Shown here piece after piece: positions 1-64,000 of a DNA stretch of 64,000 bases (position 1 is the stretch's first letter; each line of letters starts with the position of its first letter). The stretch covers positions 124,001 to 188,000 of the forward strand of contig JAIETZ010000011.1 of assembly GCA_019744775.1 (NCBI GenBank), written 5' to 3'. The position numbers and the translations under genes were made by a program. This stretch comes from Candidatus Obscuribacterales bacterium (GTDB taxonomy: Bacteria; Cyanobacteriota; Vampirovibrionia; Obscuribacterales; Obscuribacteraceae). The notes beneath the pieces were generated by a model that saw only the letters and a program-made list of their open reading frames with translations, ran no database searches and was not told the DNA's origin.

Positions 1-695
1 TTTTCCGTTTGCCGTCTGCAATGCAATTGGGAACAATGATCGTCGGACAAGCTTTAGGACTACTCGATACATCACCACTCGAGCAACTTTTGTTGCGCGA
101 ATTGGATCTGCAGAAACTAAAAGCCAGCAAAACAAAAGTTGGTTTCGTCACAACAGATCTCTGTAGTCTTCGCACAAGATTCATTACCATCGATGACATC
201 ATGTCGACAAACGAACTTGTAGATGCCTTGATGGCAACATCTGCTGTACCAATGGCATTTCCACCCAGACACTTGCACGGCAAAGGTCTATGGGTAGATG
301 GCGGCTTAGTACGCAACACGCCACTACAAGCAGCAATTGACGCAGGCGCCCAAGAAATTTTCATGGTTCTTCTGCACCCTGAAACAATTGATGCATGTCC
401 TACAAACTTATTCCAAGTATTAGTACGCTGTCTCGATATTTTGCTTGATGCATCCGCACGCAAAGAAATTGAACTAGCCAATCTATACAACAGACTAATC
501 GAAGAAGGCGCGTCTGAAGCTGAGGGTATGCACAAAGTAAACATCCACGTCGTGCAACCACGTAAACCAGTGAACACAACATTGCTGGAAATAGATCCCG
601 AACGCTCTCGCTTCCTCGTCAAGCAAGGCTACGAAGACGCGATGGAACAATTAGTCACCATCTATCAAAATGGACAACGAGTACCCGCAGTTTAG
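1..695 (+). CDS. Patatin-like phospholipase, C-terminal part (5' truncated by window edge)
   Basis: Lipid acyl hydrolase of the patatin family, predicted to cleave acyl chains from membrane lipids with a Ser-Asp dyad. The frame is open to base 1, so the N-terminal half with the oxyanion loop and GXSXG nucleophile lies outside the window. What is visible is the second half: the family-typical ATSAVPMAFPP stretch and WVDGGLVRNTPL, whose DGG supplies the catalytic Asp (about residue 98 of the visible part). The tail is mostly helical with no membrane segment. The TTG at 9 is not a believable start because coding continues upstream. A TPR gene in the same direction follows after 24 bases. Family assignment is secure; substrate is unknown. 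Confidence 0.85.
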   Translation, partial: FRLPSAMQLGTMIVGQALGLLDTSPLEQLLLRELDLQKLKASKTKVGFVTTDLCSLRTRFITIDDIMSTNELVDALMATSAVPMAFPPRHLHGKGLWVDGGLVRNTPLQAAIDAGAQEIFMVLLHPETIDACPTNLFQVLVRCLDILLDASARKEIELANLYNRLIEEGASEAEGMHKVNIHVVQPRKPVNTTLLEIDPERSRFLVKQGYEDAMEQLVTIYQNGQRVPAV

Positions 696-719
696 AAAGC
701 GTGTCAGAACTTTATTGCC

Positions 720-2111
720 ATGAATACCCGTAAAGGTCTTCTCAAAAATCAAATTGTCCTCCTTACCTCCGTCATTGTCTTTGCTGCCGGTCCGACCGCA
801 GCGGCCGATAGCAACAGTTTGACCGAGCAGGGAAATCAGCTAATAAAGCAACACGAATTCAATAGGGCAATCAATTGTCTCAACCAGGCAATACAGCTAA
901 ATCCAAACAACGCAGAAGCATATGCATATCGGGCCGATGCACAGATTGGATTAGTCAATTCAGAGCAAGCTCTGAAGGATGCCAATCAATCACTTCGCCT
1001 GAACCCGAAATCAGCGCATGCTTATGTTGCACGTAGCTCCGCTTACATTGTCGATGGTCAATACAAAAAGGCTATTGAAGACAATACTAAGGCATTGGCG
1101 ATTGATCCAAAATTTGCCCCTGCATATATCTTGCGCGGTTGGTACTATTTCGAACACCGAAATTATCAACTCAGCATTGAATCATATACCAAAGCAATTG
1201 AACTAAAGCCTGAATATTCCCGCCCTTTCGCCATTCGAGGAAAGGTGTACAACGCTATGGGGCAATATCAAAAAGCAATTGAGGATTGCACAAGAGCTTT
1301 ACAGCTCGATCCAAAATGTGATGTGTCCTATTTCATTCGCGCCAAGGCATACACTTCTCTCAAACAACATCAAAAGGCAGCGGACGATCTTGCTCAAGCA
1401 GAAGCATCCAATCCAAAAGACCCATGGATTTATATGAACCGCGGACTTTATTTTGAAGAACGAGGGCAACACAGAGAGGCTATTGCGGATTTCACCAAAG
1501 CTATAGAACTCAAACCAGGCTACGGACTCGGTTACAACAATCGCGGCTGGTGTTTTGCACAGCTCTGACAATATGAGAAGGCAATGGACGACTACAATAA
1601 GTCCATCAAGCTAAATCCGAAATACACTCACTTTTATAGTAATCGCGGGTACACCTTCGGTCAGATGGGACAATACCAAAAGGCGATTGAAGATTTTAAC
1701 AAGACCATCCAACTCGATAATTCCGACTCGATTGCATACAATTGCCGTGGCTACACTTTGACACAGATGGGACAGCACGAGAAGGCGATTCAAGACTTCG
1801 ACAAGGCGATATGACTCAATCCTGAATACGCGCCATTTTATTACAACCGTGGTTATTCACTAGCTCAATTGGGAGAGCATAAGGGAGCGGTAGAAGATTT
1901 CGGCAAGGCAATTCAACTCTCGCCTGACCTTAAAACAGCACACCGATATCGTGCTGAATCTTACCTGATGCTAGGTCAACCAATAAGTGCTCTAAAGGAT
2001 TTCTTCGAAAGCCTCACCGCGAAATCCCAACGCGCAGTGACGCTCGACTGCCTGGTGCTCTTTTTATTGGTACTCTGTTTAAAACTTTTAGCGTCGAGGT
2101 CAAAGACTTAG
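720..2111 (+). pseudogene. Secreted TPR-repeat protein interrupted by two in-frame TGA codons
   Basis: One reading frame of 463 codons encodes a signal peptide (residues 1 to about 29, ending AAGPTAAA), about twelve consecutive 34-residue TPR repeats of the GQYxKAIEDxxKAIxLxP type, and a hydrophobic C-terminus (LDCLVLFLLVLCLKLLA) that could be a membrane anchor. Two TGA codons break it, at 1566-1568 (repeat 8) and 1812-1814 (repeat 10). The repeat register continues perfectly across both, so there is no frameshift. By comparison with sister repeats the first TGA replaces a Gly codon (L-G-Q-Y) and the second an Arg or Lys position before LNPEY; each needs one base change. TGA ends other genes in this window, so a general recoding is unlikely. 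Either a young pseudogene that now makes a 282-residue product, or a gene with TGA readthrough. TPR proteins are protein-binding scaffolds. Confidence 0.75.
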
Positions 2112-2608
2112 TACTGAAAGCCGTTATTGCGCAAATGTACTAGTGGCTCGTCTTCATTCAGAATGCCACCGTTTGTTACTTCACCTAGAAGTACAACGTG
2201 ATCGCCTGCATCTGTTGTACTGCGTATTATTAGATTCATGAATGCTACGCATTTCGCTAGAATTGGTCCAGCCTCAGGATTTGATACCACTTCCAGTCCT
2301 TCGAAGCGATCCATGCCTTCAGCAAATGGCTTAGCGAAATTCTTGAACATGTCCATGTTTTTCTTGGACAAGACGTTCAGTGTAAAAGTCTTTCCAACAG
2401 CCATCGCATCCATTACGTGCGTGCGCTCTTTTTTAATAACAACAGTGAGCATTGGCGGCTCAAAAGCGGCTTGCGACACCCAAGAAAGCAAGATGCCGTC
2501 TTTGTGTCCGTTGTGATTCATTGTGGCAACGTAGACGCCTGACGCAATACGCCCAATGGCTTTGCCGATTGCCTGTTTGTCACCTTGGTTAATAGTTGAA
2601 TTTGTCAT
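2108..2608 (-). CDS. Flavin reductase family protein (FMN-binding split barrel)
   Basis: A 166-residue protein of the flavin reductase-like domain family, which binds FMN and either reduces free flavin with NAD(P)H or acts as an electron-transfer module. Supporting segments are GRIASGVYVATM near residue 19, SWVSQAAFEPPMLTVVI near 42, a FTLNVL strand near 75, and the closing GDHVVLLGEV strand near 133. The same domain forms the C-terminal part of cyanobacterial diflavin flavoproteins, but here it stands alone with no metallo-beta-lactamase partner. It converges on the TPR gene and the stop codons overlap by four bases. A cytosolic oxidoreductase role is likely; electron donor and acceptor cannot be told from sequence. 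Confidence 0.8.
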   Translation of the reverse strand: MTNSTINQGDKQAIGKAIGRIASGVYVATMNHNGHKDGILLSWVSQAAFEPPMLTVVIKKERTHVMDAMAVGKTFTLNVLSKKNMDMFKNFAKPFAEGMDRFEGLEVVSNPEAGPILAKCVAFMNLIIRSTTDAGDHVVLLGEVTNGGILNEDEPLVHLRNNGFQY

Positions 2609-2679
2609 AGGCCAACATTACCGCCAATACGGCGCACCGTCATTAAGGTCGGTTAAATCGATTCAGAACACAGCCCCGC

Positions 2680-2708
2680 TTGACATATCGATCGTATGTA
2701 ATTATAAT
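2680..2708 (+). promoter_or_regulatory. Perfect sigma-70 consensus promoter for vapBC
   Basis: TTGACA at 2680-2685 and TATAAT at 2703-2708 are both exact consensus boxes with the ideal 17-base spacer. The predicted start of transcription is near 2715, about 28 bases before the GTG of the antitoxin. The AT-rich stretch between the -10 box and the start codon would be a natural site for autorepression by the VapB ribbon-helix-helix protein, as in other modules of this kind, but no clear operator palindrome was found. Confidence 0.8.
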
Positions 2709-2742
2709 GTGTATATAAATGATGTACAAAAGTGAGTAACAA

Positions 2743-2973
2743 GTGTCTTATCGCGTCAACGTAATACTCGAAGATCAAGTTTGGGAAAGTCTCAAGACTG
2801 TGCCGCGCGGAGAACGCAGCAAGCTTATTAACCAAGCGATTGCCGATCGACTACTAATGAGACGACGTGCACAGGTGGCGAAAGAAATGGATGAGCTGAG
2901 AAGCAAATTGCCAACACTTGACTCTCAAGAAACCCTCGATTTAATTAGGTCAGACCGAAGGCGCACCAAATGA
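2743..2973 (+). CDS. vapB: VapB-type antitoxin (ribbon-helix-helix)
   Basis: A 76-residue antitoxin expected to bind DNA as a dimer and to neutralise the PIN toxin encoded next. Residues 2-35 have the ribbon-helix-helix pattern: a short strand (SYRVNVIL) followed by two helices (EDQVWESLKTVP and ERSKLINQAIADRLL). The charged C-terminus (EMDELRSKLP onwards) would wrap the toxin. The start is GTG at 2743; a weak ribosome site suits it. The stop overlaps the toxin start as ATGA, giving translational coupling and antitoxin-first order, as usual for VapBC. It is driven by an unusually strong promoter directly upstream and, by analogy with other modules, would repress it. Confidence 0.85.
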   Translation: MSYRVNVILEDQVWESLKTVPRGERSKLINQAIADRLLMRRRAQVAKEMDELRSKLPTLDSQETLDLIRSDRRRTK

Positions 2974-3392
2974 CTGTCGTCGTTCCAGACGCGTGCGTAT
3001 TGATTAAGTGGGTCGTAAACGAGTCAGATCAGATTGCACAGTTAAAAGCAGGTTCTATTCTGCAGGCAGCAATCAAGGACGAGTTGCAACTCAAAGTACC
3101 ATCATTGTGGTTATTCGAAGTTGGTAATACCCTCGGGCGACAACTACCCAAACACGCTGCCATTCTAATTGAAAAGCTCGTGCGCTTTGGACTGGATGAG
3201 CCTTTGTGGACAACAGATTGGCTTAATCAGACTCTATCAATTAGCTCCAAGTACAAAGTCACCTTCTACGATGCTTCGTACCATGCGCTAGCTATAACAG
3301 AAGGTGGCACATTCGTAACAGCGGATCTTGAATATGCCCGCAAGACTAAAAGCTTAGGGTCGGTAATTTATCTAAATGATTGGCAAGACTAG
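2970..3392 (+). CDS. vapC: VapC-type PIN-domain toxin ribonuclease
   Basis: A 140-residue PIN-domain endoribonuclease, the toxin of a VapBC pair; such toxins cut tRNA or rRNA in a Mg2+-dependent way when the antitoxin is lost. The four acidic active-site residues can be placed: D7 (VVVPDACV), E50 (LWLFEVGN), D101 (TFYDASYH) and D119 (VTADLEYA). The length is typical. Translation is coupled to vapB by an ATGA overlap. No other toxin, transposase or phage gene lies beside it, so this is a solitary chromosomal module. The catalytic residues all appear intact, so the toxin is probably active. Target RNA is unknown. Confidence 0.9.
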   Translation: MTVVVPDACVLIKWVVNESDQIAQLKAGSILQAAIKDELQLKVPSLWLFEVGNTLGRQLPKHAAILIEKLVRFGLDEPLWTTDWLNQTLSISSKYKVTFYDASYHALAITEGGTFVTADLEYARKTKSLGSVIYLNDWQD

Positions 3393-3396
3393 CATG

Positions 3397-3455
3397 GCGT
3401 GAGATCCTCCGCCCAAGCCTGCCCTGAGGAAACCCAAAGGGTCCCAGGATGACGC
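3397..3455. repeat. Imperfect palindromic intergenic element between convergent genes
   Basis: A 59-base element with nested inverted arms: GCGT (3397-3400) pairs with ACGC (3452-3455), and GATCCT pairs with the AGGAT block at 3446-3450. The inner part contains ACCCAAAGGGT, a small hairpin of its own. It is followed by ACGCACAAATGCGT, another short dyad. The outer pattern, GAGATCCT to AGGATGACGC, resembles a widespread type of dispersed palindromic repeat recalled from other bacterial genomes. It sits between the stops of vapC and yvcK and may act as a two-way terminator, but there is no T-run. Confidence 0.5.
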
Positions 3456-3483
3456 ACAAATGCGTACTTCGTTGAACTCGTGA

Positions 3484-4842
3484 TTAAAACAGCGATGCTA
3501 CACGACGGCGAAGCGGAACCGGCTTGCCATTGCGGCGTTTGTTACGTTTACGACGAGAGTACCAGAAAATAAGAGCTTCCGCCAACTGAGTAGCATCGTG
3601 TTGCGACGGATTGTCGTGACTTACTACGTTGCGTTTAATTGGACGCACTCCTAGATCACGCACATGGTTTGGATCGTAGGTGACAAAATTTGGTGAAGCA
3701 TCAGGAGACCCTTCTTCCGGAATATCCTCGTTCACTAATACCGCATCAACAAATTTATAGCCTTCGCCCATGGCACAGCCGGAATGTTCAAGCAATGCTT
3801 TGACGTGATCACCAACTGTATAGCCTGTTGTTTCACCAGGTTCAGTCATTACGTTGCAGACGTAAATTCGGCGAGCAGATGTCTGTCTAATCGCTTCTGA
3901 TACTCCCTGTACAAGCAAGTTCGGAATTATCGATGTATACAAACTACCAGGACCAAGCACAACCAAGTCGGCATTCATGATTACATCAATAGCATCAGGT
4001 GCCGGCTCCGGATTTGCCGGGTCAACCGACATGCGAGCGATGTGTCCATTCGCTTCAGCAATGTGCGACTCACCACGCACTTCTCTGCCATCTTCCAGTT
4101 TCGCAACCAATGTTATGGAATTGAGCGTTGACGGCAAAACTTGTCCACGACTATTCAGAACGCGGCTGGCAACTTTCACGGCTTGAAGCATGTCGCCATG
4201 TGTAATTTCGCAAAGCGCGGTCAGGAATAAATTACCGAAGCTGTGCCCTTCCAGTCCTTGCCCAGTTTGAAAGCGATAACGGAAAAGTTCAGTTACCAAT
4301 TTTTCTTCATCGGCTAATGCAGTAATACAGTTGCGGATATCACCCGGAGGCAGAACACCCATTTCTTCACGCAAGCGTCCTGACGATCCACCGTCATCGC
4401 CTACTGTGACAATTGCAGTCAAATTGTTGGTATAGACTTTTAGACCTTTCAATAAGTTGGCTAGCCCCGTACCGCCACCTATGACTACAATGCGTGGTCC
4501 TGTCTCCAACTGGGCACGGCGCAACAAGATGTCGGGAATAGATTCTCTGTCTTCCGGTAAATAGGACGCTACTACGTAAGTAAGCGTTCTGGCAAAAGCC
4601 ACGCTAATAAGTACCGCCCCAACTGAAATTGCCAAAATGCCGCTTATTCTGTGCGGCAATACATCGGCCGCATGTTCAAGAATTTCACGAATGAAAACAC
4701 CCGTCAGGGTAATTGGGTGAAAGCCCAGAAGCAGGAGCACACCCAGAACGATAACCAGGACACCCAAAAGCACAAATAGGATGTATCGCTTTAGTCCCGG
4801 CAAAGTCAGTCGCTTAAGTTTATGCGCTAATTCCTTGTTCAT
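3484..4842 (-). CDS. yvcK: YvcK/CofD-like protein, membrane-anchored form
   Basis: A 452-residue member of the YvcK (gluconeogenesis factor) family, related to CofD and known in Bacillus to bind UDP-GlcNAc and to be needed for envelope growth on gluconeogenic carbon. Residues 20-41 and about 66-95 form two hydrophobic segments that should anchor the protein in the inner membrane, an arrangement seen in cyanobacterial homologues. The Rossmann core follows: GGGTGL at 122-127, then TVGDDGGSSGRL at 147-157 and PPGDIRN. The C-terminus is basic. The start ATG overlaps the stop of the upstream RapZ-domain gene (ATGA), so the two are translated together, matching the yvcJ-yvcK pairing known from Gram-positive bacteria. 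Confidence 0.9.
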   Translation of the reverse strand: MNKELAHKLKRLTLPGLKRYILFVLLGVLVIVLGVLLLLGFHPITLTGVFIREILEHAADVLPHRISGILAISVGAVLISVAFARTLTYVVASYLPEDRESIPDILLRRAQLETGPRIVVIGGGTGLANLLKGLKVYTNNLTAIVTVGDDGGSSGRLREEMGVLPPGDIRNCITALADEEKLVTELFRYRFQTGQGLEGHSFGNLFLTALCEITHGDMLQAVKVASRVLNSRGQVLPSTLNSITLVAKLEDGREVRGESHIAEANGHIARMSVDPANPEPAPDAIDVIMNADLVVLGPGSLYTSIIPNLLVQGVSEAIRQTSARRIYVCNVMTEPGETTGYTVGDHVKALLEHSGCAMGEGYKFVDAVLVNEDIPEEGSPDASPNFVTYDPNHVRDLGVRPIKRNVVSHDNPSQHDATQLAEALIFWYSRRKRNKRRNGKPVPLRRRVASLF

Positions 4843-5432
4843 GACCTCTCCTCGCGGTTTGGTCGCATAGCTTCCTGTCCAGTGAGTCCTTCATCGGTAA
4901 CGCAAGACTCGGCAAAGCCAATATTCAGTTCGCGATGTTGCTTCGCTACTTTGTACTGCGGCAACGCATCCTTAAGCCTGGCAGCTAACGCCTCGACAAT
5001 AGTTGTTGAACGATGCTGTCCGCCGGTACAACCAATGGCGACGGTAAATTCACGCCATTTACCATCAGCAAATCTAGGCAGAATAGTGCAGAGCATCGAG
5101 GAAAGCGTATTCAAAAAATCTTGTGCCAGTGCTTGACGTAAAACGTAATCGCTAACCGGCTTGTCCAACCCGGTCAATGGTCTTAACGTTTCTTCCCAAT
5201 AAGGATTTTGCAGGAAACGCACATCAAAAACCATGTGCGCTGGAGGCGGCGGTCCTTGTTTGTAGCCAAACGAAGTGATGGTGACCTCGAGGACATTGCT
5301 GCCCACAGATCCATCAACTGCGATCTTGCTTTTAGCCAAGTCTTGATTCAATTCCACTTCACCGGGACAACAAAAGTATATCCTAGTCCGATTGTAATGC
5401 CGCCGATGGTAATCCGCGCTGTTTTCAACCAC
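4839..5432 (-). CDS. Stand-alone RapZ C-terminal domain protein
   Basis: The protein matches only the C-terminal half of RapZ/YvcJ: TSFGYKQGPPPPAHMVFDVR (about residue 53), LRPLTGLDKPVSDY, and the signature AIGCTGGQHRS. Full-length RapZ is about 285 residues with an N-terminal P-loop ATPase domain; no Walker A motif exists here or in the short gap upstream, which leads straight into def. In E. coli the C-terminal domain binds small RNA and glucosamine-6-phosphate, so an RNA- or sugar-binding role is possible. Residues 1-45 match nothing recognised. The GTG at 5432 is the longest choice; a later GTG close to residue 43 is possible. The gene is coupled to yvcK by ATGA. Confidence 0.8.
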   Translation of the reverse strand: MVENSADYHRRHYNRTRIYFCCPGEVELNQDLAKSKIAVDGSVGSNVLEVTITSFGYKQGPPPPAHMVFDVRFLQNPYWEETLRPLTGLDKPVSDYVLRQALAQDFLNTLSSMLCTILPRFADGKWREFTVAIGCTGGQHRSTTIVEALAARLKDALPQYKVAKQHRELNIGFAESCVTDEGLTGQEAMRPNREERS

Positions 5433-5439
5433 TTCTTAC

Positions 5440-5540
5440 TGTATTTTTACGCTCCGGCTGCGTTACACTCCGCCTTCGCTAGCCATCCGACCTTCCACGC
5501 TTCACTCCGCATCGCTCCTCGCGACGCTGCGTTCTCGCTG
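5440..5540 (-). repeat. GCGA-rich leader repeat, copy 1 (upstream of the RapZ-domain gene)
   Basis: Read on the minus strand this stretch is rich in GCGA/GGAG words, carries the core GGATGGCTAGCGAAGG, and ends in GCCGGAGCGTAA about 19 bases before the GTG of the RapZ-domain gene. The same core and end box recur before fabF, etfA, gpmI and rph, each time in the direction of the following gene. Here the element fills the gap between def and the RapZ-domain gene, so it would be inside a transcript. Confidence 0.7.
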
Positions 5541-5551
5541 TAGCTTTGACA

Positions 5552-6127
5552 CTACCCGATTAGTGCTTTCTGTGAATTGGCATCTACAACGATTGTTTCG
5601 TCCTTGTGTGCAACTTCAACAGCGACTCCATCAAAGCCATGCTTGGTTAGTTCCAAATCAGCTACAAGCTTCGATACAGCCTTATCGATGAAGAGCTGAC
5701 CATCGAGGTGATCCATTTCATGTTGAATGGCACGGCAAAGTAAATCACCTTTAGCTTCTAATTTTTGCTCTTTGCCGGCGAGGTTGTGATAGCGAACAAC
5801 AACGCGGCTAGCGCGGCGCACTTCAAAAAAGACATCAGGGAAGCTCAAGCAACCTTCCAAGCCGACCATTTCGCCATCAGCTTCAACAATCTTAGGGTTG
5901 ATGAAGACGATTGGGCGCCGCGGCTCATCTGTCGGAGCCACGTCGATAACCATCATCTGCTTAGAAATGCCTACCTGCGGAGCAGCGAGTCCAACTCCGT
6001 TGTGTTCATACATGGTCTCGAGCATGTCATTAGCTAGTTTGCGCAGCGAATTGTCAAAAGAACTTATCTTTTTGGCATGCTGACGCAGTACATCGTCTGG
6101 AAAATAGCGTATTTCTAAGTTTGCCAT
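5552..6127 (-). CDS. def: Peptide deformylase
   Basis: Removes the formyl group from the N-terminal Met of nascent proteins in the cytosol. All three metal-site motifs are present: motif I GVGLAAPQVG (44-53), motif II EGCLSFP with metal ligand C93, and motif III QHEMDHLDG with H136, E137 and H140. Motif II has Phe where Val or Ile is more usual. At 191 residues it has a somewhat extended C-terminal tail. A Shine-Dalgarno-like AGGGA lies 8 bases before the ATG at 6127. The RapZ-domain gene and yvcK follow in the same direction, separated by a repeat element. The gene is surely functional. Confidence 0.96.
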   Translation of the reverse strand: MANLEIRYFPDDVLRQHAKKISSFDNSLRKLANDMLETMYEHNGVGLAAPQVGISKQMMVIDVAPTDEPRRPIVFINPKIVEADGEMVGLEGCLSFPDVFFEVRRASRVVVRYHNLAGKEQKLEAKGDLLCRAIQHEMDHLDGQLFIDKAVSKLVADLELTKHGFDGVAVEVAHKDETIVVDANSQKALIG

Positions 6128-6246
6128 ATTGGTGTCCCTGTGGGCTTCCTGCCCGATATTAGCATACCCTTGGCAAGATTATCCTGTTCCCATTTTAAAC
6201 AACTGAATATAATTGGGACAAACCGGTACAGAACAGCAGGCAGGAC

Positions 6247-7215
6247 ATGAAAAAATCCATCCGTCTCCTTAACCTTTCGTTAGCAGTAGGCTCCCTATTA
6301 ATGGGGTCAATTGCCGGCGCAACCACGCCTCCTAAGTCCCTTAAAACAGATTGGGGCTATGACGCCAAGGTCAAACCGGCTTTCCATCCCGACGCCAAAG
6401 CTAAGCCACAGAGCAACCGCATGTCTATGTTGCCTGTAACAACTGCCCCCATTGAGAAAGAAAAAGATCGCCAGGCACAAGCTGTAGAAGCTTGGCTTGA
6501 AGTGTATCAATTGGTCTCCATGGACAACGAGCTGACGGAGCAACAGCAAAAGCTTGTTCAACAAAGTCTCTATGCCAAATTAATGGCCGGACAGAGCGCC
6601 GAAGTTATGAGTGTTATGGAATTTTGGCCAACCGTAAAACGCGTTTGCCAACTCATGCCCGCACAGTTGGAAAACTACAAGGACTTATTCAAAGCTCTAT
6701 TGCGCCTCGAATTGCGTACCGCTCAGCAAAATCCATCAAATTTGTCGGAAAAAGCCAGCGGAGAATTGGAAGTTATCGCACAGTTGCTTGGACCGGAACG
6801 CGTGGCAGTGCCGGGCGATCCACCTCTGACTGATGCGGCTATTCAGGCTTATGCAAACATGGCTTGTTTCATCTTTGAACAAAATCACCCCGGACGCACT
6901 GTTGACGCCGAAGACAATCGCAAACTTTTCGCCAATGTCATCTGCGATAAATATCGCAATGCCCCCGATAGTGCATCTCGCGAAGCAATGTTGAATTTTG
7001 ATTTGACCTGGGCGAAGTTCAAAATACTTTGGACAAAAGGAACAGAAGCTGATCATCAACAAATGCTTGAGCAGTGGAATACCGGAGCAAAACCGGCAGT
7101 AGCAACGGCAGTTAAACGTCCTCCAGTTACCGACGTGACCTTGGGCGCTGTTTTAAATAACGGCCCATGGAAAAAAATTCTGTTGGCGAAAATTGCAAAA
7201 CCGGCTGTTCAGTAA
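6247..7215 (+). CDS. Secreted protein of unknown function
   Basis: A 322-residue protein with a clear Sec signal peptide (KKSIRLLNLSLAVGSLLMGS, cleavage likely after SIAGA near residue 25). The mature part is rich in Ala, Gln and Lys and predicted to be almost wholly helical, with no repeat, Cys pair or catalytic motif that I recognise. The ATG at 6247 is preceded by GGCAGGAC, a good ribosome site. A TATAAT box lies near 6211-6216 within CCCA/TGGG arms, but without a clear -35. The gene meets the cobU stop end to end with no gap. It is probably periplasmic; function is not inferred. Confidence 0.75.
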   Translation: MKKSIRLLNLSLAVGSLLMGSIAGATTPPKSLKTDWGYDAKVKPAFHPDAKAKPQSNRMSMLPVTTAPIEKEKDRQAQAVEAWLEVYQLVSMDNELTEQQQKLVQQSLYAKLMAGQSAEVMSVMEFWPTVKRVCQLMPAQLENYKDLFKALLRLELRTAQQNPSNLSEKASGELEVIAQLLGPERVAVPGDPPLTDAAIQAYANMACFIFEQNHPGRTVDAEDNRKLFANVICDKYRNAPDSASREAMLNFDLTWAKFKILWTKGTEADHQQMLEQWNTGAKPAVATAVKRPPVTDVTLGAVLNNGPWKKILLAKIAKPAVQ

Positions 7216-7797
7216 TTACTTAAGCTTGACTTGCAACCCGGAGCACATGAGACGAACATCGTCGGCAATTTGTGCTACCCATTGGTTGGCATAGCCAAGA
7301 AAGTCCCTGTACGCTCTGCCTAAAACTGTGTCCGGCACCACACCAAAGCCAACTTCGTTAGTAACCAAAATGAATTTCTTTTCGGCGTGATCAGAAATTG
7401 CCGACAGCAATTTGTCCACTGCTGTTGCTACATCACTCTCGTATAGATATGGATCTTGCCCATCCTCATATCTCTCCAACAATAGGTTGGACACATATAC
7501 GGATAAGCAATCTAAAATCACGACCGCTGGTCCACTAGTCAGTGCATTGACTGCCTCCGGCACATCAACAGGAACTTCAATCGTTGTCCAATCGTGAGGA
7601 CGACGCTGTTTATGCCGTTGAACACGAGCGACTCCCTCTTTGTCATTTGCCCAGACTTCCATGGTTGCAAGATAGACGACAGGCAATCCGGATTCCAGCG
7701 CAAGCTGTTCAGCCAATTTGGATTTGCCTGATCTGGCACCACCAGTAATGAGAGTAAGATTCTTCATTTGACGTTCAAGATTTGAACCACTTATCAT
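7216..7797 (-). CDS. cobU: Adenosylcobinamide kinase / guanylyltransferase (CobU/CobP)
   Basis: Phosphorylates adenosylcobinamide and transfers GMP to it, a late step that attaches the lower-loop precursor in coenzyme B12 synthesis or salvage. The P-loop is LITGGARSGKSKLAE; the guanylylation region contains QRHKQRRPHDW, and later family segments VILDCLSVYVSNLLL and TNEVGFGVVPD are intact. The second Met at 7767 begins MKNLTLITGGARSGKS, the usual family start, and is more likely than the ATG at 7797; neither has a good ribosome site. No other cobalamin gene is near, so this enzyme probably serves salvage or a pathway coded elsewhere. Confidence 0.93.
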   Translation of the reverse strand: MISGSNLERQMKNLTLITGGARSGKSKLAEQLALESGLPVVYLATMEVWANDKEGVARVQRHKQRRPHDWTTIEVPVDVPEAVNALTSGPAVVILDCLSVYVSNLLLERYEDGQDPYLYESDVATAVDKLLSAISDHAEKKFILVTNEVGFGVVPDTVLGRAYRDFLGYANQWVAQIADDVRLMCSGLQVKLK

Positions 7798-7818
7798 ACC
7801 GTCAATTCAGGGGGTTTC

Positions 7819-8412
7819 GTGAAGCAACTGGAAATCCAATTCCCAAAATCACCGCAGCCTCGTCGTCAAGCAGAGGCACCTGCTCCTGCTGCTAAAGCAA
7901 GCTATCTGACTTTCATGACCGAGTATGTTCGGCAAGTCAACGAAGACACCTTGCGTGTCACCATTGGCGGTGTCAGGATTGGGTCAGCCAAATATTCGCG
8001 TCTGGCACAAATAAATCTCCACACGCGCATCATTACCTTCTCTCGCTACGCAATTGAAAATGTACCGGAAAGAGGCCGCCGCTATCTCGTCTTGCACGAG
8101 CTGGCACACGTCAAAGAACCCACTCACAACAAACGCTTTTGGAACATCGTCGCCCAGTTTGAGCCCGACTACAAAAGAGTTGGCAGCGAGTTAGAAAAAG
8201 CGTTTCACGCCAATGTCCTTGAAGAAATGCGCCGCCAAAAAAGTGGCAACAAAGCAACGCCGCCTCTTATTTGGACGCCGCGACTTGATCATGCCGAAGA
8301 ACTTGATTTTGATTACAACAAATTCGGCGGCAGCCACGATCTCGACTGTTCGTGGGACAGCGTCGATGATCTAGACGGTGGAATTATTACCGGTGGTTGG
8401 GACGAAGAATAA
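7819..8412 (+). CDS. YgjP/SprT-like zinc metallopeptidase domain protein
   Basis: A 197-residue protein with a gluzincin active site of the YgjP/SprT type: VLHELAHVKEPTHNKRFW, giving ligands H93, H97 and H103 and catalytic E94. Before it lie family strands (SYLTFM, RVTIGGVRIGSAKYSRLAQI) and the phrase TRIITFSRYAIENVP, which marks the expected hydrophobic core. The last 45 residues are very acidic (DLDCSWDSVDDLDGG) and are not part of the usual domain. The GTG start at 7819 is fixed by AGGGGG at 7809-7814. It diverges from cobU with a very short gap. Substrate is unknown; relatives act in proteostasis or on DNA-protein crosslinks. Confidence 0.85.
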   Translation: MKQLEIQFPKSPQPRRQAEAPAPAAKASYLTFMTEYVRQVNEDTLRVTIGGVRIGSAKYSRLAQINLHTRIITFSRYAIENVPERGRRYLVLHELAHVKEPTHNKRFWNIVAQFEPDYKRVGSELEKAFHANVLEEMRRQKSGNKATPPLIWTPRLDHAEELDFDYNKFGGSHDLDCSWDSVDDLDGGIITGGWDEE

Positions 8413-8511
8413 CTATTCGACGAATTCGCTGCCAATCGTTGTGTGATCGTTGACTATGACAGTCACAAATGTAGCAAACAATAAAACTGCTATACCTACA
8501 AAAACGCCCAT
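8413..8511 (-). CDS. 32-residue single-span membrane peptide
   Basis: A short reading frame missed by usual length cut-offs. It encodes 32 residues: an N-terminal hydrophobic span (GVFVGIAVLLFATFVTVIV) and a polar, acidic tail (NDHTTIGSEFVE). The ATG at 8511 is preceded by GGAGGG with a 4-base gap (CGTT), one of the best ribosome sites in the window. It stands alone on the minus strand, facing the metallopeptidase gene stop to stop. Size and build recall small membrane subunits such as KdpF or cytochrome-complex peptides, or type I toxins, but no match is claimed. Its promoter was not identified. Confidence 0.55.
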   Translation of the reverse strand: MGVFVGIAVLLFATFVTVIVNDHTTIGSEFVE

Positions 8512-8771
8512 AACGCCCTCCCAATCAGGCTGCGCATTTCAGGACCGATTCAATTGTGCGAACGTAACTGTGGTAATTAGAGCCTCTTGTCAGAGCACCC
8601 CGCAAATGAATTCTAATTAGTCATTTGACAACAATTTTGACGCCAAATCCAGTCTTGGATTTGCGGAATACAGCCAAAACAATATACAGAACCTAAATAA
8701 TTGCCAAAAGGAAAGTATAAAACTAGCTAGTGACCGCCTTATACGGTTAGAATTGCCAATGGTCCAAAAAT
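8512..8771. other. Intergenic stretch without a recognised gene
   Basis: AT-rich DNA between the small membrane peptide and the tandem repeat. A TTGACA occurs at 8625-8630 on the plus strand but has no -10 box at the right distance. On the minus strand TTGCGG with TCTAAT 18 bases downstream (around 8582-8611) might serve the small peptide. No dyad or coding frame stands out. Confidence 0.5.
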
Positions 8772-9060
8772 AAGCGAAGCAAGCGTTGCGGTAGCGAAGT
8801 AGCGACGAAGGAGCTACGGAGCGGACTTGAAAAAGACCCAATGCGCGCCAAAGCGAACCTCGGTTGCTGGATGGCAAGCGAAGACACAAAAATTGGACAA
8901 GCGAAGCAAGCGTTGCGGTAGCGAAGTAGCGACGAAGGAGCTACGGAGCGGACTTGAAAAAGACCCAATGCGCGGCAAAGCGAACCTCGGTTGCTGGATA
9001 GCAAGCAAGGAGACAACCCAGTGAGTTGTCGGGGCAACCGTAAAAAGCGAAACCGGAGCG
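8772..9060 (+). repeat. GCGA-rich leader repeat, copy 2, as a 126-bp tandem duplication upstream of fabF
   Basis: Two near-identical copies begin at 8772 and 8898 (period 126). Each runs from AAGCGAAGCAAGCG through TAGCGACGAAGGAGCTACGG to CTCGGTTGCTGGAT and then the core GGATGGCAAGCGAAG (GGATAGCAAGCAAG in the second). They differ at only one or two places over the first 110 bases. The second copy continues to GCGAAACCGGAGCGTTA, the family's end box, 8 bases before the fabF GTG. The GGAG of that box is the only ribosome site fabF has. The open frames on the opposite strand are products of the repeat, not genes. Confidence 0.85.
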
Positions 9061-9067
9061 TTACATT

Positions 9068-10342
9068 GTGATCAGAAGCAACAGAAGAGTCGTTATTACA
9101 GGCATAGGGATGGTCAGTCCCCTAGGAATCGGCAAGGAAGACAACTGGAAAAACCTTCTTGCAGGACAAAGCGGCGCAGGTTACATAAGCCTTTTCGACC
9201 CAGACGCTGAACGTCTTGATGTCAAGATAGGCGCTGAGGTCAAAGATTTCGACATCACCAACTTTTACCCGGACAGACGTAAATGGGGTTCCATGCTCAA
9301 AGAGATGGACCGCGTTACGCTTTTCGCCATGGTTGCCTCCAAATTGGCAATGGCAGACGCCGTACTCGATATTCGCAAGGAAGCAGATCCAGAGCGCGTC
9401 GGTACCTTTATCGGTACAGGGGTTGGTGGTCTAATTACGACAACCTTTGAACAGATGCGCCTGATGGCAGACGGCCCACGCAGCATAAGCTTGCGTTCAA
9501 TCATCAAACTCATGCCTAATGCTCCGTCCGGACAAGTAGCCATTGAATACGGCGCCAAAGGCCGCGCAAAGAGCGATGCTACTGCCTGCGCAAGTGGATT
9601 GGATGCATTATTCGATGCTTTCATGTACATCAAGAACAATCGCGCCGATGTAATGATCTCCGGCGGAACAGAAGCTTCAATCAATCCATTTGCAATCGCT
9701 TGCTTCAGCAAGATGATGGCATTATCCAAGCGCAATGACGATCCACAAGGTGCCAGCCGTCCATTTTCAGCTGACCGCGATGGCTTCGTCATGGGCGAAG
9801 GCGCCGTTATCCTCATCTTGGAAGAACTGAATCACGCCTTGAAGCGCGGCGCTCCGATTTTTGCTGAGATAGTCGGCGGCGGAGCCAGTTGTGATGCCAC
9901 GCACATTGTTGCCCCTGACGAGAAGGGTGCTGGTGTTGCTCGCGCTATGAAAGAAGCATTAGCTGAAGCGGAAATGAAACCATCAGATATTGATTACATC
10001 AATGCTCATGGCACATCGACACCACTGAATGACGAGCGAGAGACAATCGCCATCAAATCCGTCTTTGGTGATCATGCTTACAAGATTCCAATTTCCAGCA
10101 CCAAGTCCATGACGGGACACATGCTTGGAGCAGCAGGCGCATTGGGTGCAGCCGTCACTGCTATGTCTATTCAAGACAATATGGTCCACCCAACAATCAA
10201 CTACGATAATCCGGATCCGAAATGCGATCTCGACTATGTACCAAACGTAGCTCGCGAAGCCAAGATTAACACCGCCCTAGTTGAAGCCCTCGGCTTCGGC
10301 GGACATAACACAGTATTGGTACTGAAGCGCTTCGTAGCGTAG
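9068..10342 (+). CDS. fabF: 3-oxoacyl-[acyl-carrier-protein] synthase II (KAS II)
   Basis: Condenses malonyl-ACP with a growing acyl-ACP in fatty acid elongation; cytosolic homodimer. The Cys-His-His triad is complete: C174 in DATACASGLDAL, H314 in NAHGTSTPLND and H351 in KSMTGHMLGAAGA. At 424 residues it is about ten longer than E. coli FabF. The GTG at 9068 is the first start downstream of the repeat element, with GGAG at 9055-9058 nine bases before it. No other fab gene is adjacent, so it is transcribed alone or from a promoter upstream of the repeat. A strong intrinsic terminator follows the stop. Confidence 0.96.
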   Translation: MIRSNRRVVITGIGMVSPLGIGKEDNWKNLLAGQSGAGYISLFDPDAERLDVKIGAEVKDFDITNFYPDRRKWGSMLKEMDRVTLFAMVASKLAMADAVLDIRKEADPERVGTFIGTGVGGLITTTFEQMRLMADGPRSISLRSIIKLMPNAPSGQVAIEYGAKGRAKSDATACASGLDALFDAFMYIKNNRADVMISGGTEASINPFAIACFSKMMALSKRNDDPQGASRPFSADRDGFVMGEGAVILILEELNHALKRGAPIFAEIVGGGASCDATHIVAPDEKGAGVARAMKEALAEAEMKPSDIDYINAHGTSTPLNDERETIAIKSVFGDHAYKIPISSTKSMTGHMLGAAGALGAAVTAMSIQDNMVHPTINYDNPDPKCDLDYVPNVAREAKINTALVEALGFGGHNTVLVLKRFVA

Positions 10343-10365
10343 CGTCGTTTGTCGTGCTTCTCGTA

Positions 10366-10389
10366 GGGGCGCATGCAATGCGCCCTTTT
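10366..10389 (+). terminator. Intrinsic terminator after fabF (GGGCGCAT palindrome)
   Basis: GGGCGCAT (10367-10374) and ATGCGCCC (10378-10385) form a perfect 8-bp stem with a 3-base loop, followed by TTTT. The sequence GTAGGGGCGCAT...ATGCGCCC recurs after ispG and between gcvPB and rnd, so it is also a dispersed repeat. Confidence 0.8.
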
Positions 10390-10446
10390 CCAAGAATCTC
10401 ACGTCTCTAAGATGCGAGATCTTCGGCTAACGGCTCAAAATAACTT

Positions 10447-12777
10447 TTACTGCTTCGTCGCTTGAACTGTTGCTTGCTGAGCAGCGTAGCTTAACACGCT
10501 CGGATCCGGCATTGCCGGATCATTATTTAGGCTGCCACCACTTCCCATCATACCGACATTTGCACTTTCAGTATTCTCAACTGAATAAGAAAGCGCTGAC
10601 TGATGACGGCTGTCTTGTGAGAGAAATGGAAAACGTCTGACCATCGCCTCTCTAGTCACAGCAGAGGTAGCGGAAGAACGCTTCGTCGAACCAAACAACT
10701 CCGGCATTGTACCTTTTAACTCGTCATACTGAGCAAGCGTATCAGCATCAAATCCACCAAGTATCCCTGACATGCCGGCATTTGGACCTCTTAGCGAATG
10801 ACCTCTGTCAGAAGCCTTTAAAGTTTGAGAAAACGACGGCGTTACTATTCTTGTAAAACTAGTAGTTGGTTGAGCAGGCGGCGTAAAACGAAGTCTTCTG
10901 AAAGCCGGATGAATTTGAGCTGAGACAACTTCTGCTGCTTCACTTGGCGGCGAGTATAATCCGACTCGGAATCCTAATTCATTCATCCAATCAGGAAGTT
11001 GCTTGCTGAACTTCTCATATTGCTTCTCTTCAAATAAAGACTGCCAAGTATTCGTCGGACCCGTGATTGTAATATCGTCACTATTGGAAGCAGAATGCGC
11101 CGCCACGATGCTACCACCTACTGCAGTAAATGGTACAGCGTAAGAAGTAAATTTGGCATTGACACCAGAAACAAGTGAAGGCTGTCCGTATTTAGATTCG
11201 TACTTGAATTCGATCTTTGAATCGCCTTTGGTTCCAAACTGGGATTCAAAAGCAGCTATCCGCTCTGCGCTGAATGGATTTGAAGTCTCAACAGGTGCAA
11301 CTTCAACTGCTTTCGCCTCTCTAACTTCAACAACTTCTGTTTCCGCTACATTCGGTTCTGCGGCCTTGACCTGGACTGCATCGACTTCGGCTTGAGCAAC
11401 TTCCCTGACTTGACCTTCTGCCAATTGCGACTCGGTCGTGACAGTTGCAGTGTCTTGTGCACGGACTTGTTCAACTTCGGCGTTCTTAACGTCGGCTTCA
11501 GTTACTTGAACTTCTTTCGCATCGACTTTTCTTGTCTCGGTTTCAATTACTTGAACTTCTTTTGCATCGGCTTTTCTTGTCTCGGTTTCAATTACTTGAA
11601 CTTCTTTTGCATCGGCTTTTCTTGTCTCTGCTTCAGTTACTTGAACTTCTTTTGCATCGGCTTTTCTTGTCTCTGCTTCGACTATCTTCTGCTCGACAGC
11701 CTTAGCTGTATCAGCCTTCGGTTCGGCCTTCGGCTCGGCTTTCGGCTCGGCTTTCAGCTCAGCTTTCGGTTCAGCCTTGCCTTGCGGTTCTTGAGCTTTG
11801 AGATTTCTAGTTTGGTTCTCGATAGGCTCGCCAGATTTTGCTTCAGAAGATGCTTTGAGCTTGAAAGTACCAGACCCTGCATCGGCAGACTTCGCATTAT
11901 CAATTACAAAGTTCCGCTCAATTTTGCATTGGAGAAGTGGAATCTTTCTTGAAGTCGGTACTGGTTCAACCTTCGACTCAGCTTTACCTTGTACTTTGGT
12001 TTCTGCGCTAGCATATTTAGCTTCTGCGCTAGCGTGCACATTCGCTTCACCATGCCTGGCTTTTAGGTGGAATTTACCAAACTTACCCAAAGCCATTTGC
12101 GCAAGCGGGAAAGTTGCTCCAAAAGCGGCACCTTCACCGGAGACATTTAGCAGATCGTTTTGATTTATTTCTTTGCCGGCAACCAAGCTGGACGCATAAT
12201 AGCCGCCCACGGCACTGCCTGCACCAATTACCGGTTGAGCGGCAATTTTCGTGAATCGATACTTGGCCGGTAAGAGATGATTTGCGCCGTCATACATGAG
12301 CATAGTAGTGGCACCACCAGCGGCATTTGCAACACGTCCCTGCATGTTATCTGCGTTCAAGTAAAAGTCATGAACGCCGGCACCAACTACGTTGCCTACA
12401 GTTTTGTTGCTCAACACCTTAATGGCTGATTCGCCCAGCTTAAAAGCCGTACCAAATTTCTTGCCGACTGTTTGCGTTATTAGCCCCGCCACCGAATAAG
12501 TGACAGCGCTTACAGAACCATGCACAAAGAAATCAGTAGACTTACCTACAAAATCATCCGGCTCATGTTTGGTTTTTTCAGTCTGTTTCGCCGGCTGAGC
12601 CTTGCCACCGTGAGCCAACCAGTCAATGTCATTGGCAAAATTCTTTACCGGATCAAAGATATCTTGCTCAACTGCGTTCGAAAACGAAGCGCCCAGGTCG
12701 TTTTGTACCCAGCCTTGCAGAGTCCTTTTCTCAGGACCTTTCTTATCGTCTTCAAACTGCCCAGTCTGCGAAGTCAT
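10447..12777 (-). CDS. Giant modular protein of unknown function, paralogue A
   Basis: A 776-residue protein with no signal peptide. Residues 1-240 form an Ala/Gly-rich region with several hydrophobic helices (for example SVSAVTYSVAGLITQTVG, FGATFPLAQMALG) that may be membrane-associating. The middle (about 240-500) is low complexity: EPKA repeats and a 15-residue Lys/Glu repeat (AETRKADAKEVQVTE) four times over, probably helical coiled coil. The last 170 residues share a domain with the protein coded just upstream: LPDWM, TPSF, a Gly-rich SGILGGFDADTLAQY, then RRFPFL and HQSALS. GGTGA five bases before the ATG is the ribosome site. No known family was recognised; tandem duplication of the gene followed by divergence is the likely origin. 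Confidence 0.8.
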   Translation of the reverse strand: MTSQTGQFEDDKKGPEKRTLQGWVQNDLGASFSNAVEQDIFDPVKNFANDIDWLAHGGKAQPAKQTEKTKHEPDDFVGKSTDFFVHGSVSAVTYSVAGLITQTVGKKFGTAFKLGESAIKVLSNKTVGNVVGAGVHDFYLNADNMQGRVANAAGGATTMLMYDGANHLLPAKYRFTKIAAQPVIGAGSAVGGYYASSLVAGKEINQNDLLNVSGEGAAFGATFPLAQMALGKFGKFHLKARHGEANVHASAEAKYASAETKVQGKAESKVEPVPTSRKIPLLQCKIERNFVIDNAKSADAGSGTFKLKASSEAKSGEPIENQTRNLKAQEPQGKAEPKAELKAEPKAEPKAEPKADTAKAVEQKIVEAETRKADAKEVQVTEAETRKADAKEVQVIETETRKADAKEVQVIETETRKVDAKEVQVTEADVKNAEVEQVRAQDTATVTTESQLAEGQVREVAQAEVDAVQVKAAEPNVAETEVVEVREAKAVEVAPVETSNPFSAERIAAFESQFGTKGDSKIEFKYESKYGQPSLVSGVNAKFTSYAVPFTAVGGSIVAAHSASNSDDITITGPTNTWQSLFEEKQYEKFSKQLPDWMNELGFRVGLYSPPSEAAEVVSAQIHPAFRRLRFTPPAQPTTSFTRIVTPSFSQTLKASDRGHSLRGPNAGMSGILGGFDADTLAQYDELKGTMPELFGSTKRSSATSAVTREAMVRRFPFLSQDSRHQSALSYSVENTESANVGMMGSGGSLNNDPAMPDPSVLSYAAQQATVQATKQ
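11497..11691 (-). repeat. In-frame 45-bp tandem repeat, four units, in paralogue A
   Basis: Units begin at 11497, 11542, 11587 and 11632 with a degenerate fifth start; each encodes AETRKADAKEVQVTE with T/I and A/T changes. Being a multiple of three, gain or loss of a unit keeps the frame. Confidence 0.85.
11716..11777 (-). repeat. In-frame 12-bp repeat coding EPKA/ELKA
   Basis: About five 12-base units of the GGCTCGGCTTTC type encode consecutive EPKA or ELKA tetrapeptides in paralogue A. The coded segment should be an extended, flexible linker. Confidence 0.8.
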
Positions 12778-12908
12778 CGCTTCACCACATCTCTAAACGT
12801 CGGTGCTTTCAACCGAACCTATGCAGAATAGGCACAGATTAGACAAAAATCAGACAGATGTCAGTGGGAGAATTACGAACTGGGCGCCAATTCCAGCTAT
12901 TTTAGAAA

Positions 12909-15599
12909 TTAAGCTTCTTCATCCTGGTTAGGTTTGCTGCCTTGTCCGACGCCGGTAGAAGGTGGTTCCTGTTGTCCGGAAGCGGTTGCTGTAGAAGTCG
13001 ACGCTAGGCTATAGCCTGGACCGAAATCGACGCGTGAGTCAGGTCTGACAAAGAGTGCTGATTGCCGTTTTTGTGCATCGTTTGCCAGGTATGGATAGCG
13101 TTTAAGCAACATTGCCTGCTGTGCATCCTCTGCGGTGTGCAGCAATTGCATCAAGTGGTTGTATTGAGCTAGAGACACGGCATCAAAACCACCTAAAATT
13201 CCAGGAATACCTTGCATTCGTCCAGTGAGGGTGTGTCTGTTTCCGAGGGTGGACAAAGGCTTGAATGTCGGCGATACGATTCTGGCATCGTCTGCCAAAT
13301 GAGTTCGAGTGCGTTGCACAAAAGCAATCACCTTGCTTGTCTCGGGCGACGATACCGTACCTGGTGACAAAAGGACTCTATGTCCAAATGGTTTCATCCA
13401 ATCCGGCAATTTTTCAATGCGTTGATTTTCTGCACGTTCTTCGACAACCTTAGCGAACTCTTGTTTTGACTCGTTGACGCCGGCATTCATTGTCACCGCT
13501 GAAAAAATTGGGTTGACCGGATTATCTAGCCTGACGGACTGTCCTTCGTTTGTTTCGGCTTTTGCCAAAGCTTCGCGCTCCGGAGCAAAATCCATTTTTG
13601 GTGATCTCTCGGGTGGATAAACATAGCTAATCGTTGCTGTGGAATCAGAAATAGCTCTATAGAGCGTGGCGGCGGAAATGTCCGTATACAGATGAGATAA
13701 CAAATCCCTGTTGGTTGCCAGACTTAGAATCATCACTGTCTGCACTAACCGAGCAGTTGTATCTGCGTCCTTTGATTGCTCGATAAGATCAATTGTCTTG
13801 AGCAAATTCGCATGCGCCAAATCGCGCATAGTGTACAAATTGTCTATCTTAGTGGACAGCACGAATTGAGACTCAGTTGTTTTTGCATTTTCCAAACGTT
13901 GAAATTCAGCAGCAGTCTTAACAACGGACACATCCGCGACAGATATTTTCAACTTGTCTGCAATAGGTGCCGTTGCTTTATTTGTCTCAACCAACTTGTT
14001 GTAGTCCTTCACGCTGGTATCAAGAGAAGCAATTGCCTTATCCTGCTGGGCTCCTTTGCCGGTAATTGCATCTTGCACATCTCTTTGCACAATGCTTGCT
14101 TTCTGCACAAGTGCTGCGCCTAATGGGTGACTAGTGTCTGCATGCTCTTGCACTGGAGCAACCGCCTTGGTGATGTTGTCGACGGCGCGGGCAACATCAT
14201 GCTTAGGCTCAGGGGCTTTTGCCACCACCTCTCGCATGATGTCTTTACTTTGAGCCGGCTTCTCTACCGGACGATCTGTTGCAACCGGCATAGCTGGAGT
14301 TTCACTAATACGGACATCGCTCGTTTGACGTGTCAGTGGTTGAGTCTCAGCCGGCGGCTCAAAACTTCTAGCTGGAGAAATGTTTGTCGGCGCAGAAGGA
14401 ATCGAAGAAATGGTTCTTGGAGTGGTTGCTGGCTTGCCTTTGCTTGGCGTATCAGCCTTCGCATCCGCAATGACACCCGGCGACGGATAGTCACCACGCA
14501 AATCAGTCGAGGGCCTAATTACCGGAGTTGTAGATTTTGGAGGAGTTGTAGATTTTGGAGGAGGTGTGTCTTTTGTTGGCGTCGCGTCTACTGTCAAATT
14601 AATGACCAGCTTCTTGCCGCCATCAAACCAGTGGCCAATTGTGTGACCACCGGCATCAATAGCTGTGCCGCTATTTGCCACCGGCATTTTTACATCTGAT
14701 ATCGGCGGGGGAAAAGGTACGTCTCCTTTTCCAATTGGTTTCTCCACAATCAAAGGCTTAACATGATCATCCTTCGCAATCTTCGTCATTGGCAATTCGC
14801 CTACTACAGGAGGCGTCTTATAGACGGACTCAGTTGCACTTATCTGTAAAACAACTTTGCTTTCCGTGTTGAACGGCACGTGCGCGTTTTTCTCATCGCT
14901 TATAACCGTCGTCTCTTTGACCTCAGCCACCTTACCTGTGATAGTCGGTTGTTTGGCATTAATTACTTCACTAGCAGGCGTAATTGCTTTGTCCAGAGTA
15001 GTCTCTTTCGCAATTGTGGTTTCTTTAGCCGGTGCGGCTTCCTTCGCCGGCATAACTTCCTTAGACTGTGTGACGATCTTTTCTTTCGCAGAAGATTCCT
15101 TTACCGAAGGTTCCGGCTTCTCGTATACGCTTTCGGTGATACCGGTTTGCAAAAAGATTTTGCCGTCAGTCGATTTACTCGATTTTGTCTCTATCTTTTC
15201 GTCAATTGCTTTTACCTGTTTTTCCGCAGGCAATTCATTCCAAAACTGCTCACCGATGCCGGTCTCCGCTTTTGTTTCACGTGAGCTGTTGAACATTCTC
15301 TCGTACATATCGTCGCCGGTTTTAATCAGCGATTCGCCGGCAGGATCAAGAACCCCCTGCATGGCAACCAGTCCCTTAAGCTCGGTTTTCGGCGGAAGCT
15401 CACTCTTCGGGGCATTGCTATCATCGGTCGTCACGTTAGCTGCTTGCGACAGTATTTGACTGGCTTCGGTTTGCTCCTTGGTCCCGGCATCGGCTTTGCT
15501 CGTCAGTTCCTGTTTATCCGAGCCGGCAGGCGCAGCCTTACGCCGCTCAAGACCTTCGTCTGAGCCTTTCGGCGTCTCTCTGCTGTTATCACCAGTCAT
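12909..15599 (-). CDS. Giant modular protein of unknown function, paralogue B
   Basis: An 896-residue protein that starts with a charged, disordered region (MTGDNSRETPKGSDEGLERR), continues with Lys/Glu/Thr-rich and Pro/Thr-rich low-complexity stretches to about residue 460, has a helical block (about 460-660; ITKAVAPVQ to ATISYVYPPE), and ends in the same C-terminal domain as paralogue A: LPDWMKPFGHRVLL, SPTF, RHTLTGRMQGIPGILGGFDA, LAQYNHL, LKRYPYL and QSALF. There is no signal peptide or recognised enzyme motif. Paralogue A follows in the same direction after 131 bases. Ribosome site AGGTAGGA lies 12 bases before the ATG. Perhaps a surface or cytoskeleton-like structural protein, but no function is claimed. 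Confidence 0.8.
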   Translation of the reverse strand: MTGDNSRETPKGSDEGLERRKAAPAGSDKQELTSKADAGTKEQTEASQILSQAANVTTDDSNAPKSELPPKTELKGLVAMQGVLDPAGESLIKTGDDMYERMFNSSRETKAETGIGEQFWNELPAEKQVKAIDEKIETKSSKSTDGKIFLQTGITESVYEKPEPSVKESSAKEKIVTQSKEVMPAKEAAPAKETTIAKETTLDKAITPASEVINAKQPTITGKVAEVKETTVISDEKNAHVPFNTESKVVLQISATESVYKTPPVVGELPMTKIAKDDHVKPLIVEKPIGKGDVPFPPPISDVKMPVANSGTAIDAGGHTIGHWFDGGKKLVINLTVDATPTKDTPPPKSTTPPKSTTPVIRPSTDLRGDYPSPGVIADAKADTPSKGKPATTPRTISSIPSAPTNISPARSFEPPAETQPLTRQTSDVRISETPAMPVATDRPVEKPAQSKDIMREVVAKAPEPKHDVARAVDNITKAVAPVQEHADTSHPLGAALVQKASIVQRDVQDAITGKGAQQDKAIASLDTSVKDYNKLVETNKATAPIADKLKISVADVSVVKTAAEFQRLENAKTTESQFVLSTKIDNLYTMRDLAHANLLKTIDLIEQSKDADTTARLVQTVMILSLATNRDLLSHLYTDISAATLYRAISDSTATISYVYPPERSPKMDFAPEREALAKAETNEGQSVRLDNPVNPIFSAVTMNAGVNESKQEFAKVVEERAENQRIEKLPDWMKPFGHRVLLSPGTVSSPETSKVIAFVQRTRTHLADDARIVSPTFKPLSTLGNRHTLTGRMQGIPGILGGFDAVSLAQYNHLMQLLHTAEDAQQAMLLKRYPYLANDAQKRQSALFVRPDSRVDFGPGYSLASTSTATASGQQEPPSTGVGQGSKPNQDEEA

Positions 15600-15918
15600 A
15601 GTGTTAGTAAGTCCTACCTGTACTTATTTTTCCCATCAGGCGTGGCTTTAAAAACCATTTGAAGTGCCTTTGGGCTCTTGCTTCTAGCCGAACCAGGCAA
15701 CTTTTAGACTAATTTCCAAGCGCCAGATATCGCCAGTGCCAATGAAATTTACTAAGATGTCAATATTATGGGTAGTTTTAATCTAAAAAGCGAGCACAAT
15801 TAACCTTGGCAGCCAATTGCTCAAACCGCTAGCTTATGCGGATTCAAGGCTACTTCCGGCGATTTGCTCTATGATTAGTCCTCCTCAAATTAATCTTGCG
15901 TACAGAGGTTCTTACTAA
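15600..15918. other. Divergent intergenic region between paralogue B and the cysteine operon
   Basis: 319 bases that should hold promoters in both directions. A short CCGC/GCGG dyad lies around 15830-15841 on the side of the cysteine genes. No consensus -35/-10 pair with proper spacing, no T-box or S-box riboswitch pattern and no small reading frame with a ribosome site was found. Confidence 0.5.
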
Positions 15919-16419
15919 ATGTCCCTTTCTAGAGTTATCGAGCTAGCCGAAGCAGTTGCACAAGGCAAGTCATCTCGTGACGAGCTGGCTAAATGCCTGT
16001 CCAACTTCGTAGAAGAAAAGTTATGCATAGACGAGCACTTGTGCTGGTCTGCCGAGGGCTACACGCGGAAACAGGTTTACTGCTCGGAAAATGTTGAAGT
16101 AGTCATTACTTGTTTCCAGGGCAATCAAGAAAGTCCACCGCACGATCATGGTGGCTCCTGGGGAGTCGTTGTGCCTTATCAAGGCTCAATCAGTAACAAA
16201 TTCTTTGAACGCATTGAGGGCAATAAAGTTCGTCCGACAAGCATGACAGTACAAAAGCCAGGTGAAGTCCTCATCCTCGAGAAAGAAGATATTCACCAGG
16301 TCACAGCCAATACTTGCGCCGACCATGGCAATCGCCATGCCTCAATCCATTGTTATTTCCCTCCGATACCAACTATGAACCAGTTTGTAGTTGAAGAAGA
16401 AGCACTAAGGAAGAAGTAA
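15919..16419 (+). CDS. Cupin thiol dioxygenase (cysteine dioxygenase family)
   Basis: A 166-residue cupin resembling bacterial cysteine dioxygenases, which oxidise cysteine or a related thiol with O2 at a mononuclear Fe(II). The first cupin motif is [17 protein letters not shown] (near residue 75), giving two His ligands; the second contains IHQVTAN and [10 protein letters not shown], giving the third. The Cys that forms the Cys-Tyr crosslink in mammalian enzymes is replaced by Gly-Val in the motif, as in many bacterial forms. The stop overlaps the start of cysK (TAATG), so degradation and synthesis of cysteine are coded in one operon. Exact thiol substrate is not certain. Confidence 0.75.
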
Positions 16420-17387
16420 TGAACATAGCTAAAGACATAACACATCTAATCGGCAACACTCCATTAGTACAGCTCAATAACCTAACGGAAGGTCTTGGTG
16501 CAACGGTTGCCGTCAAACTGGAATCGCTAAATCCTCTAGGGTCAGTCAAAGATCGCATCGGCGTATCAATGATCAACGAGGCGGAAAAAGCCGGTCTTAT
16601 CAAACCTGGTCAAACAACAATTATTGAGCCGACATCTGGCAATACAGGAATTGCTCTTGCCTTTGTGGCAGCAGCTAGAGGATACAAACTTATTCTCACT
16701 ATGCCTGACACAATGTCCATGGAAAGACGCAAATTGCTCACAGCACTTGGTGCAGAAATTGTCTTGACACCAGGCATCATGGGCATGAAAGCGGCAATTG
16801 CCAAAGCGGAAGAAATCGTTGCTCAAACTCCCAACGCATATATGCCCCAACAGTTTAACAACCCCGCTAATCCCAAAATTCACCGTGAAACAACCGCTGA
16901 AGAAATTTGGCGCGATACAGACGGCAAAGTCGATATCTTTGTAGCCGGTGTCGGAACAGGTGGCACCATGACCGGTGTCGGACAAGTTCTAAAATCCCGC
17001 AAGCCCTCTGTTAAATGTGTCGCTGTTGAACCAGTCGATAGCCCGGTCATAAGCCAGACAATGGCCAAGGAAGAATTGAAGCCGTCACCGCACAAAATTC
17101 AGGGCATTGGCGCCGGTTTTATTCCGTCAATTCTAGATGTGTCCATAATTGACGAAGTAATAAAAGTGACCAACGACGAGGCTTTCATCTACGGTCGTAG
17201 ATTAGCCAAAGAAGAAGGTATTCTCTGTGGGATAAGTTCCGGTGCCGCCATTTGCGCAGCATTGCAGCTTGCCAGAAGACCTGAAAACAAAGGAAAATTG
17301 ATAGTGGCAATTATGCCGTCTACAGGTGAGCGTTATTTATCAACTGCACTTTGGGCAGAACCGGCAGCTGAGTTAGCAAAAGCATAG
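16419..17387 (+). CDS. cysK: Cysteine synthase A (O-acetylserine sulfhydrylase)
   Basis: PLP enzyme making cysteine from O-acetylserine and sulfide. The PLP Lys is K44 in [11 protein letters not shown]; the phosphate-binding loop is [10 protein letters not shown]; the substrate loop [12 protein letters not shown] and the late [13 protein letters not shown] are typical. At 322 residues it has normal length. The ATG overlaps the dioxygenase stop and cysE follows after two bases, so the three genes are one operon. CysK binds the C-terminus of CysE in the cysteine synthase complex; here CysE ends in GAGI, consistent with the terminal Ile needed for that contact. Confidence 0.97.
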
Positions 17388-17389
17388 CA

Positions 17390-18109
17390 ATGTCAATTCT
17401 TGAAGATATAGCAAGCATTCAGCAAAAGGATCCGGCTGCAAGAAATTGGCTGGAAGTACTGCTTTGCTATTCCGGATTCCACGCAGTTGCCATTCACAGA
17501 ATGAATCATGCCATCTGGAACTCAGGTGTTCCGGGGAGCAAATTAATTGCACGTTTGAACTCTCAAATAGTGCGTAGCTTCACCGGCATTGAAATTCATC
17601 CAGGCGCTATATTGGGACGCCGTGTATTTATTGATCACGGTATGGGCGTTGTGATTGGCGAAACAGCAGAAGTTGGTGATGATGTAATCATCTACCAGAA
17701 TGTCACATTGGGAGCTCGCGCTGCGGCTCGTGGCGGAGCTGCCGCCAGAGGCACAAAGCGTCACCCGACATTGGGCAAAGGTGTAGTCGTCGGCAGCGGA
17801 GCCCAAGTCTTGGGACCACTGCAAATCGGTGACAACTCTCAAGTTGCATCCGCTTCTATCGTACTAAAAGATGTACCATCCAATTCTGTTGTGGTCGGTG
17901 TACCAGGTAGAGTTGTTTCTCGAGACGGACAAAAGGTTTCCGACGACGTACCTGATATTGAAGCAGAGGCAATTAAGAGCCTAAAAGACCACATACTCGC
18001 CCTTGAAGCTCAGGTAAAACAATTAATTAAAACACCGGAAGCAACAGTTACAGAACCAATGCCCCCCATGGACGCAGTGGATGTTTTCTTGCATGGGGCC
18101 GGCATCTAA
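17390..18109 (+). CDS. cysE: Serine O-acetyltransferase
   Basis: Acetylates serine with acetyl-CoA, giving the substrate of CysK. The left-handed beta-helix hexapeptide repeats cover about residues 65-175 (GIEIHPGAILGRRVFIDHG, GVVIGETAEVGDDVIIYQ, NVTLGAR), with a small Arg/Ala-rich loop (AARGGAAARGTKRHP) typical of the family. The N-terminal region is short, as in the type of about 240 residues found in Firmicutes and Cyanobacteria. The C-terminus ends in Ile, suited to bind CysK. Feedback inhibition by cysteine is known for the family. Third gene of the operon; a TPR protein follows after 14 bases. Confidence 0.96.
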   Translation: MSILEDIASIQQKDPAARNWLEVLLCYSGFHAVAIHRMNHAIWNSGVPGSKLIARLNSQIVRSFTGIEIHPGAILGRRVFIDHGMGVVIGETAEVGDDVIIYQNVTLGARAAARGGAAARGTKRHPTLGKGVVVGSGAQVLGPLQIGDNSQVASASIVLKDVPSNSVVVGVPGRVVSRDGQKVSDDVPDIEAEAIKSLKDHILALEAQVKQLIKTPEATVTEPMPPMDAVDVFLHGAGI

Positions 18110-18123
18110 ACCAGGAGTATCAA

Positions 18124-19080
18124 ATGATTTTGTCTCGCCTAATTCCGTTTATCGCGGCAGGCTTATTTCTCGTTGCCCCATTTAGTCCTTGTTTGGCCAA
18201 TGACACTACGGCAAATCAGAACCTATGGCTACAGCTCATGCAAAAAGGTTCATCAGCACGCCAAGCCGGCAATTTAGACATGTGTGAACAGTACTGGCGA
18301 CAAGCACTGGAATTATCCAATACATTTGCTATTAATCAAAATTGGCAAGATCAAAATATCCGCTGCTTGATGAGCGTCCTTAGCGAGCAGGGCAAGTGCA
18401 GCAACCTAAAGCAATTTTTTCAGGCGCTGGTGGCAAAGCGAAAAGGGGATTTGGCTGAATCAAATCCATCTCTGATTTGTCCACTTGATGCTTTGGCAAC
18501 AACATTTGCTTGCGCCGAAAAAACAGAAGAAGCAGAATCAACCTACAAACAAGCATGGCAGATTGCGAACAACCAAGATCCAAAAGATGATCACACTAGA
18601 GCAGGCATCTTAATTCATCAAGCGCAATTGCATGCAAAGTTTAAATTAGCCGAAGCGGAGACTGAACTCAAGCAGGCATTAGATCTATTGCAAGACGCCA
18701 TCGTAGATCCGTTGCAACCGGTAGCTCTTCGGCAATTAGCAGAAATTCTAACAAAACAAGATCGCTCAATAGAAGCCGTCGCGATGGCGAGATACGCTTG
18801 CGATTTAGCAATGCGTTTTTACCAATCTCCTACTTCACAGTTGTCTTACAATCAAACGCTGGCTTCAGCCTGCATGAAGGCTGAGCGCTTTGGCGAAGCG
18901 ATTTATCCAACTAGCATTGCCAAAACTTATGCCAAAAAATTGGGACGTCAACAAGATTTTGAGGCTTTGAAAAAGCAATTATATGAAGCGCAACGCCTGA
19001 CAAAACTCAAACCCAAGACGAATATGAGCCTAGGCAACAAAGCCATAAAATGGCAGGTGCCGGGCGATTTAATCTACTAG
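18124..19080 (+). CDS. Secreted TPR-like protein
   Basis: A 318-residue protein with a signal peptide (LSRLIPFIAAGLFLVAPFSP, cleavage after CLA near residue 25) and at least three degenerate TPR helix pairs, for example SARQAGNLDMCEQYWRQALE and CAEKTEEAESTYKQAWQIA and LAEAETELKQALDLLQ. GGAG before the ATG gives a ribosome site, and it lies 14 bases after cysE, so it may ride on the cysteine operon although no metabolic link is evident. It is expected in the periplasm. Proteins of this build are frequent in this lineage; partner unknown. Confidence 0.75.
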   Translation: MILSRLIPFIAAGLFLVAPFSPCLANDTTANQNLWLQLMQKGSSARQAGNLDMCEQYWRQALELSNTFAINQNWQDQNIRCLMSVLSEQGKCSNLKQFFQALVAKRKGDLAESNPSLICPLDALATTFACAEKTEEAESTYKQAWQIANNQDPKDDHTRAGILIHQAQLHAKFKLAEAETELKQALDLLQDAIVDPLQPVALRQLAEILTKQDRSIEAVAMARYACDLAMRFYQSPTSQLSYNQTLASACMKAERFGEAIYPTSIAKTYAKKLGRQQDFEALKKQLYEAQRLTKLKPKTNMSLGNKAIKWQVPGDLIY

Positions 19081-19150
19081 TAAATTGAAAACTGACTTGC
19101 CTGGGAATAAAGTACATTATTCCTAACCAGTAATGACGCAAGGTAACGCA

Positions 19151-20050
19151 ATGGTAGACCAAGCCAGAGATCCTGTAAAAGCGGCTGATTCTGTCTTTGA
19201 AAAGCTGAAGAATCATCAGGTACAAGGCGCTGCCAACCAATTTCGCGATGAGATTTACCGCATGGAAAAGGCCGGTGGCAATGTCGCCAATAATGAAGCC
19301 AAATTTCTCCAGGAACTGGCAAAGAAGTCCGAAGCTGCAGGTCAAAACGAGCAGTTAAAAAAACTTGGCTTTCCGGAAATTCACATTACCCAAAGTGGTG
19401 AGCAGATACGAGTCAGTTTTGCAGACAATGGCGCAAATGGTTCATTTTCAGAGCAAAGTGTCGATTTTGAATTTACTCAATACTCGCGTCAACATCAAAC
19501 AAAAGGCGTCCATGAGTTGCAATCCAATGAGTTCAAGATATCCGAAGCACCAAAGCCACAACAACCAACAAACAATTTAGAAGTTGGACGTACCAATTCA
19601 GGCGCTTACATAGGAAATGTTCGAGAACGGCACCAATTGGAAGAACCCCCGCAGAACCCACCAACTGACGCATCGCCAAATTATCCAAAACCTGTTTATG
19701 TGTCCGACAACAGAATGAAGGCTGGGGCTTCAGACGATCAATTCAGAAATCCGGATGGATCATGGAATTATGATTCACTTGCAGCCATGGGTGGACCCAT
19801 GCTTACTGGACATAGCAGACACTGGCGAGATCAATTTCATTCAAGCTATATTGATACAGACATTTATCTCCCGCAAAATGCGCTGCAGAGAATTGGTGGT
19901 GGCCGCATCGTTGGACATTTACCAAGTGGTGATCCAATTAACGGCTCAATTGTAAGATTCGCTGACGGTCCGCATTTTGTGGGTACAACCACTCCATTTA
20001 GCGTAGGATATGGCAGACAAGTGTCTATCGACGCCAGACTTCATTACTAA
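19151..20050 (+). CDS. Protein of unknown function with helical N-terminus
   Basis: A protein of 299 residues when begun at the ATG at 19151, chosen because AAGG lies seven bases before it; the ATG at 19133 has no ribosome site. Residues 1-75 are charged helices (DPVKAADSVFEKLKNHQVQG); a central Gln/Pro-rich linker follows; the last 110 residues are Gly-, His- and aromatic-rich (WRDQFHSSYIDTDIYLP, FSVGYGRQVSIDARLHY) and look like a separate beta-rich domain. No signal peptide. No known family was recognised. The following small genes point the same way and may form a group with it. Confidence 0.65.
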   Translation: MVDQARDPVKAADSVFEKLKNHQVQGAANQFRDEIYRMEKAGGNVANNEAKFLQELAKKSEAAGQNEQLKKLGFPEIHITQSGEQIRVSFADNGANGSFSEQSVDFEFTQYSRQHQTKGVHELQSNEFKISEAPKPQQPTNNLEVGRTNSGAYIGNVRERHQLEEPPQNPPTDASPNYPKPVYVSDNRMKAGASDDQFRNPDGSWNYDSLAAMGGPMLTGHSRHWRDQFHSSYIDTDIYLPQNALQRIGGGRIVGHLPSGDPINGSIVRFADGPHFVGTTTPFSVGYGRQVSIDARLHY

Positions 20051-20134
20051 TATGCCGGCTTACTCATAGAGACTTGTCCAAAACTCCTCCTAGTCGCATA
20101 CATAGTGGATACGAGGAAGTGGAGGATGCTTACT

Positions 20135-20479
20135 ATGATTCAGACAGCAGATAGAAATAAAGTTTACGTGGCGCAAAATGGTGTTGTTACTGCCATAAAA
20201 TATCCGGATGACTGCGTACGGCTGTTTCACCACGACGACAATGGTCATGTAGACAAACTATTTGAACTTCGCTGGCGGATGCAAGAAGCTCTCTGCGCTC
20301 TATATATTCGAGACGAACGGGGCAAGTGGCTTGTCGGCTGGGACCATCCGGATAAGGACTCAATTTACGAGTTCAAAGAAACTCAAATAAGAGACCTTAA
20401 CGTCACACCAGAAGGGTTCATTCAGGTTTTTTACGACAACGGCAGTATTTTAAGAGGCACTTCTTACCAATTGCAGTAA
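20135..20479 (+). CDS. Small cytosolic protein of unknown function
   Basis: A 114-residue protein starting MIQTADRNKVYVAQNG. The ATG at 20135 is chosen because GGAGG at 20121-20125 lies nine bases upstream; the ATG at 20126 overlaps that site. The sequence looks like an all-beta fold made of short repeats, with many aromatic residues (VRLFHHDDNGH, GKWLVGWDHPD, GFIQVFYDNGSILRGT). No membrane segment and no known domain. The preceding gene in the same direction ends 85 bases before. Confidence 0.65.
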   Translation: MIQTADRNKVYVAQNGVVTAIKYPDDCVRLFHHDDNGHVDKLFELRWRMQEALCALYIRDERGKWLVGWDHPDKDSIYEFKETQIRDLNVTPEGFIQVFYDNGSILRGTSYQLQ

Positions 20480-20715
20480 GTGTCGTACCTGCCGTCAAAA
20501 ACCCAGTCCGATGAGCCTCCATCCGGTGTTATCAGAATCTTTTGCCCAAACCAGTCCAAGCTACCAGGTTCAAAAGACCAAAAAATGAGCACAGGAGGCT
20601 CTCCAATGACACTATGGGCTTTTGGAGTAGTTTAAAATACCTGATTATCCGACCTGCAATTAAGTACAATAATCTGGGTATTAATCTAATAGGCAAATCA
20701 GAAAGGACGATCGTT

Positions 20716-20928
20716 ATGGCAGAGACTGAGCTGGAAAATGCCTTTTCCACACTAGCGGCAGCCTTTACTTACACGGAAAATGAAATCAAGGAAGAAGTAG
20801 AGGTAATCAAACAGCAGATTGTTGCGCTTAAAGATCGCATTCTCGAGCTGCAACACGACAAAGAATCGCTTGCAAAAGACAAGCAAGCGATAGGTGAAAT
20901 GCACGCGCGTTACGACAAAGAGGCTTAA
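20716..20928 (+). CDS. Small coiled-coil protein
   Basis: A 70-residue, highly charged protein. Most of it (about residues 15-60; EIKEEVEVIKQQIVALKDRI) has heptad spacing and should form a coiled coil. The ATG at 20716 has AAGGA eight bases upstream. The same frame is open further up, with an ATG at 20614 that would add 34 residues (FWSSLKYLIIRPAIKYN), so the longer form cannot be ruled out. It sits 15 bases before a zinc-ribbon membrane protein and is probably co-transcribed with it. Confidence 0.6.
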   Translation: MAETELENAFSTLAAAFTYTENEIKEEVEVIKQQIVALKDRILELQHDKESLAKDKQAIGEMHARYDKEA

Positions 20929-20943
20929 GTAGCCAAGGAAAAA

Positions 20944-21318
20944 ATGCCCGCTATTGATTGCCCCTACTGCGGCGCGATTATGAATATGCCATTGAAATTT
21001 TGTCTGGCATGCGGACATGCAGTGTCCGAAACCGACCTGCGAAAATACGGCGGCATAAAGACAGCCATGAGGGGTGGTGTCACTAAGCGCCTTGACGAAA
21101 ACCTTTCACACTCTTCCTTCGAGAGAGTCAAGAAAAACTACTTCATAGTAAGATCAGTCAGAGAAGCACTGTGGATGCTGGCAATATTTCTCGGCTCGCT
21201 TTTGATTTTCTTCTTTGCCCTCAAGACATTTATGGAAGCCTATGGCAAGAAGCACCTACTGCCTAAGATATACCATCATCAGTATCACCGGCCGGACGAA
21301 CAACGCCCATCTCGATAA
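20944..21318 (+). CDS. Zinc-ribbon membrane protein
   Basis: A 124-residue protein with an N-terminal rubredoxin-like zinc ribbon (CPYCG at 6-10 and CLACG at 19-23), a basic linker, and one membrane span (about residues 75-98; LWMLAIFLGSLLIFFFALK). The C-terminus is His-rich (YHHQYHRPDEQRP). The topology suggests a cytosolic zinc ribbon held at the inner membrane. A second protein with the same plan is coded at 39132. Its last 56 bases overlap the 3' end of a convergent small gene. Function unknown. Confidence 0.7.
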   Translation: MPAIDCPYCGAIMNMPLKFCLACGHAVSETDLRKYGGIKTAMRGGVTKRLDENLSHSSFERVKKNYFIVRSVREALWMLAIFLGSLLIFFFALKTFMEAYGKKHLLPKIYHHQYHRPDEQRPSR

Positions 21319-21481
21319 GCAGCAAGAATTCCTCACGGCTCCAAATCTTTTTAACAGTCGGCGATTTATATAAGTTAGCGCGAATTTGTTTCTCGCCGGC
21401 GCTGACAATTTCATAGAGGTACTCCTTCTCGTAATAAGGAGGCGCCTTGACGAAGACCTTCTGACCTTTGACTATATCCAT
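21263..21481 (-). CDS. Small protein of unknown function downstream of acyl-CoA dehydrogenase
   Basis: A 72-residue protein beginning MDIVKGQKVFVKAPPYYEKE, one base after the stop of the acyl-CoA dehydrogenase gene. The first half reads like a small SH3-like beta barrel (QKVFVKAP, YLYEIVSAG, QIRANLY). There is no strong ribosome site, so translation may depend on coupling. It overlaps the convergent zinc-ribbon gene by 56 bases. The composition is protein-like, but with no family match the call is moderate. Confidence 0.55.
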   Translation of the reverse strand: MDIVKGQKVFVKAPPYYEKEYLYEIVSAGEKQIRANLYKSPTVKKIWSREEFLLLIEMGVVRPAGDTDDGIS

Positions 21482-21482
21482 G

Positions 21483-22616
21483 TTATCGAGCTGAAACTAA
21501 TTGTCTGGCAATTGCCGCTTTAGAGGAAGCTCCAATTGATTCATACACCTGCAAAACCTTGCTGTCGCGCATAAGCTTCTCTACAGGATATTCGCGTGAA
21601 TAACCGTAGCCACCGAAAATCTGCACAGCATCGGTGGCAATCCGTGTGGCTGCATCTGATGCAAAAACTCTTGCAGTTGAAACAATATTCTCTGCATTTT
21701 CTCCAAGACCAATGAGATGAGCGGCTTGAAATATCATCAAGCGTGCGGCTTCAATGTCTTTTGCCATATCGGCTAACATAAATGACACTGCTTGGTGATT
21801 GGCAATTGGAACGCCGAAGGTAGTTCTTTCTTTGCCATAGACTACTGAATGTTCCATCGCAGCACGGGCAGCTCCCACACTCAATGCACTAATCTGCGGC
21901 AGCACATACTCGAAAGCCTTCTTGGTCAGTTGAAGTCCTTCGTTTTCTTGTCCGATCATTTGCTTGGCAGAAACGGTTACCCTATCAAATATCACATCAC
22001 GAAAATCTTGAGCCTTTAAACCCAATTCACTTCGCCTGTCGGAAATCTTAATTCCGGAAGCATCTGCCTGAACTACAACTGCTACAAAACTACGCATGTC
22101 CTCATCAGAGGCAAGAACATAAAACCATTTCGCGCGTGAAGCATTTGCCACCATTTTGCGAGAGCCGCATATGACTAATTCGTCTCCCTTCTTCTTATAA
22201 GTGAAACCAGCCTTACTTGCACCATTACACATAAGGGACGGCTCAACAAGCCACGAGGCAAAAGACAATTGCGAAGCAATCGGTTCAACGAATTCGTTTT
22301 TCTGTTCTTCCGAGCCATGCAAAATTATTGGAGCCAGTACCAAATTATTTGCTGCAATTGATAACGCGATGGCCGGACAAGCCGCTGCCAATTCTTCGGT
22401 AATCAAACACGAATCCCAAGGGCTCAAAGCTAATCCACCCAGCGATTCCGGCACATTAGTATTCATCAAGCCAATTTCAAAAGCTTGCTTGATTAGAGGC
22501 ATCGGAAACTCTGCCGACTCATCATACTGATGTGCTTTCGGGGCAATCTCATTGGCGGCAAAATCTTTGGCTAATTGCCGGTACTGATCTTGATCTTCAG
22601 TGAGCTTAAAGTCCAT
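21483..22616 (-). CDS. Acyl-CoA dehydrogenase
   Basis: FAD flavoenzyme that introduces the alpha-beta double bond in acyl-CoA and passes electrons to ETF; EtfA and EtfB are coded 6-8 kb away. The start is the ATG at 22616 (MDFKLTEDQDQYRQLAKDFA), which has AAGGA five bases upstream and matches the usual family start; 14 extra codons exist upstream. Visible features are the acyl-CoA/FAD domain ACPAIALSIAANNLVL, the FAD segment TTFGVPIANHQAVSFMLADM, the VQIFGGYGYSREYPVEKLMRD signature, and the probable catalytic Glu in QVYES, where QIYEG is usual. Chain-length preference is unknown. One small gene follows in the same transcript. Confidence 0.92.
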   Translation of the reverse strand: MDFKLTEDQDQYRQLAKDFAANEIAPKAHQYDESAEFPMPLIKQAFEIGLMNTNVPESLGGLALSPWDSCLITEELAAACPAIALSIAANNLVLAPIILHGSEEQKNEFVEPIASQLSFASWLVEPSLMCNGASKAGFTYKKKGDELVICGSRKMVANASRAKWFYVLASDEDMRSFVAVVVQADASGIKISDRRSELGLKAQDFRDVIFDRVTVSAKQMIGQENEGLQLTKKAFEYVLPQISALSVGAARAAMEHSVVYGKERTTFGVPIANHQAVSFMLADMAKDIEAARLMIFQAAHLIGLGENAENIVSTARVFASDAATRIATDAVQIFGGYGYSREYPVEKLMRDSKVLQVYESIGASSKAAIARQLVSAR

Positions 22617-22725
22617 ATATTTCCTTAATAGCAGTATCTTCTCGGTAGGGCGTTTCATAGGATAATAACCTTATCGCCCGTGGTTAGCATTATTGGCGAT
22701 ACAGGTACTTCACATAGGATGCGTT

Positions 22726-23388
22726 ATGAAAACACTGGTGGCGCCTTCAATTCTTTCAGCTGACTTTGCCAACCTCGGTCACGAAATCAAGAGGGTTGAG
22801 GAGGCTGGAGCCGATTGGATTCACGTTGATGTCATGGACGGACACTTCGTTCCCAATCTAACAATCGGTGCACCAGTCGTTAAGGCAATTCGCAAACAGA
22901 CAAAATTACCTCTCGATGTTCACTTGATGGTGACGAATCCTGATCAACTTCTGCTTGACTTTGCCGAAGCCGGCGCCGATCACATTATTGTTCATGTCGA
23001 AGCCTGTACTCACTTGCAGCGCACCCTGTCGCACATCCGCTCTCTTGGCAAGCTTGCCGGTGTTTCTCTCAATCCGGCGACTCCGCCGGAAACTCTGCAA
23101 TATGTCTTGAATGACATCGACGAAGTGCTTGTAATGTCCGTCAATCCTGGGTTTGGAGGACAGAAGTTTATTCCTGCCGTGGTACCAAAGATCCGTGTCA
23201 TAAGACAGATGTTCAATGAGATTGGTCGTGACGTGCATATTTCCGTCGATGGTGGCATCAACGACCAAACAGCCAAAACAGTTGTGGAAGCCGGTGCCAA
23301 TGTTCTCGTGGCCGGCAATTACGTTTATCGCTCAGACAATATTGCCGAAGCAATCGCCAGTTTGAAAGGGCAGCCTGTCAGGCGCTAG
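22726..23388 (+). CDS. rpe: Ribulose-phosphate 3-epimerase
   Basis: Interconverts ribulose-5-phosphate and xylulose-5-phosphate in the pentose phosphate pathway; cytosolic TIM barrel. Signature segments are [41 protein letters not shown] and SVDGGIN, which supply the metal-binding His and Asp residues. The ATG at 22726 is used because AGGA lies seven bases upstream and because [11 protein letters not shown] is the normal start; 11 upstream codons from a TTG are unlikely to be translated. Length (220) is typical. It diverges from the acyl-CoA dehydrogenase gene. Confidence 0.96.
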
Positions 23389-23446
23389 CTTTCCCTGATA
23401 AATGATATATAATCTTCGACACCTAGCTTGTTGAGGAAGATTAGCC

Positions 23447-24043
23447 ATGCGGAAATTTGCGGTATTACTACTAGCAGTATCAACATTACTGACCGCACCG
23501 GCATGGGCGGCGGATGCCGATGATGACGGCGAAGAAAAAGAAAAGAAGCCGTCTTACATAAGAGACACCTCTTCCATCGGTCAAAGCAGAAATGGTGTTG
23601 TCGCAGCCGATCAAATTCTTGAATTAGGAGTTTTGACACCAAATTCCCTGCAGCTGCAAGCTGAGCAATCTTTGCGTATGGGAAATTTGGATCGTGCGCT
23701 TATGGTTTTGCAGCGTTGCGTAGAGATGGCACCGTTGGATGTCGAAGCACGTATGACCTACTCGCAAGCCCTCGAGCAAGTTCTCACGAAACAAAAGAAG
23801 CGTGATCCAAAGCTATTCAACTTCCTTGTAAAACAATGGTTGTTTGTCGCCAAGAAAGCTGAGTTTCCCGATCAGAAGATGCAGGCTTACAGCAAGCTTT
23901 ACGACTTAACAGGTGCAGCGCCGGGACGCTTTGAAAGAGCAGACAAATATTTAGCACGCGTGCTTCTACCTGAAGACGGTTCTATTCCTGTAGCGTTGAA
24001 TGCCAGCCATCACAAGAAGAAAGAAAAGAAGGACGAGATCTAG
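23447..24043 (+). CDS. Secreted protein with a TPR-like helix pair
   Basis: A 198-residue protein with a signal peptide (RKFAVLLLAVSTLLTAPAWA, cleavage after AWA), an acidic then basic segment (DADDDGEEKEKKP), and a central TPR-like unit (QLQAEQSLRMGNLDRALMVL, then CVEMAPLDVEARMTY). The last residues are Lys-rich (HHKKKEKKDEI). GAGGAAG eight bases before the ATG is a good ribosome site, and a TATAAT box at 23408-23413 lacks a clear -35. It converges with a membrane protein gene and the ends overlap by four bases. Likely periplasmic; partner unknown. Confidence 0.75.
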   Translation: MRKFAVLLLAVSTLLTAPAWAADADDDGEEKEKKPSYIRDTSSIGQSRNGVVAADQILELGVLTPNSLQLQAEQSLRMGNLDRALMVLQRCVEMAPLDVEARMTYSQALEQVLTKQKKRDPKLFNFLVKQWLFVAKKAEFPDQKMQAYSKLYDLTGAAPGRFERADKYLARVLLPEDGSIPVALNASHHKKKEKKDEI

Positions 24044-24432
24044 GTCTGACTTTTCCTGGATTTTTTCAGCAGCCAGATAGATATATTTTTCAGCATTCTA
24101 ATAAGTCCATAAATGATGGACAATAGTCCGACTTTGATCCAGACCATCGAGACATGCATTTGGATGAGGTGGTCCTGCACAGGGCGTGCATATTCCGGCA
24201 GGATATTGTCCGGCATATGCTTTGCTGTTTCTAAAACAAAGCCTATAAGTACATTGCCGATGCCAAAAACAAACCATGGCCATGCCGGTTTATAACTGAC
24301 TAAAAGCGGTACAAAACCAGCCAATAGAAGAAAGTCCGGCAGCCAAATATAAGGCGAACCTGCTGGAATAACAAAGGACAATGCAAAACTTATAAGCCAG
24401 ATGACACAAGCAAAAATGCTTACCTTGTTCAT
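24040..24432 (-). CDS. Four-span membrane protein of unknown function
   Basis: A 130-residue inner membrane protein with hydrophobic spans at about 5-22, 28-45, 51-68 and 98-116, the first being SIFACVIWLISFALSFVIP. The C-terminus is basic (LLKKSRKSQT), so both ends probably face the cytosol. Its ATG shares a base with the stop of the TOPRIM-domain gene (TGATG), which implies translational coupling and suggests that the two products work together. No family was recognised. Confidence 0.65.
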   Translation of the reverse strand: MNKVSIFACVIWLISFALSFVIPAGSPYIWLPDFLLLAGFVPLLVSYKPAWPWFVFGIGNVLIGFVLETAKHMPDNILPEYARPVQDHLIQMHVSMVWIKVGLLSIIYGLIRMLKNISIWLLKKSRKSQT

Positions 24433-25637
24433 CAGCCGGAAATTGCTCCCTTTAAGAGATTGGCAATTACCTTTATTTCAAGCGGAATCTGTTCCACCTT
24501 TAGTCCGCCGTCGACAATAGATTTTGCAAAGCCGACCTTATCAAAATCACCAAGACCTCTGGCGCGCCATAAACGATTGAGGATGACCGTGCGTCTTTCT
24601 TGTCCATCAAGATCGCTCAATGTGATTGGAGCAGTGTCTTTATATGGCTGCAAATAACGATTTAGCAACTCGATAACAACTGCCTTTTCAAATACATCTT
24701 CAATTTCACCGGAAGATAAGACGTGCAAGCGATCACAGGGGCGCAGCATATCCATCACCAGCTGTGATTCTTCTGCTGCGTCATTATCTAGAATAACCAC
24801 AATCGGTATATCCACTAGGTCTCTTAAATCTAAATAGCGTCGAGCAGCTTGCTTGGCGCCCCCAACTGGAGCAACTAAGACTGCCGAACTATCCAAATCT
24901 ATTCCCAAATTGCGCGTCAAATAGGGAATTAAAAGCGCTTCTGTTTGTCCTTCAACTATCAATAGAAGCTGAGGCAAAAATGTCCCAGGCAATTTATTGC
25001 GCCAGGCTGCATATACTTCGCGAAAACAAGCTTGAGCTTCCACGATGGTCTTGGCGTTGAATTCGTGAAAACGATTTTCAAATTCCTCCAGACAAGCAAC
25101 GAAAAATGCCGCGCGTGTATCGCCAAGCCATGGTCCGTCGGAGTTGATTCTAGTAAAGTCCAATTGCATTTGGTCTAATGAATACAGCCAGTGCATCTGC
25201 GCTGACTCGACAGCAAGATCTTTCAACCAGGCATTATTCGATTCAATTTCTTTACCGTCTTCATTTCGCCACCACTGGCAGTACCAGGCTTCAAAACTGA
25301 CCGGACTGTAACGTTCAATATCTTCCAAGGCAAGCACTGCGTTTAAAAGTTTATTGGCCACAGTGGTATTTTCAGAATTGCCCCCAAAAGCCAGACGGAA
25401 AATGCTTTCTTGAACCGTTCGAGGCAATTCCTCAAAAATGCGCGAGTTAACAGCTGGATATTTAATTTGTTTAGCGGAAAGTTCGTATAAGCGAGCAACT
25501 CTGTCACCGGGCTCGTCAAAGCTGACAAAGCGCTGCAAGCAGGACCAATATTCTTCGGCAGAAGCGGATCTAACCTTGTAGGGCACCCCTAGGTGCCTTA
25601 TCTCGCCTTCGCCGGGTATTTTCTTTTCTAAAGCCAA
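24432..25637 (-). CDS. TOPRIM-domain protein (OLD-like nuclease domain without ATPase)
   Basis: A 401-residue protein whose residues 215-330 form a TOPRIM fold like that of OLD-family nucleases: LLLIVEGQTEALLIPYL with the catalytic Glu, VAPVGGAKQAA, VVILDNDAAEE with the paired Asp, and SSGEIEDVFEK. The ABC-type ATPase that precedes TOPRIM in true OLD proteins is absent; residues 1-200 are a helical domain I do not recognise. The start is a TTG at 25637 with no good ribosome site. Translation of the four-span membrane protein is coupled to it. Relatives cut or process nucleic acid, some in phage defence, but this gene has no defence neighbours, so role is open. Confidence 0.7.
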   Translation of the reverse strand: MALEKKIPGEGEIRHLGVPYKVRSASAEEYWSCLQRFVSFDEPGDRVARLYELSAKQIKYPAVNSRIFEELPRTVQESIFRLAFGGNSENTTVANKLLNAVLALEDIERYSPVSFEAWYCQWWRNEDGKEIESNNAWLKDLAVESAQMHWLYSLDQMQLDFTRINSDGPWLGDTRAAFFVACLEEFENRFHEFNAKTIVEAQACFREVYAAWRNKLPGTFLPQLLLIVEGQTEALLIPYLTRNLGIDLDSSAVLVAPVGGAKQAARRYLDLRDLVDIPIVVILDNDAAEESQLVMDMLRPCDRLHVLSSGEIEDVFEKAVVIELLNRYLQPYKDTAPITLSDLDGQERRTVILNRLWRARGLGDFDKVGFAKSIVDGGLKVEQIPLEIKVIANLLKGAISG

Positions 25638-25701
25638 AAATCCAAACCACTTAAAAGAATCAGTCTATTTATTATATGGCAAGGATTATATTGTAATACC
25701 T

Positions 25702-27084
25702 ATGGCCGACGCTAGTAACACCGCCGGAAATTCCGACGCCGTCATTTTAGAGGGCTCCCTTTGGGCTGCCATCTGGCATATGGCATGGCCTATCGTCTTA
25801 GATTTTGGAGCTATCGCTCTTGCCAGCCTCTTTGATGCCTGGATTGCCGGCCGTATAGGGGCAAACGCCCAGGCGGCAATTGGCGTCGGCGCTCAAATAA
25901 TGTACTTGCTCATTATTATGACTAATGCCCTGCCTGTAGGGACAAGCGCTCTTGTTAGTCGCTTTTGGGGAGCAGGCGACAAGAAAGAAGCCAAAGAAGC
26001 TGCCCGCCATTCAATGATTTTTGCCTTTTTCTTTGGCACGGTTACCGTCATTTTTGGCTTAGTCATATGTAGTCCATTGTTGAAATTCCTTGGTGCCACT
26101 CCGGAAACCGAAGAATTAGCCTGGCAGTTGCTTCGATTTGAACTAATATCGACCTTGCCCTTTAGCGTTATGTGGATAGCCAAATCCATATTTAGAGCTA
26201 AAGGTAATGCACGTCTGCCAATGGCCATTACCTTTTTCACTTGCGCAGTAACGGTAATAACCGAAATTGTTCTGTGTATATATCCATTTCAGTTCGGCAT
26301 GTCCGGAATTGGTATTGCCTGGCTAGTTGCTGCGGCAATAAGCATGGTAATCATTCTCTACCTATTGAAAGAATCAGAATTTGGTGAATGCCTTAACTTC
26401 CACTATCTGCATCCGAAGTACTGGTCATTGAAATGGTTCAAACGCCTAATGAACATTGGTATTCCATCAAGCATTCAAGATATGGTCTGGGTCATTTGCA
26501 ATTTCGCCATTCTCATTATTCTTGCGCGCACACACGACCCCACTGCCGGTCAAGCGGCCTGGGCTGTTGGCTTGCGTGTCGAAGAGTTGCTCGCTTCGTT
26601 TCCTTTATACGCAATGGCCCGCGCAGCAGGAACAATCATTGGACAAAATCTTGGTGCCAATAGACCAGACAGAGCCAGCCGTGCCGGTTGGCAAATTGCC
26701 GCAGCCTCTGCTTGCTGGTGTCTAGTTATGGCAATATGCATGTTCCTGTTCGGCAAACAAATAGCCAGCTTCATGAGTCACAGCGATGATGTGATTCTCG
26801 ATTCTGTTCGCTATTTGCAAATCATTGGTCTTTCGATGCCGTTTCAAGCATTCGCCATTACTCTCTTTGGCGCAATGCAAGGCGCAGGCTACACTCGTTG
26901 GCCCATGGTGGCTGAAGTAATTTGCTTGTTGTTCATTAGACTGCCGCTTTGCTGGTATCTCTCCATTGAATTGCATCTTGGTTCAGTTGGCACTTGGGCA
27001 GGCATGGCACTATCTGTCGTGCTCGTAGGCATTTTGGCCAGCTGGCAATTCAAATCCGGCGCTTGGAAATCCCAAACTGTTTAA
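25702..27084 (+). CDS. MATE family multidrug/metabolite efflux transporter
   Basis: A 460-residue inner membrane antiporter with twelve predicted spans in two bundles. The N-terminal part WHMAWPIVLDFGAIALASLF and DAWIAGRIGANAQAAIGVG, followed by TNALPVGTSALVSRFWGAGD, matches the MATE (NorM/DinF-like) pattern; the second half repeats the layout (MARAAGTIIGQNLGANRPD). The family exports cationic compounds in exchange for H+ or Na+. The N-terminal DASNTAGNSDAV tail is polar. Substrate cannot be predicted. It diverges from the TOPRIM gene with a 64-base gap and has no neighbour in a shared operon. Confidence 0.92.
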   Translation: MADASNTAGNSDAVILEGSLWAAIWHMAWPIVLDFGAIALASLFDAWIAGRIGANAQAAIGVGAQIMYLLIIMTNALPVGTSALVSRFWGAGDKKEAKEAARHSMIFAFFFGTVTVIFGLVICSPLLKFLGATPETEELAWQLLRFELISTLPFSVMWIAKSIFRAKGNARLPMAITFFTCAVTVITEIVLCIYPFQFGMSGIGIAWLVAAAISMVIILYLLKESEFGECLNFHYLHPKYWSLKWFKRLMNIGIPSSIQDMVWVICNFAILIILARTHDPTAGQAAWAVGLRVEELLASFPLYAMARAAGTIIGQNLGANRPDRASRAGWQIAAASACWCLVMAICMFLFGKQIASFMSHSDDVILDSVRYLQIIGLSMPFQAFAITLFGAMQGAGYTRWPMVAEVICLLFIRLPLCWYLSIELHLGSVGTWAGMALSVVLVGILASWQFKSGAWKSQTV

Positions 27085-27177
27085 GTCTCACAATCAAGGG
27101 CAACATTTAACCTCTTGACTGTGAACTTTTTGCCTGCTTTTCCGTATATAGAGTATCAACACTGAGGGGTAAGCGTC

Positions 27178-27669
27178 ATGGCAAGTAGTTTCTCTTTGGC
27201 ATCTCGGCTTCAATATGCGGTACCGCAAATAAAATTGTGCATGGTGCACGAGAATTTTGATCAGGCCAATTTATATAGACTTAGAAAAATAAGTGATGTC
27301 GATCTTTATTTAGCACCACTGCGACATGCAACCGAAGAACACTTTGTCAGCCTACATTTAAATGCACGACAAGATATTATTGGATTGCATGAAGTCTCAC
27401 ATGGCTCACTGGTATCATCCGTAGTGCACCCACGGGAGGTGTTTAAGGCAGCTATTGCAGCAAACAGTTTTTCCATAATTGTCTGCCACAATCATCCTTC
27501 AGGAGCACGCGTTGAACCGTCGGATGAGGATATTGAAATTACTTATCGACTTTTAAAGGCCGGTAAGACTTTGTGCGTGCCTGTCATAGACCACGTAATC
27601 TTAAGTCCTAATCAACCTTTGTACAGTATTAGGGAAAACATGCCGGAGATCTGGGATTTCGGAGCCTAA
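27178..27669 (+). CDS. RadC-type JAMM domain protein, short form
   Basis: A 163-residue protein covering the MPN/JAMM domain of RadC: HPREVFKAAIAANSFSIIVC, the metal motif HNHPSG with H104 and H106, PSDEDIE with D116, and PVIDHVILS. Chromosomal RadC proteins (about 225 residues) carry an N-terminal helix-hairpin-helix part, which is missing here; about 45 residues of unrelated sequence replace it. AGGGG lies nine bases before the ATG. Despite the name the family has no proven repair role; short forms are common on mobile DNA, but no mobile genes lie near. Metal ligands are intact. Confidence 0.85.
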   Translation: MASSFSLASRLQYAVPQIKLCMVHENFDQANLYRLRKISDVDLYLAPLRHATEEHFVSLHLNARQDIIGLHEVSHGSLVSSVVHPREVFKAAIAANSFSIIVCHNHPSGARVEPSDEDIEITYRLLKAGKTLCVPVIDHVILSPNQPLYSIRENMPEIWDFGA

Positions 27670-27729
27670 TATGCTATTTTTGGTCAATCATATAGAAACC
27701 AAATGTGATCCGCTTAAGGTTGCTCAATT

Positions 27730-28959
27730 ATGCAGGGATACCAGCGACGCAATTCCACCTCCGTGAAGGTGGGCGACAAATTTATTGGCTCCAGCCATCC
27801 AGTGCTGGTGCAGTCAATGACCAACACGGCTACAGAAGATGCGGCAGGCACAGCCAAACAAATATTTGAATTGGCAGAAGCCGGTTCAGAAATTGTGCGC
27901 CTCACGGTGAATACACGGGAAGCTGCACAAGCTGTTCCTAAAATTATCTCCGAACTGGAAAAGCTGGGAGCCAATATTCCTCTTGTCGGTGATTTCCACT
28001 ACAACGGGCATTTGCTTTTAAACGAATACAAGGACTGCGCCAAGCTCCTTGCTAAATACCGCATTAATCCAGGCAATGTGGGACGCGGCGACAAGCATGA
28101 CGACAATTTCAAGTCGATGATTGATGTAGCGCTTAAGTTTGACAAACCTGTAAGAATAGGGGTCAACTGGGGCTCGCTTGATCAAGACCTGCTGGCGCGC
28201 ATGATGGATGAAAACGCCAAATCGAAGCGCCCCAAAGATGCTCACGAAGTGCTAATTGAAGCTATAGTTGCCTCAGCCATTGAATCAGCACAAGCGGCAG
28301 AATCATATGGCATGCGCCACGATCAAATTATTCTGTCGGCAAAAGTATCAGAAGTTCCTGATCTCATTGAAGTCTACAGAAGACTGGCAAGCAGTTGCGA
28401 CTATGCTCTACACCTTGGCTTAACAGAAGCAGGCATGGGCGCAAAGGGAATAGTTGCCTCAACTGCTGCTCTGTCTGTATTGCTTCTCGACGGCATAGGC
28501 GACACAATTCGTGTGAGTTTGACTCCTGAGCCAGGTGCCAGCCGCACACAGGAAGTCTTAGTCTGCCAACAAATCCTGCAATCTATTGGTTTGAGATCTT
28601 TCACACCGCAAGTAACGGCATGTCCAGGTTGTGGGCGCACAACAAGTTCCGTATTCCAAGAATTAGCCAAGCAAATTCAAGAACATTTACAGAGAGAAAG
28701 ACCAATTTGGCAAAAGGAATTCCCTGGCTCAGAAGTATTGAAAGTCGCCGTTATGGGCTGCATCGTAAATGGTCCTGGTGAATCACGCCATGCAGACATT
28801 GGCATATCACTACCAGGCACCGGTGAGGAACCTCGCGCACCGGTCTATATAGACGGTGAACATGTCACAACCCTAGCTGGTCCAACTTTAGCAGCCGACT
28901 TCATTGCTATGGTTAACGATTACGTCAAGAAAAAGTACGGACAAGTAGCTTGCCGTTAA
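27730..28959 (+). CDS. ispG: 4-hydroxy-3-methylbut-2-enyl diphosphate synthase
   Basis: Converts MEcPP to HMBPP in the non-mevalonate isoprenoid pathway using a [4Fe-4S] cluster. The N-terminal barrel shows [20 protein letters not shown] and [14 protein letters not shown], then [15 protein letters not shown]; the C-terminal cluster domain has [16 protein letters not shown] and [20 protein letters not shown], giving the three Cys ligands. The 409-residue length fits the bacterial form without the plant insertion. No ribosome site stands out upstream of the ATG. A palindromic terminator follows the stop. Confidence 0.97.
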
Positions 28960-28983
28960 AGCACTTTCGTCATTGTTTTTGTA

Positions 28984-29007
28984 GGGGCGCATTGCATGCG
29001 CCCTTTT
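28984..29007 (+). terminator. Intrinsic terminator after ispG (GGGCGCAT palindrome)
   Basis: GGGCGCAT (28985-28992) and ATGCGCCC (28996-29003) form an 8-bp stem with a 3-base loop and are followed by TTTT. It lies between the convergent stops of ispG and etfA and repeats the element seen after fabF. Confidence 0.8.
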
Positions 29008-29023
29008 GGAACAACGAACTTGT

Positions 29024-30007
29024 TTAATTCTTCCCGTTCATGTGCTTCAGTTCTTCAGTAACCTTCGGCACAATCTCAAGAACATCACCAACGATGCCGT
29101 AGGTAGCATGTTTGAAGATAGGCGCTTCCGGATCTTTGTTGATAGCAACAATGACTTTAGAAGACGACATGCCGGCTAAGTGTTGGATGGCTCCGGAAAT
29201 TCCACAAGCAATGTACAACTGCGGGCTTACTGTCTTGCCTGTTTGTCCAACTTGATGCTGGTGGTCAATCCAACCGGCATCGACTACGGCGCGTGAAGCG
29301 CCAAGTGCAGCACCCAGTACATCACAAAGATTTTGCAGCACAGGCCAATTTTCCGGTCCTTTGATACCACGACCGCCGGCAACGATAATTGGAGCTTCGG
29401 AAACTTCAATTGTTTGCCCCTTGGCGGCGTGAACTTCACCAACCTTGGCACGAATGTTGCCTGCGGCAACTGCCAGGTCTTCTACTTGTGCTTGATGCCC
29501 TGCATCAGCTGCAGCCAATGCGAATCTGTTTGGACGCAATGTCAAAAACACTAATGGAGAAGCAAATTCGTAAACACCATATGCTTTGCCGGAATACATA
29601 GGTTTAACGGCCGTCAATGACGATCCTTCGCTCTTGATCTCGGTAACATCCGTAGCAATTGGCGCATCTAGTCTTGCAGCCACGCGTGGGATGAGATCTT
29701 TAGCCATTGAGGTTTGAGCGCTGAATACAAATGCCGGATCAGCTTTTTTAACTGCTTCGGTAACAGCTTGCGCATAACCTTCTGTCGAGTAGTTAGCAAA
29801 ATCGCCACTATCGACGACAAATATTTTTGCCGGCTTGTACTTGCTAATTTCTGCAGTCAGTCCTTTTACATTTTGACCAACTACAACTGCACTAACAGAA
29901 CCACCAACGTTGCCTATCAAGCGAGCTGCTTCGGACAATGCTTCTAAGCTGGACTTTCTTACTTGTCCGTTGCGTTGTTCGATGAAAACTAAAATTCCCT
30001 GTGCCAT
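29024..30007 (-). CDS. etfA: Electron transfer flavoprotein, alpha subunit
   Basis: Binds FAD and, with EtfB, carries electrons from acyl-CoA dehydrogenases to the membrane quinone pool. The N-terminal domain begins [20 protein letters not shown]; the C-terminal FAD domain has [60 protein letters not shown] and [20 protein letters not shown], all classic. Length 327 is typical. GAGGT eight bases before the ATG is the ribosome site. A 116-base GCGA-rich repeat separates it from etfB upstream, an unusually large gap for this gene pair. Confidence 0.97.
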
Positions 30008-30123
30008 TTTTGTATACCTCTTTGTGCGCTCCGGTTTCGCTATCGCTTCACCTTCGCTTGCTGTCCAGCAGCCGCCGTGCGCTCCGCTGGCGGACGGCTC
30101 CTCGCCGCCCTTGCGTCGCTTCC
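30008..30123 (-). repeat. GCGA-rich leader repeat, copy 3 (between etfB and etfA)
   Basis: On the minus strand the element starts with GAAGCGACGCAAGGGCGG, carries the core GGACAGCAAGCGAAGG, and ends GCGAAACCGGAGCGCAC about 18 bases before the etfA ATG. It is GC-richer than its flanks and fills the whole gap inside the etfBA operon. A GCGGCGAGGAGCCGTCCGCC segment could fold as a hairpin (GGCGG/CCGCC). Confidence 0.75.
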
Positions 30124-30906
30124 TCAGATTACGTGGGCTTCTTCTCTGAGAAGCTTCACCAGGGTCTTAGCCTGAGTATCTACATCACCATCGATCAATT
30201 TGCCTTGCGGTCTTTCCGGCGGCATAACCATTTGCTTGAGACGCATTTTGCGCTTGTCTGCTGAAAAGTTGCCGGCCACGCCTAAAGCATTGGCGTCCTT
30301 AACGGCTATTTCTTTGCGTCGTGCTGCCATCACACCCTTGATTGAAGGATAGCGTGGTTCGTTCAAGCCCTTCTGGGCACTGAACAAAGCAGGCAAATTG
30401 CCTTCGACTATTTCATGTGCGCCTTCGATTTCGCGCTCAGCTTTGAATTTGTTGTCTGTCACTTCCAATTTCACTGTCATCGCAACTTGCGGCATATCCA
30501 AAAATTCAGCGAGCATGGAAGGAACAGCGCTGTTGTCTCCGCCTACTCCTTGCTGTCCGCAGAATACTACGTCGTAACCACCCTCTTTGATTACATTAGC
30601 TAGAATTTTCGCCGTGCTCAGAGGATCAAGATTTTCCAACTCTGCATCTTTGACATGAATTGCCGAATCGATACCGCGAGCCAATGAATCACGTAAAACT
30701 TCGGTTGCTTCATTTCCACCGATTGCAATGGCAACGGTTTCTCCACCGAATTTTTCTTTCAGCTTCAAAGCTTCTTCAATGGCAAACTCATCATATGGGT
30801 TGGTAATAAAACGAACATCAGCTGTATCAATATTCTTGCTGTCACCAGCAACTTTGATTTTGGCTTCAGTATCCGGAACTGACTTTATACAGACGGCAAT
30901 TTTCAA
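30124..30906 (-). CDS. etfB: Electron transfer flavoprotein, beta subunit
   Basis: Partner of EtfA; its AMP-binding domain completes the ETF dimer. It begins KIAVCIKSVPDTEAKIKV and contains NPYDEFAIEEALKLKEKFGG, GIDSAIHV, VVFCGQQGVGGDNSAVP and ALFSAQKGLNEPRYPS, standard for the family. The start is set at a TTG at 30906, because AAGGGGG lies six bases upstream and because KIAVCIK is the normal N-terminus; the ORF extends nine codons further up. The C-terminus carries a Lys/Arg-rich recognition segment. The operon probably serves the acyl-CoA dehydrogenase coded nearby. Confidence 0.96.
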   Translation of the reverse strand: MKIAVCIKSVPDTEAKIKVAGDSKNIDTADVRFITNPYDEFAIEEALKLKEKFGGETVAIAIGGNEATEVLRDSLARGIDSAIHVKDAELENLDPLSTAKILANVIKEGGYDVVFCGQQGVGGDNSAVPSMLAEFLDMPQVAMTVKLEVTDNKFKAEREIEGAHEIVEGNLPALFSAQKGLNEPRYPSIKGVMAARRKEIAVKDANALGVAGNFSADKRKMRLKQMVMPPERPQGKLIDGDVDTQAKTLVKLLREEAHVI

Positions 30907-30945
30907 GGTTTCCCCCTTCAGCTCGCCTAACACGCGTGGCGACTA

Positions 30946-30963
30946 GACCTTGAATTATAGGTC
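30946..30963 (-). promoter_or_regulatory. Palindrome over a TATAAT box upstream of etfB
   Basis: GACCT (30946-30950) and AGGTC (30959-30963) are inverted arms around a perfect TATAAT on the minus strand (30959 down to 30954), 47 bases before the etfB start. No -35 box is visible at 17 bases. The layout, a dyad covering the -10 box, is what a repressor or an activator-dependent promoter would show. Confidence 0.45.
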
Positions 30964-31023
30964 AAGATCAAGACACGGCCCGGTTTTTACAAGTTTCCTT
31001 AACTGACTTCGGCTTAAATGAAA

Positions 31024-31719
31024 TTAGGGATTTTCCGGCTTCTTAAGCTCTGGTTTGTCGTAGCACTTTTCCGCCTCACACCAGGCTATGTGTTCGACGA
31101 GTTCATCAGGGTCGTCATATACGGCAAATAAGTCCATGTCTGCCGGAGAAATAAACCCTTGCGGCAGCATTGTATTTTGCATCCAGTCAATAAACGGCTG
31201 CCAATATTTTGAGCCAACAAGATATACTGGGAATCGCTTGATCTTCTTAGTCTGAATTAAGGTGAGCGCTTCTGTTAATTCATCCAGCGTGCCAAAACCA
31301 CCTGGCAACATCACGAAAGCCATAGCGTATTTAACAAACATCACCTTGCGAATAAAGAAGTAACGAAAATCCAGTTCGATAGTTTGAAATGGATTCGGCT
31401 TTTCTTCGTTGGGCAGACGGATATTCAGTCCAATGGATACTCCGCCTGCTGCTTTGGCACCTTTATTGCCCGCTTCCATCACACCAGGTCCGCCGCCTGT
31501 GATTACAGCAAAGCCTCTTTGCGCTAATTTAAAAGCAATTTGCTCGGCTAACTTACATTCGTTGCTATCTTGGGCTATGCGTGCCGAACCGAATAGCGAG
31601 ACAGCAGGTCCAACTTTAGACATTGAGTCAAAGCCTTCCACCAACTCGGACATGACACGAAAAATCTGCCACGTGTCTTTTGACGTTATTTCGTCAACTA
31701 CAAATCTACTGTCGTTCAT
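31024..31719 (-). CDS. LOG family protein (nucleoside 5'-monophosphate phosphoribohydrolase-like)
   Basis: A 231-residue Rossmann-fold protein of the LOG/TIGR00730 group, which splits the ribose-base bond of AMP-type nucleotides and can make cytokinins. The key motif is LPGGFGTLDELTEAL; before it lie VSLFGSAR and VITGGGPGVMEAGNKGAKAA, and IRKVMFVKYAMAFVML. An N-terminal 40-residue extension covers a helical region common in this subgroup. It starts three bases after the stop of holA and so is in one operon with it. Physiological substrate in bacteria is unsettled. Confidence 0.9.
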   Translation of the reverse strand: MNDSRFVVDEITSKDTWQIFRVMSELVEGFDSMSKVGPAVSLFGSARIAQDSNECKLAEQIAFKLAQRGFAVITGGGPGVMEAGNKGAKAAGGVSIGLNIRLPNEEKPNPFQTIELDFRYFFIRKVMFVKYAMAFVMLPGGFGTLDELTEALTLIQTKKIKRFPVYLVGSKYWQPFIDWMQNTMLPQGFISPADMDLFAVYDDPDELVEHIAWCEAEKCYDKPELKKPENP

Positions 31720-31722
31720 TTA

Positions 31723-32766
31723 TTACCCAGCTATGAAGGATACCAATGCGTGTTTGTCGGACATCTGACCTGTTTTAACAAGGTTTTCCAACTCGCACAA
31801 ACGCATGCGTTTTTCCACCAACCAATTCAAAGACAAATTGCGAATACGTTTTAAATCCGTCTCCACCAACCAGTCACGTGAATTGATTTCATAGGCAACC
31901 TTGCGAGCCATTTCAGTTATAGATATTTCTCGGCGACTCACACCGGCGCCGCCCGGCATATCGGACAACAACTTATCCGCGCAAGCTTTGGTATCAAGCC
32001 AGCGAGATAATGTAGTATGCAGGAAAGCAATTATGGGAATACCGCTTTGCCTACTGAGCAATTCATCAAGACTGGCCAAAGCCTCTTGCTTGTTGCCGGC
32101 AGCCCAGGCATCAGCAAGCGTGAATACATGTGAATGGTAAGAGCTGAGCTTGCGCACAACTTCCAAAGTAATATGCTTTTCCGGCAGAAGGTAAGTGGCG
32201 GCCTTTTCGATTTCCATGGCGATAGCGCGCAAGTTAGCTTCTGTGCTGTCCACTAAATAGTAAATAGCCTCATCGTCCATGGTTGCGCCATGAAGCTTAG
32301 CTTCCTTGCGGCACCAGGTTTCAATATTGCCTTTGCGCGAACCTGGATAATACTTCTGTCGGACAAACTCTTCAATTTTTGCGTGCACGCTTATCGTCTT
32401 TGACGTCTTGAGATTCTTATCAAAGTTATGCGGGCAAGCAAAAACAACATAGGTGTTTTCAGCAACCGCGGCTAAAGCACTATTGAAATCGTCAAGATCA
32501 CGCTTGCCTGCTTTGCTGTCATTTTCACTGTCGTCTTTTGCTGATTTCTTTTTGGTGAATAATTCACAGCGATCAAAAAGGATCATCTTGTTGCCCGATC
32601 CAAAAGGCAGGCTGGCCAAATTGTCGTTGATTGTCTGCAAATCAGGATTTGTCATCCGCACATAGTTGAATGCTTCCCACTGCGGATCGACAAGCTCAGC
32701 TTTTAGCTCGGCAACACGCCGACCCAACAAAAAATCTTCTTCTCCTGCCAGCACGATAACGGGCAT
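31723..32766 (-). CDS. holA: DNA polymerase III, delta subunit
   Basis: Clamp-loader subunit that opens the sliding clamp during replication. It starts MPVIVLAGEEDFLLGRRVAE, the usual strand and helix, then LASLPFGSGNKMILFD; the middle LVDSTEANLRAIAMEIEKAA and the C-terminal collar domain (SSYHSHVFTLADAWAAGNKQ, and IPIIAFLHTTLSRWL) are typical. Length 347 fits. A Lys/Asp-rich insertion (KKKSAKDDSENDSKAG) near residue 75 is unusual. GAGG six bases before the ATG is the ribosome site. The LOG gene follows in the same operon. Confidence 0.93.
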   Translation of the reverse strand: MPVIVLAGEEDFLLGRRVAELKAELVDPQWEAFNYVRMTNPDLQTINDNLASLPFGSGNKMILFDRCELFTKKKSAKDDSENDSKAGKRDLDDFNSALAAVAENTYVVFACPHNFDKNLKTSKTISVHAKIEEFVRQKYYPGSRKGNIETWCRKEAKLHGATMDDEAIYYLVDSTEANLRAIAMEIEKAATYLLPEKHITLEVVRKLSSYHSHVFTLADAWAAGNKQEALASLDELLSRQSGIPIIAFLHTTLSRWLDTKACADKLLSDMPGGAGVSRREISITEMARKVAYEINSRDWLVETDLKRIRNLSLNWLVEKRMRLCELENLVKTGQMSDKHALVSFIAG

Positions 32767-32856
32767 TTACGCCTCACAAAAACGACAATGACAAAAGTAA
32801 CCGCTTTGCAAGATGTTTACATGGCAGCCACTTAAATATTGGAAACTGCGAAACAA

Positions 32857-33105
32857 TTACTTGGCGTGCGCTTTTGTATCTTCGGTACGCTGAACTGCGT
32901 GACGATGCTGGCTCTTCATCCTGGCATCCACACCCTCAACCATTACGCGCAACTCTGTAACCTTGTCGTAAACATCAATGGTTACTCGGGAAATGGTCAC
33001 CATTGCGTACAAGAGAATGGCTAATGTGACGACGATAAGCCCAACGCATGTCCATTTCAGCGTTTGTACTTCTTTGAGTAACTTCTGTTCTGAACCCGTT
33101 GTCAT
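32857..33105 (-). CDS. Small single-span membrane protein
   Basis: An 82-residue protein with one membrane span at about residues 18-42 (WTCVGLIVVTLAILLYAMVT) and a charged C-terminal helix (VDARMKSQHRHAVQRTEDTK). An upstream A/G-rich AAAGG is 15 bases from the ATG, so the ribosome site is weak. It lies upstream of holA in the same direction with a 90-base gap. Composition and span look real, but no family was recognised. Confidence 0.55.
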   Translation of the reverse strand: MTTGSEQKLLKEVQTLKWTCVGLIVVTLAILLYAMVTISRVTIDVYDKVTELRVMVEGVDARMKSQHRHAVQRTEDTKAHAK

Positions 33106-33214
33106 GCGCCGACCAACCTTTCCCTTAGCTAAAAGACATCAAGTTTTTCATGATTTATCCTAAACTCTTGAAAGCCCCGCGTCTACGATTTGGTCTATGA
33201 TAAATCCTAACAAG

Positions 33215-33318
33215 CAATAGCGAAACGAAGGATTGCGACCTGAGCAATCCGAAGTTGAGCGTGGATGAGCTGGATGGCAAGCGAAAGCAAAGGCGAAGCC
33301 GTCGCTGGAGCGCAATCT
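33215..33318 (+). repeat. GCGA-rich leader repeat, copy 4 (upstream of gpmI)
   Basis: Runs from CAATAGCGAAACGAAGG through the core CTGGATGGCAAGCGAAAG to GTCGCTGGAGCGCAATCT. The end box GGAG (33307-33310) lies eight bases before an ATG at 33319, in frame with gpmI. Upstream is a separate inverted repeat, GATTTATC (33152-33159) and GATAAATC (33199-33206), in the divergent promoter region. Confidence 0.7.
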
Positions 33319-33351
33319 ATGAGGACGGAGAATAATTTTGGATATGAGACT

Positions 33352-34896
33352 ATGAATCCCGTAGTGCTATTAGTTTTAGACGGTTGGGGCGTTACTGAAA
33401 AGTCCGAGGGCAATGCCATTAAGGCTGCCAAAACCCCAAACTACCAGCAGATGCTGAAATTGTTTCCCAATAGCTTGCTTGATGCCTCCGGTGCAGCAGT
33501 TGGTCTGCCGATTGGACTGATGGGCAATTCGGAAGTTGGTCATTTAACGATTGGTTCCGGTCGTGTGGTTATTCAAAAACTTACACAGATAAGTGAAACA
33601 ATTGCCGATGGCACATTCTTTGCTAATCCGGTTTTGCTGGAAGCCTTAGAGCGTGCTCGCAATAATAATTCGGCCGTGCACATTCTTGGTTTGGTCAGCG
33701 ACGGCTGCGTGCATTCCAGTCTTGATCATCTATATGCATTGATCGACATGGCTAAAAAAGAAAATGTAAAAGAGATAGTTGTCCATCCAATTCTCGATGG
33801 ACGCGATACACCGCCACGTTCAGCCTGGCGTTTCATGCGCGAGCTGGAAAAGAAACTTGCCGGCGTAGGAATTGTTGGCGTTGTCTGCGGGCGATACTAC
33901 GCCATGGACAGAGACAATCGCTGGGAACGCACGCAAAAATACTACGATGCTTTGACCTTGTCCTCAGGCATAAAGGCAGAATCCGCTCAAGAAGCAGTGC
34001 AACATGCTTACATGGAAATGGACACCGGCGATGAATTTGTAATGCCGCATATCGTCAATGCCCGTCCAATTCAAGATGGCGACAGTGTAATTTGTTTCAA
34101 TTTCCGCCCGGATAGAGTCAGGCAAATAAGCAGATGTTTGACTCAATCATCATTCGATGGTTTCGAAAGAGCAGCACTACCGAAAACTTATTACGCTTGT
34201 CTTACTGAATACGACAGATCACTCAATTTACCGGTGGTTTTTGCACCGGAAGATATGCCTTCGCAAGATTTGGTTGCTACGCTACCGGAAATTCTTTCTT
34301 GCCACCACATCGGTCAATTACACACGGCGGAAACAGAAAAATATGCGCACGTCACATACTTTTTTAACGGCGGCATGGAAAAACCTTTTGATGGCGAAGA
34401 GCGTATCCTTATTCCATCTCTCAAAGTTGCCACCTACGACAAGAGTCCCCCTATGCAAACAAGCAAAGTATGTACCACTGCTTGCGATGCAATAACGTCA
34501 GGTGCCTATCCATTCATCGTGCTCAACTTTGCCAATCCTGATATGGTCGGACACACGGGAATTATGGAAGCGGGCATTGAAGCTGTCGAATCAGTCGACA
34601 ATGCTTTTGGTCAGCTTTTAGAAACGATAAGTAAGGCAAAGGGAACTTTGCTGATTACTGCTGATCATGGAAATATTGAACAGCTAATCGACTATGAAAC
34701 AAAAGAGCCACATACGGCTCACACCACAAATCCAGTTCCATTTGTGGTGGCAGATTTCAGCGGCAAAATTCGCAATGGCGCCAATTTAGTCGACGGCACA
34801 CTGGCTGATGTCGCTCCGACAATTCTTGAACTACTTTCCATTGACAAGCCTCGTGAGATGACAGGAAAATCACTACTTAGAAACTTCAAGATCTAG
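33352..34896 (+). CDS. gpmI: 2,3-bisphosphoglycerate-independent phosphoglycerate mutase
   Basis: Interconverts 3- and 2-phosphoglycerate in glycolysis and gluconeogenesis with a two-Mn2+ alkaline-phosphatase-type site. It begins VVLLVLDGWGVTEKSEGNAI; the phosphoserine is S60 in LMGNSEVGHLTIGSGR. Other metal and substrate motifs are HPILDGRDTPPRSAWRFM, GRYYAMDRDNRWERT, NFANPDMVGHTG and TADHGNIEQLID with AHTTNPVPF. From the ATG at 33352 the length is 514, exactly the E. coli length. An in-frame ATG at 33319 with GGAG eight bases upstream would add 11 residues, and the frame is open to 33265 within the repeat element. Confidence 0.96.
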   Translation: MNPVVLLVLDGWGVTEKSEGNAIKAAKTPNYQQMLKLFPNSLLDASGAAVGLPIGLMGNSEVGHLTIGSGRVVIQKLTQISETIADGTFFANPVLLEALERARNNNSAVHILGLVSDGCVHSSLDHLYALIDMAKKENVKEIVVHPILDGRDTPPRSAWRFMRELEKKLAGVGIVGVVCGRYYAMDRDNRWERTQKYYDALTLSSGIKAESAQEAVQHAYMEMDTGDEFVMPHIVNARPIQDGDSVICFNFRPDRVRQISRCLTQSSFDGFERAALPKTYYACLTEYDRSLNLPVVFAPEDMPSQDLVATLPEILSCHHIGQLHTAETEKYAHVTYFFNGGMEKPFDGEERILIPSLKVATYDKSPPMQTSKVCTTACDAITSGAYPFIVLNFANPDMVGHTGIMEAGIEAVESVDNAFGQLLETISKAKGTLLITADHGNIEQLIDYETKEPHTAHTTNPVPFVVADFSGKIRNGANLVDGTLADVAPTILELLSIDKPREMTGKSLLRNFKI

Positions 34897-34925
34897 TTAT
34901 TGTTACTTACAGACTTATCAACTAT

Positions 34926-34954
34926 TTGAAGTAGCTATTAATTCCTGTTATTAT
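34926..34954 (+). promoter_or_regulatory. Probable sigma-70 promoter of the Thr-rich lipoprotein gene
   Basis: TTGAAG at 34926-34931 and TATTAT at 34949-34954 are separated by 17 bases. Transcription would begin near 34961 and give a leader of about 108 bases before the ATG at 35069. Confidence 0.55.
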
Positions 34955-34959
34955 TGCCG

Positions 34960-35046
34960 ACGGCTTAGGCTGCTAAGAGTTACTAACTCAAGTTCGTAGC
35001 CTACGTGTGAGCGAGGTCCCCGACCGAGCAAAACACGCAGTAAACA
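34960..35046 (+). promoter_or_regulatory. Structured 5' leader of the Thr-rich lipoprotein mRNA
   Basis: The leader can fold into two nested stems. TAGGC pairs with GCCTA and encloses the hairpin GAGTTACTAACTC (GAGTT/AACTC). CGTGT pairs with ACACG and encloses GGTC-CCC-GACC. A further dyad CGTAGCCTACG spans the junction, which would allow an alternative fold. It precedes AAGGAG at 35050-35055. No known riboswitch class was recognised. Confidence 0.45.
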
Positions 35047-35068
35047 AATAAGGAGTGGACCGCGTATT

Positions 35069-35317
35069 ATGAATTCGAAACTTCAAACAATCGGTTTAGC
35101 AGCAGCGAGCTTTGCTCTTGTTGCAGCATTGACAGCTTGCGCAGGCGGCGGAACTGGCGGCGGTGAAACACCAGCCCCAACAACAACCAGCACTGAAACA
35201 AGCACCGATACCAGCACGACAACAACAGCAACAACAACAACTGATGCTGGTGCTGGCGCTGGCACAACAACCGGCACCACAACCACCACAACAACTGGTG
35301 AAGGTGCAGCTCAGTAA
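35069..35317 (+). CDS. Small Thr-rich lipoprotein
   Basis: An 82-residue protein with a type II signal peptide (KLQTIGLAAASFALVAAL) and lipobox LTAC, so the mature chain is lipid-anchored at Cys24. The rest is low complexity: a Gly-rich start (AGGGTGGGE) and then Thr runs with Ser, Ala and Gly (TTTSTETSTDTSTTTTATTT). It should be an extended, possibly glycosylated spacer. AAGGAG lies 13 bases before the ATG. The tail is made of ACA/ACC repeats and may vary in length between strains. Gene stands alone behind a structured leader and ahead of a hairpin. Confidence 0.75.
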   Translation: MNSKLQTIGLAAASFALVAALTACAGGGTGGGETPAPTTTSTETSTDTSTTTTATTTTDAGAGAGTTTGTTTTTTTGEGAAQ

Positions 35318-35370
35318 GTCATTGACTTATCTGACTTAAGCGTCACTGGCGCTTAACAAATGAACTCAGG

Positions 35371-35415
35371 AACAAGCCCCAACGGAAAGCGTCTGCTAGT
35401 ACGAAGGGGCTTGTT
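35371..35415 (+). terminator. Long-stem hairpin between the lipoprotein and DUF2993 genes
   Basis: AACAAGCCCC (35371-35380) pairs perfectly with GGGGCTTGTT (35406-35415) over ten bases, closing a 25-base loop. The T-rich arm resembles the tail of a terminator, but a pure T-run is missing. A smaller hairpin, TTAAGCG/CGCTTAA, lies just before it. Confidence 0.55.
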
Positions 35416-35433
35416 CAATTAAGGAAGATATTT

Positions 35434-36363
35434 ATGAAATGCGGGATTACTTTCATATTGGCATTGGGATTTCTGGCAACTTGTGGAACTGCAAGTGCTC
35501 AAGATCCAAATCTTTCATCGTTGATTCCACAACCTCCGGCAAACACAGACTCTGTACTTAACAACGGCCCTGTTGTAGTACCGCCAATAAGTTTCATCGA
35601 CATTAATTCCGGACGCTTCGGCAAATTGGAAATTGATCTTGTCGATGCGCAATTCCTTGATGCCGCCGTCGACAAAATGCATCTTATTGCCAAGAATCTC
35701 GACCTGAACTCCGGCACATTAGAGTCACTGGACATTGATATTAAAGGCGGGCACTTCCAAGATTTCACATTCGACAATTTGGTTTTGTCCACGGCCGGCA
35801 CACTTAACTTCGATACTGGCGTTTTGCTTAATCAAAAAATATTGCAATTTAGAACTCCCGCAACTGCACAAGTATCAGCCGTAATTACTGAAGAAGGTCT
35901 CAATCGTTTTCTCAAATCCCCACGCACTCTTGATCGCTTGTCGGTAAATTCCGGCAAGAAACTAGGCTTTCTAAAGAGCCTTCTGGGCAACAACGCCAAT
36001 ATTGGACTGACTGTGACAAACGGCAATATCACTTTGGATAAAGGCAACAGGGTGACAATCGCTATGGATACTAGACTTGCCGCCGGCGGCGTTGGCGTAC
36101 CAATCCCAGTACAACTCAATACTCGCCTCGGACTCAAAGACGGCTGGGTTGAACTTAGCGACACTCACCTTTTAACCTCGGGTCAAGAAATCTCGCCAGA
36201 ACTTTCTCAAATGATAGTCAAGAAGGTGAACGGGCTTGCCAACTGGGGTCAGTCAACTGACGACATCATCTTTAAGTTCACCAAACTGAAAGTCGTTCCC
36301 GGCAATAAGTTCATCCTGGAAGGCACGGCTGATGTCAACAGGCTGCGCTTTGGAAGAAATTAA
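35434..36363 (+). CDS. DUF2993 (LmeA-like) secreted lipid-binding protein
   Basis: A 309-residue protein with a signal peptide (KCGITFILALGFLATCGTAS, cleavage after ASA near 22) and a DUF2993 domain from about residue 60: GKLEIDLVDAQFLDAAVDKM, then LESLDIDIKGGHFQDFTFDN and the later ITEEGLNRFL. The family, found in Cyanobacteria and Actinobacteria, includes mycobacterial LmeA, a phosphoinositide-binding envelope protein. The alternating beta strands suit a lipid-holding tube in the periplasm. A leader repeat and rph follow in the same direction. Exact ligand unknown. Confidence 0.85.
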   Translation: MKCGITFILALGFLATCGTASAQDPNLSSLIPQPPANTDSVLNNGPVVVPPISFIDINSGRFGKLEIDLVDAQFLDAAVDKMHLIAKNLDLNSGTLESLDIDIKGGHFQDFTFDNLVLSTAGTLNFDTGVLLNQKILQFRTPATAQVSAVITEEGLNRFLKSPRTLDRLSVNSGKKLGFLKSLLGNNANIGLTVTNGNITLDKGNRVTIAMDTRLAAGGVGVPIPVQLNTRLGLKDGWVELSDTHLLTSGQEISPELSQMIVKKVNGLANWGQSTDDIIFKFTKLKVVPGNKFILEGTADVNRLRFGRN

Positions 36364-36364
36364 G

Positions 36365-36475
36365 CTCCGAGCGAGAATGGAGCGTTGCGATAGAGCAATG
36401 CAGAATGGAGCGGGGAAATGCCGGATGGCAAGCGATGGTGCAGCGAGCGCAGCGAACGAAACCGGAGCGTTATAG
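36365..36475 (+). repeat. GCGA-rich leader repeat, copy 5 (upstream of rph)
   Basis: Runs from GAGCGAGAATGGAGCG through the core GCCGGATGGCAAGCGATGG to GCGAACGAAACCGGAGCGTTA. It has the family's core and end box, but the end box lies about 76 bases before the rph ATG, with two hairpins in between. Confidence 0.75.
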
Positions 36476-36485
36476 ATCAGTCATT

Positions 36486-36529
36486 CGTGGCACAGTTAAT
36501 ATAGAATGCCACGACGGGGCTTGAGCCCC
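36486..36529 (+). promoter_or_regulatory. Two tandem hairpins in the rph leader
   Basis: CGTGGCA (36486-36492) pairs with TGCCACG (36507-36513) over a 14-base AT-rich loop, and GGGGCT (36516-36521) pairs with AGCCCC (36524-36529) over TG. They end 16 bases before the rph ATG and would be part of its mRNA leader if transcription starts upstream. Confidence 0.5.
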
Positions 36530-36545
36530 CTAGAAATGACAAAAG

Positions 36546-37271
36546 ATGTACCGGCGGCGCGATAACCGTCAGTTAGACCAACTAAGACCAGTCAAATTCA
36601 CGCGTAACTTCACTAAGAATGCGGAAGGGTCAGTATTAGTTGAGTTTGGCGACACCAAAGTTTTAACAACAGCAAAAATTGAAGAAAGAGTTCCTGCGTT
36701 CCTTATGGGCAAAGGCGAAGGTTGGATTACCGCTGAGTATTCCATGCTTCCAGGCGCTACTCATGTAAGGACCGTGCGCGAAGTCACCCGTGGGCAACCG
36801 TCAGGCAGAACAAGCGAAATTCAGCGTCTAATCGGTCGTTGCCTGAGAGCCGTTGTCGACAGACGTGCCTTGGGTGAACGCACCATCACGCTTGATTGCG
36901 ATGTCCTGCAGGCTGACGCCGGCACGCGTGTGGCAAGCATCTCCGGAGCCTTTATAGCTTTATATGACGCGCTTTTGAAACTACAAAAGTCCCTTCTCTG
37001 GGATTCATTGCCTATAACTGAGCACATGGCGGCTGTTTCCATTTGCCAGGTACAAGGCTCGCTTGTTTTGGACCCTAACTACAATGAAGACTCGCAAGCG
37101 GAAATGGACTCAAATATCGTGCTGACCGAATCCGGCAAAATTCTGGAATTGCAGATGACATCAGAAGCCAAGCCCTACGAGGCATCCAAAATGCCCGAGC
37201 TAATTGCTTTAGCCGAGAAGGGTGTTAAGGAAATTATCGAACTGCAATACAAAGCTTTTGGCGGCCGGTAG
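36546..37271 (+). CDS. rph: Ribonuclease PH
   Basis: Phosphate-dependent 3'-5' exoribonuclease that trims tRNA precursors; hexameric ring. The family sequence is clear from the start (RRRDNRQLDQLRPVKFTRNF), through EGSVLVEFGDTKVLTTA, the phosphate-site region LPGATHVRTVREVTRGQPSG and RTSEIQRLIGRCLRAV, to LDCDVLQADAGTRVASISGA. At 241 residues it has normal length. The ATG at 36546 has a weak ribosome site behind two leader hairpins, so translation may depend on leader folding. RNase PH genes often precede an NTP pyrophosphatase gene; here a UbiB-type kinase follows instead. Confidence 0.96.
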   Translation: MYRRRDNRQLDQLRPVKFTRNFTKNAEGSVLVEFGDTKVLTTAKIEERVPAFLMGKGEGWITAEYSMLPGATHVRTVREVTRGQPSGRTSEIQRLIGRCLRAVVDRRALGERTITLDCDVLQADAGTRVASISGAFIALYDALLKLQKSLLWDSLPITEHMAAVSICQVQGSLVLDPNYNEDSQAEMDSNIVLTESGKILELQMTSEAKPYEASKMPELIALAEKGVKEIIELQYKAFGGR

Positions 37272-37314
37272 ACACTTTCACGCGTTGCTATCTTAAATTT
37301 ATCTTGGTTGCCTG

Positions 37315-37342
37315 CTGACAACAGGAAAAATATCGATAATAT
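37315..37342 (+). promoter_or_regulatory. Possible promoter of the UbiB-type gene
   Basis: CTGACA (37315-37320) and TAATAT (37337-37342) with a 16-base spacer lie 54 bases before the ATG at 37397. Matches are 5/6 and 4/6 to consensus. Confidence 0.4.
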
Positions 37343-37396
37343 AGTGGTCTAAGACTACGCACAAGAACCAAGATCTTGAAATCCAAGTCGGAAAAA

Positions 37397-38941
37397 ATGG
37401 ACTTTAATCCCGTACATGAAACGTTTCGGGACGTTTCCGCTTGGAAGCTAGTCAAGTCGGTTTGGAGAGTTTTCTGGCGCATCTATGAGCAACAAGGTTT
37501 TGCCGGCGCCTTTCGAGTCATCCCAATTGTCTGGACAATCATTTTTGCTGTCCGTGGTTTTGCCCGCTATCACTCCTTAGAGTTCCAGCGACTGGCTGAA
37601 GCTTCCGGCAAAGAAATTGACGAAGTCGAACTCACAGACAAGCAGACTGAAGAATACAAACGCTTGGGTGCCTGGTTGCGCACACAACTGCATGGATTGG
37701 GCCCGACATTCATCAAGATAGGACAAACGCTTTCCACGCGTGCCGATCTTTTGCCTTTGCCGGCAATGTTGGAGTTGACCAAATTACAGGAAGAAGTTGA
37801 ACCGGCTCCATATGATGTAGCTGAAGCAACTATCGTCAACGATCTTGGCGGCAAACCGGAAACGCTTTACGCCAAATTCGATAAGACACCATTAGCTGCT
37901 GCATCATTGTCGCAAGCTTACTTAGCCGAACTGCACGACGGACGTCAGGTTGTTGTTAAAGTGCAACGTCCCGGATTACCTGAACTTTTGAAAAATGATG
38001 TGCAAGCACTGACTGTCATTTCCGAAGAGGTAATGAAATATCCAAGTCTGGCGAGACACACAGATTGGCCAGGCACAGTAAAAGAATTTGCACGCACTGT
38101 ATTTGAGGAAATTGATTACATTGCCGAAGGACGCAATGCCGATTGCTTCAGACACAATCACCGCCTCAATGAGCGCATATACATTCCGCGAATCATTTGG
38201 CGTCTTACAGGCAAGCGCGTATTAACCATTGAATATGTGCCCGGCGTTAGAGCAACTGATGTCGAAGCAATTGAAAAATTAGGCATTGATCGCAGAGAAA
38301 TTACAGTTATTGGTGCCAACTTCTATCTCAAGCAATTACTTGAAGATGGTTTCTTCCATGCTGATCCTCACCCGGGCAACATGCGTGCCATGGCTGACGG
38401 ACGCATTGGAATTTTCGACTTCGGCATGGTCGGTCGCGTATCACCTGAATTAAAGCGCAGTATGGTGCAGGCTCTACTACATGTGATAGATCGTGATTAT
38501 CTTGGCTTGGTCGATGATTTCGTCGATATGAAATTCCTGCCGCCTGATGTTGACAGACTTGCTCTCTGCCGCGAAATTACACCTATTGTTGAAGCTCGCT
38601 TTGCCGAAGGCTTAAACAAAGTCCGTTTCCGCAAACTGCTTCTAGACTTTTCTGATTTGGTCTGGCGCTATCCGTTCCGTTTGCCCAGCGAATTTACCTT
38701 CATCATGCGCGCGCTTTTGACTCTTGAAGGCGTTGCCTTAACCATCAATCCTGACTTTAATTTCATAGACGCTTCCCTGCCATTTGCCCAGCGCATGGTC
38801 TTGAGAAACTCGGGAGCAGCTATTGGCCAGGTAATTATGAAAGAAGTTTTCCCCGACGGGCGATTCAATCCACAAGCGGCTTTGAACCTTTTCCGCACTG
38901 CAGCAAAGCTGTCAATGCTGAGTTCCGGCAGCGGATTTTAG
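37397..38941 (+). CDS. UbiB/ABC1/AarF family atypical kinase
   Basis: A 514-residue member of the UbiB family, atypical ATP-binding proteins that support quinone or other isoprenoid lipid metabolism. The family-specific KxGQ helix is FIKIGQTLSTRADLLP; the Ala-rich loop that replaces the kinase P-loop is PLAAASLSQAYLAEL, followed by VVVKVQRPG with the lysine; the catalytic stretch is FFHADPHPGNMRAM and the metal-binding one GIFDFGMVGRV. The ATG at 37397 has a purine-rich GGAAAAA upstream; a TTG at 37376 would add seven residues. No C-terminal membrane anchor is obvious. Members from quinone-using bacteria often lie apart from the ubi or men genes, as here. Confidence 0.92.
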   Translation: MDFNPVHETFRDVSAWKLVKSVWRVFWRIYEQQGFAGAFRVIPIVWTIIFAVRGFARYHSLEFQRLAEASGKEIDEVELTDKQTEEYKRLGAWLRTQLHGLGPTFIKIGQTLSTRADLLPLPAMLELTKLQEEVEPAPYDVAEATIVNDLGGKPETLYAKFDKTPLAAASLSQAYLAELHDGRQVVVKVQRPGLPELLKNDVQALTVISEEVMKYPSLARHTDWPGTVKEFARTVFEEIDYIAEGRNADCFRHNHRLNERIYIPRIIWRLTGKRVLTIEYVPGVRATDVEAIEKLGIDRREITVIGANFYLKQLLEDGFFHADPHPGNMRAMADGRIGIFDFGMVGRVSPELKRSMVQALLHVIDRDYLGLVDDFVDMKFLPPDVDRLALCREITPIVEARFAEGLNKVRFRKLLLDFSDLVWRYPFRLPSEFTFIMRALLTLEGVALTINPDFNFIDASLPFAQRMVLRNSGAAIGQVIMKEVFPDGRFNPQAALNLFRTAAKLSMLSSGSGF

Positions 38942-39131
38942 AAGAAAAGGACTTGATATAAGTCCGGAAATTCTGTAACCTTTGGCACATTCCTGGGAGA
39001 AATCCCACTTAAGACGCGCTGACTAGAAAGATATTTCGTGCATTTTTTCCAAGTGGACTTATGATCAGTCAGGCGCACTGGAATCTCGGTGTCGTAAGGT
39101 AACTAGGAAACTAGAAGGAACTGCCCACTAT

Positions 39132-39626
39132 ATGTCGGCAACACTAACCTCTCAACCCAAATCATATATATCGCAAGAGAGAGCGACGGCCACTAAATGT
39201 AAAGGCTGTAGCCGCTATACGGACCACAATGCCAAGTTCTGTGGCGAATGTGGCAGCGAGACGGTAACCGTTCCAAACTTTGCCGGTCTCAAAGGACATA
39301 TACCGTTGAAGGTGGAACCAGCCTTAGCTGCTGAGCTTAAGGACCTGGATTTCAACATGTTCCGCCAACGCGTATTCCTCATTATTCATACCTGTGCATT
39401 CTTAGCGCTCAACCTAACAGGTGTTGCACTGGCAATTAAATGCTATATGGGTGTATGGGGCGACGAGGGCACCAAATTGGCGCTTGCACTGATACCAATG
39501 TTCTATATCAATCTATGCGCTTTGGTATTCCTTTCGTACATCAAAGGCACCAGAAAAGAAATGCAACTTCTGCGCCAAAAAATTAGCCGCGTCCGTTTCA
39601 AAATTGAATACGGTTCAATTCTCTAA
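39132..39626 (+). CDS. Zinc-ribbon protein with two membrane spans
   Basis: A 164-residue protein with an N-terminal zinc ribbon (CKGC at 23-26 and CGEC at 37-40), a linker (NFAGLKGHIPLKVEPALAAE), and two membrane spans at about 82-104 and 117-136. The cytosolic C-terminus is basic (RKEMQLLRQKISRVRFK). It has the same plan as the zinc-ribbon protein coded at 20944, with one more span. The upstream 190 bases hold CCACTT/AAGTGG and TGACT/AGTCA arms around 39006-39085 but no clear promoter. It converges on the methyltransferase gene with a four-base overlap. Confidence 0.7.
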   Translation: MSATLTSQPKSYISQERATATKCKGCSRYTDHNAKFCGECGSETVTVPNFAGLKGHIPLKVEPALAAELKDLDFNMFRQRVFLIIHTCAFLALNLTGVALAIKCYMGVWGDEGTKLALALIPMFYINLCALVFLSYIKGTRKEMQLLRQKISRVRFKIEYGSIL

Positions 39627-40444
39627 TAGTTATAAATAAACAGTTCTCGACCAACCTTGCTCAAGTTTTCCTGATTGCAATTGTTCATGCCGTATTGCAA
39701 TTTCCAGGATTTGATCTTGGCCCACTTCGAATATAGTCGTCTAACTTCTGGACAGTCATCGTATGTAATAAGAAACCGATGCCTGCTGTCTTTTAAGAGC
39801 TTAGCCAATCTCTCGTGATCAAACTCATGCAAGCTGCCGTTGCGTCCATACAAATTGGACGAAAGATAATAAGGCGGATCAAGAAACAAGAAAACATCCT
39901 TACCAGGCTTTGTAATCACGTCTTCAAAATCCACATTGGTGATTTTCGTACCGGCAAGAGCTTCCGGCAGTCCGATTAAACGCATAATTGAAGACTCAGT
40001 AAATCTGTCCAAACTAGCTTGGCTGGAGAAGCCTCCGGCTCGCGTTGTTCCGGAAAAGGTCACTCTATTGAAAAAGAAAAAGAGAAGCGCTTGTCTGTAT
40101 CTATCTCTTGGTTGTTCTAAGCGCGCTTTCTGAAAGTATTTCTTGATTTGTGCGCCGGATCTAAAACTGCCATGCAATTTGCTCAAATCAGCAACAAGCT
40201 TCTTGCAGAGCTTTTTATCCTGACCAATGCGCCAGAAGGACACAAGCTCTTTAAACTTGTCATTTATCCAGTAGGAATCCGCCAGGTGATTAGCTTTGGC
40301 ATGTAAATAAACACTACCACCGCCGACCATCGGTTCGCGGTACTCGCCGATTTTTTTCGGCAGCATTTTGGCGATCTTAGAAATCGCCTTTTGTTTGCCA
40401 CCCGGATACCTGAGCGGTGAACGAAATTTGGTCGGTTCTTGCAC
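39623..40444 (-). CDS. DNA adenine methyltransferase (D12 class), orphan
   Basis: N6-adenine methyltransferase of the Dam/D12 class, 273 residues. SAM-binding motif: SPLRYPGGKQKA near residue 10 and REPMVGGGSVYLH near 36; catalytic motif DPPY at 189-192 (FLFLDPPYYLSSN); the region between holds the target-recognition part (SGTTRAGGFSSQASLDRF). No restriction enzyme is nearby, so it is solitary, as in Dam. The GTG at 40444 lies two bases after the gcvPB stop and its ribosome site CCGGAG is inside the end of gcvPB, so it is read from the gcvPB transcript. Target sequence cannot be deduced. Confidence 0.88.
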   Translation of the reverse strand: MQEPTKFRSPLRYPGGKQKAISKIAKMLPKKIGEYREPMVGGGSVYLHAKANHLADSYWINDKFKELVSFWRIGQDKKLCKKLVADLSKLHGSFRSGAQIKKYFQKARLEQPRDRYRQALLFFFFNRVTFSGTTRAGGFSSQASLDRFTESSIMRLIGLPEALAGTKITNVDFEDVITKPGKDVFLFLDPPYYLSSNLYGRNGSLHEFDHERLAKLLKDSRHRFLITYDDCPEVRRLYSKWAKIKSWKLQYGMNNCNQENLSKVGRELFIYNY

Positions 40445-40446
40445 CC

Positions 40447-41925
40447 TTACTCCGGTTGCCAGCGCAGATTCGGCTTTCGGGCAGCTAATGCTTCGTCGAG
40501 TTTCTTAACAGGCGTTGTGTGTGGCGCATTGCGTACCAATTCCGGATTGTCTTTGGTTTCTTTATCAATTGTCTGCATTATCTCGATGAATTCATCAAGC
40601 GTTTGCTTTGATTCAGTTTCCGTAGGCTCAATCATCATAGATTCAGGCACAACCAACGGGAAATAAACCGTCGGCGAGTGAACGCCATAATCAAGCATAC
40701 GCTTAGCGATATTCATCGTATTGACGCCACGTTCTTTTTGCCAGATGCCGGAGATGACAAATTCGTGCATGCACGGTTGATCGTATGGCAGATTGAAATT
40801 ACGGCGAAGATTTTCCTTCAGATAGTTGGCACTCAAAATAGCATCACGTGAAACCTGAGTTAAGCCGTTGCCGCCATGGGCAAGGATAAAGGCATAGGCT
40901 CTAACCAAGATTCCAAAATTACCGTAAAAGCCTTTGACCTTACCTATTGTCTGCGGGCGGTCGTGATCGAAGTAAAAACGATCTTCATCTCGGCTGACTA
41001 CAGGTGCAGGCAGGAATGGCTCTAAGTCGGCACGCACACCAACGGCACAACCACCTGGTCCGCCGCCGCCGTGTGGCGTCGAGAAGGTCTTGTGCAAGTT
41101 CAAATGGCAGACATCGAAGCCCATCGCCCCTGGAGCAACCAGACCCATAATGGCGTTCAAATTGGCCCCGTCGTAATAAAGAAGTCCGCCGGCTTCATGC
41201 ATCAGACGTTGTACTTCTTGAATCTCTTCTTCAAAGAGTCCCAAAGTATTGGGGTTGGTGAGCATGATACAGGCAACATCATCGCCCAAGACTTTCTTCA
41301 ATTCTTTTGGATCTATGTGTCCGTTCTCTTTGGACTTAATTTCGACAACCTCAAAACCCGCCATTGCAGCAGTTGCCGGGTTTGTACCGTGAGCTGTGTC
41401 AGGCACGATTACTTTGCGGCGCTTGCTGTCACCTTTGGCTTCGAAATAGGCTTTGATGATAAGCAGTCCTGTAAGCTCTCCATGAGCACCGGCTGCGGGT
41501 TGCAGTGTTACTGCCGGCATGCCGACTATAGTGGCAATAGCTTCTTGCAAATTCCACATCAGCTCAAGGGCACCTTGAATTTGGTCTTCCGGCTGATTAG
41601 GATGTAATTCTCTAAAGCCTTCAAGAGCCGCCATGGCATCGTTTATTTTCGGGTTGTATTTCATTGTGCATGAGCCCAACGGATAAAACCCGGTGTCGAT
41701 TGAATGATTGAGCTGAGAAAGTCTGACAAAGTGCCTGACCGCTTCCAATTCACTTACTTCCGGCAAATGAAGCTTTTGGTTTCTTATGTATTTGCTGGGC
41801 AAAAGCGAATCGAGTGAAACTTCTTTCCCGCCGGCAGAAGGGACGCCATGCTTGGGCAGAATATGAGCTCTGCGCCCGCTATCGGATTTTTCATAGATCA
41901 GTTTTTCGTAGATTGCCGTGTCCAT
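40447..41925 (-). CDS. gcvPB: Glycine dehydrogenase (decarboxylating), subunit 2
   Basis: PLP-dependent half of the two-subunit P-protein of the glycine cleavage system. The PLP Lys is K279 in [19 protein letters not shown]; other clear segments are [53 protein letters not shown] and [12 protein letters not shown]. The ATG at 41925 has AAGGTGAT at a good distance, so it is preferred over a start 13 codons upstream; the protein is then 492 residues. Partners gcvPA, gcvT and gcvH are not in this window. The subunit split is usual in Firmicutes and some other phyla but not in oxygenic Cyanobacteria. Confidence 0.95.
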
Positions 41926-41942
41926 AATCTTTATCACCTTTT

Positions 41943-41989
41943 GTAGGAGCGCATTCCACACCATGTGTAGGGGCGCATTGCATGCGCCC
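41943..41989. repeat. GGGCGCAT palindromic repeat, third copy plus a degenerate half
   Basis: GTAGGGGCGCATTGCATGCGCCC occupies 41967-41989 and has the same 8-bp arms as the copies after fabF and ispG. No T-run follows on either strand, so it is not a good terminator here. GTAGGAGCGCATTCCACACC at 41943-41962 looks like a decayed neighbour. The pair lies between the gcvPB start and the rnd stop. Confidence 0.7.
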
Positions 41990-41999
41990 TCATCATGTT

Positions 42000-42623
42000 C
42001 TAGTGCTCAAAAATATCTCTATATCCACTAATATCCAAATCTGTGACTGCCGGCAAGCAAGCAAATGCTTGATTGGCCAACTTGGTCAATTCTTCTCTCT
42101 CTAAAAGCTTCACCATTTGATTGTAGATCGGAATCAAAACGCGCACATCTTCTGCTGCATAGTCCAACTGCGAAGGTGACAAATCCGCTCTGCCCCAATC
42201 ACTTGTCTGATTTGTCTTGTCCATTTCAGTGCCGAGAAATTCTCTTACCAGATCCTTCAAGCTATGCCTGTCTGTATACGTGCGCACTAACTTCGAGGCT
42301 ACTTTTGAGCAAAATACCGGCCACACATCCACGTGCAAATAGTATTTGAGCACAGCCATGTCAAATCGTGCATAATGGCAAAGCTTCAGGACATCTGACG
42401 ACAAAAGCTTCTTCAGGTTAGGCGCATTGTCATCAACATAGCGAATGAAGCTAACCACACCCTCATCGTCGCAAATTTGAGTTAAACAAAGACGGTCACG
42501 TCGAAGGTTAAGTCCCCGGGTTTCAGTATCCACTGCGACAACTGGCTTCTTCAGGTAGTGCGCAAGCCGCTCGGCAGAAAGATCGCCTACAAAGATATCG
42601 TCCTGGGAAACCTTATTTGACAC
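42000..42623 (-). CDS. rnd: RNase D-like 3'-5' exonuclease (DEDDy)
   Basis: A 207-residue exonuclease of the RNase D family, limited to the catalytic domain and lacking the C-terminal HRDC domains of E. coli RNase D. Exo [11 protein letters not shown] with D32 and E34; Exo [14 protein letters not shown]; Exo [14 protein letters not shown] with the Tyr of the DEDDy class. The segment [13 protein letters not shown] is also family-typical. The start is GTG at 42623 with GGGG upstream. It should trim the 3' ends of tRNA or other small RNAs. The short form is common in Cyanobacteria and Alphaproteobacteria. It lies upstream of gcvPB, separated by a palindromic repeat. Confidence 0.92.
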
Positions 42624-42728
42624 TGTCTAAACCCCGAAAAGAGCCCGCGAAAAATACAAAGCTCAATTATAGATGCGTCGTTACACAGAAGTGGGCAGGG
42701 GTACATATTATTTGTGAGAATAAAGATT

Positions 42729-43961
42729 ATGAAAGCTCAACTATTGAAGTCCCAAATTTCCCTTATGGCGGCAAGCCTCCTTTTGTGCCCAATTTTGCAG
42801 GCATTTAGCCCCGCCTACGCCTTCAGGCTGTCAGTGGGTACCGTCCAGGCTGAAAAGCGCTTGGAACCAGCTCAGCCGACTCCAGAGGATGTCAACGATC
42901 CAACCTACGATTTAACAGAATCGCCCTGTGTTGTCAGCATGATCAAGTTATTGGCACACTATTTGCCCCAGCAAGTTTACTTTCTAAACTCCGAACCACA
43001 GCCGAATTACCCAAGCATCAACATCATCTCTTTGCTGATTAAGATAGCTGCTGCATCAAGACCATTGGACAAGCCGCTGGTCATAAGGAAGGAGCTTAAT
43101 CTTCCGCCGCCTGTAATTAAAACGGAGAATACAACTAATCAACCAAAGGCTAAAACTAAGCCGGACAAGAAAACAGGCAAGCTCTCCATCGGTGAAAAAA
43201 CACCAGCCCTTGATCAACTTGATCCGGAAGCGACTGTCAAAAAAGAACAGGAAAGAAAAAACAGAAGCATCGCTTCTGAAAGCCTTTACGACTCCAAAAA
43301 CTTAGAAGCTAAACCGACAGAAGAAACAGTCGAACACAACAAAATCAAGACGGCTAATTTGTATTCCGACTTCATGGCGCCAACAGTGCATCTCAATCCT
43401 CCCAAGGAAAACATGCAATTTTTATTCTGGACTTGTCCGGCAGACACAAACAGTGCCAACGGCGCTCAAGACATGCGGTCTTCAGCAGAGATAAAATTCG
43501 AAGGCAGCTTTGTAGTGAGCCAGCAAGGCGCACGATTTAAATCCATACACGGCCGACAATTCACCTTGGACGAGGGCAAATTACTTGCCTGCAACAGGCA
43601 GGCGGAGCTGTCATTTATTACGCCTTTTGGTTTGGTATCTTTACCGGCAGGCACCAGTGCATTTCTAACGTTGGACAAAAATACTCTATCGGTGCAAGCT
43701 GTTGAATCAAGCGGCAAATCAATAGTTGCCATATCCGTTAAGGACGGCAAAAGACTTTTTCTAGCAAGCGGACAACAACTAGTTTTAAGCGCCGACGGGA
43801 AACCGGCAATCAGTCAATTTTCCATTTCGCAACTTACCGAAAAAGAGCGTCTGTTCAATAGTCAGGCATCTTACTTAAATCAACAGCAAGCTTCTGCCTT
43901 GTCTGAGCTAATGAAGCGAATTACAGCTTCAACTACAGCCGCCGGCAGCAATAGCCGGTAA
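42729..43961 (+). CDS. Secreted FecR-like domain protein
   Basis: A protein of 410 residues with a signal peptide (KSQISLMAASLLLCPILQ, cleavage after AYA near 31), a disordered Lys/Pro/Thr-rich middle, and a FecR-type beta region at about 255-350: AEIKFEGSFVVSQQGARF, FTLDEGKLLACNRQAEL, SFITPFGLVSLPAG and VSVKDGKRLFLASGQQLVL-like strands. FecR-like domains in secreted proteins of this group are thought to bind partners or carbohydrate at the surface. The ATG at 42729 is used; a GTG at 42714 would add five residues. It converges with the glcF-like gene with no gap. Confidence 0.65.
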   Translation: MKAQLLKSQISLMAASLLLCPILQAFSPAYAFRLSVGTVQAEKRLEPAQPTPEDVNDPTYDLTESPCVVSMIKLLAHYLPQQVYFLNSEPQPNYPSINIISLLIKIAAASRPLDKPLVIRKELNLPPPVIKTENTTNQPKAKTKPDKKTGKLSIGEKTPALDQLDPEATVKKEQERKNRSIASESLYDSKNLEAKPTEETVEHNKIKTANLYSDFMAPTVHLNPPKENMQFLFWTCPADTNSANGAQDMRSSAEIKFEGSFVVSQQGARFKSIHGRQFTLDEGKLLACNRQAELSFITPFGLVSLPAGTSAFLTLDKNTLSVQAVESSGKSIVAISVKDGKRLFLASGQQLVLSADGKPAISQFSISQLTEKERLFNSQASYLNQQQASALSELMKRITASTTAAGSNSR

Positions 43962-45248
43962 TTAATCTTTAGAACAATAAGCCTTATCGAGAAGCTCAGC
44001 TAAGTGAACAGCCTTGACTGAAAGTCCGGCTTCTTTTATGCCTGCCTCCAACTGCATTAAGCATCCTGGATTGGTGGTGACAACCGTGTCAGCACCACTT
44101 TCTTTGATATGGGCAATTTTAGGAGTAAGCACTTTCATACTTAAATCAGTGTGTGTCAGGTTGAAAATTCCGGCACTACCGCAACACTGTTCAGCATCGA
44201 CAAGTGGTATCAATTCCACGCCTGGCACATTTTCCAAAAGCGTCACAGGCTCATTAACAATTTTTTGCGCATGATATAAATGACACGCTGCATGATAGGC
44301 CACTTTTGATTTAAGTTCTTCCGGGGCAGCGGCGAATTCATGCTGTTGCAAAAACTCTGTTATATCAACTACGCGCTTAGAAAAGTCTTCAGCACGTTCA
44401 TGCCATTCAGGATCATTTTCCAATAATTCACCATAGCTCTTAAGCATGGCTCCGCAGCCGGCGGCTGTTACGACAACAGGGCCTTTTGTTGTCTCAAACA
44501 ATTCAATATTTTCCTTGGCTAATGCTTCGGCAATATCGGTTTCGCCGGCATGAAAGGCAAGCGCACCGCAGCACGTTTGCTCAGGCACATTTACGACTTG
44601 CTTTTGGGCGACAAGCAAGCGGCGGCAGGCATGATTCACCTGGTTGTATAAAACATCCATTACACAGCCGCCGAATAGCTGCACAGTGCCTTTCTTCTCA
44701 CCAGGCGCCCAGGATTGTCTGGGCAGTGGCTCAAATTTGGGCACGTTAGGCAAAAGCACCCGCCACTGATTGTATTTGCCCAATAGGTTTTTCAGCCACG
44801 GCAGCATTTCAAATACATGATCGGATCCGGTTTTTTGCCAGAGCCTTAAAAGTTGAGCTAATTTTCTGAGCAGTCCATAATCAGGCAATACATTTTCAAA
44901 GACGTAGCGCATCATTTTGCGTGTCGCCGGCGACTTCATTTGTGCAAGAGCCGGTCTTGCTTGATTCAAAATCTTTTCATATTTGACACCTGAGGGACAT
45001 GCCGTCTGGCAGCCCAAACAACCAAGACAAGAATCAATGTGTTCCACAAGCCTGTCAGTCAACTCTAATTCATTTCTTTGCCACAGGTTCAAAAGGTAAA
45101 TACGACCGCGAGGCGACTCTGTTTCTCGACCGGTTGCCTGATAAGTTGGACAAGCCGGCAAGCAAAGTCCGCAGTGAATACACGCTTCTAAAAGTTCCAA
45201 ATCTAGTTTATGCGGGCTCAATTCTTGGTTAGTCATAAGGTAATTCAC
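43962..45248 (-). CDS. glcF: Glycolate oxidase iron-sulfur subunit (GlcF-like)
   Basis: A 428-residue protein with two [4Fe-4S] ferredoxin-type motifs (CIHCGLCLPACP at about 22-33 and CLGCLGCQTACP at about 74-85) and two CCG domains (CCGALAFHAGE and ACHLYHAQK with CCGSAGIFNLTH), as in GlcF, LutA and similar subunits. It passes electrons from the flavin subunit to the membrane quinone pool. The GTG at 45248 overlaps the stop of the FAD subunit by four bases; an ATG four codons later is an alternative. The gene order FAD subunit then Fe-S subunit fits glcE-glcF. Substrate may be glycolate or D-lactate. Confidence 0.9.
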   Translation of the reverse strand: MNYLMTNQELSPHKLDLELLEACIHCGLCLPACPTYQATGRETESPRGRIYLLNLWQRNELELTDRLVEHIDSCLGCLGCQTACPSGVKYEKILNQARPALAQMKSPATRKMMRYVFENVLPDYGLLRKLAQLLRLWQKTGSDHVFEMLPWLKNLLGKYNQWRVLLPNVPKFEPLPRQSWAPGEKKGTVQLFGGCVMDVLYNQVNHACRRLLVAQKQVVNVPEQTCCGALAFHAGETDIAEALAKENIELFETTKGPVVVTAAGCGAMLKSYGELLENDPEWHERAEDFSKRVVDITEFLQQHEFAAAPEELKSKVAYHAACHLYHAQKIVNEPVTLLENVPGVELIPLVDAEQCCGSAGIFNLTHTDLSMKVLTPKIAHIKESGADTVVTTNPGCLMQLEAGIKEAGLSVKAVHLAELLDKAYCSKD

Positions 45249-46489
45249 AATGCGGCAAGGGGGTTTAGCAAACCCAAGGGATCAAATTTCGTCTTCAGTT
45301 CTTTTTTCAATTCGTCGGCACAAGATGTATCCTGTCCTAAATATTCGGTTGCAATTTCAAATTCTTCATCTGAAGAAGCAATTATCAACTGCTCATTGTG
45401 AGGTTTGAAAAATGCTTTTAGGCTCTCCTTCAATTCCAGCATAGTCGACTCATCTTGAGCAAATATTTTTATCAACGACATATTTGGTCTGGCTTGCCAC
45501 AAGACAAACTTATGGTCGCTACGCCATTTTTCGACTATCTTGGATATTTGCGTCCATGTAGCAGAAACTGTCAATGGCTGTGAGTTAAGAACCGATTCCG
45601 GCGAAGAGAGTTTTACCCAGATAGAAGTTGCAGGCTCGCCTGCAACTTCTTGTCCGTCTATTTTTAACTGGTTACCAATCGCCAGTGCTTCCCGGCTAAG
45701 CTCAGCAACTTCTGACGAATGTCCATGCAAGCGCGCTATAAGCATTGCCTGTCTTTGATGCAATACAACTCCCATTGCCTCGATAGCTTTAGTATCTTCA
45801 GATGCTAAGTCGTAGAGCAAATGAGAGTCGATAAGCTCAAGACATGAAAGTGGTAAACCGGACCCTGTTAAATTGCGAGCCAAATCAACGAGCACTTTTG
45901 CATCGTTACTTATCCAGCAAATTGTCTTTTCATTTTCCGGCAAAGCATAAAGTCTCAGATAGGCCGCGTAGGGAATTCCCAGAGTGGCATGCGAGCCGAC
46001 AAACAATTTAGTAAGGTCATAGCCGGTGACATTTTTCACAACCCTGCCACCACATTTGGATATGTCACCAGAGGCAAGAGCAACATCTAGTCCTAAAACC
46101 AATTGACGAGGACCACCAAATCTATGGTCTAACGGTCCGCCAACTCCAGCATTAATTACATCGAAAACAGTGACACTATCGTCTACTGCCGATACGGGCC
46201 ACCACTGCCTGCTTTTCTTGAGATAATCATTGAGTTTGTTTACGCTAATCCCTGTTTCAACCTTAATAACCTGATCTTCAAGGCAGTGCTCCAGCACCTT
46301 ATCCATTTTTGAAAGATTCAGAAAAGCGAATTCACGACTGGACTGCTTAGCCTGTATAGCTTTTGGCAACTTGCGTCTAATGCCTGGGACAATTGCCAAA
46401 TTATGCTCGCCAGCATCACGCAAAACCTTTGACAGTTCGTCCTGAGTGGCTATTTGATAATCCTTGACCGTCTCTAATTCTTTTGACAT
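45245..46489 (-). CDS. glcE: FAD-binding oxidase subunit (GlcE/GlcD-like)
   Basis: Flavoprotein of the VAO/PCMH type, 414 residues from the ATG at 46489 (MSKELETVKDYQIATQDELS). The FAD domain has VIKVETGISVNKLNDYLKK, INAGVGGPLDHRFGGPRQLV and the strong GlcE/GlcD signature GGRVVKNVTGYDLTKLFVGS. The cap domain is divergent. True GlcD is about 490 residues and GlcE about 350, so this lies between; no separate GlcD is present in the window. A TTG at 46510 would add seven residues. It is coupled to glcF by a four-base overlap. Confidence 0.85.
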   Translation of the reverse strand: MSKELETVKDYQIATQDELSKVLRDAGEHNLAIVPGIRRKLPKAIQAKQSSREFAFLNLSKMDKVLEHCLEDQVIKVETGISVNKLNDYLKKSRQWWPVSAVDDSVTVFDVINAGVGGPLDHRFGGPRQLVLGLDVALASGDISKCGGRVVKNVTGYDLTKLFVGSHATLGIPYAAYLRLYALPENEKTICWISNDAKVLVDLARNLTGSGLPLSCLELIDSHLLYDLASEDTKAIEAMGVVLHQRQAMLIARLHGHSSEVAELSREALAIGNQLKIDGQEVAGEPATSIWVKLSSPESVLNSQPLTVSATWTQISKIVEKWRSDHKFVLWQARPNMSLIKIFAQDESTMLELKESLKAFFKPHNEQLIIASSDEEFEIATEYLGQDTSCADELKKELKTKFDPLGLLNPLAAL

Positions 46490-46558
46490 GCTTATCGCGT
46501 GACTTCTCAATTACAGTCAATAAGCATATATTATTGAGATGTGATTTGGCAGGGGTAA

Positions 46559-47650
46559 ATGGCGATAAATCATAAACGCAATCTCGTTATCGTGTCCGGA
46601 TACTACGGGTACGACAACATGGGCGATGAGGCAATACTTGAAACTATCGTCGGCGAGTTGAAAACACTTGTACGTGCAGATGAAATTGTCGTGCTCTCGC
46701 ACAACCCGGAGGCAACCAAAAGCATATATCAAGTCGACTCAATAAGCCGATTTGATTTTCCTGGCTTGGTTTCACTCTTAGGGAAAGCAAGGCTTTTTAT
46801 AAGTGGCGGCGGTGGATTATTCCAAGACACCAAATCTTTCGGGTCTCCGGCTTATTATGGACTGCAGATTTTTCTTGCCCGAGCTTTTGATGTGCCGGTG
46901 TATGTATTTGCCCAGGGCGTGGGGCCGTTAAAAGGCATTTTGTCTCGCACAATTACAAAGTCGGCTCTGTCACAAGCTTCTTTTACAACAGTGCGCGATC
47001 ATGAATCAGATCAATTGCTCACTGATTGGTTTATCAATCACGAAATGACCGCCGATCCTGTCTGGTGTCTTAAGCCAAACACAGTTGAAAATGGCTTTCC
47101 CGATGATGGTTTGCTTGTTGGCTTATCCTTAAGACCAAGCCCTGCACTCACAGACGGACACATAAAGCTTCTGGCAAAAATTCTCGATGAAAATCTGACC
47201 GACAACACGACAATTGTCCTTCTGCCTTTGCAGCCAAGTCAGGACATAACAGTTCTGTCTAAATTTCAAGAATACTGGCAAGAAAAAGGCAGGAAATCCC
47301 TTCTCTTTGACTCGGCTCAATGCAAATTGCCCAGTCAATGGTTATCCGTTATCGGCTCATTGAATTTTCTAATAAGCATGCGTTTGCACGCCTTGATCAT
47401 GGGCATTGCTGCCGGACGTCCTGTTTTAGGCATCAATTACGACCCCAAAGTGGCGCAACTGCTTGAAGACTCGGGGCTTCCCATGTTAAATCTAACCAAG
47501 GACGAAGCAGCGGCAAAATGGCCGGATCAAGTGAGAAATGCACTGGCCAAGGGAAAAGAGCTGTCACTGCAAGCAGCCAAAGAAAGTATTGCTCTAAAAA
47601 AGACTGCTTGCCAGAACTTCAGCATTTTGGCTAAAATCCTCTCATCGTAA
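46559..47650 (+). CDS. csaB: Polysaccharide pyruvyl transferase CsaB
   Basis: Adds a ketal-linked pyruvate from phosphoenolpyruvate to a cell-wall polysaccharide; in Bacillus and Cyanobacteria this lets SLH-domain proteins bind the wall. Family segments: VSGYYGYDNMGDEAILETIV near the start, FISGGGGLFQDTKSFGSPAY, VYVFAQGVGPLKG and a C-terminal ISMRLHALIMGIAAGRPVLG, which resembles the CDP-binding part of GT-B transferases. Length 363 is typical. AGGGG before the ATG is the ribosome site. It heads a run with tagA and mrnC. Its presence predicts SLH-domain outer membrane proteins elsewhere in the genome. Confidence 0.93.
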   Translation: MAINHKRNLVIVSGYYGYDNMGDEAILETIVGELKTLVRADEIVVLSHNPEATKSIYQVDSISRFDFPGLVSLLGKARLFISGGGGLFQDTKSFGSPAYYGLQIFLARAFDVPVYVFAQGVGPLKGILSRTITKSALSQASFTTVRDHESDQLLTDWFINHEMTADPVWCLKPNTVENGFPDDGLLVGLSLRPSPALTDGHIKLLAKILDENLTDNTTIVLLPLQPSQDITVLSKFQEYWQEKGRKSLLFDSAQCKLPSQWLSVIGSLNFLISMRLHALIMGIAAGRPVLGINYDPKVAQLLEDSGLPMLNLTKDEAAAKWPDQVRNALAKGKELSLQAAKESIALKKTACQNFSILAKILSS

Positions 47651-47708
47651 GGCGCATGGTATATGCGATTGCGGCTAAGTAGATATTTACTCGCCGCGAA
47701 ACCACTCT

Positions 47709-48497
47709 GTGAATACAAGCTTGTCAGCTATACACTTGTCAGCAATAAGTAAATCGCGAGAGAAAGTCCTCGGTTATCCGGTCGACATTGTTGACCGTGA
47801 TACCGCTCTTTCCATCATTGAATCATCCTGGCATTCAGGCAAAGGATTGAATGTTGTCACCTTGAATGCGGAGATGGTTATTGCCGCTCAAAAGGACAGC
47901 AATTTAGATCGCATCATTCGTCATTCAAGTTTGATCATTGCCGACGGGGCAGGTGTTGTTTGGGCACTCAAACTATACGGTCATAAAATTAGTCGCCTGC
48001 CGGGCATTGAATTGGCAGACGCCACTCTGGAACTTGCATCGAAGTTGGGCAAAAAGGTTTCTCTGATTGGCGGCAAAAAAGAAGTATTGGATGCTCTTGT
48101 CGATGTGGTCAAAGAGCGTTATCCGGGCATTGTCCTTGCCGGCTGTCATCACGGCTACTTTGCCGATGACGAAGAAGAAATCTTGTCCGAAATTGCTCAA
48201 AGCGAACCTGATCTTGTCCTTGTTGCTTTAGGCGTACCGCGCCAAGAAGTCTTCATTGATACCTATCGCGCAAAATACTTTCCTAAAGCGGCGCTAATCG
48301 GCGTCGGCGGCAGCTTCGATGTTTGGACAGGCAATGTCAAAAGAGCACCGGCAATTATGCGCAAACTAAATTGCGAATGGCTCTGGCGACTTATCAAAGA
48401 ACCCTGGCGCGCCAATCGCATGGCTTCCGCTTTACCGAATTTTGCCTGGCAAGTACTTGCGGAAAAGTTCATTCCTTTTACAGCTAAATCCAAGTAA
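47709..48497 (+). CDS. tagA: WecG/TagA/CpsF family glycosyltransferase
   Basis: A GT26 glycosyltransferase, 262 residues, that adds N-acetylmannosamine or a related sugar to an undecaprenyl-linked intermediate in teichoic acid, ECA or capsule synthesis. Conserved segments: NVVTLNAEMVIAAQKD, IADGAGVVWALK, SLIGGKKEVLDAL, LVLVALGVPRQEVFID and GVGGSFDVWTGNVKRAP, then the C-terminal WLWRLIKEPWR. It lies 58 bases after csaB, with two small hairpins (CGCAT/ATGCG and GCGGC/GCCGC) in the gap, and its stop touches the mrnC start. Acceptor and donor are not known. Confidence 0.93.
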   Translation: MNTSLSAIHLSAISKSREKVLGYPVDIVDRDTALSIIESSWHSGKGLNVVTLNAEMVIAAQKDSNLDRIIRHSSLIIADGAGVVWALKLYGHKISRLPGIELADATLELASKLGKKVSLIGGKKEVLDALVDVVKERYPGIVLAGCHHGYFADDEEEILSEIAQSEPDLVLVALGVPRQEVFIDTYRAKYFPKAALIGVGGSFDVWTGNVKRAPAIMRKLNCEWLWRLIKEPWRANRMASALPNFAWQVLAEKFIPFTAKSK

Positions 48498-48884
48498 ATG
48501 ATTTTTGCCGAAGGACAAGTCGAGAAGGAAACGGCCAAGCTAATACCCCTAAAGGTGCTTGCCCATCTAGGCGATGCCGTTTTTCACCTATTTGAGAGGG
48601 AAAGACAAACCCTGACGATAAAGTCGGCAGCCCAACTCCACAAGCAGGCAGCCTCCCGGGTCTCCGCTCTAAAGCAGGCGGAACTGCTTGCCGAACTAAT
48701 GCCCCAATTAAGCGAAGAAGAAGCCGATATTGTAAGGCGCGCGCGAAATCTTAAGGTGAGCAATTACCGCAAATCCGGACAGGACATATATCGCCAGGCT
48801 ACCGCCTTTGAAGCACTGCTGGGCTACCTGCACCTGACAGATGAAAGTCGGCTTTTATCTATCCTGCACTTAACCTTGAAATAA
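48498..48884 (+). CDS. mrnC: Mini-ribonuclease III
   Basis: A 128-residue RNase III catalytic domain without a double-stranded RNA-binding domain, the form that matures the ends of 23S rRNA in Bacillus and occurs also in Cyanobacteria. The signature is LAHLGDAVFHLFERE (usually LAYLGDAVYEL), with the catalytic Asp; later RRARNLKVSNYR and ATAFEALLGYLHL carry the remaining acidic ligands, including Glu in FEALLG. The ATG follows the tagA stop directly, so it belongs to the csaB-tagA unit. Functional assignment is firm. Confidence 0.95.
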   Translation: MIFAEGQVEKETAKLIPLKVLAHLGDAVFHLFERERQTLTIKSAAQLHKQAASRVSALKQAELLAELMPQLSEEEADIVRRARNLKVSNYRKSGQDIYRQATAFEALLGYLHLTDESRLLSILHLTLK

Positions 48885-48983
48885 AAGCTAAATTCTTAAA
48901 ATATAGGTTCCATTCCTAAGGGATCTTCTCCTCTGGTGATAATTTAGCCTTGGTGACCCGCGTTTTACCTGCAATAGCAGTGG

Positions 48984-50090
48984 ATGGTGGTCTTCGGCTT
49001 GACCATAACATCAGATAACATCTTTGAGAGCTTCAACAATTACAGCGCTGACGGCCTTTTAGTCAGCGATGGCAATGGAAAAATCGTTGCCTCTAACAAA
49101 GCCGTCTCTAAACTTACTGGACGCGCCACCGAAGAAATAGTTGGGCAAAACATCTCGTCACTGCTTGCCTGTAGTTGTTTAAACGACGAAGAGAAAAACG
49201 GTAATCAGCTTTTACTGTCCACAGCTGAAGACACCAAATTGCATAGCGGGACGTTGATTTGCCCCAACGGCATGGACCTGCCTATACCTGTGACACACAG
49301 TCCCATTGGGTCCTCCGATGGCAGTACCGGCACTTTGACTGTACTTTACATAATTCAGGCGAGTTCCGTTCAGCAAGCGCAAACGGAATTTGTCAGCACT
49401 GTCAGTCACGAGTTGCGCACACCACTTACATCAATCAAAGGCTTCGCCGACACCATACTACGTGCAGGTGATCGACTGGATGCTGCACAACAAAGAAGAT
49501 ATATAGGCATTATAAAAGACCAAGCCGATAGGCTCGCTCGCCTTGTTGAAGACTTGCTTGCAGTGTCTCGATTAGAAGCGCGCAAACTGCAATTCACTAT
49601 TCGTGCAATTGACTTAACAGAAGCGATAAACAGAGTAATTCGCAACTTGATGGAAAAGGGCCGCAATCATAAGTTGGTCACCAAATTACCCAACGGCTTG
49701 CCGCCTGTCTGGGCTGATGCCGATAGACTTGAGCAGATTTTAACCAATCTCATCGACAACGCTATAAAGTATTCTCCACCTGATACCACAGTTACAATTG
49801 AAGCCAGAGAATTAACGGGCAAGCCCCCATTTGTGGAAATATCCATAAACGACGAGGGTGGTGGCATACCGGAAGAACATCTATCAGAAATCTTCAACAA
49901 GTTCAGCCGTCTAGATAATCCACTGGTGAGACAGACAGAAGGAACAGGACTGGGGCTCTACATCACTAAATCATTAGTGGTGGCACTGGGCGGAAGCATT
50001 AGCGTAACAAGCCAACCCAAATCAACAACCTTTACAGTCAAAATTCCTGCCGCCACGCTGGAAGAACAAGCAGCGCGAGGTAGAGGCTAA
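48984..50090 (+). CDS. PAS-domain sensor histidine kinase
   Basis: A 368-residue soluble kinase: PAS domain (about 10-125; DGLLVSDGNGKIVASNKAV), HisKA with phospho-acceptor H142 in FVSTVSHELRTPLTSIKGF, and HATPase (N box NLIDNAIKYSPP, G1 NDEGGGIP, G2 GTGLGLYI). There is no membrane span, so it senses an internal cue. Its stop overlaps the ATG of the response regulator (TAATG). The HK is most like the cyanobacterial and PhoR group. An 8-base inverted repeat, GCTAAATT/AATTTAGC, flanks about 50 bases upstream (48887-48951). Signal unknown. Confidence 0.93.
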   Translation: MVVFGLTITSDNIFESFNNYSADGLLVSDGNGKIVASNKAVSKLTGRATEEIVGQNISSLLACSCLNDEEKNGNQLLLSTAEDTKLHSGTLICPNGMDLPIPVTHSPIGSSDGSTGTLTVLYIIQASSVQQAQTEFVSTVSHELRTPLTSIKGFADTILRAGDRLDAAQQRRYIGIIKDQADRLARLVEDLLAVSRLEARKLQFTIRAIDLTEAINRVIRNLMEKGRNHKLVTKLPNGLPPVWADADRLEQILTNLIDNAIKYSPPDTTVTIEARELTGKPPFVEISINDEGGGIPEEHLSEIFNKFSRLDNPLVRQTEGTGLGLYITKSLVVALGGSISVTSQPKSTTFTVKIPAATLEEQAARGRG

Positions 50091-51427
50091 TGATTCTACC
50101 GAAACCTTCAATTCTGATCATCCATGAAAGCCGCCAAGCTGCTACTTACGCATCACTTCTGGAAAAGACAGGCGCTAAAGTACACGCCGTCACATCATTC
50201 GATGAAGCCAATGAATTGCTTTCCTTCCTGCATCCCGATCTTGTTCTTCTAGCTGCCACCATGCCACAAGGCGACGGACGGCTTTACTGCCAACAGATAA
50301 GAGCAACCCTTGTGCATCCGCGTCCAGTGCTTGTGCTTATGCATTCTGGCGATGACGTCAATGAGCGCATTAAATCATTCCGTTATGGCGCCGACGATGT
50401 GCTTGCCGATCCAATAGACAAAAACGAATTAGCCATAAGAGTCTTGGCTCACTTACGACGCCGTCAGGAAGAATTGTCCTCACGTCTTACTCAATTGCCG
50501 GCGGCCACCCTAAGCAGACGCATGCTTGAACAAAGTCTGGTATCAGATCGAACCTGGGCGGCCTTGTCCGTTGATATAAACAACTTGCGCGTTTACAACG
50601 AAGTGTATGGAGACCTGGCAGGCGATCAATTAATCAAGGCACTCGGCGCCATTCTTGTCGACTCCGCTTCCGAAAATGATTTTGTCGGGCACATTGAAGC
50701 TGACGATTTTCTTCTTATTACCGATGCAGCATCCGCTGAAGAAAAGGCGGAAAAGATTTGCCAGCAGTTTGATAGGGCCAGCAAGCGTTTCTATCCAACT
50801 GAGGATATTGAACGAGGCTATTTAATCGCCACCGGTATTGGTGGCATTCGCAGACGTTTGCCGCTTATCTCAATTGCTATAGGCATAGTCAATAGCACGA
50901 CACGTCGCTTCCAAAGTTATGTGGATGTCTTGACTAACGCACACGATGTGCGCAGTTTGGCTAAGCAAAAGCCTGGCTCAGGTTGGGTTTCCGACGGCGT
51001 CATGGAGCCGGGTGTATACTGCAAGGATCCTCTACGTTCCCGCATTTTGGTTGTTGAACCGGATGGGGCCATGGCTTGCCTCCTGCAAGAAAATCTCTCA
51101 CTGGAGGGCTATGTGGTCGAAGTTGCCTCATCAGCTGCCGAAGCTCTTGATCTATGCCGCCACGAACCACAACCGGATCTTGTCTTGCTTGAGTCCACTC
51201 TGGCAGACAGAGGAATAGATGGCTGGGAATTTTGCCGCATGCTTAAATGCGACGACCACTTAGGCAATATCTGGGTGATTATGGCTACCGCCCATCCCGA
51301 CCAGGTTAGAGCCCTGGAAGCCGGTGCCGACCTCTATTTGCCCAAGCCCTTCGATATTCCATCACTCCTATCGGAAGTAAATTCTTTACTGCGTTCTAGG
51401 CTTTATAGAGTAGGTAGAGCCAGTTAA
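50090..51427 (+). CDS. Atypical response regulator: REC - degenerate GGDEF - REC
   Basis: A 445-residue protein with three domains. The N-terminal receiver (about 6-122) has Ala55 where the phospho-acceptor Asp belongs (PDLVLLAATMPQGDG), and the conserved Lys is replaced (LADPID). The middle (about 140-295) has a GGDEF fold (SVDINNLRVYNEVYGDLAGD) but the active loop reads EADDF, so diguanylate cyclase activity is unlikely. The C-terminal receiver (about 316-440) has Glu368 at the acceptor site (PDLVLLESTLADRG) while Thr and Lys (MATA, LPKPF) are kept. Translation is coupled to the kinase. No DNA-binding domain, so output is probably by protein contact. Confidence 0.9.
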   Translation: MILPKPSILIIHESRQAATYASLLEKTGAKVHAVTSFDEANELLSFLHPDLVLLAATMPQGDGRLYCQQIRATLVHPRPVLVLMHSGDDVNERIKSFRYGADDVLADPIDKNELAIRVLAHLRRRQEELSSRLTQLPAATLSRRMLEQSLVSDRTWAALSVDINNLRVYNEVYGDLAGDQLIKALGAILVDSASENDFVGHIEADDFLLITDAASAEEKAEKICQQFDRASKRFYPTEDIERGYLIATGIGGIRRRLPLISIAIGIVNSTTRRFQSYVDVLTNAHDVRSLAKQKPGSGWVSDGVMEPGVYCKDPLRSRILVVEPDGAMACLLQENLSLEGYVVEVASSAAEALDLCRHEPQPDLVLLESTLADRGIDGWEFCRMLKCDDHLGNIWVIMATAHPDQVRALEAGADLYLPKPFDIPSLLSEVNSLLRSRLYRVGRAS

Positions 51428-51464
51428 GTAGGGGTTTTCCCATTTGCTATTGAGGCGAATTGCC

Positions 51465-51487
51465 TTAGGCTAGCGCCTAATACGTTT
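51465..51487 (+). terminator. Weak hairpin between the regulator and thioredoxin genes
   Basis: TTAGGC (51465-51470) and GCCTAA (51475-51480) form a 6-bp stem with a TAGC loop, followed within three bases by TTTT. It could terminate or attenuate transcription from the kinase-regulator pair. Confidence 0.45.
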
Positions 51488-51498
51488 TGGTGAGGTTT

Positions 51499-51957
51499 AT
51501 GAAAAGCAAATCTGTATTGGCTCTGGTGCTGACTCTAACTGCCTTCAATTCACTGTCGAATTCTGCATCGGCTCAAGAGCCGAAAGGTCCGCACAGACAA
51601 ATATTAGCCATGGCCGGCTACACAGACAGCGAAAAGCCGAAAGTAATCAGCTTTCATGCCGACTGGTGTCCCACTTGCGATCAACTGCAGCCATCTATCG
51701 ACAAAGCACAGGGTCGCTATGGCTCACAAGTTGACTTCATCTCCGTAAATATCGACGATGAAAAAAACAAGGACATAGTGCGTCTCTACAGAGTACGCGG
51801 CGTACCGGAAGTTGTTTTTGTCAATTCACGCGGTAAAGTCGTAAGCACATTTATGGGCAATGAGCCGAAACAATTGAAGATTGGCATGCAAAAGTTGCTC
51901 GATGATAAATCAAGTCAAACAACAGCCATCGCCAAAGGCTCAGGCGTTACGCAGTAG
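51499..51957 (+). CDS. Secreted thioredoxin-fold protein
   Basis: A 152-residue thioredoxin-like protein with a signal peptide (SVLALVLTLTAFNSLSNSAS, cleavage after ASA near 25). The active site is WCPTC (C57 and C60), in a normal thioredoxin fold (PKVISFHADWCPTCDQLQPS, then YRVRGVPEVVFVNSRGK with the cis-Pro). It should reduce or exchange disulfides in the periplasm. The ATG at 51499 is chosen because GTGAGG lies just upstream; four codons from a TTG precede it. It converges with gmhB and the 3' ends overlap by 11 bases. Confidence 0.9.
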   Translation: MKSKSVLALVLTLTAFNSLSNSASAQEPKGPHRQILAMAGYTDSEKPKVISFHADWCPTCDQLQPSIDKAQGRYGSQVDFISVNIDDEKNKDIVRLYRVRGVPEVVFVNSRGKVVSTFMGNEPKQLKIGMQKLLDDKSSQTTAIAKGSGVTQ

Positions 51958-52552
51958 TTTTTACTTTCAAATCAGCCAGTATCCAGTCAATTGCTTCTGT
52001 AATTTCTGAAGCAATGTAGTCTGGCTTAACAGGCCATTGATATGTACCATCAAGTACTTGTTCGCCGTAACCTGTGCGAACGAGCACGCCCTTACCACCT
52101 ATGTTATGCGCAAGCTCAACATCTGTTGATTTGTCGCCGACAACATAAGAGCGATTTTTATCCAAAGTCGTATCGTCACTGCAAGCTCTTTCAACCAAAC
52201 CAATTTCCGGCTTGCGGCATTTGCAGTTGCCGGTGTATTCCGCAACTGTGCCGTCAGGCAAATGCGGGCAGTAATAAACAGCATCTAAATAAGCACCTTC
52301 TTTTTCCAACAAGGAAACAAGGCGGTTGTTAAGGTCGAGAATGTGTGACTCCGGGTAATAGCCTCGTGCTGCCCCTGATTGGTTGGTGATTAATATGGCA
52401 GCCACGCCTGCCTCATTAAGGCGGCGCACAGCCTGTGCAGCACCGGCAATGAGTACCAGCCGTTCGAGCTGGCGGATATAACCATCTTCAACATTTAAGG
52501 TGCCGTCGCGGTCTAAATAGACAACGGGCCGTCCCTGTGGCTTGGAAGTCAT
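51947..52552 (-). CDS. gmhB: D-glycero-D-manno-heptose 1,7-bisphosphate 7-phosphatase
   Basis: HAD-IIIA phosphatase acting in ADP-heptose synthesis for lipopolysaccharide or S-layer glycans. The HAD nucleophile and acid/base are D14 and D16 in VYLDRDGTLN; motif II is ILITNQSG; the zinc site unique to GmhB is CPHLPDG with NCKCRKP; motif III/IV is YVVGDKSTDVELA. Length 201 is normal. AGGTGA lies 12 bases before the ATG. It diverges from the BlaI-type regulator. A relative, histidinol phosphatase, has similar motifs, but the zinc loop and length favour GmhB. Confidence 0.9.
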   Translation of the reverse strand: MTSKPQGRPVVYLDRDGTLNVEDGYIRQLERLVLIAGAAQAVRRLNEAGVAAILITNQSGAARGYYPESHILDLNNRLVSLLEKEGAYLDAVYYCPHLPDGTVAEYTGNCKCRKPEIGLVERACSDDTTLDKNRSYVVGDKSTDVELAHNIGGKGVLVRTGYGEQVLDGTYQWPVKPDYIASEITEAIDWILADLKVKTTA

Positions 52553-52584
52553 GGGCTAATTTTATCACCTGCGGACAGCATATT

Positions 52585-52601
52585 TGTTGACATTGACAAC
52601 A
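52585..52601. promoter_or_regulatory. TGTTG-N7-CAACA dyad in the gmhB / blaI-type intergenic region
   Basis: TGTTG (52585-52589) and CAACA (52597-52601) are inverted arms in the 84-base gap between gmhB and the BlaI-type gene, overlapping TTGACA words on the plus strand. BlaI/MecI proteins bind short dyads in their own promoters, so this is a candidate operator, on position alone. Confidence 0.35.
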
Positions 52602-52687
52602 TATCTCCTATTTCTTGTCGCAGGGTTGTCTCTGGCATGATAGGATTGCCTCAGGGCAAGAATTTTTCGGGTATTCGTGAGTCAAAC

Positions 52688-53068
52688 ATGAGAATACAAG
52701 ACGATAACGCGTCATTTCGTTTTAACCAATCCGGTCTGAGAAAGTTCCTCGGTGATTTGGAATGCGAAATTATGGAATTGGTTTGGAAAAAAGCCAACCC
52801 CACAGTAACCGTACGCAATGTGTTTGAAGCTTTAAAAAAAGAAAGACAAATAGCCTACACAACAGTGATGACGACTATGGTGCGCCTCTCTGAAAAAGGC
52901 CTCTTAAAAATCGTCGACAAAGCAGGCTTAGCAAACTGCTATGCACCGGCTGATACAAGAGATGAATTCATTCGCAAATCAGTATTCTGGGTTTTGAAAC
53001 AATTCTCGCGCGAGTTTCCGCACGAATGCCAGGAATATTTCGCCAAAGCCAAAGCGAAAAAACGATAA
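52688..53068 (+). CDS. BlaI/MecI/CopY family transcriptional regulator
   Basis: Winged-helix repressor, 126 residues from the ATG at 52688; an ATG at 52637 would add 17. The helix-turn-helix part matches the family: LGDLECEIMELVWKKANPTV, VRNVFEALKKERQIAYTTVM and TTMVRLSEKGLLKIVD. The C-terminal dimer part (DEFIRKSVFWVLKQFSREFP) is shorter than in BlaI. The usual partner, a BlaR1-type metallopeptidase sensor, is not present. Its stop meets the TolC gene stop directly; the RND operon points towards it. It may regulate that operon or gmhB. Confidence 0.88.
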   Translation: MRIQDDNASFRFNQSGLRKFLGDLECEIMELVWKKANPTVTVRNVFEALKKERQIAYTTVMTTMVRLSEKGLLKIVDKAGLANCYAPADTRDEFIRKSVFWVLKQFSREFPHECQEYFAKAKAKKR

Positions 53069-54706
53069 TTAGTCCTTGATGGGCACGCCGCTGGTAAGCG
53101 TGTCTAGGGTAATTCGCCCGAGAGCTCTTAAAAGCCTTACTTGGGCAGTGTTGAAACTGACTATTGCGTTAGCTTTGTCCGCTAACGCATTGACATAGTC
53201 ACGTTGAGCAATGACTGCTGCAAGATCAGTGTCAACACCTTCGGCAAGCCTTGTAGTGGCAACGCTTAACTGTTCACGCGACGAATTGACATAGTCCGTT
53301 GTCTCATTGATAAGACTTTCAGCCTTAATACCATCAAGATAAGCCTCACGGACCTCCTTATAAACCTTGTTTAGTTGTTCAACACCCTCTAATTGCACAC
53401 GCCTGGCTTCCCACTTAGCTTCCTGAACCCTCGCTGCATCGACTGTACCCATGCCTGGAAGCGCCCACTGAACATTTATTCCTATTTGATAGATTTCCAC
53501 AGTTGTAAATTTTGGACTGCTACTGGCGCCACTACCAGCAGGCACCATGCTGCTTGTGGAAAACGAACCAGCCGACATGCCACTTGTCGAACCACTACTG
53601 GACTGTGCTTGCTGAACATTGACAGCATCAGCGCCGGTGGCCGCCATCGTAGCGGTACCTTGAACGGTAGGCAACAACCGGCCGCGAACAACTCTGACAT
53701 GATCTCTAGCGGCTAAACGCAACTGCTCATACTTCTTCAATTCAGGACGATTCTTAATGGCGATTGCCACCAGATCATTTATTGCCAATGAAGAATCAAC
53801 GAGTCTCACTTTCTTAACTAGTTGATCTTTCATCAACAAATCAACTGATGGATCAAGGTTTAAAGCTGTCGCCAAATTGATAGCCGACTGGCGTCTTTCT
53901 ATCTGTTGGCTAATTAGATTTTGTCTATCGCGCGATAGTTGCGTCTTGGCTTGCAACACATCCAACTTAGTGTTTGCGCCATTTTCGAACAAAATATTGT
54001 TGCGCGCCAATAATGACTCGCCAAGCTCAACCCCTTTAATGCGAATTTGCAATAGTACGTTATTCAGCACAAGTTGATAGTAAAGCTTGCTGGCATCAAA
54101 CAGAACATCGTTGGTTGTGCCTTTCAGTGACCAATTTAAAGCCTTATAGTCATGACTTGCTCTAAGAGCGCCAAACAAAATGGTACCGCCTTTAAACAAG
54201 TACAAATTCAAAGAGTTTGGTATTACCAAATAAGGACTATTTGCTGGTGCTATTTGTCCAAACGGGCTGGCATAGTTGCCCCTAATACCCTGATATGAAA
54301 CACCATTGACCACTTCCGGCAAAAACTGTCCCATATTGGTCCAGAAGCGCCAGCGACCCATTTCCCTGTCGGCGTTGGAAATTTTTATCGACAAATTCCC
54401 ATCAAGGGCGGCTTGACAAACATCTTTCAATGAGATGCTGCGCGCTGAATCAGCATCAAGTTGATACGGTGAAAGCGGCACTTGCGTCTGAATTAGAGCC
54501 TTTAGAAGCGGTGTTTTCACTTCCACCTGATCAGGTTCACGAAAAATCGTCCCTGTGGTTTCTTCCGATTCCAGGCGAATTCTGTCTAGAATGGTGGCAT
54601 CAGTTGAGTCATCACCCTTATTCGGCTGAGCGAAAACGCCTTGAACCAAAATCGACTGGCTTAAGCCCAGGCACAATGCAATGAACAAAATTGTCTTTCT
54701 TGTCAT
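53069..54706 (-). CDS. TolC-family outer membrane efflux protein
   Basis: A 545-residue outer membrane channel with a signal peptide (KTILFIALCLGLSQSILVQG). Two repeats of the TolC fold are visible: a first one starting LKDVCQAALDGNLSIKIS and a second starting NDLVAIAIKNRPELKKYEQL, both with long coiled-coil helices. A 30-residue Ser/Gly-rich loop (SSSGSTSGMSAGSFSTSSM) interrupts the second repeat where a barrel or surface loop is expected. It is the last gene of an operon of RND pump, adaptor and channel, so the three form one tripartite pump. It lies 15 bases after the adaptor gene. Confidence 0.9.
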   Translation of the reverse strand: MTRKTILFIALCLGLSQSILVQGVFAQPNKGDDSTDATILDRIRLESEETTGTIFREPDQVEVKTPLLKALIQTQVPLSPYQLDADSARSISLKDVCQAALDGNLSIKISNADREMGRWRFWTNMGQFLPEVVNGVSYQGIRGNYASPFGQIAPANSPYLVIPNSLNLYLFKGGTILFGALRASHDYKALNWSLKGTTNDVLFDASKLYYQLVLNNVLLQIRIKGVELGESLLARNNILFENGANTKLDVLQAKTQLSRDRQNLISQQIERRQSAINLATALNLDPSVDLLMKDQLVKKVRLVDSSLAINDLVAIAIKNRPELKKYEQLRLAARDHVRVVRGRLLPTVQGTATMAATGADAVNVQQAQSSSGSTSGMSAGSFSTSSMVPAGSGASSSPKFTTVEIYQIGINVQWALPGMGTVDAARVQEAKWEARRVQLEGVEQLNKVYKEVREAYLDGIKAESLINETTDYVNSSREQLSVATTRLAEGVDTDLAAVIAQRDYVNALADKANAIVSFNTAQVRLLRALGRITLDTLTSGVPIKD

Positions 54707-54721
54707 TGGTATTATCCAGTC

Positions 54722-56059
54722 CTATTTACCAGAGTCCTGCTTGTCGGATATAGGCGCAACTGCTTCGCCTTCTTGCAAATCAACAGGAGGACTTAGAACA
54801 ACAACGGCATTCGGCTTGAGTCCTGCCTTAATTTCGATTTCATCGCCGAAATCTCGACCAATAACAACCTTTTGATAGTGCGCCTTATTACCTTCAACCA
54901 CCACCACAAACATACCGTTATTCAGAGGCACAAGAGCTGTCCCCGGAACCCTTATCCAAGGCTCTTTGCGCTCAACCTTGAGGCGTACTTGCGCGTACAT
55001 GCCAGGCAAAAGTGCCTGATCACGATTATCAATTCGAACCTCAGTTTGCCTGGTACGCGTGCTCGGATTCAAAGCATCTGAGATATTGGATATTTTTCCG
55101 GAAAATTCACGCTCCGGATATTCCGGTACCAACACTTCCGCTTCTTGCCCTTGTTCCAAATAACGAGCAAAAGTCTGCGGCACATTTACGTAAATGCGCA
55201 ACTTTTCAATTTTAGCTACTTGGAATAACTCCAAATTCGAAGACTGACTACCAGAAGTAATTAATGCTCCCGGATCAACTTTCCTTAAAGTGATTGTTCC
55301 ATCAAAAGGTGCTCTAACAAATTTAAAACTCTGCTTAGCAAGAAGTGAATCTAAATCCGCTTTCTTAGCATCCACTTCTGCCTTGGAAACATTTACTTGC
55401 GAACGGGCAGTGGCAACAGCCTCCTCAGCAGCTTTTTCATCAGCTTGGGCTGCGCTCAATGAGGCAACGTCCGACAAATAGGCACGCACCTTCTCATCGC
55501 GGCTCTGCAGGCTGACAGCTCCTTTGGTTGCCATAGTCTTCCATCTATTGGCCGTGGTATTGCTGTAATCTTCATCCGCTTTTGCTCTATCAACCTGCGC
55601 CTTGGCTGCCGTAAGCTTTGCCAGAGACTCCTGCAAAACGGATTTTGAACTGACAAGCCCAGCTTGGGCACGCACCAGTGAAGCTTTAGCCTCGGCAACA
55701 TCGTTATCGATTGTAGGAGTGTCAATTTCAGCCAAAAGTTGTCCGGTCACAACTTTGTCACCGATATCAACCAGCCGTCTTTTTAAGTATCCGTCTACAC
55801 GAGCATAAATGCTTGTGTATTGAATAGCATCAATGCTACCCGGCAACAATCCTGTTTCCTCAAAAGGTGCCGGTTGGGCAACAACGGTGTGCACACTTTT
55901 CACGGCACCTGCAGTTTGTTCGTACATCTTTGCCAGTTCCATATTCCGCAATATCCGTGGCAACAGTCCTAAAAGGAAAAATACGGCAACTGCTCCAACA
56001 ACAATTAGCATGACTGTCTTCAAATTTTTAGGACTGCTTTGTTCCGCCATATTCTTCAC
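54722..56059 (-). CDS. RND efflux periplasmic adaptor (MFP)
   Basis: A 445-residue membrane fusion protein that links the RND pump to TolC. The N-terminal span (about 14-36; TVMLIVVGAVAVFFLLGLLP) anchors it in the inner membrane, without a lipobox. Next come the barrel-sandwich domain (YARVDGYLKRRLVDIGDKVV, GQLLAEIDTP), a long coiled-coil hairpin (about 105-230), and the second lipoyl half RAPFDGTITLRKVDPGALIT. The beta-barrel and MP domains follow (FSGKISNISDALNPSTRTRQ, PGMYAQVRLKVER). The ATG at 56059 overlaps the end of the pump gene by four bases; an internal ATG three codons on is possible. Confidence 0.93.
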   Translation of the reverse strand: MKNMAEQSSPKNLKTVMLIVVGAVAVFFLLGLLPRILRNMELAKMYEQTAGAVKSVHTVVAQPAPFEETGLLPGSIDAIQYTSIYARVDGYLKRRLVDIGDKVVTGQLLAEIDTPTIDNDVAEAKASLVRAQAGLVSSKSVLQESLAKLTAAKAQVDRAKADEDYSNTTANRWKTMATKGAVSLQSRDEKVRAYLSDVASLSAAQADEKAAEEAVATARSQVNVSKAEVDAKKADLDSLLAKQSFKFVRAPFDGTITLRKVDPGALITSGSQSSNLELFQVAKIEKLRIYVNVPQTFARYLEQGQEAEVLVPEYPEREFSGKISNISDALNPSTRTRQTEVRIDNRDQALLPGMYAQVRLKVERKEPWIRVPGTALVPLNNGMFVVVVEGNKAHYQKVVIGRDFGDEIEIKAGLKPNAVVVLSPPVDLQEGEAVAPISDKQDSGK

Positions 56060-59000
56060 TCTTTTTCAATTTCTTTGGGTTTAGTTTTGCCGTGCCTAAT
56101 GATGCTGAACATAATCGGCACAAAGAACAATGTAGACAAAGTAGCAACCGACAAACCACCGATTACTGCACGCCCAATAGGAGCATTGATACCGGCACTC
56201 ATGGACATCGGAATCATGCCCAAGATCATTGCACAGGCTGTCATGCAAACCGGTCGAAATCTCTGGAATCCGGCCGTGAGCGCAGATTTGACCACATCGT
56301 GATTTTCCCGCAAGTTCTCATTGCAGAAGGTAACTACAAGAATACTATTGGCCGATGCAACACCAATAGTCATGATTGTGCCCATCAAAGCAGGCACGCT
56401 GAGCGTAGTCTGCGTTACAAACAAACTCCAGATAATGCCGCATAAGGCTCCGGGAATAGCCATCAATATAATTACCGGATCTGTCCAGGATTGAAAATTA
56501 ACCACGAGCAGTAAATATATAAGCAGCAGGGCTCCGGCAAGTCCAATTAGCAATCCGGCAAATGCGCCATTCATAGCCAGAACCTGCCCGAGGGTCACAA
56601 CTGTGGTTCCGCGTGGCAGTTTTTTGCAGACGTCTTTCAAAATGTTATTGATGTCATCGGATACACTGCCAAGATCTCTTGTCTGGCAGGCGGCATAAAT
56701 ATCATATGTCGGTTGCACATTGTAATGATTGACCACATAGGGAATGTACTTTCTTATTGGCTGAGCTACGTTGCAGAGCAATTGAGTTGACTGCTCGCCA
56801 GTCGGCGAGATTTGCGCTTGCGACTGCTGGGAAGATGCTGCTTGAATATGTGTCGTGGCTGACGAAATTGGAATGTTTCCAATGTCTATCAAAGAGCCGA
56901 TTCGGTATTGTGGTGACAACGTCTCCAAATAATACTGCACGCCATTTTTTGGATTCACCCAGAAATTCGGCGATACCTGAAAGCTTGAGCTCAAGGTAAT
57001 TAGAGTAGCGTCCGAAATATTGCTCTGCGTAAGTCCCATCTGATCCGCTCTTGTTCTATCCACTTCAAATAAATACGCCGGACTATTTACTACCTGGTGC
57101 AAACACACATCAACGGCTCCAGGTATTTTGTCGACAGCACGCTTTATTTTCAGAGCCAGCTCGAGGTTTTCCTTTTGATCCATGCCGATTACTTTTATGT
57201 TTATCGGAGCCGGCAGTCCGGCATTGATTATTTGCGTAATGATGTCGGCCGGCTGAAAATAGTAAGAGCACTCAGGATAATCCTTGGTGAGCATGGCCCG
57301 TATGCGTTTTTGATATTCGGCTGTCGAGCCTGCTCTATCTTCCTTTAGAGTAATCAGAATTTCACCATCAGCTTCACCGATTGTCTGGCTGTCGGTAAAA
57401 GCAAAATTGACACCACTCACAGGTAGACCAATGTTATCGGTCAAAACTTCGATATCGTCCTTAGGAATTATCTTGCCGATAGAATTTTCAATGCTCCTGT
57501 AAATACGCTCAGTTTCTTCAACTCTGGTACCGGCAGGCACATTCACGTGCAAGCGAAGTTGTCCGGCATCAATTGGCGGAAAGAAATCTCTGCCGACAAA
57601 CGGCAATAGACACAGACTTATTGCATAAAAACATAAAAATGCCGCTACAACAGGCATTCTATGATCAAGTGCCCAGGCAAGAGCCTTGTGGTATTGATCG
57701 CGAAGAGCATTAAAATGCCTATCGATATACAGATAGATCCGCTCAAAATATCCTGGTTCTTTCACTTGCCCTTTTGGCTTCTCTTCACCGGCGACATGTT
57801 CTTCTGAGGCAAATAAGTGCTTCGACATAAGCGGTACGATCGTTCTTGATAATCCATAAGAAGCCAACATGGCAAAAGACACAGCCAGTCCAAGCGGGAT
57901 GAACAATGAACGCGCCGGTTCGATTAATAGAAAGACAGGAAGAAAAACAATACAAATGGAAATTGTCGAGACAAATGCAGGCAAAGCAACTTCTTGAGCA
58001 CCATCAAGAATGGCTTGTTCTACATGTTTGCCCAAATCTAGTTGTCGATGCACATTTTCAATTTCCACAGTGGCGTCATCGACGAGCATGCCGACAGCCA
58101 AGGCAAGTCCGCCTAATGTCATTGAATTTATCGTGTTGCCGGTGACGTAAAGTCCAATTACCGAACAAAGCATCGCCAGAGGTATAGACGAAATCACGAT
58201 AAGCGTACTACGCCAACTGCCCAGAATCGCCAACATAAAAAGTGCAGTCAGTCCGGCGGCGGTAACAACTTCCTGAAACACCTCGTCTACTGAATCGCGA
58301 ACAAACTTTGATTGATCGGTCAAAATATCAAGCGTGGCCGAAGGAGGCAGTGTGTCTCTTATCTTGGGTAGCATAGCCTTAATTTTGTCCACAACATCGA
58401 GTGTTGAGGCCGTGCCATTTTTGAGAATATTCATTATTACTGAGCGATGGCCATTGAGATTGACTATATTTAGCTGCGGTTGATAGCCATCATGCACAAA
58501 ACCAACATCCTTCACGTAAACCGTGGCTCCACCAACGTGCTTAATGGGAATGTTGTTAAACTTGTCAATCGCATCAGGAATATTGTTGAGCGTAACCCAA
58601 TATTCCGATCTGCCCAACTTAGCGGTACCGCTTGGAACAATGATGCTTTGATCGTTTATAACATCCATCACATCGGTCGGCGACAACCCATAGCCGACAA
58701 GAGCGCGCGGATCCAAATCAACACAAACTTGTCGATACTTGCCGCCGTTGGGGAAAAGTATTGTCGAACCTTGCACTGTCGAGAGTTGCACACGTATAAA
58801 GTTGCTGGCAAGGTCAAACAGTTTTGCTTCATCGAGTTTTTGACCGGATACGACCAATTGCAAAACAGGGACGTCCGTAGCTGATGACTGAGTGACAAAC
58901 GGAGGTGTTATGTTTTGCGGCAACTGTTTCATAACGGCGTTGCCTGTGCTCGACACCTGAGCAACCGCTTGTCCGATATCAGCACCCTTATGCAAGTAGA

Positions 59001-59280
59001 CCTTAATAATGCTCATACCGTTAAGCGACATTGACTCAATGCGCTCAATACCACCAACAGTTGAAGCAAAAGCTCGCTCAGTAGGACTAGTAATTAAATT
59101 CTCAATGTTGTCCGGCGACATGCCCGTATATGTCCAAACACAACTTACAACAGGGACATCAATCGACGGAAAGATATCTATCGCCATGTTGCGTATGGAA
59201 ACAACACCAAATAAAGCTATAAGAATCGCCAAGACAATGAAAGTATGTGGTTGGCTAAGCGCGAGCCTTACTATCCACAT
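56056..59280 (-). CDS. RND (AcrB/HAE1-type) efflux permease
   Basis: A proton-driven inner membrane pump of about 1074 residues. The family start is clear (LALSQPHTFIVLAILIALFG, then NMAIDIFPSIDVPVVSCVWT). Twelve spans and two large periplasmic loops are evident. The proton-relay region in TM4 is GGLALAVGMLVDDATVEIEN with the two Asp; TM10-11 repeats it in weaker form. The start is the ATG at 59280, with GAGGTGA nine bases upstream, rather than the ORF start at 59325. It is the first gene of the operon RND-MFP-TolC. A HAE1-type drug or lipid exporter; substrate unknown. Confidence 0.94.
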   Translation of the reverse strand: MWIVRLALSQPHTFIVLAILIALFGVVSIRNMAIDIFPSIDVPVVSCVWTYTGMSPDNIENLITSPTERAFASTVGGIERIESMSLNGMSIIKVYLHKGADIGQAVAQVSSTGNAVMKQLPQNITPPFVTQSSATDVPVLQLVVSGQKLDEAKLFDLASNFIRVQLSTVQGSTILFPNGGKYRQVCVDLDPRALVGYGLSPTDVMDVINDQSIIVPSGTAKLGRSEYWVTLNNIPDAIDKFNNIPIKHVGGATVYVKDVGFVHDGYQPQLNIVNLNGHRSVIMNILKNGTASTLDVVDKIKAMLPKIRDTLPPSATLDILTDQSKFVRDSVDEVFQEVVTAAGLTALFMLAILGSWRSTLIVISSIPLAMLCSVIGLYVTGNTINSMTLGGLALAVGMLVDDATVEIENVHRQLDLGKHVEQAILDGAQEVALPAFVSTISICIVFLPVFLLIEPARSLFIPLGLAVSFAMLASYGLSRTIVPLMSKHLFASEEHVAGEEKPKGQVKEPGYFERIYLYIDRHFNALRDQYHKALAWALDHRMPVVAAFLCFYAISLCLLPFVGRDFFPPIDAGQLRLHVNVPAGTRVEETERIYRSIENSIGKIIPKDDIEVLTDNIGLPVSGVNFAFTDSQTIGEADGEILITLKEDRAGSTAEYQKRIRAMLTKDYPECSYYFQPADIITQIINAGLPAPINIKVIGMDQKENLELALKIKRAVDKIPGAVDVCLHQVVNSPAYLFEVDRTRADQMGLTQSNISDATLITLSSSFQVSPNFWVNPKNGVQYYLETLSPQYRIGSLIDIGNIPISSATTHIQAASSQQSQAQISPTGEQSTQLLCNVAQPIRKYIPYVVNHYNVQPTYDIYAACQTRDLGSVSDDINNILKDVCKKLPRGTTVVTLGQVLAMNGAFAGLLIGLAGALLLIYLLLVVNFQSWTDPVIILMAIPGALCGIIWSLFVTQTTLSVPALMGTIMTIGVASANSILVVTFCNENLRENHDVVKSALTAGFQRFRPVCMTACAMILGMIPMSMSAGINAPIGRAVIGGLSVATLSTLFFVPIMFSIIRHGKTKPKEIEKE

Positions 59281-59377
59281 ACCGATGGTCACCTCATGAT
59301 CAAATGCTCCGCTCCAAGCAGGCATATATCATCGATATAGCGGCATGACGATAGCGAAGATTCCTATAATAATACGC

Positions 59378-61456
59378 TTATTTTTGAAATTCTTCGAGAT
59401 TAGGGGATATGAGTTTTTCCGTCACGCAAGACAAAATATCCTCAGCTCTGACAAACCCTATAAGTTTTTTTGATTGATAACTATCAACAATCGGTAGCCG
59501 CTTAAAATCATGGTCGTACATGGTCATTGCCACCATGGTTGTATCATCCGATTGTGCCGCGCAAATGGGCTGAGTGATCATATACGTCTTAGCCTCTAGC
59601 TTCCGCACATCTATAGACTTACCAAGATTAGACTCAACAGCATTTAATAAATCGGTATTGGTTATCACCCCAACCAGCTTCTCACTTTCATCAATGACAT
59701 AGAGAACACTTGCCGCATAGCTGTCCATCAGACTTAAGACTTTGTCCAAAGTATTGGATTCGGAAATAGTGGCCGGAATTGGTCGTATAAGGTCGGACAA
59801 CTTCATGGTTGCCAGGATCTTCTGCACTTCATTCTTTTCTTCCCAGGCACCCTGGCGCTGCTGTATTGCTAAAGCAACAGCTTTGCGTAGTGGAGCAAGG
59901 CTTTTTGAAACCTGGGCAAACACGTCACGTCCTAGAACTAAAAGCTGCAAATCAGTTCGAGCGCGACAGGAATTGCGCCGATTTCTTCTATCTACAAGGG
60001 CACCTTCTCCAAAAAAATCATCCTTACCAAGAACCGCTACGACGTTTTCCTCGCCGTCGGTCTTCTTTATGATTTCAACCTCGCCATCTTGAATTGCGTA
60101 GAATTCAGACGCCGGCTCACCTTCTTTAAATATCCAGTCTCCGGCTTTGAAATAAGCGCTGCCGACATTGCGTGTTCGATCTATTCGCGGGCCTGTCAGC
60201 GCCGGAGGAAATAGAAATCCTAAAGTCCAAGTCAAAAGAACTGCCAGTTGTTGAACAAAAGACGGCAGCTTAATGAGATACGTGGCACGCCACGTCATCC
60301 AGGCAAGAGTGCCTGAAAGTTTGACACCTAATACTTCAGCAACAGCACTTTTACCGCCAATTGAGCATAATGTGCCAAGCGATTTGTGATGAAATGGCTT
60401 TGTTTGCCGCCCACTTAGTCTAGCTCTAATGTTTTTTGCCAATTGAGCTCCCTGACGCTCGGCAAATTGAGCTGTCGTGGGAGACAATTGTCCATCAAGA
60501 GCATTTGGCACAGCAGCACAATCACCAATTGCCCAGACATTTTCAAAGTCCGGCACGCTCATATCGGCATTCACTGCAATGCGCCCATGTTCTTTCACAA
60601 CATCCAGCTTGTCTACCAAGGCGGCTGGACGGGTGCCTATTGTGCAAATGACAGTGCCCGCCTCTACAAATTGCCCGTCCTTCAATCCGACTCCGTCTTT
60701 GGTGCAATAAGAAGCACCTGAATTCAAAACGAATTTAATACCGTTGAGTTCCATTTTATTTTTGGCAAATTCGCGCAAAGATGCGCCGACCTCAGGCAGA
60801 ATCTGCCCTCTGGAATGCACTAACGTGACATTTATTTCTGACTCCGAAAAATTTGCGTAATAGCGAGCACTGCGCGTCATGAAATCATATATTTCACCGG
60901 CAACCTCTACACCGCTAAAGCCACCACCGACGACAACAACGGTCAGCAAACGCTTTTTCTCATCAGCGCTTGAACAAGTTTCAGCGCACTCCATTTGATT
61001 AATAACGTGATATTGCAGAGCCAGCGCATCTCCAACTGTTTTCATTGGGAATGCATGGTCGGGCATACCCGGAATTACGGACAGATTAGAAGCCGTGCCG
61101 CAAGCAATTACCAACTGATCGTATTTGATTGCGCCACTACCGCCATGGAGATCTTCATAAACAACTTCGTTGGAGGCAAGCCTTAATTCGTTTACTTCCT
61201 CCATGCGAATTTGCGTATGTGGTAAAAGCAAGCGTAAGGGAGCGGCCATGTCCTTAGGATTAATCGTGGCAGAGGCAACCTCGGCCAACAACGGATGAAA
61301 AACCATATGGTTTTCACTAGCAAAGAGAACTATTTCACATTCATCTTTGTGAAGTAGTTGGCGCAATTTTTTGGCGCATTTTACACCGGCAAAGCCACCA
61401 CCAATTACGATAATTCTCTTTTTAGAACCTGTCACGTCTGCCACCCAGCCCCTCAA
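59378..61456 (-). CDS. Type II NADH dehydrogenase fused to cyclic-nucleotide and CBS domains
   Basis: A 692-residue fusion. Residues 13-410 are NDH-2: IIVIGGGFAGVKCAKKL (FAD), VVVVGGGFSGVEVAGEI (NADH), the FAD contact WAIGDCAAVPN, QFAERQGAQLAKNI and a C-terminal amphipathic part that docks on the membrane (SFVQQLAVLLTWTLGFLFPP). Residues about 430-545 form a cyclic-nucleotide-binding domain with the phosphate cassette FGEGALVDRRNRRNS. Residues about 565-690 hold two CBS motifs (DLIRPIPATISESNT..., then YMITQPICAAQSDDTT). The frame opens at a TTG at 61456; GTG codons at 61444 or 61435 behind GAGGGG and GGTGG are better starts. It would pass electrons from NADH to quinone, perhaps gated by nucleotides. 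Confidence 0.9.
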   Translation of the reverse strand: MRGWVADVTGSKKRIIVIGGGFAGVKCAKKLRQLLHKDECEIVLFASENHMVFHPLLAEVASATINPKDMAAPLRLLLPHTQIRMEEVNELRLASNEVVYEDLHGGSGAIKYDQLVIACGTASNLSVIPGMPDHAFPMKTVGDALALQYHVINQMECAETCSSADEKKRLLTVVVVGGGFSGVEVAGEIYDFMTRSARYYANFSESEINVTLVHSRGQILPEVGASLREFAKNKMELNGIKFVLNSGASYCTKDGVGLKDGQFVEAGTVICTIGTRPAALVDKLDVVKEHGRIAVNADMSVPDFENVWAIGDCAAVPNALDGQLSPTTAQFAERQGAQLAKNIRARLSGRQTKPFHHKSLGTLCSIGGKSAVAEVLGVKLSGTLAWMTWRATYLIKLPSFVQQLAVLLTWTLGFLFPPALTGPRIDRTRNVGSAYFKAGDWIFKEGEPASEFYAIQDGEVEIIKKTDGEENVVAVLGKDDFFGEGALVDRRNRRNSCRARTDLQLLVLGRDVFAQVSKSLAPLRKAVALAIQQRQGAWEEKNEVQKILATMKLSDLIRPIPATISESNTLDKVLSLMDSYAASVLYVIDESEKLVGVITNTDLLNAVESNLGKSIDVRKLEAKTYMITQPICAAQSDDTTMVAMTMYDHDFKRLPIVDSYQSKKLIGFVRAEDILSCVTEKLISPNLEEFQK

Positions 61457-61459
61457 GAA

Positions 61460-61489
61460 AAGAGGGCGGGACTTATATCCCGCCCTCTT
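61460..61489 (-). terminator. Intrinsic terminator after the secretin gene, overlapping the leader of the NDH-2 fusion gene
   Basis: A perfect 12-bp stem (61460-61471 with 61478-61489; arm AAGAGGGCGGGA) with a 6-base loop. On the minus strand it is followed by TTTTCTT. It lies 25 bases after the secretin stop and only 3 to 24 bases before the possible starts of the NDH-2 fusion, so it would reduce read-through into that gene. Confidence 0.85.
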
Positions 61490-61513
61490 CGTTTTATTAC
61501 ACCTTGATCAACC

Positions 61514-64000
61514 TTAGAAGTTATCAGGGATAGGTGCTGCACCTGGCTGAATTCCAGGAACTCTTTGTGGACGTTCAGCGCGACCGGAGGTCATGTAACG
61601 CTCATCAACAATAGTCGGTTCGACTTGGAGGATGTTCGTATCACGCGGTGCTTCGGTTCTGCTTATCTCCTCCGGCAGTTTCAGCTGACCTGGTGTTCCA
61701 GGAACGATGACTTCCGGACGTACCGCCACAACAAGTTCACTTTCGTTCTTGTTGAAGGCTTTGGACTTGTACAGAGCGCCTAAGACTGGTATTTCACCCA
61801 AGATAGGAGTCTTGTTCAACTCACGCGAACTGTTGGCTGATACCAAACCTGATATGTAGAGCTCTTGTCCCGGCTTCATTTCTACAATCGTCTGCGTTTT
61901 TCTGACGATAAAGGCTGGGATTGTAGATGTGCCAAGACCTAACAAGTTCAAACCGTTAGCTTGGTCGAGCAATCTCTCTTCAGGTGATACCTGCAGATTT
62001 ATCGCTCCTGTTTCCAGAAGTACCGGAATGATATTCAGTCTCAAACCGAATGGTTCAAAGCTGATCGACTGCTGAGCAGTACCGGCTGTAGCGATAGATT
62101 GCAATATTGGGATTTCACCACCGGCAAGGAAGGCTGCACGCTCACCGGATATTGTTACCAGTGTCGGCTCAGCGAGCACACGCGCACGTCTTTGAGTGAT
62201 GATACCTTGCACTGTCGGGTTGATTGACCAGCGACCCAGATTTCCACTAGCAAAGTTGGAAGTGGACGTAAATAAGTTGGCCAATCCGGTTGGCGAGAAT
62301 GTACCGGCACCAGGAGCGCTACCGAACAAGGACGAAGCTTGCAAGAGAGCGTTTGGAGCAAGTGCCATTACACCTTGACCGACAGGGCTTGTGGTCAGAG
62401 CGTTGGTCATGCTGCCATCCGGGTTGATAACGGCACCATTCAGGAATCTGACTGGAGAAGTCACAGCACCGTAACCAGGCAACTTGTTAGGCATCTGTTG
62501 TAGGAAGCCCAAGATTTGCGATACCCAGTTAGTATCTTGTGATGGTGCCAGCGTGGTTGGAAAAACCGGGGTACCGGCAGCATCAGCAATTCGTCTTACA
62601 GGGTTGCCGAATCCTAACGGGAACACAATGCGGTTTGGCGCTGTGAACGTACCGTTGAGAGTCGTCTGCGTGGCGTTTTGATCGAAACCATAACCACCGG
62701 GGTTACTTCCGTTCAATCCAGGCAAAGTACTCAAAACTGACTGGTTCGCCGTGCCGCCGCCGCCTAAACCGAAGGCGAAGGTGTTATTGGTGAAGTTCAA
62801 ACCTAGCTGGAGACCAAGTTCTCTTACCGCTACCGAGTTCATTTCCATGAAGGTCACGTGCAACACGATGAGTGGTGTCTTTCTGACACGAATCAAGCTC
62901 GTCACACGGGCAGCTTCAGAAACAATGACCTGAGCTTTACCAACGTTGTTGTTCAGGTTAGAGAAGAACGTGTACTTATCTACCTGAGAAATTTGCGAAA
63001 GCGTTCCGCCGGCACCACCGCCACCGCCGCCACCGCCACCGCCGCCGCCACCACCGCCGGCGCCACCGGATTGCGATTGCTCACCGATACGAGCGTTGAT
63101 TAAACGGCTGTTCGCGGCAAGAATGCTCATCCCGCGATCATCCATAAATACGTTTGCCGCACTGAATGCTCGCAAAACAGATTCCGGGTGATCAACATCA
63201 CCGACAAGAAGAACCCTGTCGCCACCGCCGACACTGAAAGGTTTCACGATAATACGGGGATCAATTTCCCGGATTGTCGACTGCAGTGCGGAGTAGTCAC
63301 GGCTAACCTTAATATCAATGGCAGCAGAATTACCCGCATCATCCCAAACCACCATGGTGGCACCACCAGGTGCTTTACCAAGGAGAACCATTTGGTTTTC
63401 AGCTACTACAACCGGTTCAGCAATAGATGGTTCGCTTATAGATGTACGAACAATCTTATTGCGCAACTTGAAAGTACGGGATTGATTGACCTTTAGTTCA
63501 ATCACGTTGCTCGGCTTAAACTCTTCGAGTTCAACAGCTCCGGATACAACCGGTGGAATTGGTGTAGACAATGTTCCGCTGTTGTCACCTTGAGCAATTA
63601 TTTGATCAGGAGCAAGCTGAGCAATTTGCAATTTATCGCTTGATTCCGATTTCGCCGCAAGAACTTCTTTAGCCATTTCAGGTTCAGCAGGCTTTGGAGC
63701 ATCTACAATTGGAGTTGGCTCAGATGGGGTAACCGATACGGTCGAACCGGCATCTGCCGTCACTTGCGTTCCACCGACCGGTTCACCCATTGCTAGAAGT
63801 GTTGGCTTTTCAACAACCGTTGATGCGGCAGACGCTACATGGTCTTCTGCAACTGCCGGCAATGTCGGGTGAATGGTCAAAGCTGCTGCAGGCATCTGCG
63901 AAGCGGCGTCTTTGCCTTTACCGAAGAAAAGCATCACTTGGCTGTCGGAAAATCCAGAAGCCAGACCATACGCTGTATACAAACCAAGTCCATTATTGCC
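61514..64000 (-). CDS. Secretin (CpaC/RcpA-like outer membrane channel), 5' truncated
   Basis: At least 828 residues of an outer membrane secretin for type II/IV or Tad-type secretion or pili. The reading frame runs through the right edge, so the signal peptide and start are missing. Visible parts: a CpaC-type N-terminal domain (VIELKVNQSRTFKLRNKIVR, then APGGATMVVWDDAGNSAAID), a BON/KH-like region, a poly-Gly run, and the secretin core (RRARVLAEPTLVTISGERAA, FLAGGEIPIL, then KTPILGEIPVLGALYKSKAF). The Ala/Pro/Glu-rich N-terminal part (about 30-150) is longer than usual. The terminal 40 residues are Pro/Arg-rich. Which system it serves cannot be told here. Confidence 0.9.
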   Translation of the reverse strand, partial: GNNGLGLYTAYGLASGFSDSQVMLFFGKGKDAASQMPAAALTIHPTLPAVAEDHVASAASTVVEKPTLLAMGEPVGGTQVTADAGSTVSVTPSEPTPIVDAPKPAEPEMAKEVLAAKSESSDKLQIAQLAPDQIIAQGDNSGTLSTPIPPVVSGAVELEEFKPSNVIELKVNQSRTFKLRNKIVRTSISEPSIAEPVVVAENQMVLLGKAPGGATMVVWDDAGNSAAIDIKVSRDYSALQSTIREIDPRIIVKPFSVGGGDRVLLVGDVDHPESVLRAFSAANVFMDDRGMSILAANSRLINARIGEQSQSGGAGGGGGGGGGGGGGGGAGGTLSQISQVDKYTFFSNLNNNVGKAQVIVSEAARVTSLIRVRKTPLIVLHVTFMEMNSVAVRELGLQLGLNFTNNTFAFGLGGGGTANQSVLSTLPGLNGSNPGGYGFDQNATQTTLNGTFTAPNRIVFPLGFGNPVRRIADAAGTPVFPTTLAPSQDTNWVSQILGFLQQMPNKLPGYGAVTSPVRFLNGAVINPDGSMTNALTTSPVGQGVMALAPNALLQASSLFGSAPGAGTFSPTGLANLFTSTSNFASGNLGRWSINPTVQGIITQRRARVLAEPTLVTISGERAAFLAGGEIPILQSIATAGTAQQSISFEPFGLRLNIIPVLLETGAINLQVSPEERLLDQANGLNLLGLGTSTIPAFIVRKTQTIVEMKPGQELYISGLVSANSSRELNKTPILGEIPVLGALYKSKAFNKNESELVVAVRPEVIVPGTPGQLKLPEEISRTEAPRDTNILQVEPTIVDERYMTSGRAERPQRVPGIQPGAAPIPDNF
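63006..63070 (-). repeat. GGN trinucleotide tract coding poly-Gly in the secretin
   Basis: CCGCCA-type triplets code an uninterrupted run of about 15 Gly flanked by Gly-Ala, between the N-terminal domains and the secretin core. Length change by slippage in steps of three would keep the frame. Confidence 0.8.

Follow-up and report, generated by a model that had tools for sequence, protein, structure and literature searches.

We consider it approximately 80% probable that the GCGA-rich elements upstream of five genes in the window, a 64,000-nt stretch of a Candidatus Obscuribacterales genome, are members of a family of dispersed repeats that are non-autonomous, mobile, and structured, measure approximately 100 nt each, and are found in one bacterial family. 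The initial annotation of the window described the five elements as leaders oriented strictly towards the next gene. A covariance model and scans of the whole genome and its relatives showed that the family is real and far larger than five copies.

Copy number and range of the repeat family

The genome containing the window comprises 4.10 Mb in 13 contigs and is 97.8% complete. The core of the element, GGATGGCAAGCGA, is weak evidence when taken alone within the window (6 matches versus 2.1 expected); genome-wide, it had 166 matches versus 27 for the reversed pattern. An alignment of 29 genome copies found through this core revealed one element of approximately 100 nt with two subtypes, the 3′ half of which is common to both. 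The covariance model R1, which was built from 27 copies, detected 112 copies in the genome with calibrated E-values down to 9e-23, and at least 67 copies each in the sister species G001 and G002 of the same genus. As in the BOX/SDR-like class of repeats, many similar short copies therefore occur in the intergenic DNA of a narrow clade.

A more distant form of the element, alike in architecture, was found in at least 10 other genera of the family, and 13 genera of this single family carry the element overall. The R1 matches in other genera were weak (1e-4 to 1e-10), yet corresponded to complete elements that share hairpins 1 and 3 and terminate in GGAGCGCTTA. A model made solely from other genera recovered 88 copies in the genome of the window, with E-values up to 3.6e-13, although its loci were picked by R1 and the two models are, thus, not fully independent. 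The same model detected approximately 95 copies in G010, 57 in G020, and 55 in G004; many further genera of the family had none, G003, G006, G007, and G011 being among them. In the rest of the phylum, one weak single match was obtained in 243 genomes when the best 16 candidates per genome were scored, and the exact core pattern was absent from the viral contigs searched. The window had no Rfam match at the gathering threshold, and the best copy had none even at an E-value of 10. As far as tested, the repeat is confined to one bacterial family within Candidatus Obscuribacterales.

Copies in the window

R1 placed a copy at all five loci on the strands previously assigned. A type-B copy (5447–5541, minus strand, 83 bits) lies between def (5552–6127, minus) and a gene with a RapZ C-terminal domain (4839–5432, minus), and a type-A copy (30024–30124, minus, 89.1 bits) starts at the stop codon of etfB (30124–30933, minus) and precedes etfA (29024–30007, minus); Pfam assignments of these genes confirmed that the two copies are located inside the def-rapZ and etfB-etfA gene pairs. 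Two further type-B copies are on the plus strand, one at 33215–33315 (71.5 bits) upstream of gpmI (ATG at 33352, GpmI by Pfam), and the other at 36368–36472 (73.7 bits) between an LmeA-like gene (stop at 36363) and rph (ATG at 36546). The rph copy is identical in a sister species at 105 of 105 positions.

The fabF locus is atypical because of a 127-bp tandem duplication (8772–8889 and 8899–9016, 96% identity) and an extra GCGA/GGAG-rich insert in the loop of hairpin 1. It holds two degenerate copies on the plus strand: one at 8769–8911 (40.5 bits), with the loop insertion and no end box, and one at 8935–9063 (30.1 bits), with a nested small hairpin AAGGAGACAACCCAGTGAGTTGTCGG at 9007–9032 (plus) and an exact end box CCGGAGCGTTA at 9053–9063 (plus). 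This box ends 4 nt before the GTG start codon at 9068, which places its GGAG at the distance of a Shine-Dalgarno (SD) sequence.

The copies at all five loci read towards the next gene, as originally noted, and the distance to its start, given as 8–76 bases, was remeasured at approximately 4–73 nt. The core said to be shared by all five loci is exact before fabF, gpmI, and rph and carries one or two changes before rapZ and etfA; similarly, the end box is exact at fabF and rph, and not at the other three loci. Separately from this family, four or more tandem 45-nt repeats were observed at 11465–11689 within a long minus-strand open reading frame (10447–12777).

Structure and covariation

The element begins with GAAGC and ends with GGAGCGTTA, the consensus over 162 copies. 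Hairpin 1 has a 7-bp stem and a GANGA-type loop, hairpin 2, present in the genus of the window, has the form GCC-GGAN-GGC, and hairpin 3 is GC-GAA-GGY...RCC-GGA-GC followed by GTTA. The GAA opposite GGA in hairpin 3 would stack as G.A pairs, resembling sheared-GA motifs. On the plus strand of the rph copy, the predicted fold places hairpin 1 (GCGTTGC-GATAGA-GCAATGC) at approximately 36382–36400 and hairpin 2 (GCC-GGAT-GGC) at approximately 36420–36430, both with covarying stems, while the end box at 36462–36472 forms the 3′ arm of hairpin 3.

When 27 copies were aligned with plain MAFFT, 92.3% of the cells were paired and double changes were found at 13 of the 21 pairs; pairing fell to 26–47% when the partners were slid along the alignment, and RNAalifold recovered the same hairpins unaided. 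Among 111 distinct copies from the genome, the corresponding values were 92.9% and 20 of 21 pairs in an alignment that was fitted to the model and, hence, leans towards the structure. Compensatory changes exceeded every shuffle in both sets. Double changes were also present at 8 of 12 pairs in 20 copies from other genera, and at 10 of 12 pairs in G010, with 96.5% paired. The folding energies of single copies were mostly uninformative (z-scores of -0.5 to -2.9).

At one stem position, G.U, A-U, or G.G occurs and the complementary C.A does not, which suggests that it is the strand of the element itself that folds, either as RNA or as single-stranded DNA. We infer that the structure is recognized in one of these two forms during movement. 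Stepwise compensation inside fixed copies was considered as a source of the double changes and rejected; the whole stem block, and sometimes the orientation, differs at several shared sites, and so replacement or re-insertion provides a better explanation.

A smaller repeat is nested in the element. The 28-nt hairpin AAGGAGACGACACTAAATGTGTCGTCGG occurred 15 times in the genome versus none for the reversed pattern, and its stems change in pairs (GACGAC/GTCGTC, GACAAC/GTTGTC, GAAGGC/GCCTTC, and GAGGAC/GTCCTC). Of the 30 instances encountered in the stretches read, variants included, 27 were embedded in the larger element with the same strand orientation, frequently within the loop of a hairpin, and their presence varied between orthologous large copies. 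One large copy (L189, 11996–12172) holds two of these hairpins with different stems. One of the three remaining instances was a spurious match; copies of the form AAGGAG...CTAAATG...TCGG outside the larger element were observed at 9077–9104 in L183 and at 13615–13642 in L248, the latter apparently at or inside the 3′ end of a reading frame.

Orientation and position in intergenic gaps

The strict orientation proposed from the five loci did not hold genome-wide. Among the 89 copies placed in the genome, gap types matched the genome background, with nine copies between convergent genes, and antisense copies and copies before tRNAs and a terminator also occurred. A marked bias was nevertheless evident in tandem, co-directional gaps, in which 48 copies were sense and 10 antisense (p = 4.5e-7). 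It recurred in the sister species at unshared sites (11:4 in G002 and 10:1 in G001), while local GC skew revealed no association with the replication strand (54 of 99). The neighboring genes are unrelated by Pfam.

The random orientation that would speak against the earlier proposal of an RNA-level leader or an insertion bias was, therefore, absent from the window's genus and present in G010, in which the tandem copies among the 56 placed were 11 sense versus 13 antisense (p = 0.84). Convergent gaps were over-represented in G010 (21 of 56 copies versus 43 of 292, p = 2e-4), and short loci from genera other than these two provided 10 tandem cases, six sense and four antisense. The proposal is, thus, partly supported: the sense bias is strong and non-strict in the window's genus and absent in G010. 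The cause may be that sense insertions are favored in the window's genus, by selection or by an insertion preference, and a bias in one genus could mean domestication.

The initial annotation also called for distances to start codons to be compared with random positions, and this comparison revealed an excess of flush 3′ ends. Gene starts were taken from our own caller, which gives a small bonus to SD-like sequences. Twenty-one copies ended 0–6 nt before a same-strand gene or tRNA versus 7.9 ± 2.4 expected, and 11 ended no more than 6 nt from a stop codon or feature end on the opposite strand versus 3.9 ± 1.6 expected; neither count was reached in 5000 simulations of random placement within the same gap (0/5000). 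In antisense copies, the terminal TTA is on or beside the stop codon of the neighbor. Flush ends were also found in G010, in which a distance of at most 6 nt was measured for 8 of the 22 sense copies and, relative to a stop codon, for 14 of the 34 opposite copies. Since flushness is general and the sense bias is not, a conserved leader function is ruled out for the superfamily and a genus-level bias is left.

Five copies immediately precede a tRNA on the same strand, at a distance of 2–9 nt. Copies between tRNA genes (Arg-Lys, Ile-Ala, and Ser) were observed in L178 (12018–12339), L185 (9849–10151), and L169 (14041–14364), and these tRNA-adjacent copies would, if transcribed, form a 5′ leader that is removed in tRNA processing.

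Probable supply of Shine-Dalgarno sequences

In 17 of the 18 copies flush with a protein start, GGAG (or GGAA) was located 6–10 nt before the ATG, most often 8 nt, and the 17 genes had no other SD; in the remaining copy, the box was mutated to CAGAGC. Among copies 7–25 nt from the start, a native SD followed the element in 13 of 20. The start codon was conserved in the empty alleles of sister species where such an allele exists, and two of these alleles hold a native SD (AAAGGA in G002 and GAGG in G001) that is missing from the filled allele. These sequence comparisons support a putative role in translation initiation at 17 genes, with the end box supplying the SD; GGAG probably acts as an SD in the cell, and at approximately seventeen genes the start signal for protein synthesis seems to have been taken over by the 3′ terminus of the repeat.

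Insertion polymorphism between related genomes

The etfB-etfA copy is absent in two relatives, with a short plain spacer in one and another palindromic repeat, GTAGGGGCGCATTGCATGCGCCC, in the other. The EtfA encoded in the window shares 99% identity with its counterpart in the MAG D3_Bin_14, although the DNA is only approximately 90% identical. Compared with G001 (approximately 92% identical), 30 copies were placeable: 20 sites were occupied, two of these by inverted copies, and the rest were empty. The comparison with G002 (approximately 78% identical) gave a similar picture with 21 placeable copies and again two inverted pairs. The element is, thus, missing at a third of the sites in sister species, a presence/absence polymorphism at orthologous sites of the kind that characterizes BOX/SDR-like repeats. 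One insertion in G002 is flanked by a perfect 15-nt duplication, AGAGTTTGTTAATGC, and one further site has a 12/14 match; most have none, and with only a small excess found, target site duplication does not appear to be general. Taken together, the empty and inverted sites in sister species and an orientation that is not strict indicate a mobile repeat that is sometimes used as a 5′ untranslated region (UTR), and not a dedicated regulatory leader.

True orthologous copies were 96.4% identical, an upper estimate because copies below 90% identity were left out, versus 78.4% for third codon positions and 93.7% for other intergenic DNA. This high identity also fits a host function.

A second palindromic repeat, TGTAGGGGCGCATTGCATGCGCCCT, was observed in the window at 10362–10386, 28980–29004, and 41966–41990 and in the etfB-etfA spacer of L031; in a sister species, it occupies a place at which the genome studied here has a GCGA element. 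It resembles a GTAG-tagged REP, though the genome is without a Y1 transposase match.

Alternative explanations

The view that the copies form a regulon of cis-regulatory RNA leaders, riboswitch-like or protein-bound, with orientation and position reflecting function, draws on the 48:10 sense bias, the covarying structure, the conservation of orthologous copies, and the GGAG of hairpin 3 serving as an SD at 17 genes. We find it hardly probable because orientation is random in G010, copies also precede tRNAs and a terminator or lie antisense at stop codons, sister species have inverted copies at the same site, the neighboring genes are unrelated, and even a permissive Rfam search returned nothing. 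CsrA would be the obvious binder of GGA in hairpin loops, and a CsrA decoy or leader was rejected because no CsrA gene (PF02599) was detected in the genome. That low-complexity GCGA/GGAG-rich DNA is alike by chance or composition has a practically negligible probability: the sequence is GC-rich and purine-rich and single-sequence folding energies are unremarkable, but matches to 9e-23, compensatory changes beyond every shuffle, and 166 core matches versus 27 reversed refute it.

Regarding the mode of movement, a REP/MITE-type DNA element, mobilized by a DNA transposase, most likely a Y1 enzyme acting on single-stranded hairpins whose recognition maintains the covariation, is possible and would be consistent with the hairpins, the intergenic spread, the common 3′ end GTTA, and the lack of a general target duplication. 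We regard it as doubtful since no Y1_Tnp match (PF01797) was found in the genome of the window, G001, G002, G010, G026, or G020, and there are neither terminal inverted repeats nor a GTAG tag, and GC skew revealed no strand bias. A MITE bearing inverted repeats was specifically rejected, the 5′ AGAAGCGAAGC and 3′ CCGGAGCGTTA not being inverted copies. SINE-like retroposition, in which a folded transcript is copied back by a reverse transcriptase (RT) such as that of a group II intron, appears distinctly unlikely. The 15-nt duplication and the 12/14 match, a single RT gene in G001 with fragments in G002, and the conservation of G.U pairs on the element strand favor it; however, target duplications are rare and no RVT_1 match (PF00078) was present in the genome of the window or in G010, which has approximately 95 copies, so that retroposition by a resident RT was rejected for the genome of the window. 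These enzyme searches relied on one Pfam family each (PF01797 and PF00078), which very diverged enzymes could escape.

Comparison with known repeats

The nearest described kinds of repeats are BOX, RUP, SPRITE, tagged REPs, and SDRs, all of which the element resembles in behavior. GTAG/CGTC-tagged REPs and REPINs with RAYT are mobile intergenic hairpin repeats with Cyanobacteria among their hosts, a REP being a 20–40 bp palindrome with a GTAG or CGTC tag at one end (PMC3733652, PMC3116915). The present element is likewise intergenic, hairpin-bearing, and mobile; assignment to the REP/RAYT system was rejected because it is approximately 100 nt long with three hairpins, the end GGAGCGTTA lacks a GTAG/CGTC tag, and the genome has no RAYT (Y1) match.

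The BOX, RUP, and SPRITE repeats of Streptococcus pneumoniae are structured, modular intergenic repeats of approximately 100 nt that have a high copy number in a narrow clade, are polymorphic between strains, inserted into one another, and enriched between convergent genes, and have been suggested to be parasites whose effects on co-transcribed genes are incidental (PMC3049150). The element shares its length of approximately 100 nt, structure, modularity, intergenic location, high copy number, narrow range, polymorphism, and nesting with these repeats, a likeness of kind and behavior. In contrast to them, convergent enrichment was found only in G010, and the window's genus is dominated by sense copies that would supply an SD at gene starts.

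The SDRs of Nostoc and other cyanobacteria, reportedly described by Elhai and colleagues in 2008, are said to be very small hairpin repeats with compensatory changes that are nested in other repeats, and no enzyme is known to mobilize them. Compared by description, the element, and the nested 28-nt hairpin especially, resembles SDRs in its hairpins, compensatory changes, nesting, and occurrence in the same wider phylum, whereas the main element is 4–5 times longer, has three hairpins, and ends flush at its 3′ side.

Proposed explanation and significance

We propose that copies of this mobile repeat spread into short intergenic gaps, where the 3′ end would settle directly against the edge of a coding region or tRNA. 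A copy in sense orientation may provide the following gene with its SD through the terminal GGAG; the terminal TTA of an antisense copy would be on or next to the stop codon of the neighbor. Sense insertions may have been favored in the window's genus, which would leave many copies in 5′ UTRs, some replacing the native ribosome-binding site. A more specific suggestion is a portable 5′ leader, a self-folding RNA with an SD encoded on one of the two strands and a stop codon on the opposite one, that would be placed 1–5 nt from start codons, tRNA 5′ ends, or stop codons, possibly by an RNA-templated process; we consider it unlikely. If true, translation initiation of many genes would have been rewired in one genus.

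The present results add a family-wide, richly structured dispersed repeat to the non-photosynthetic relatives of cyanobacteria, one not met in the RNA-family searches or the papers examined. An old puzzle, namely, which enzyme moves very small hairpin repeats, arises again in a 98%-complete genome without a match to a REP-type transposase or RT. The repeat also represents a clear case in which a mobile element seems to provide host genes with their ribosome-binding site, and the change from a parasite to a 5′ UTR may be tested gene by gene against the empty alleles of sister species.
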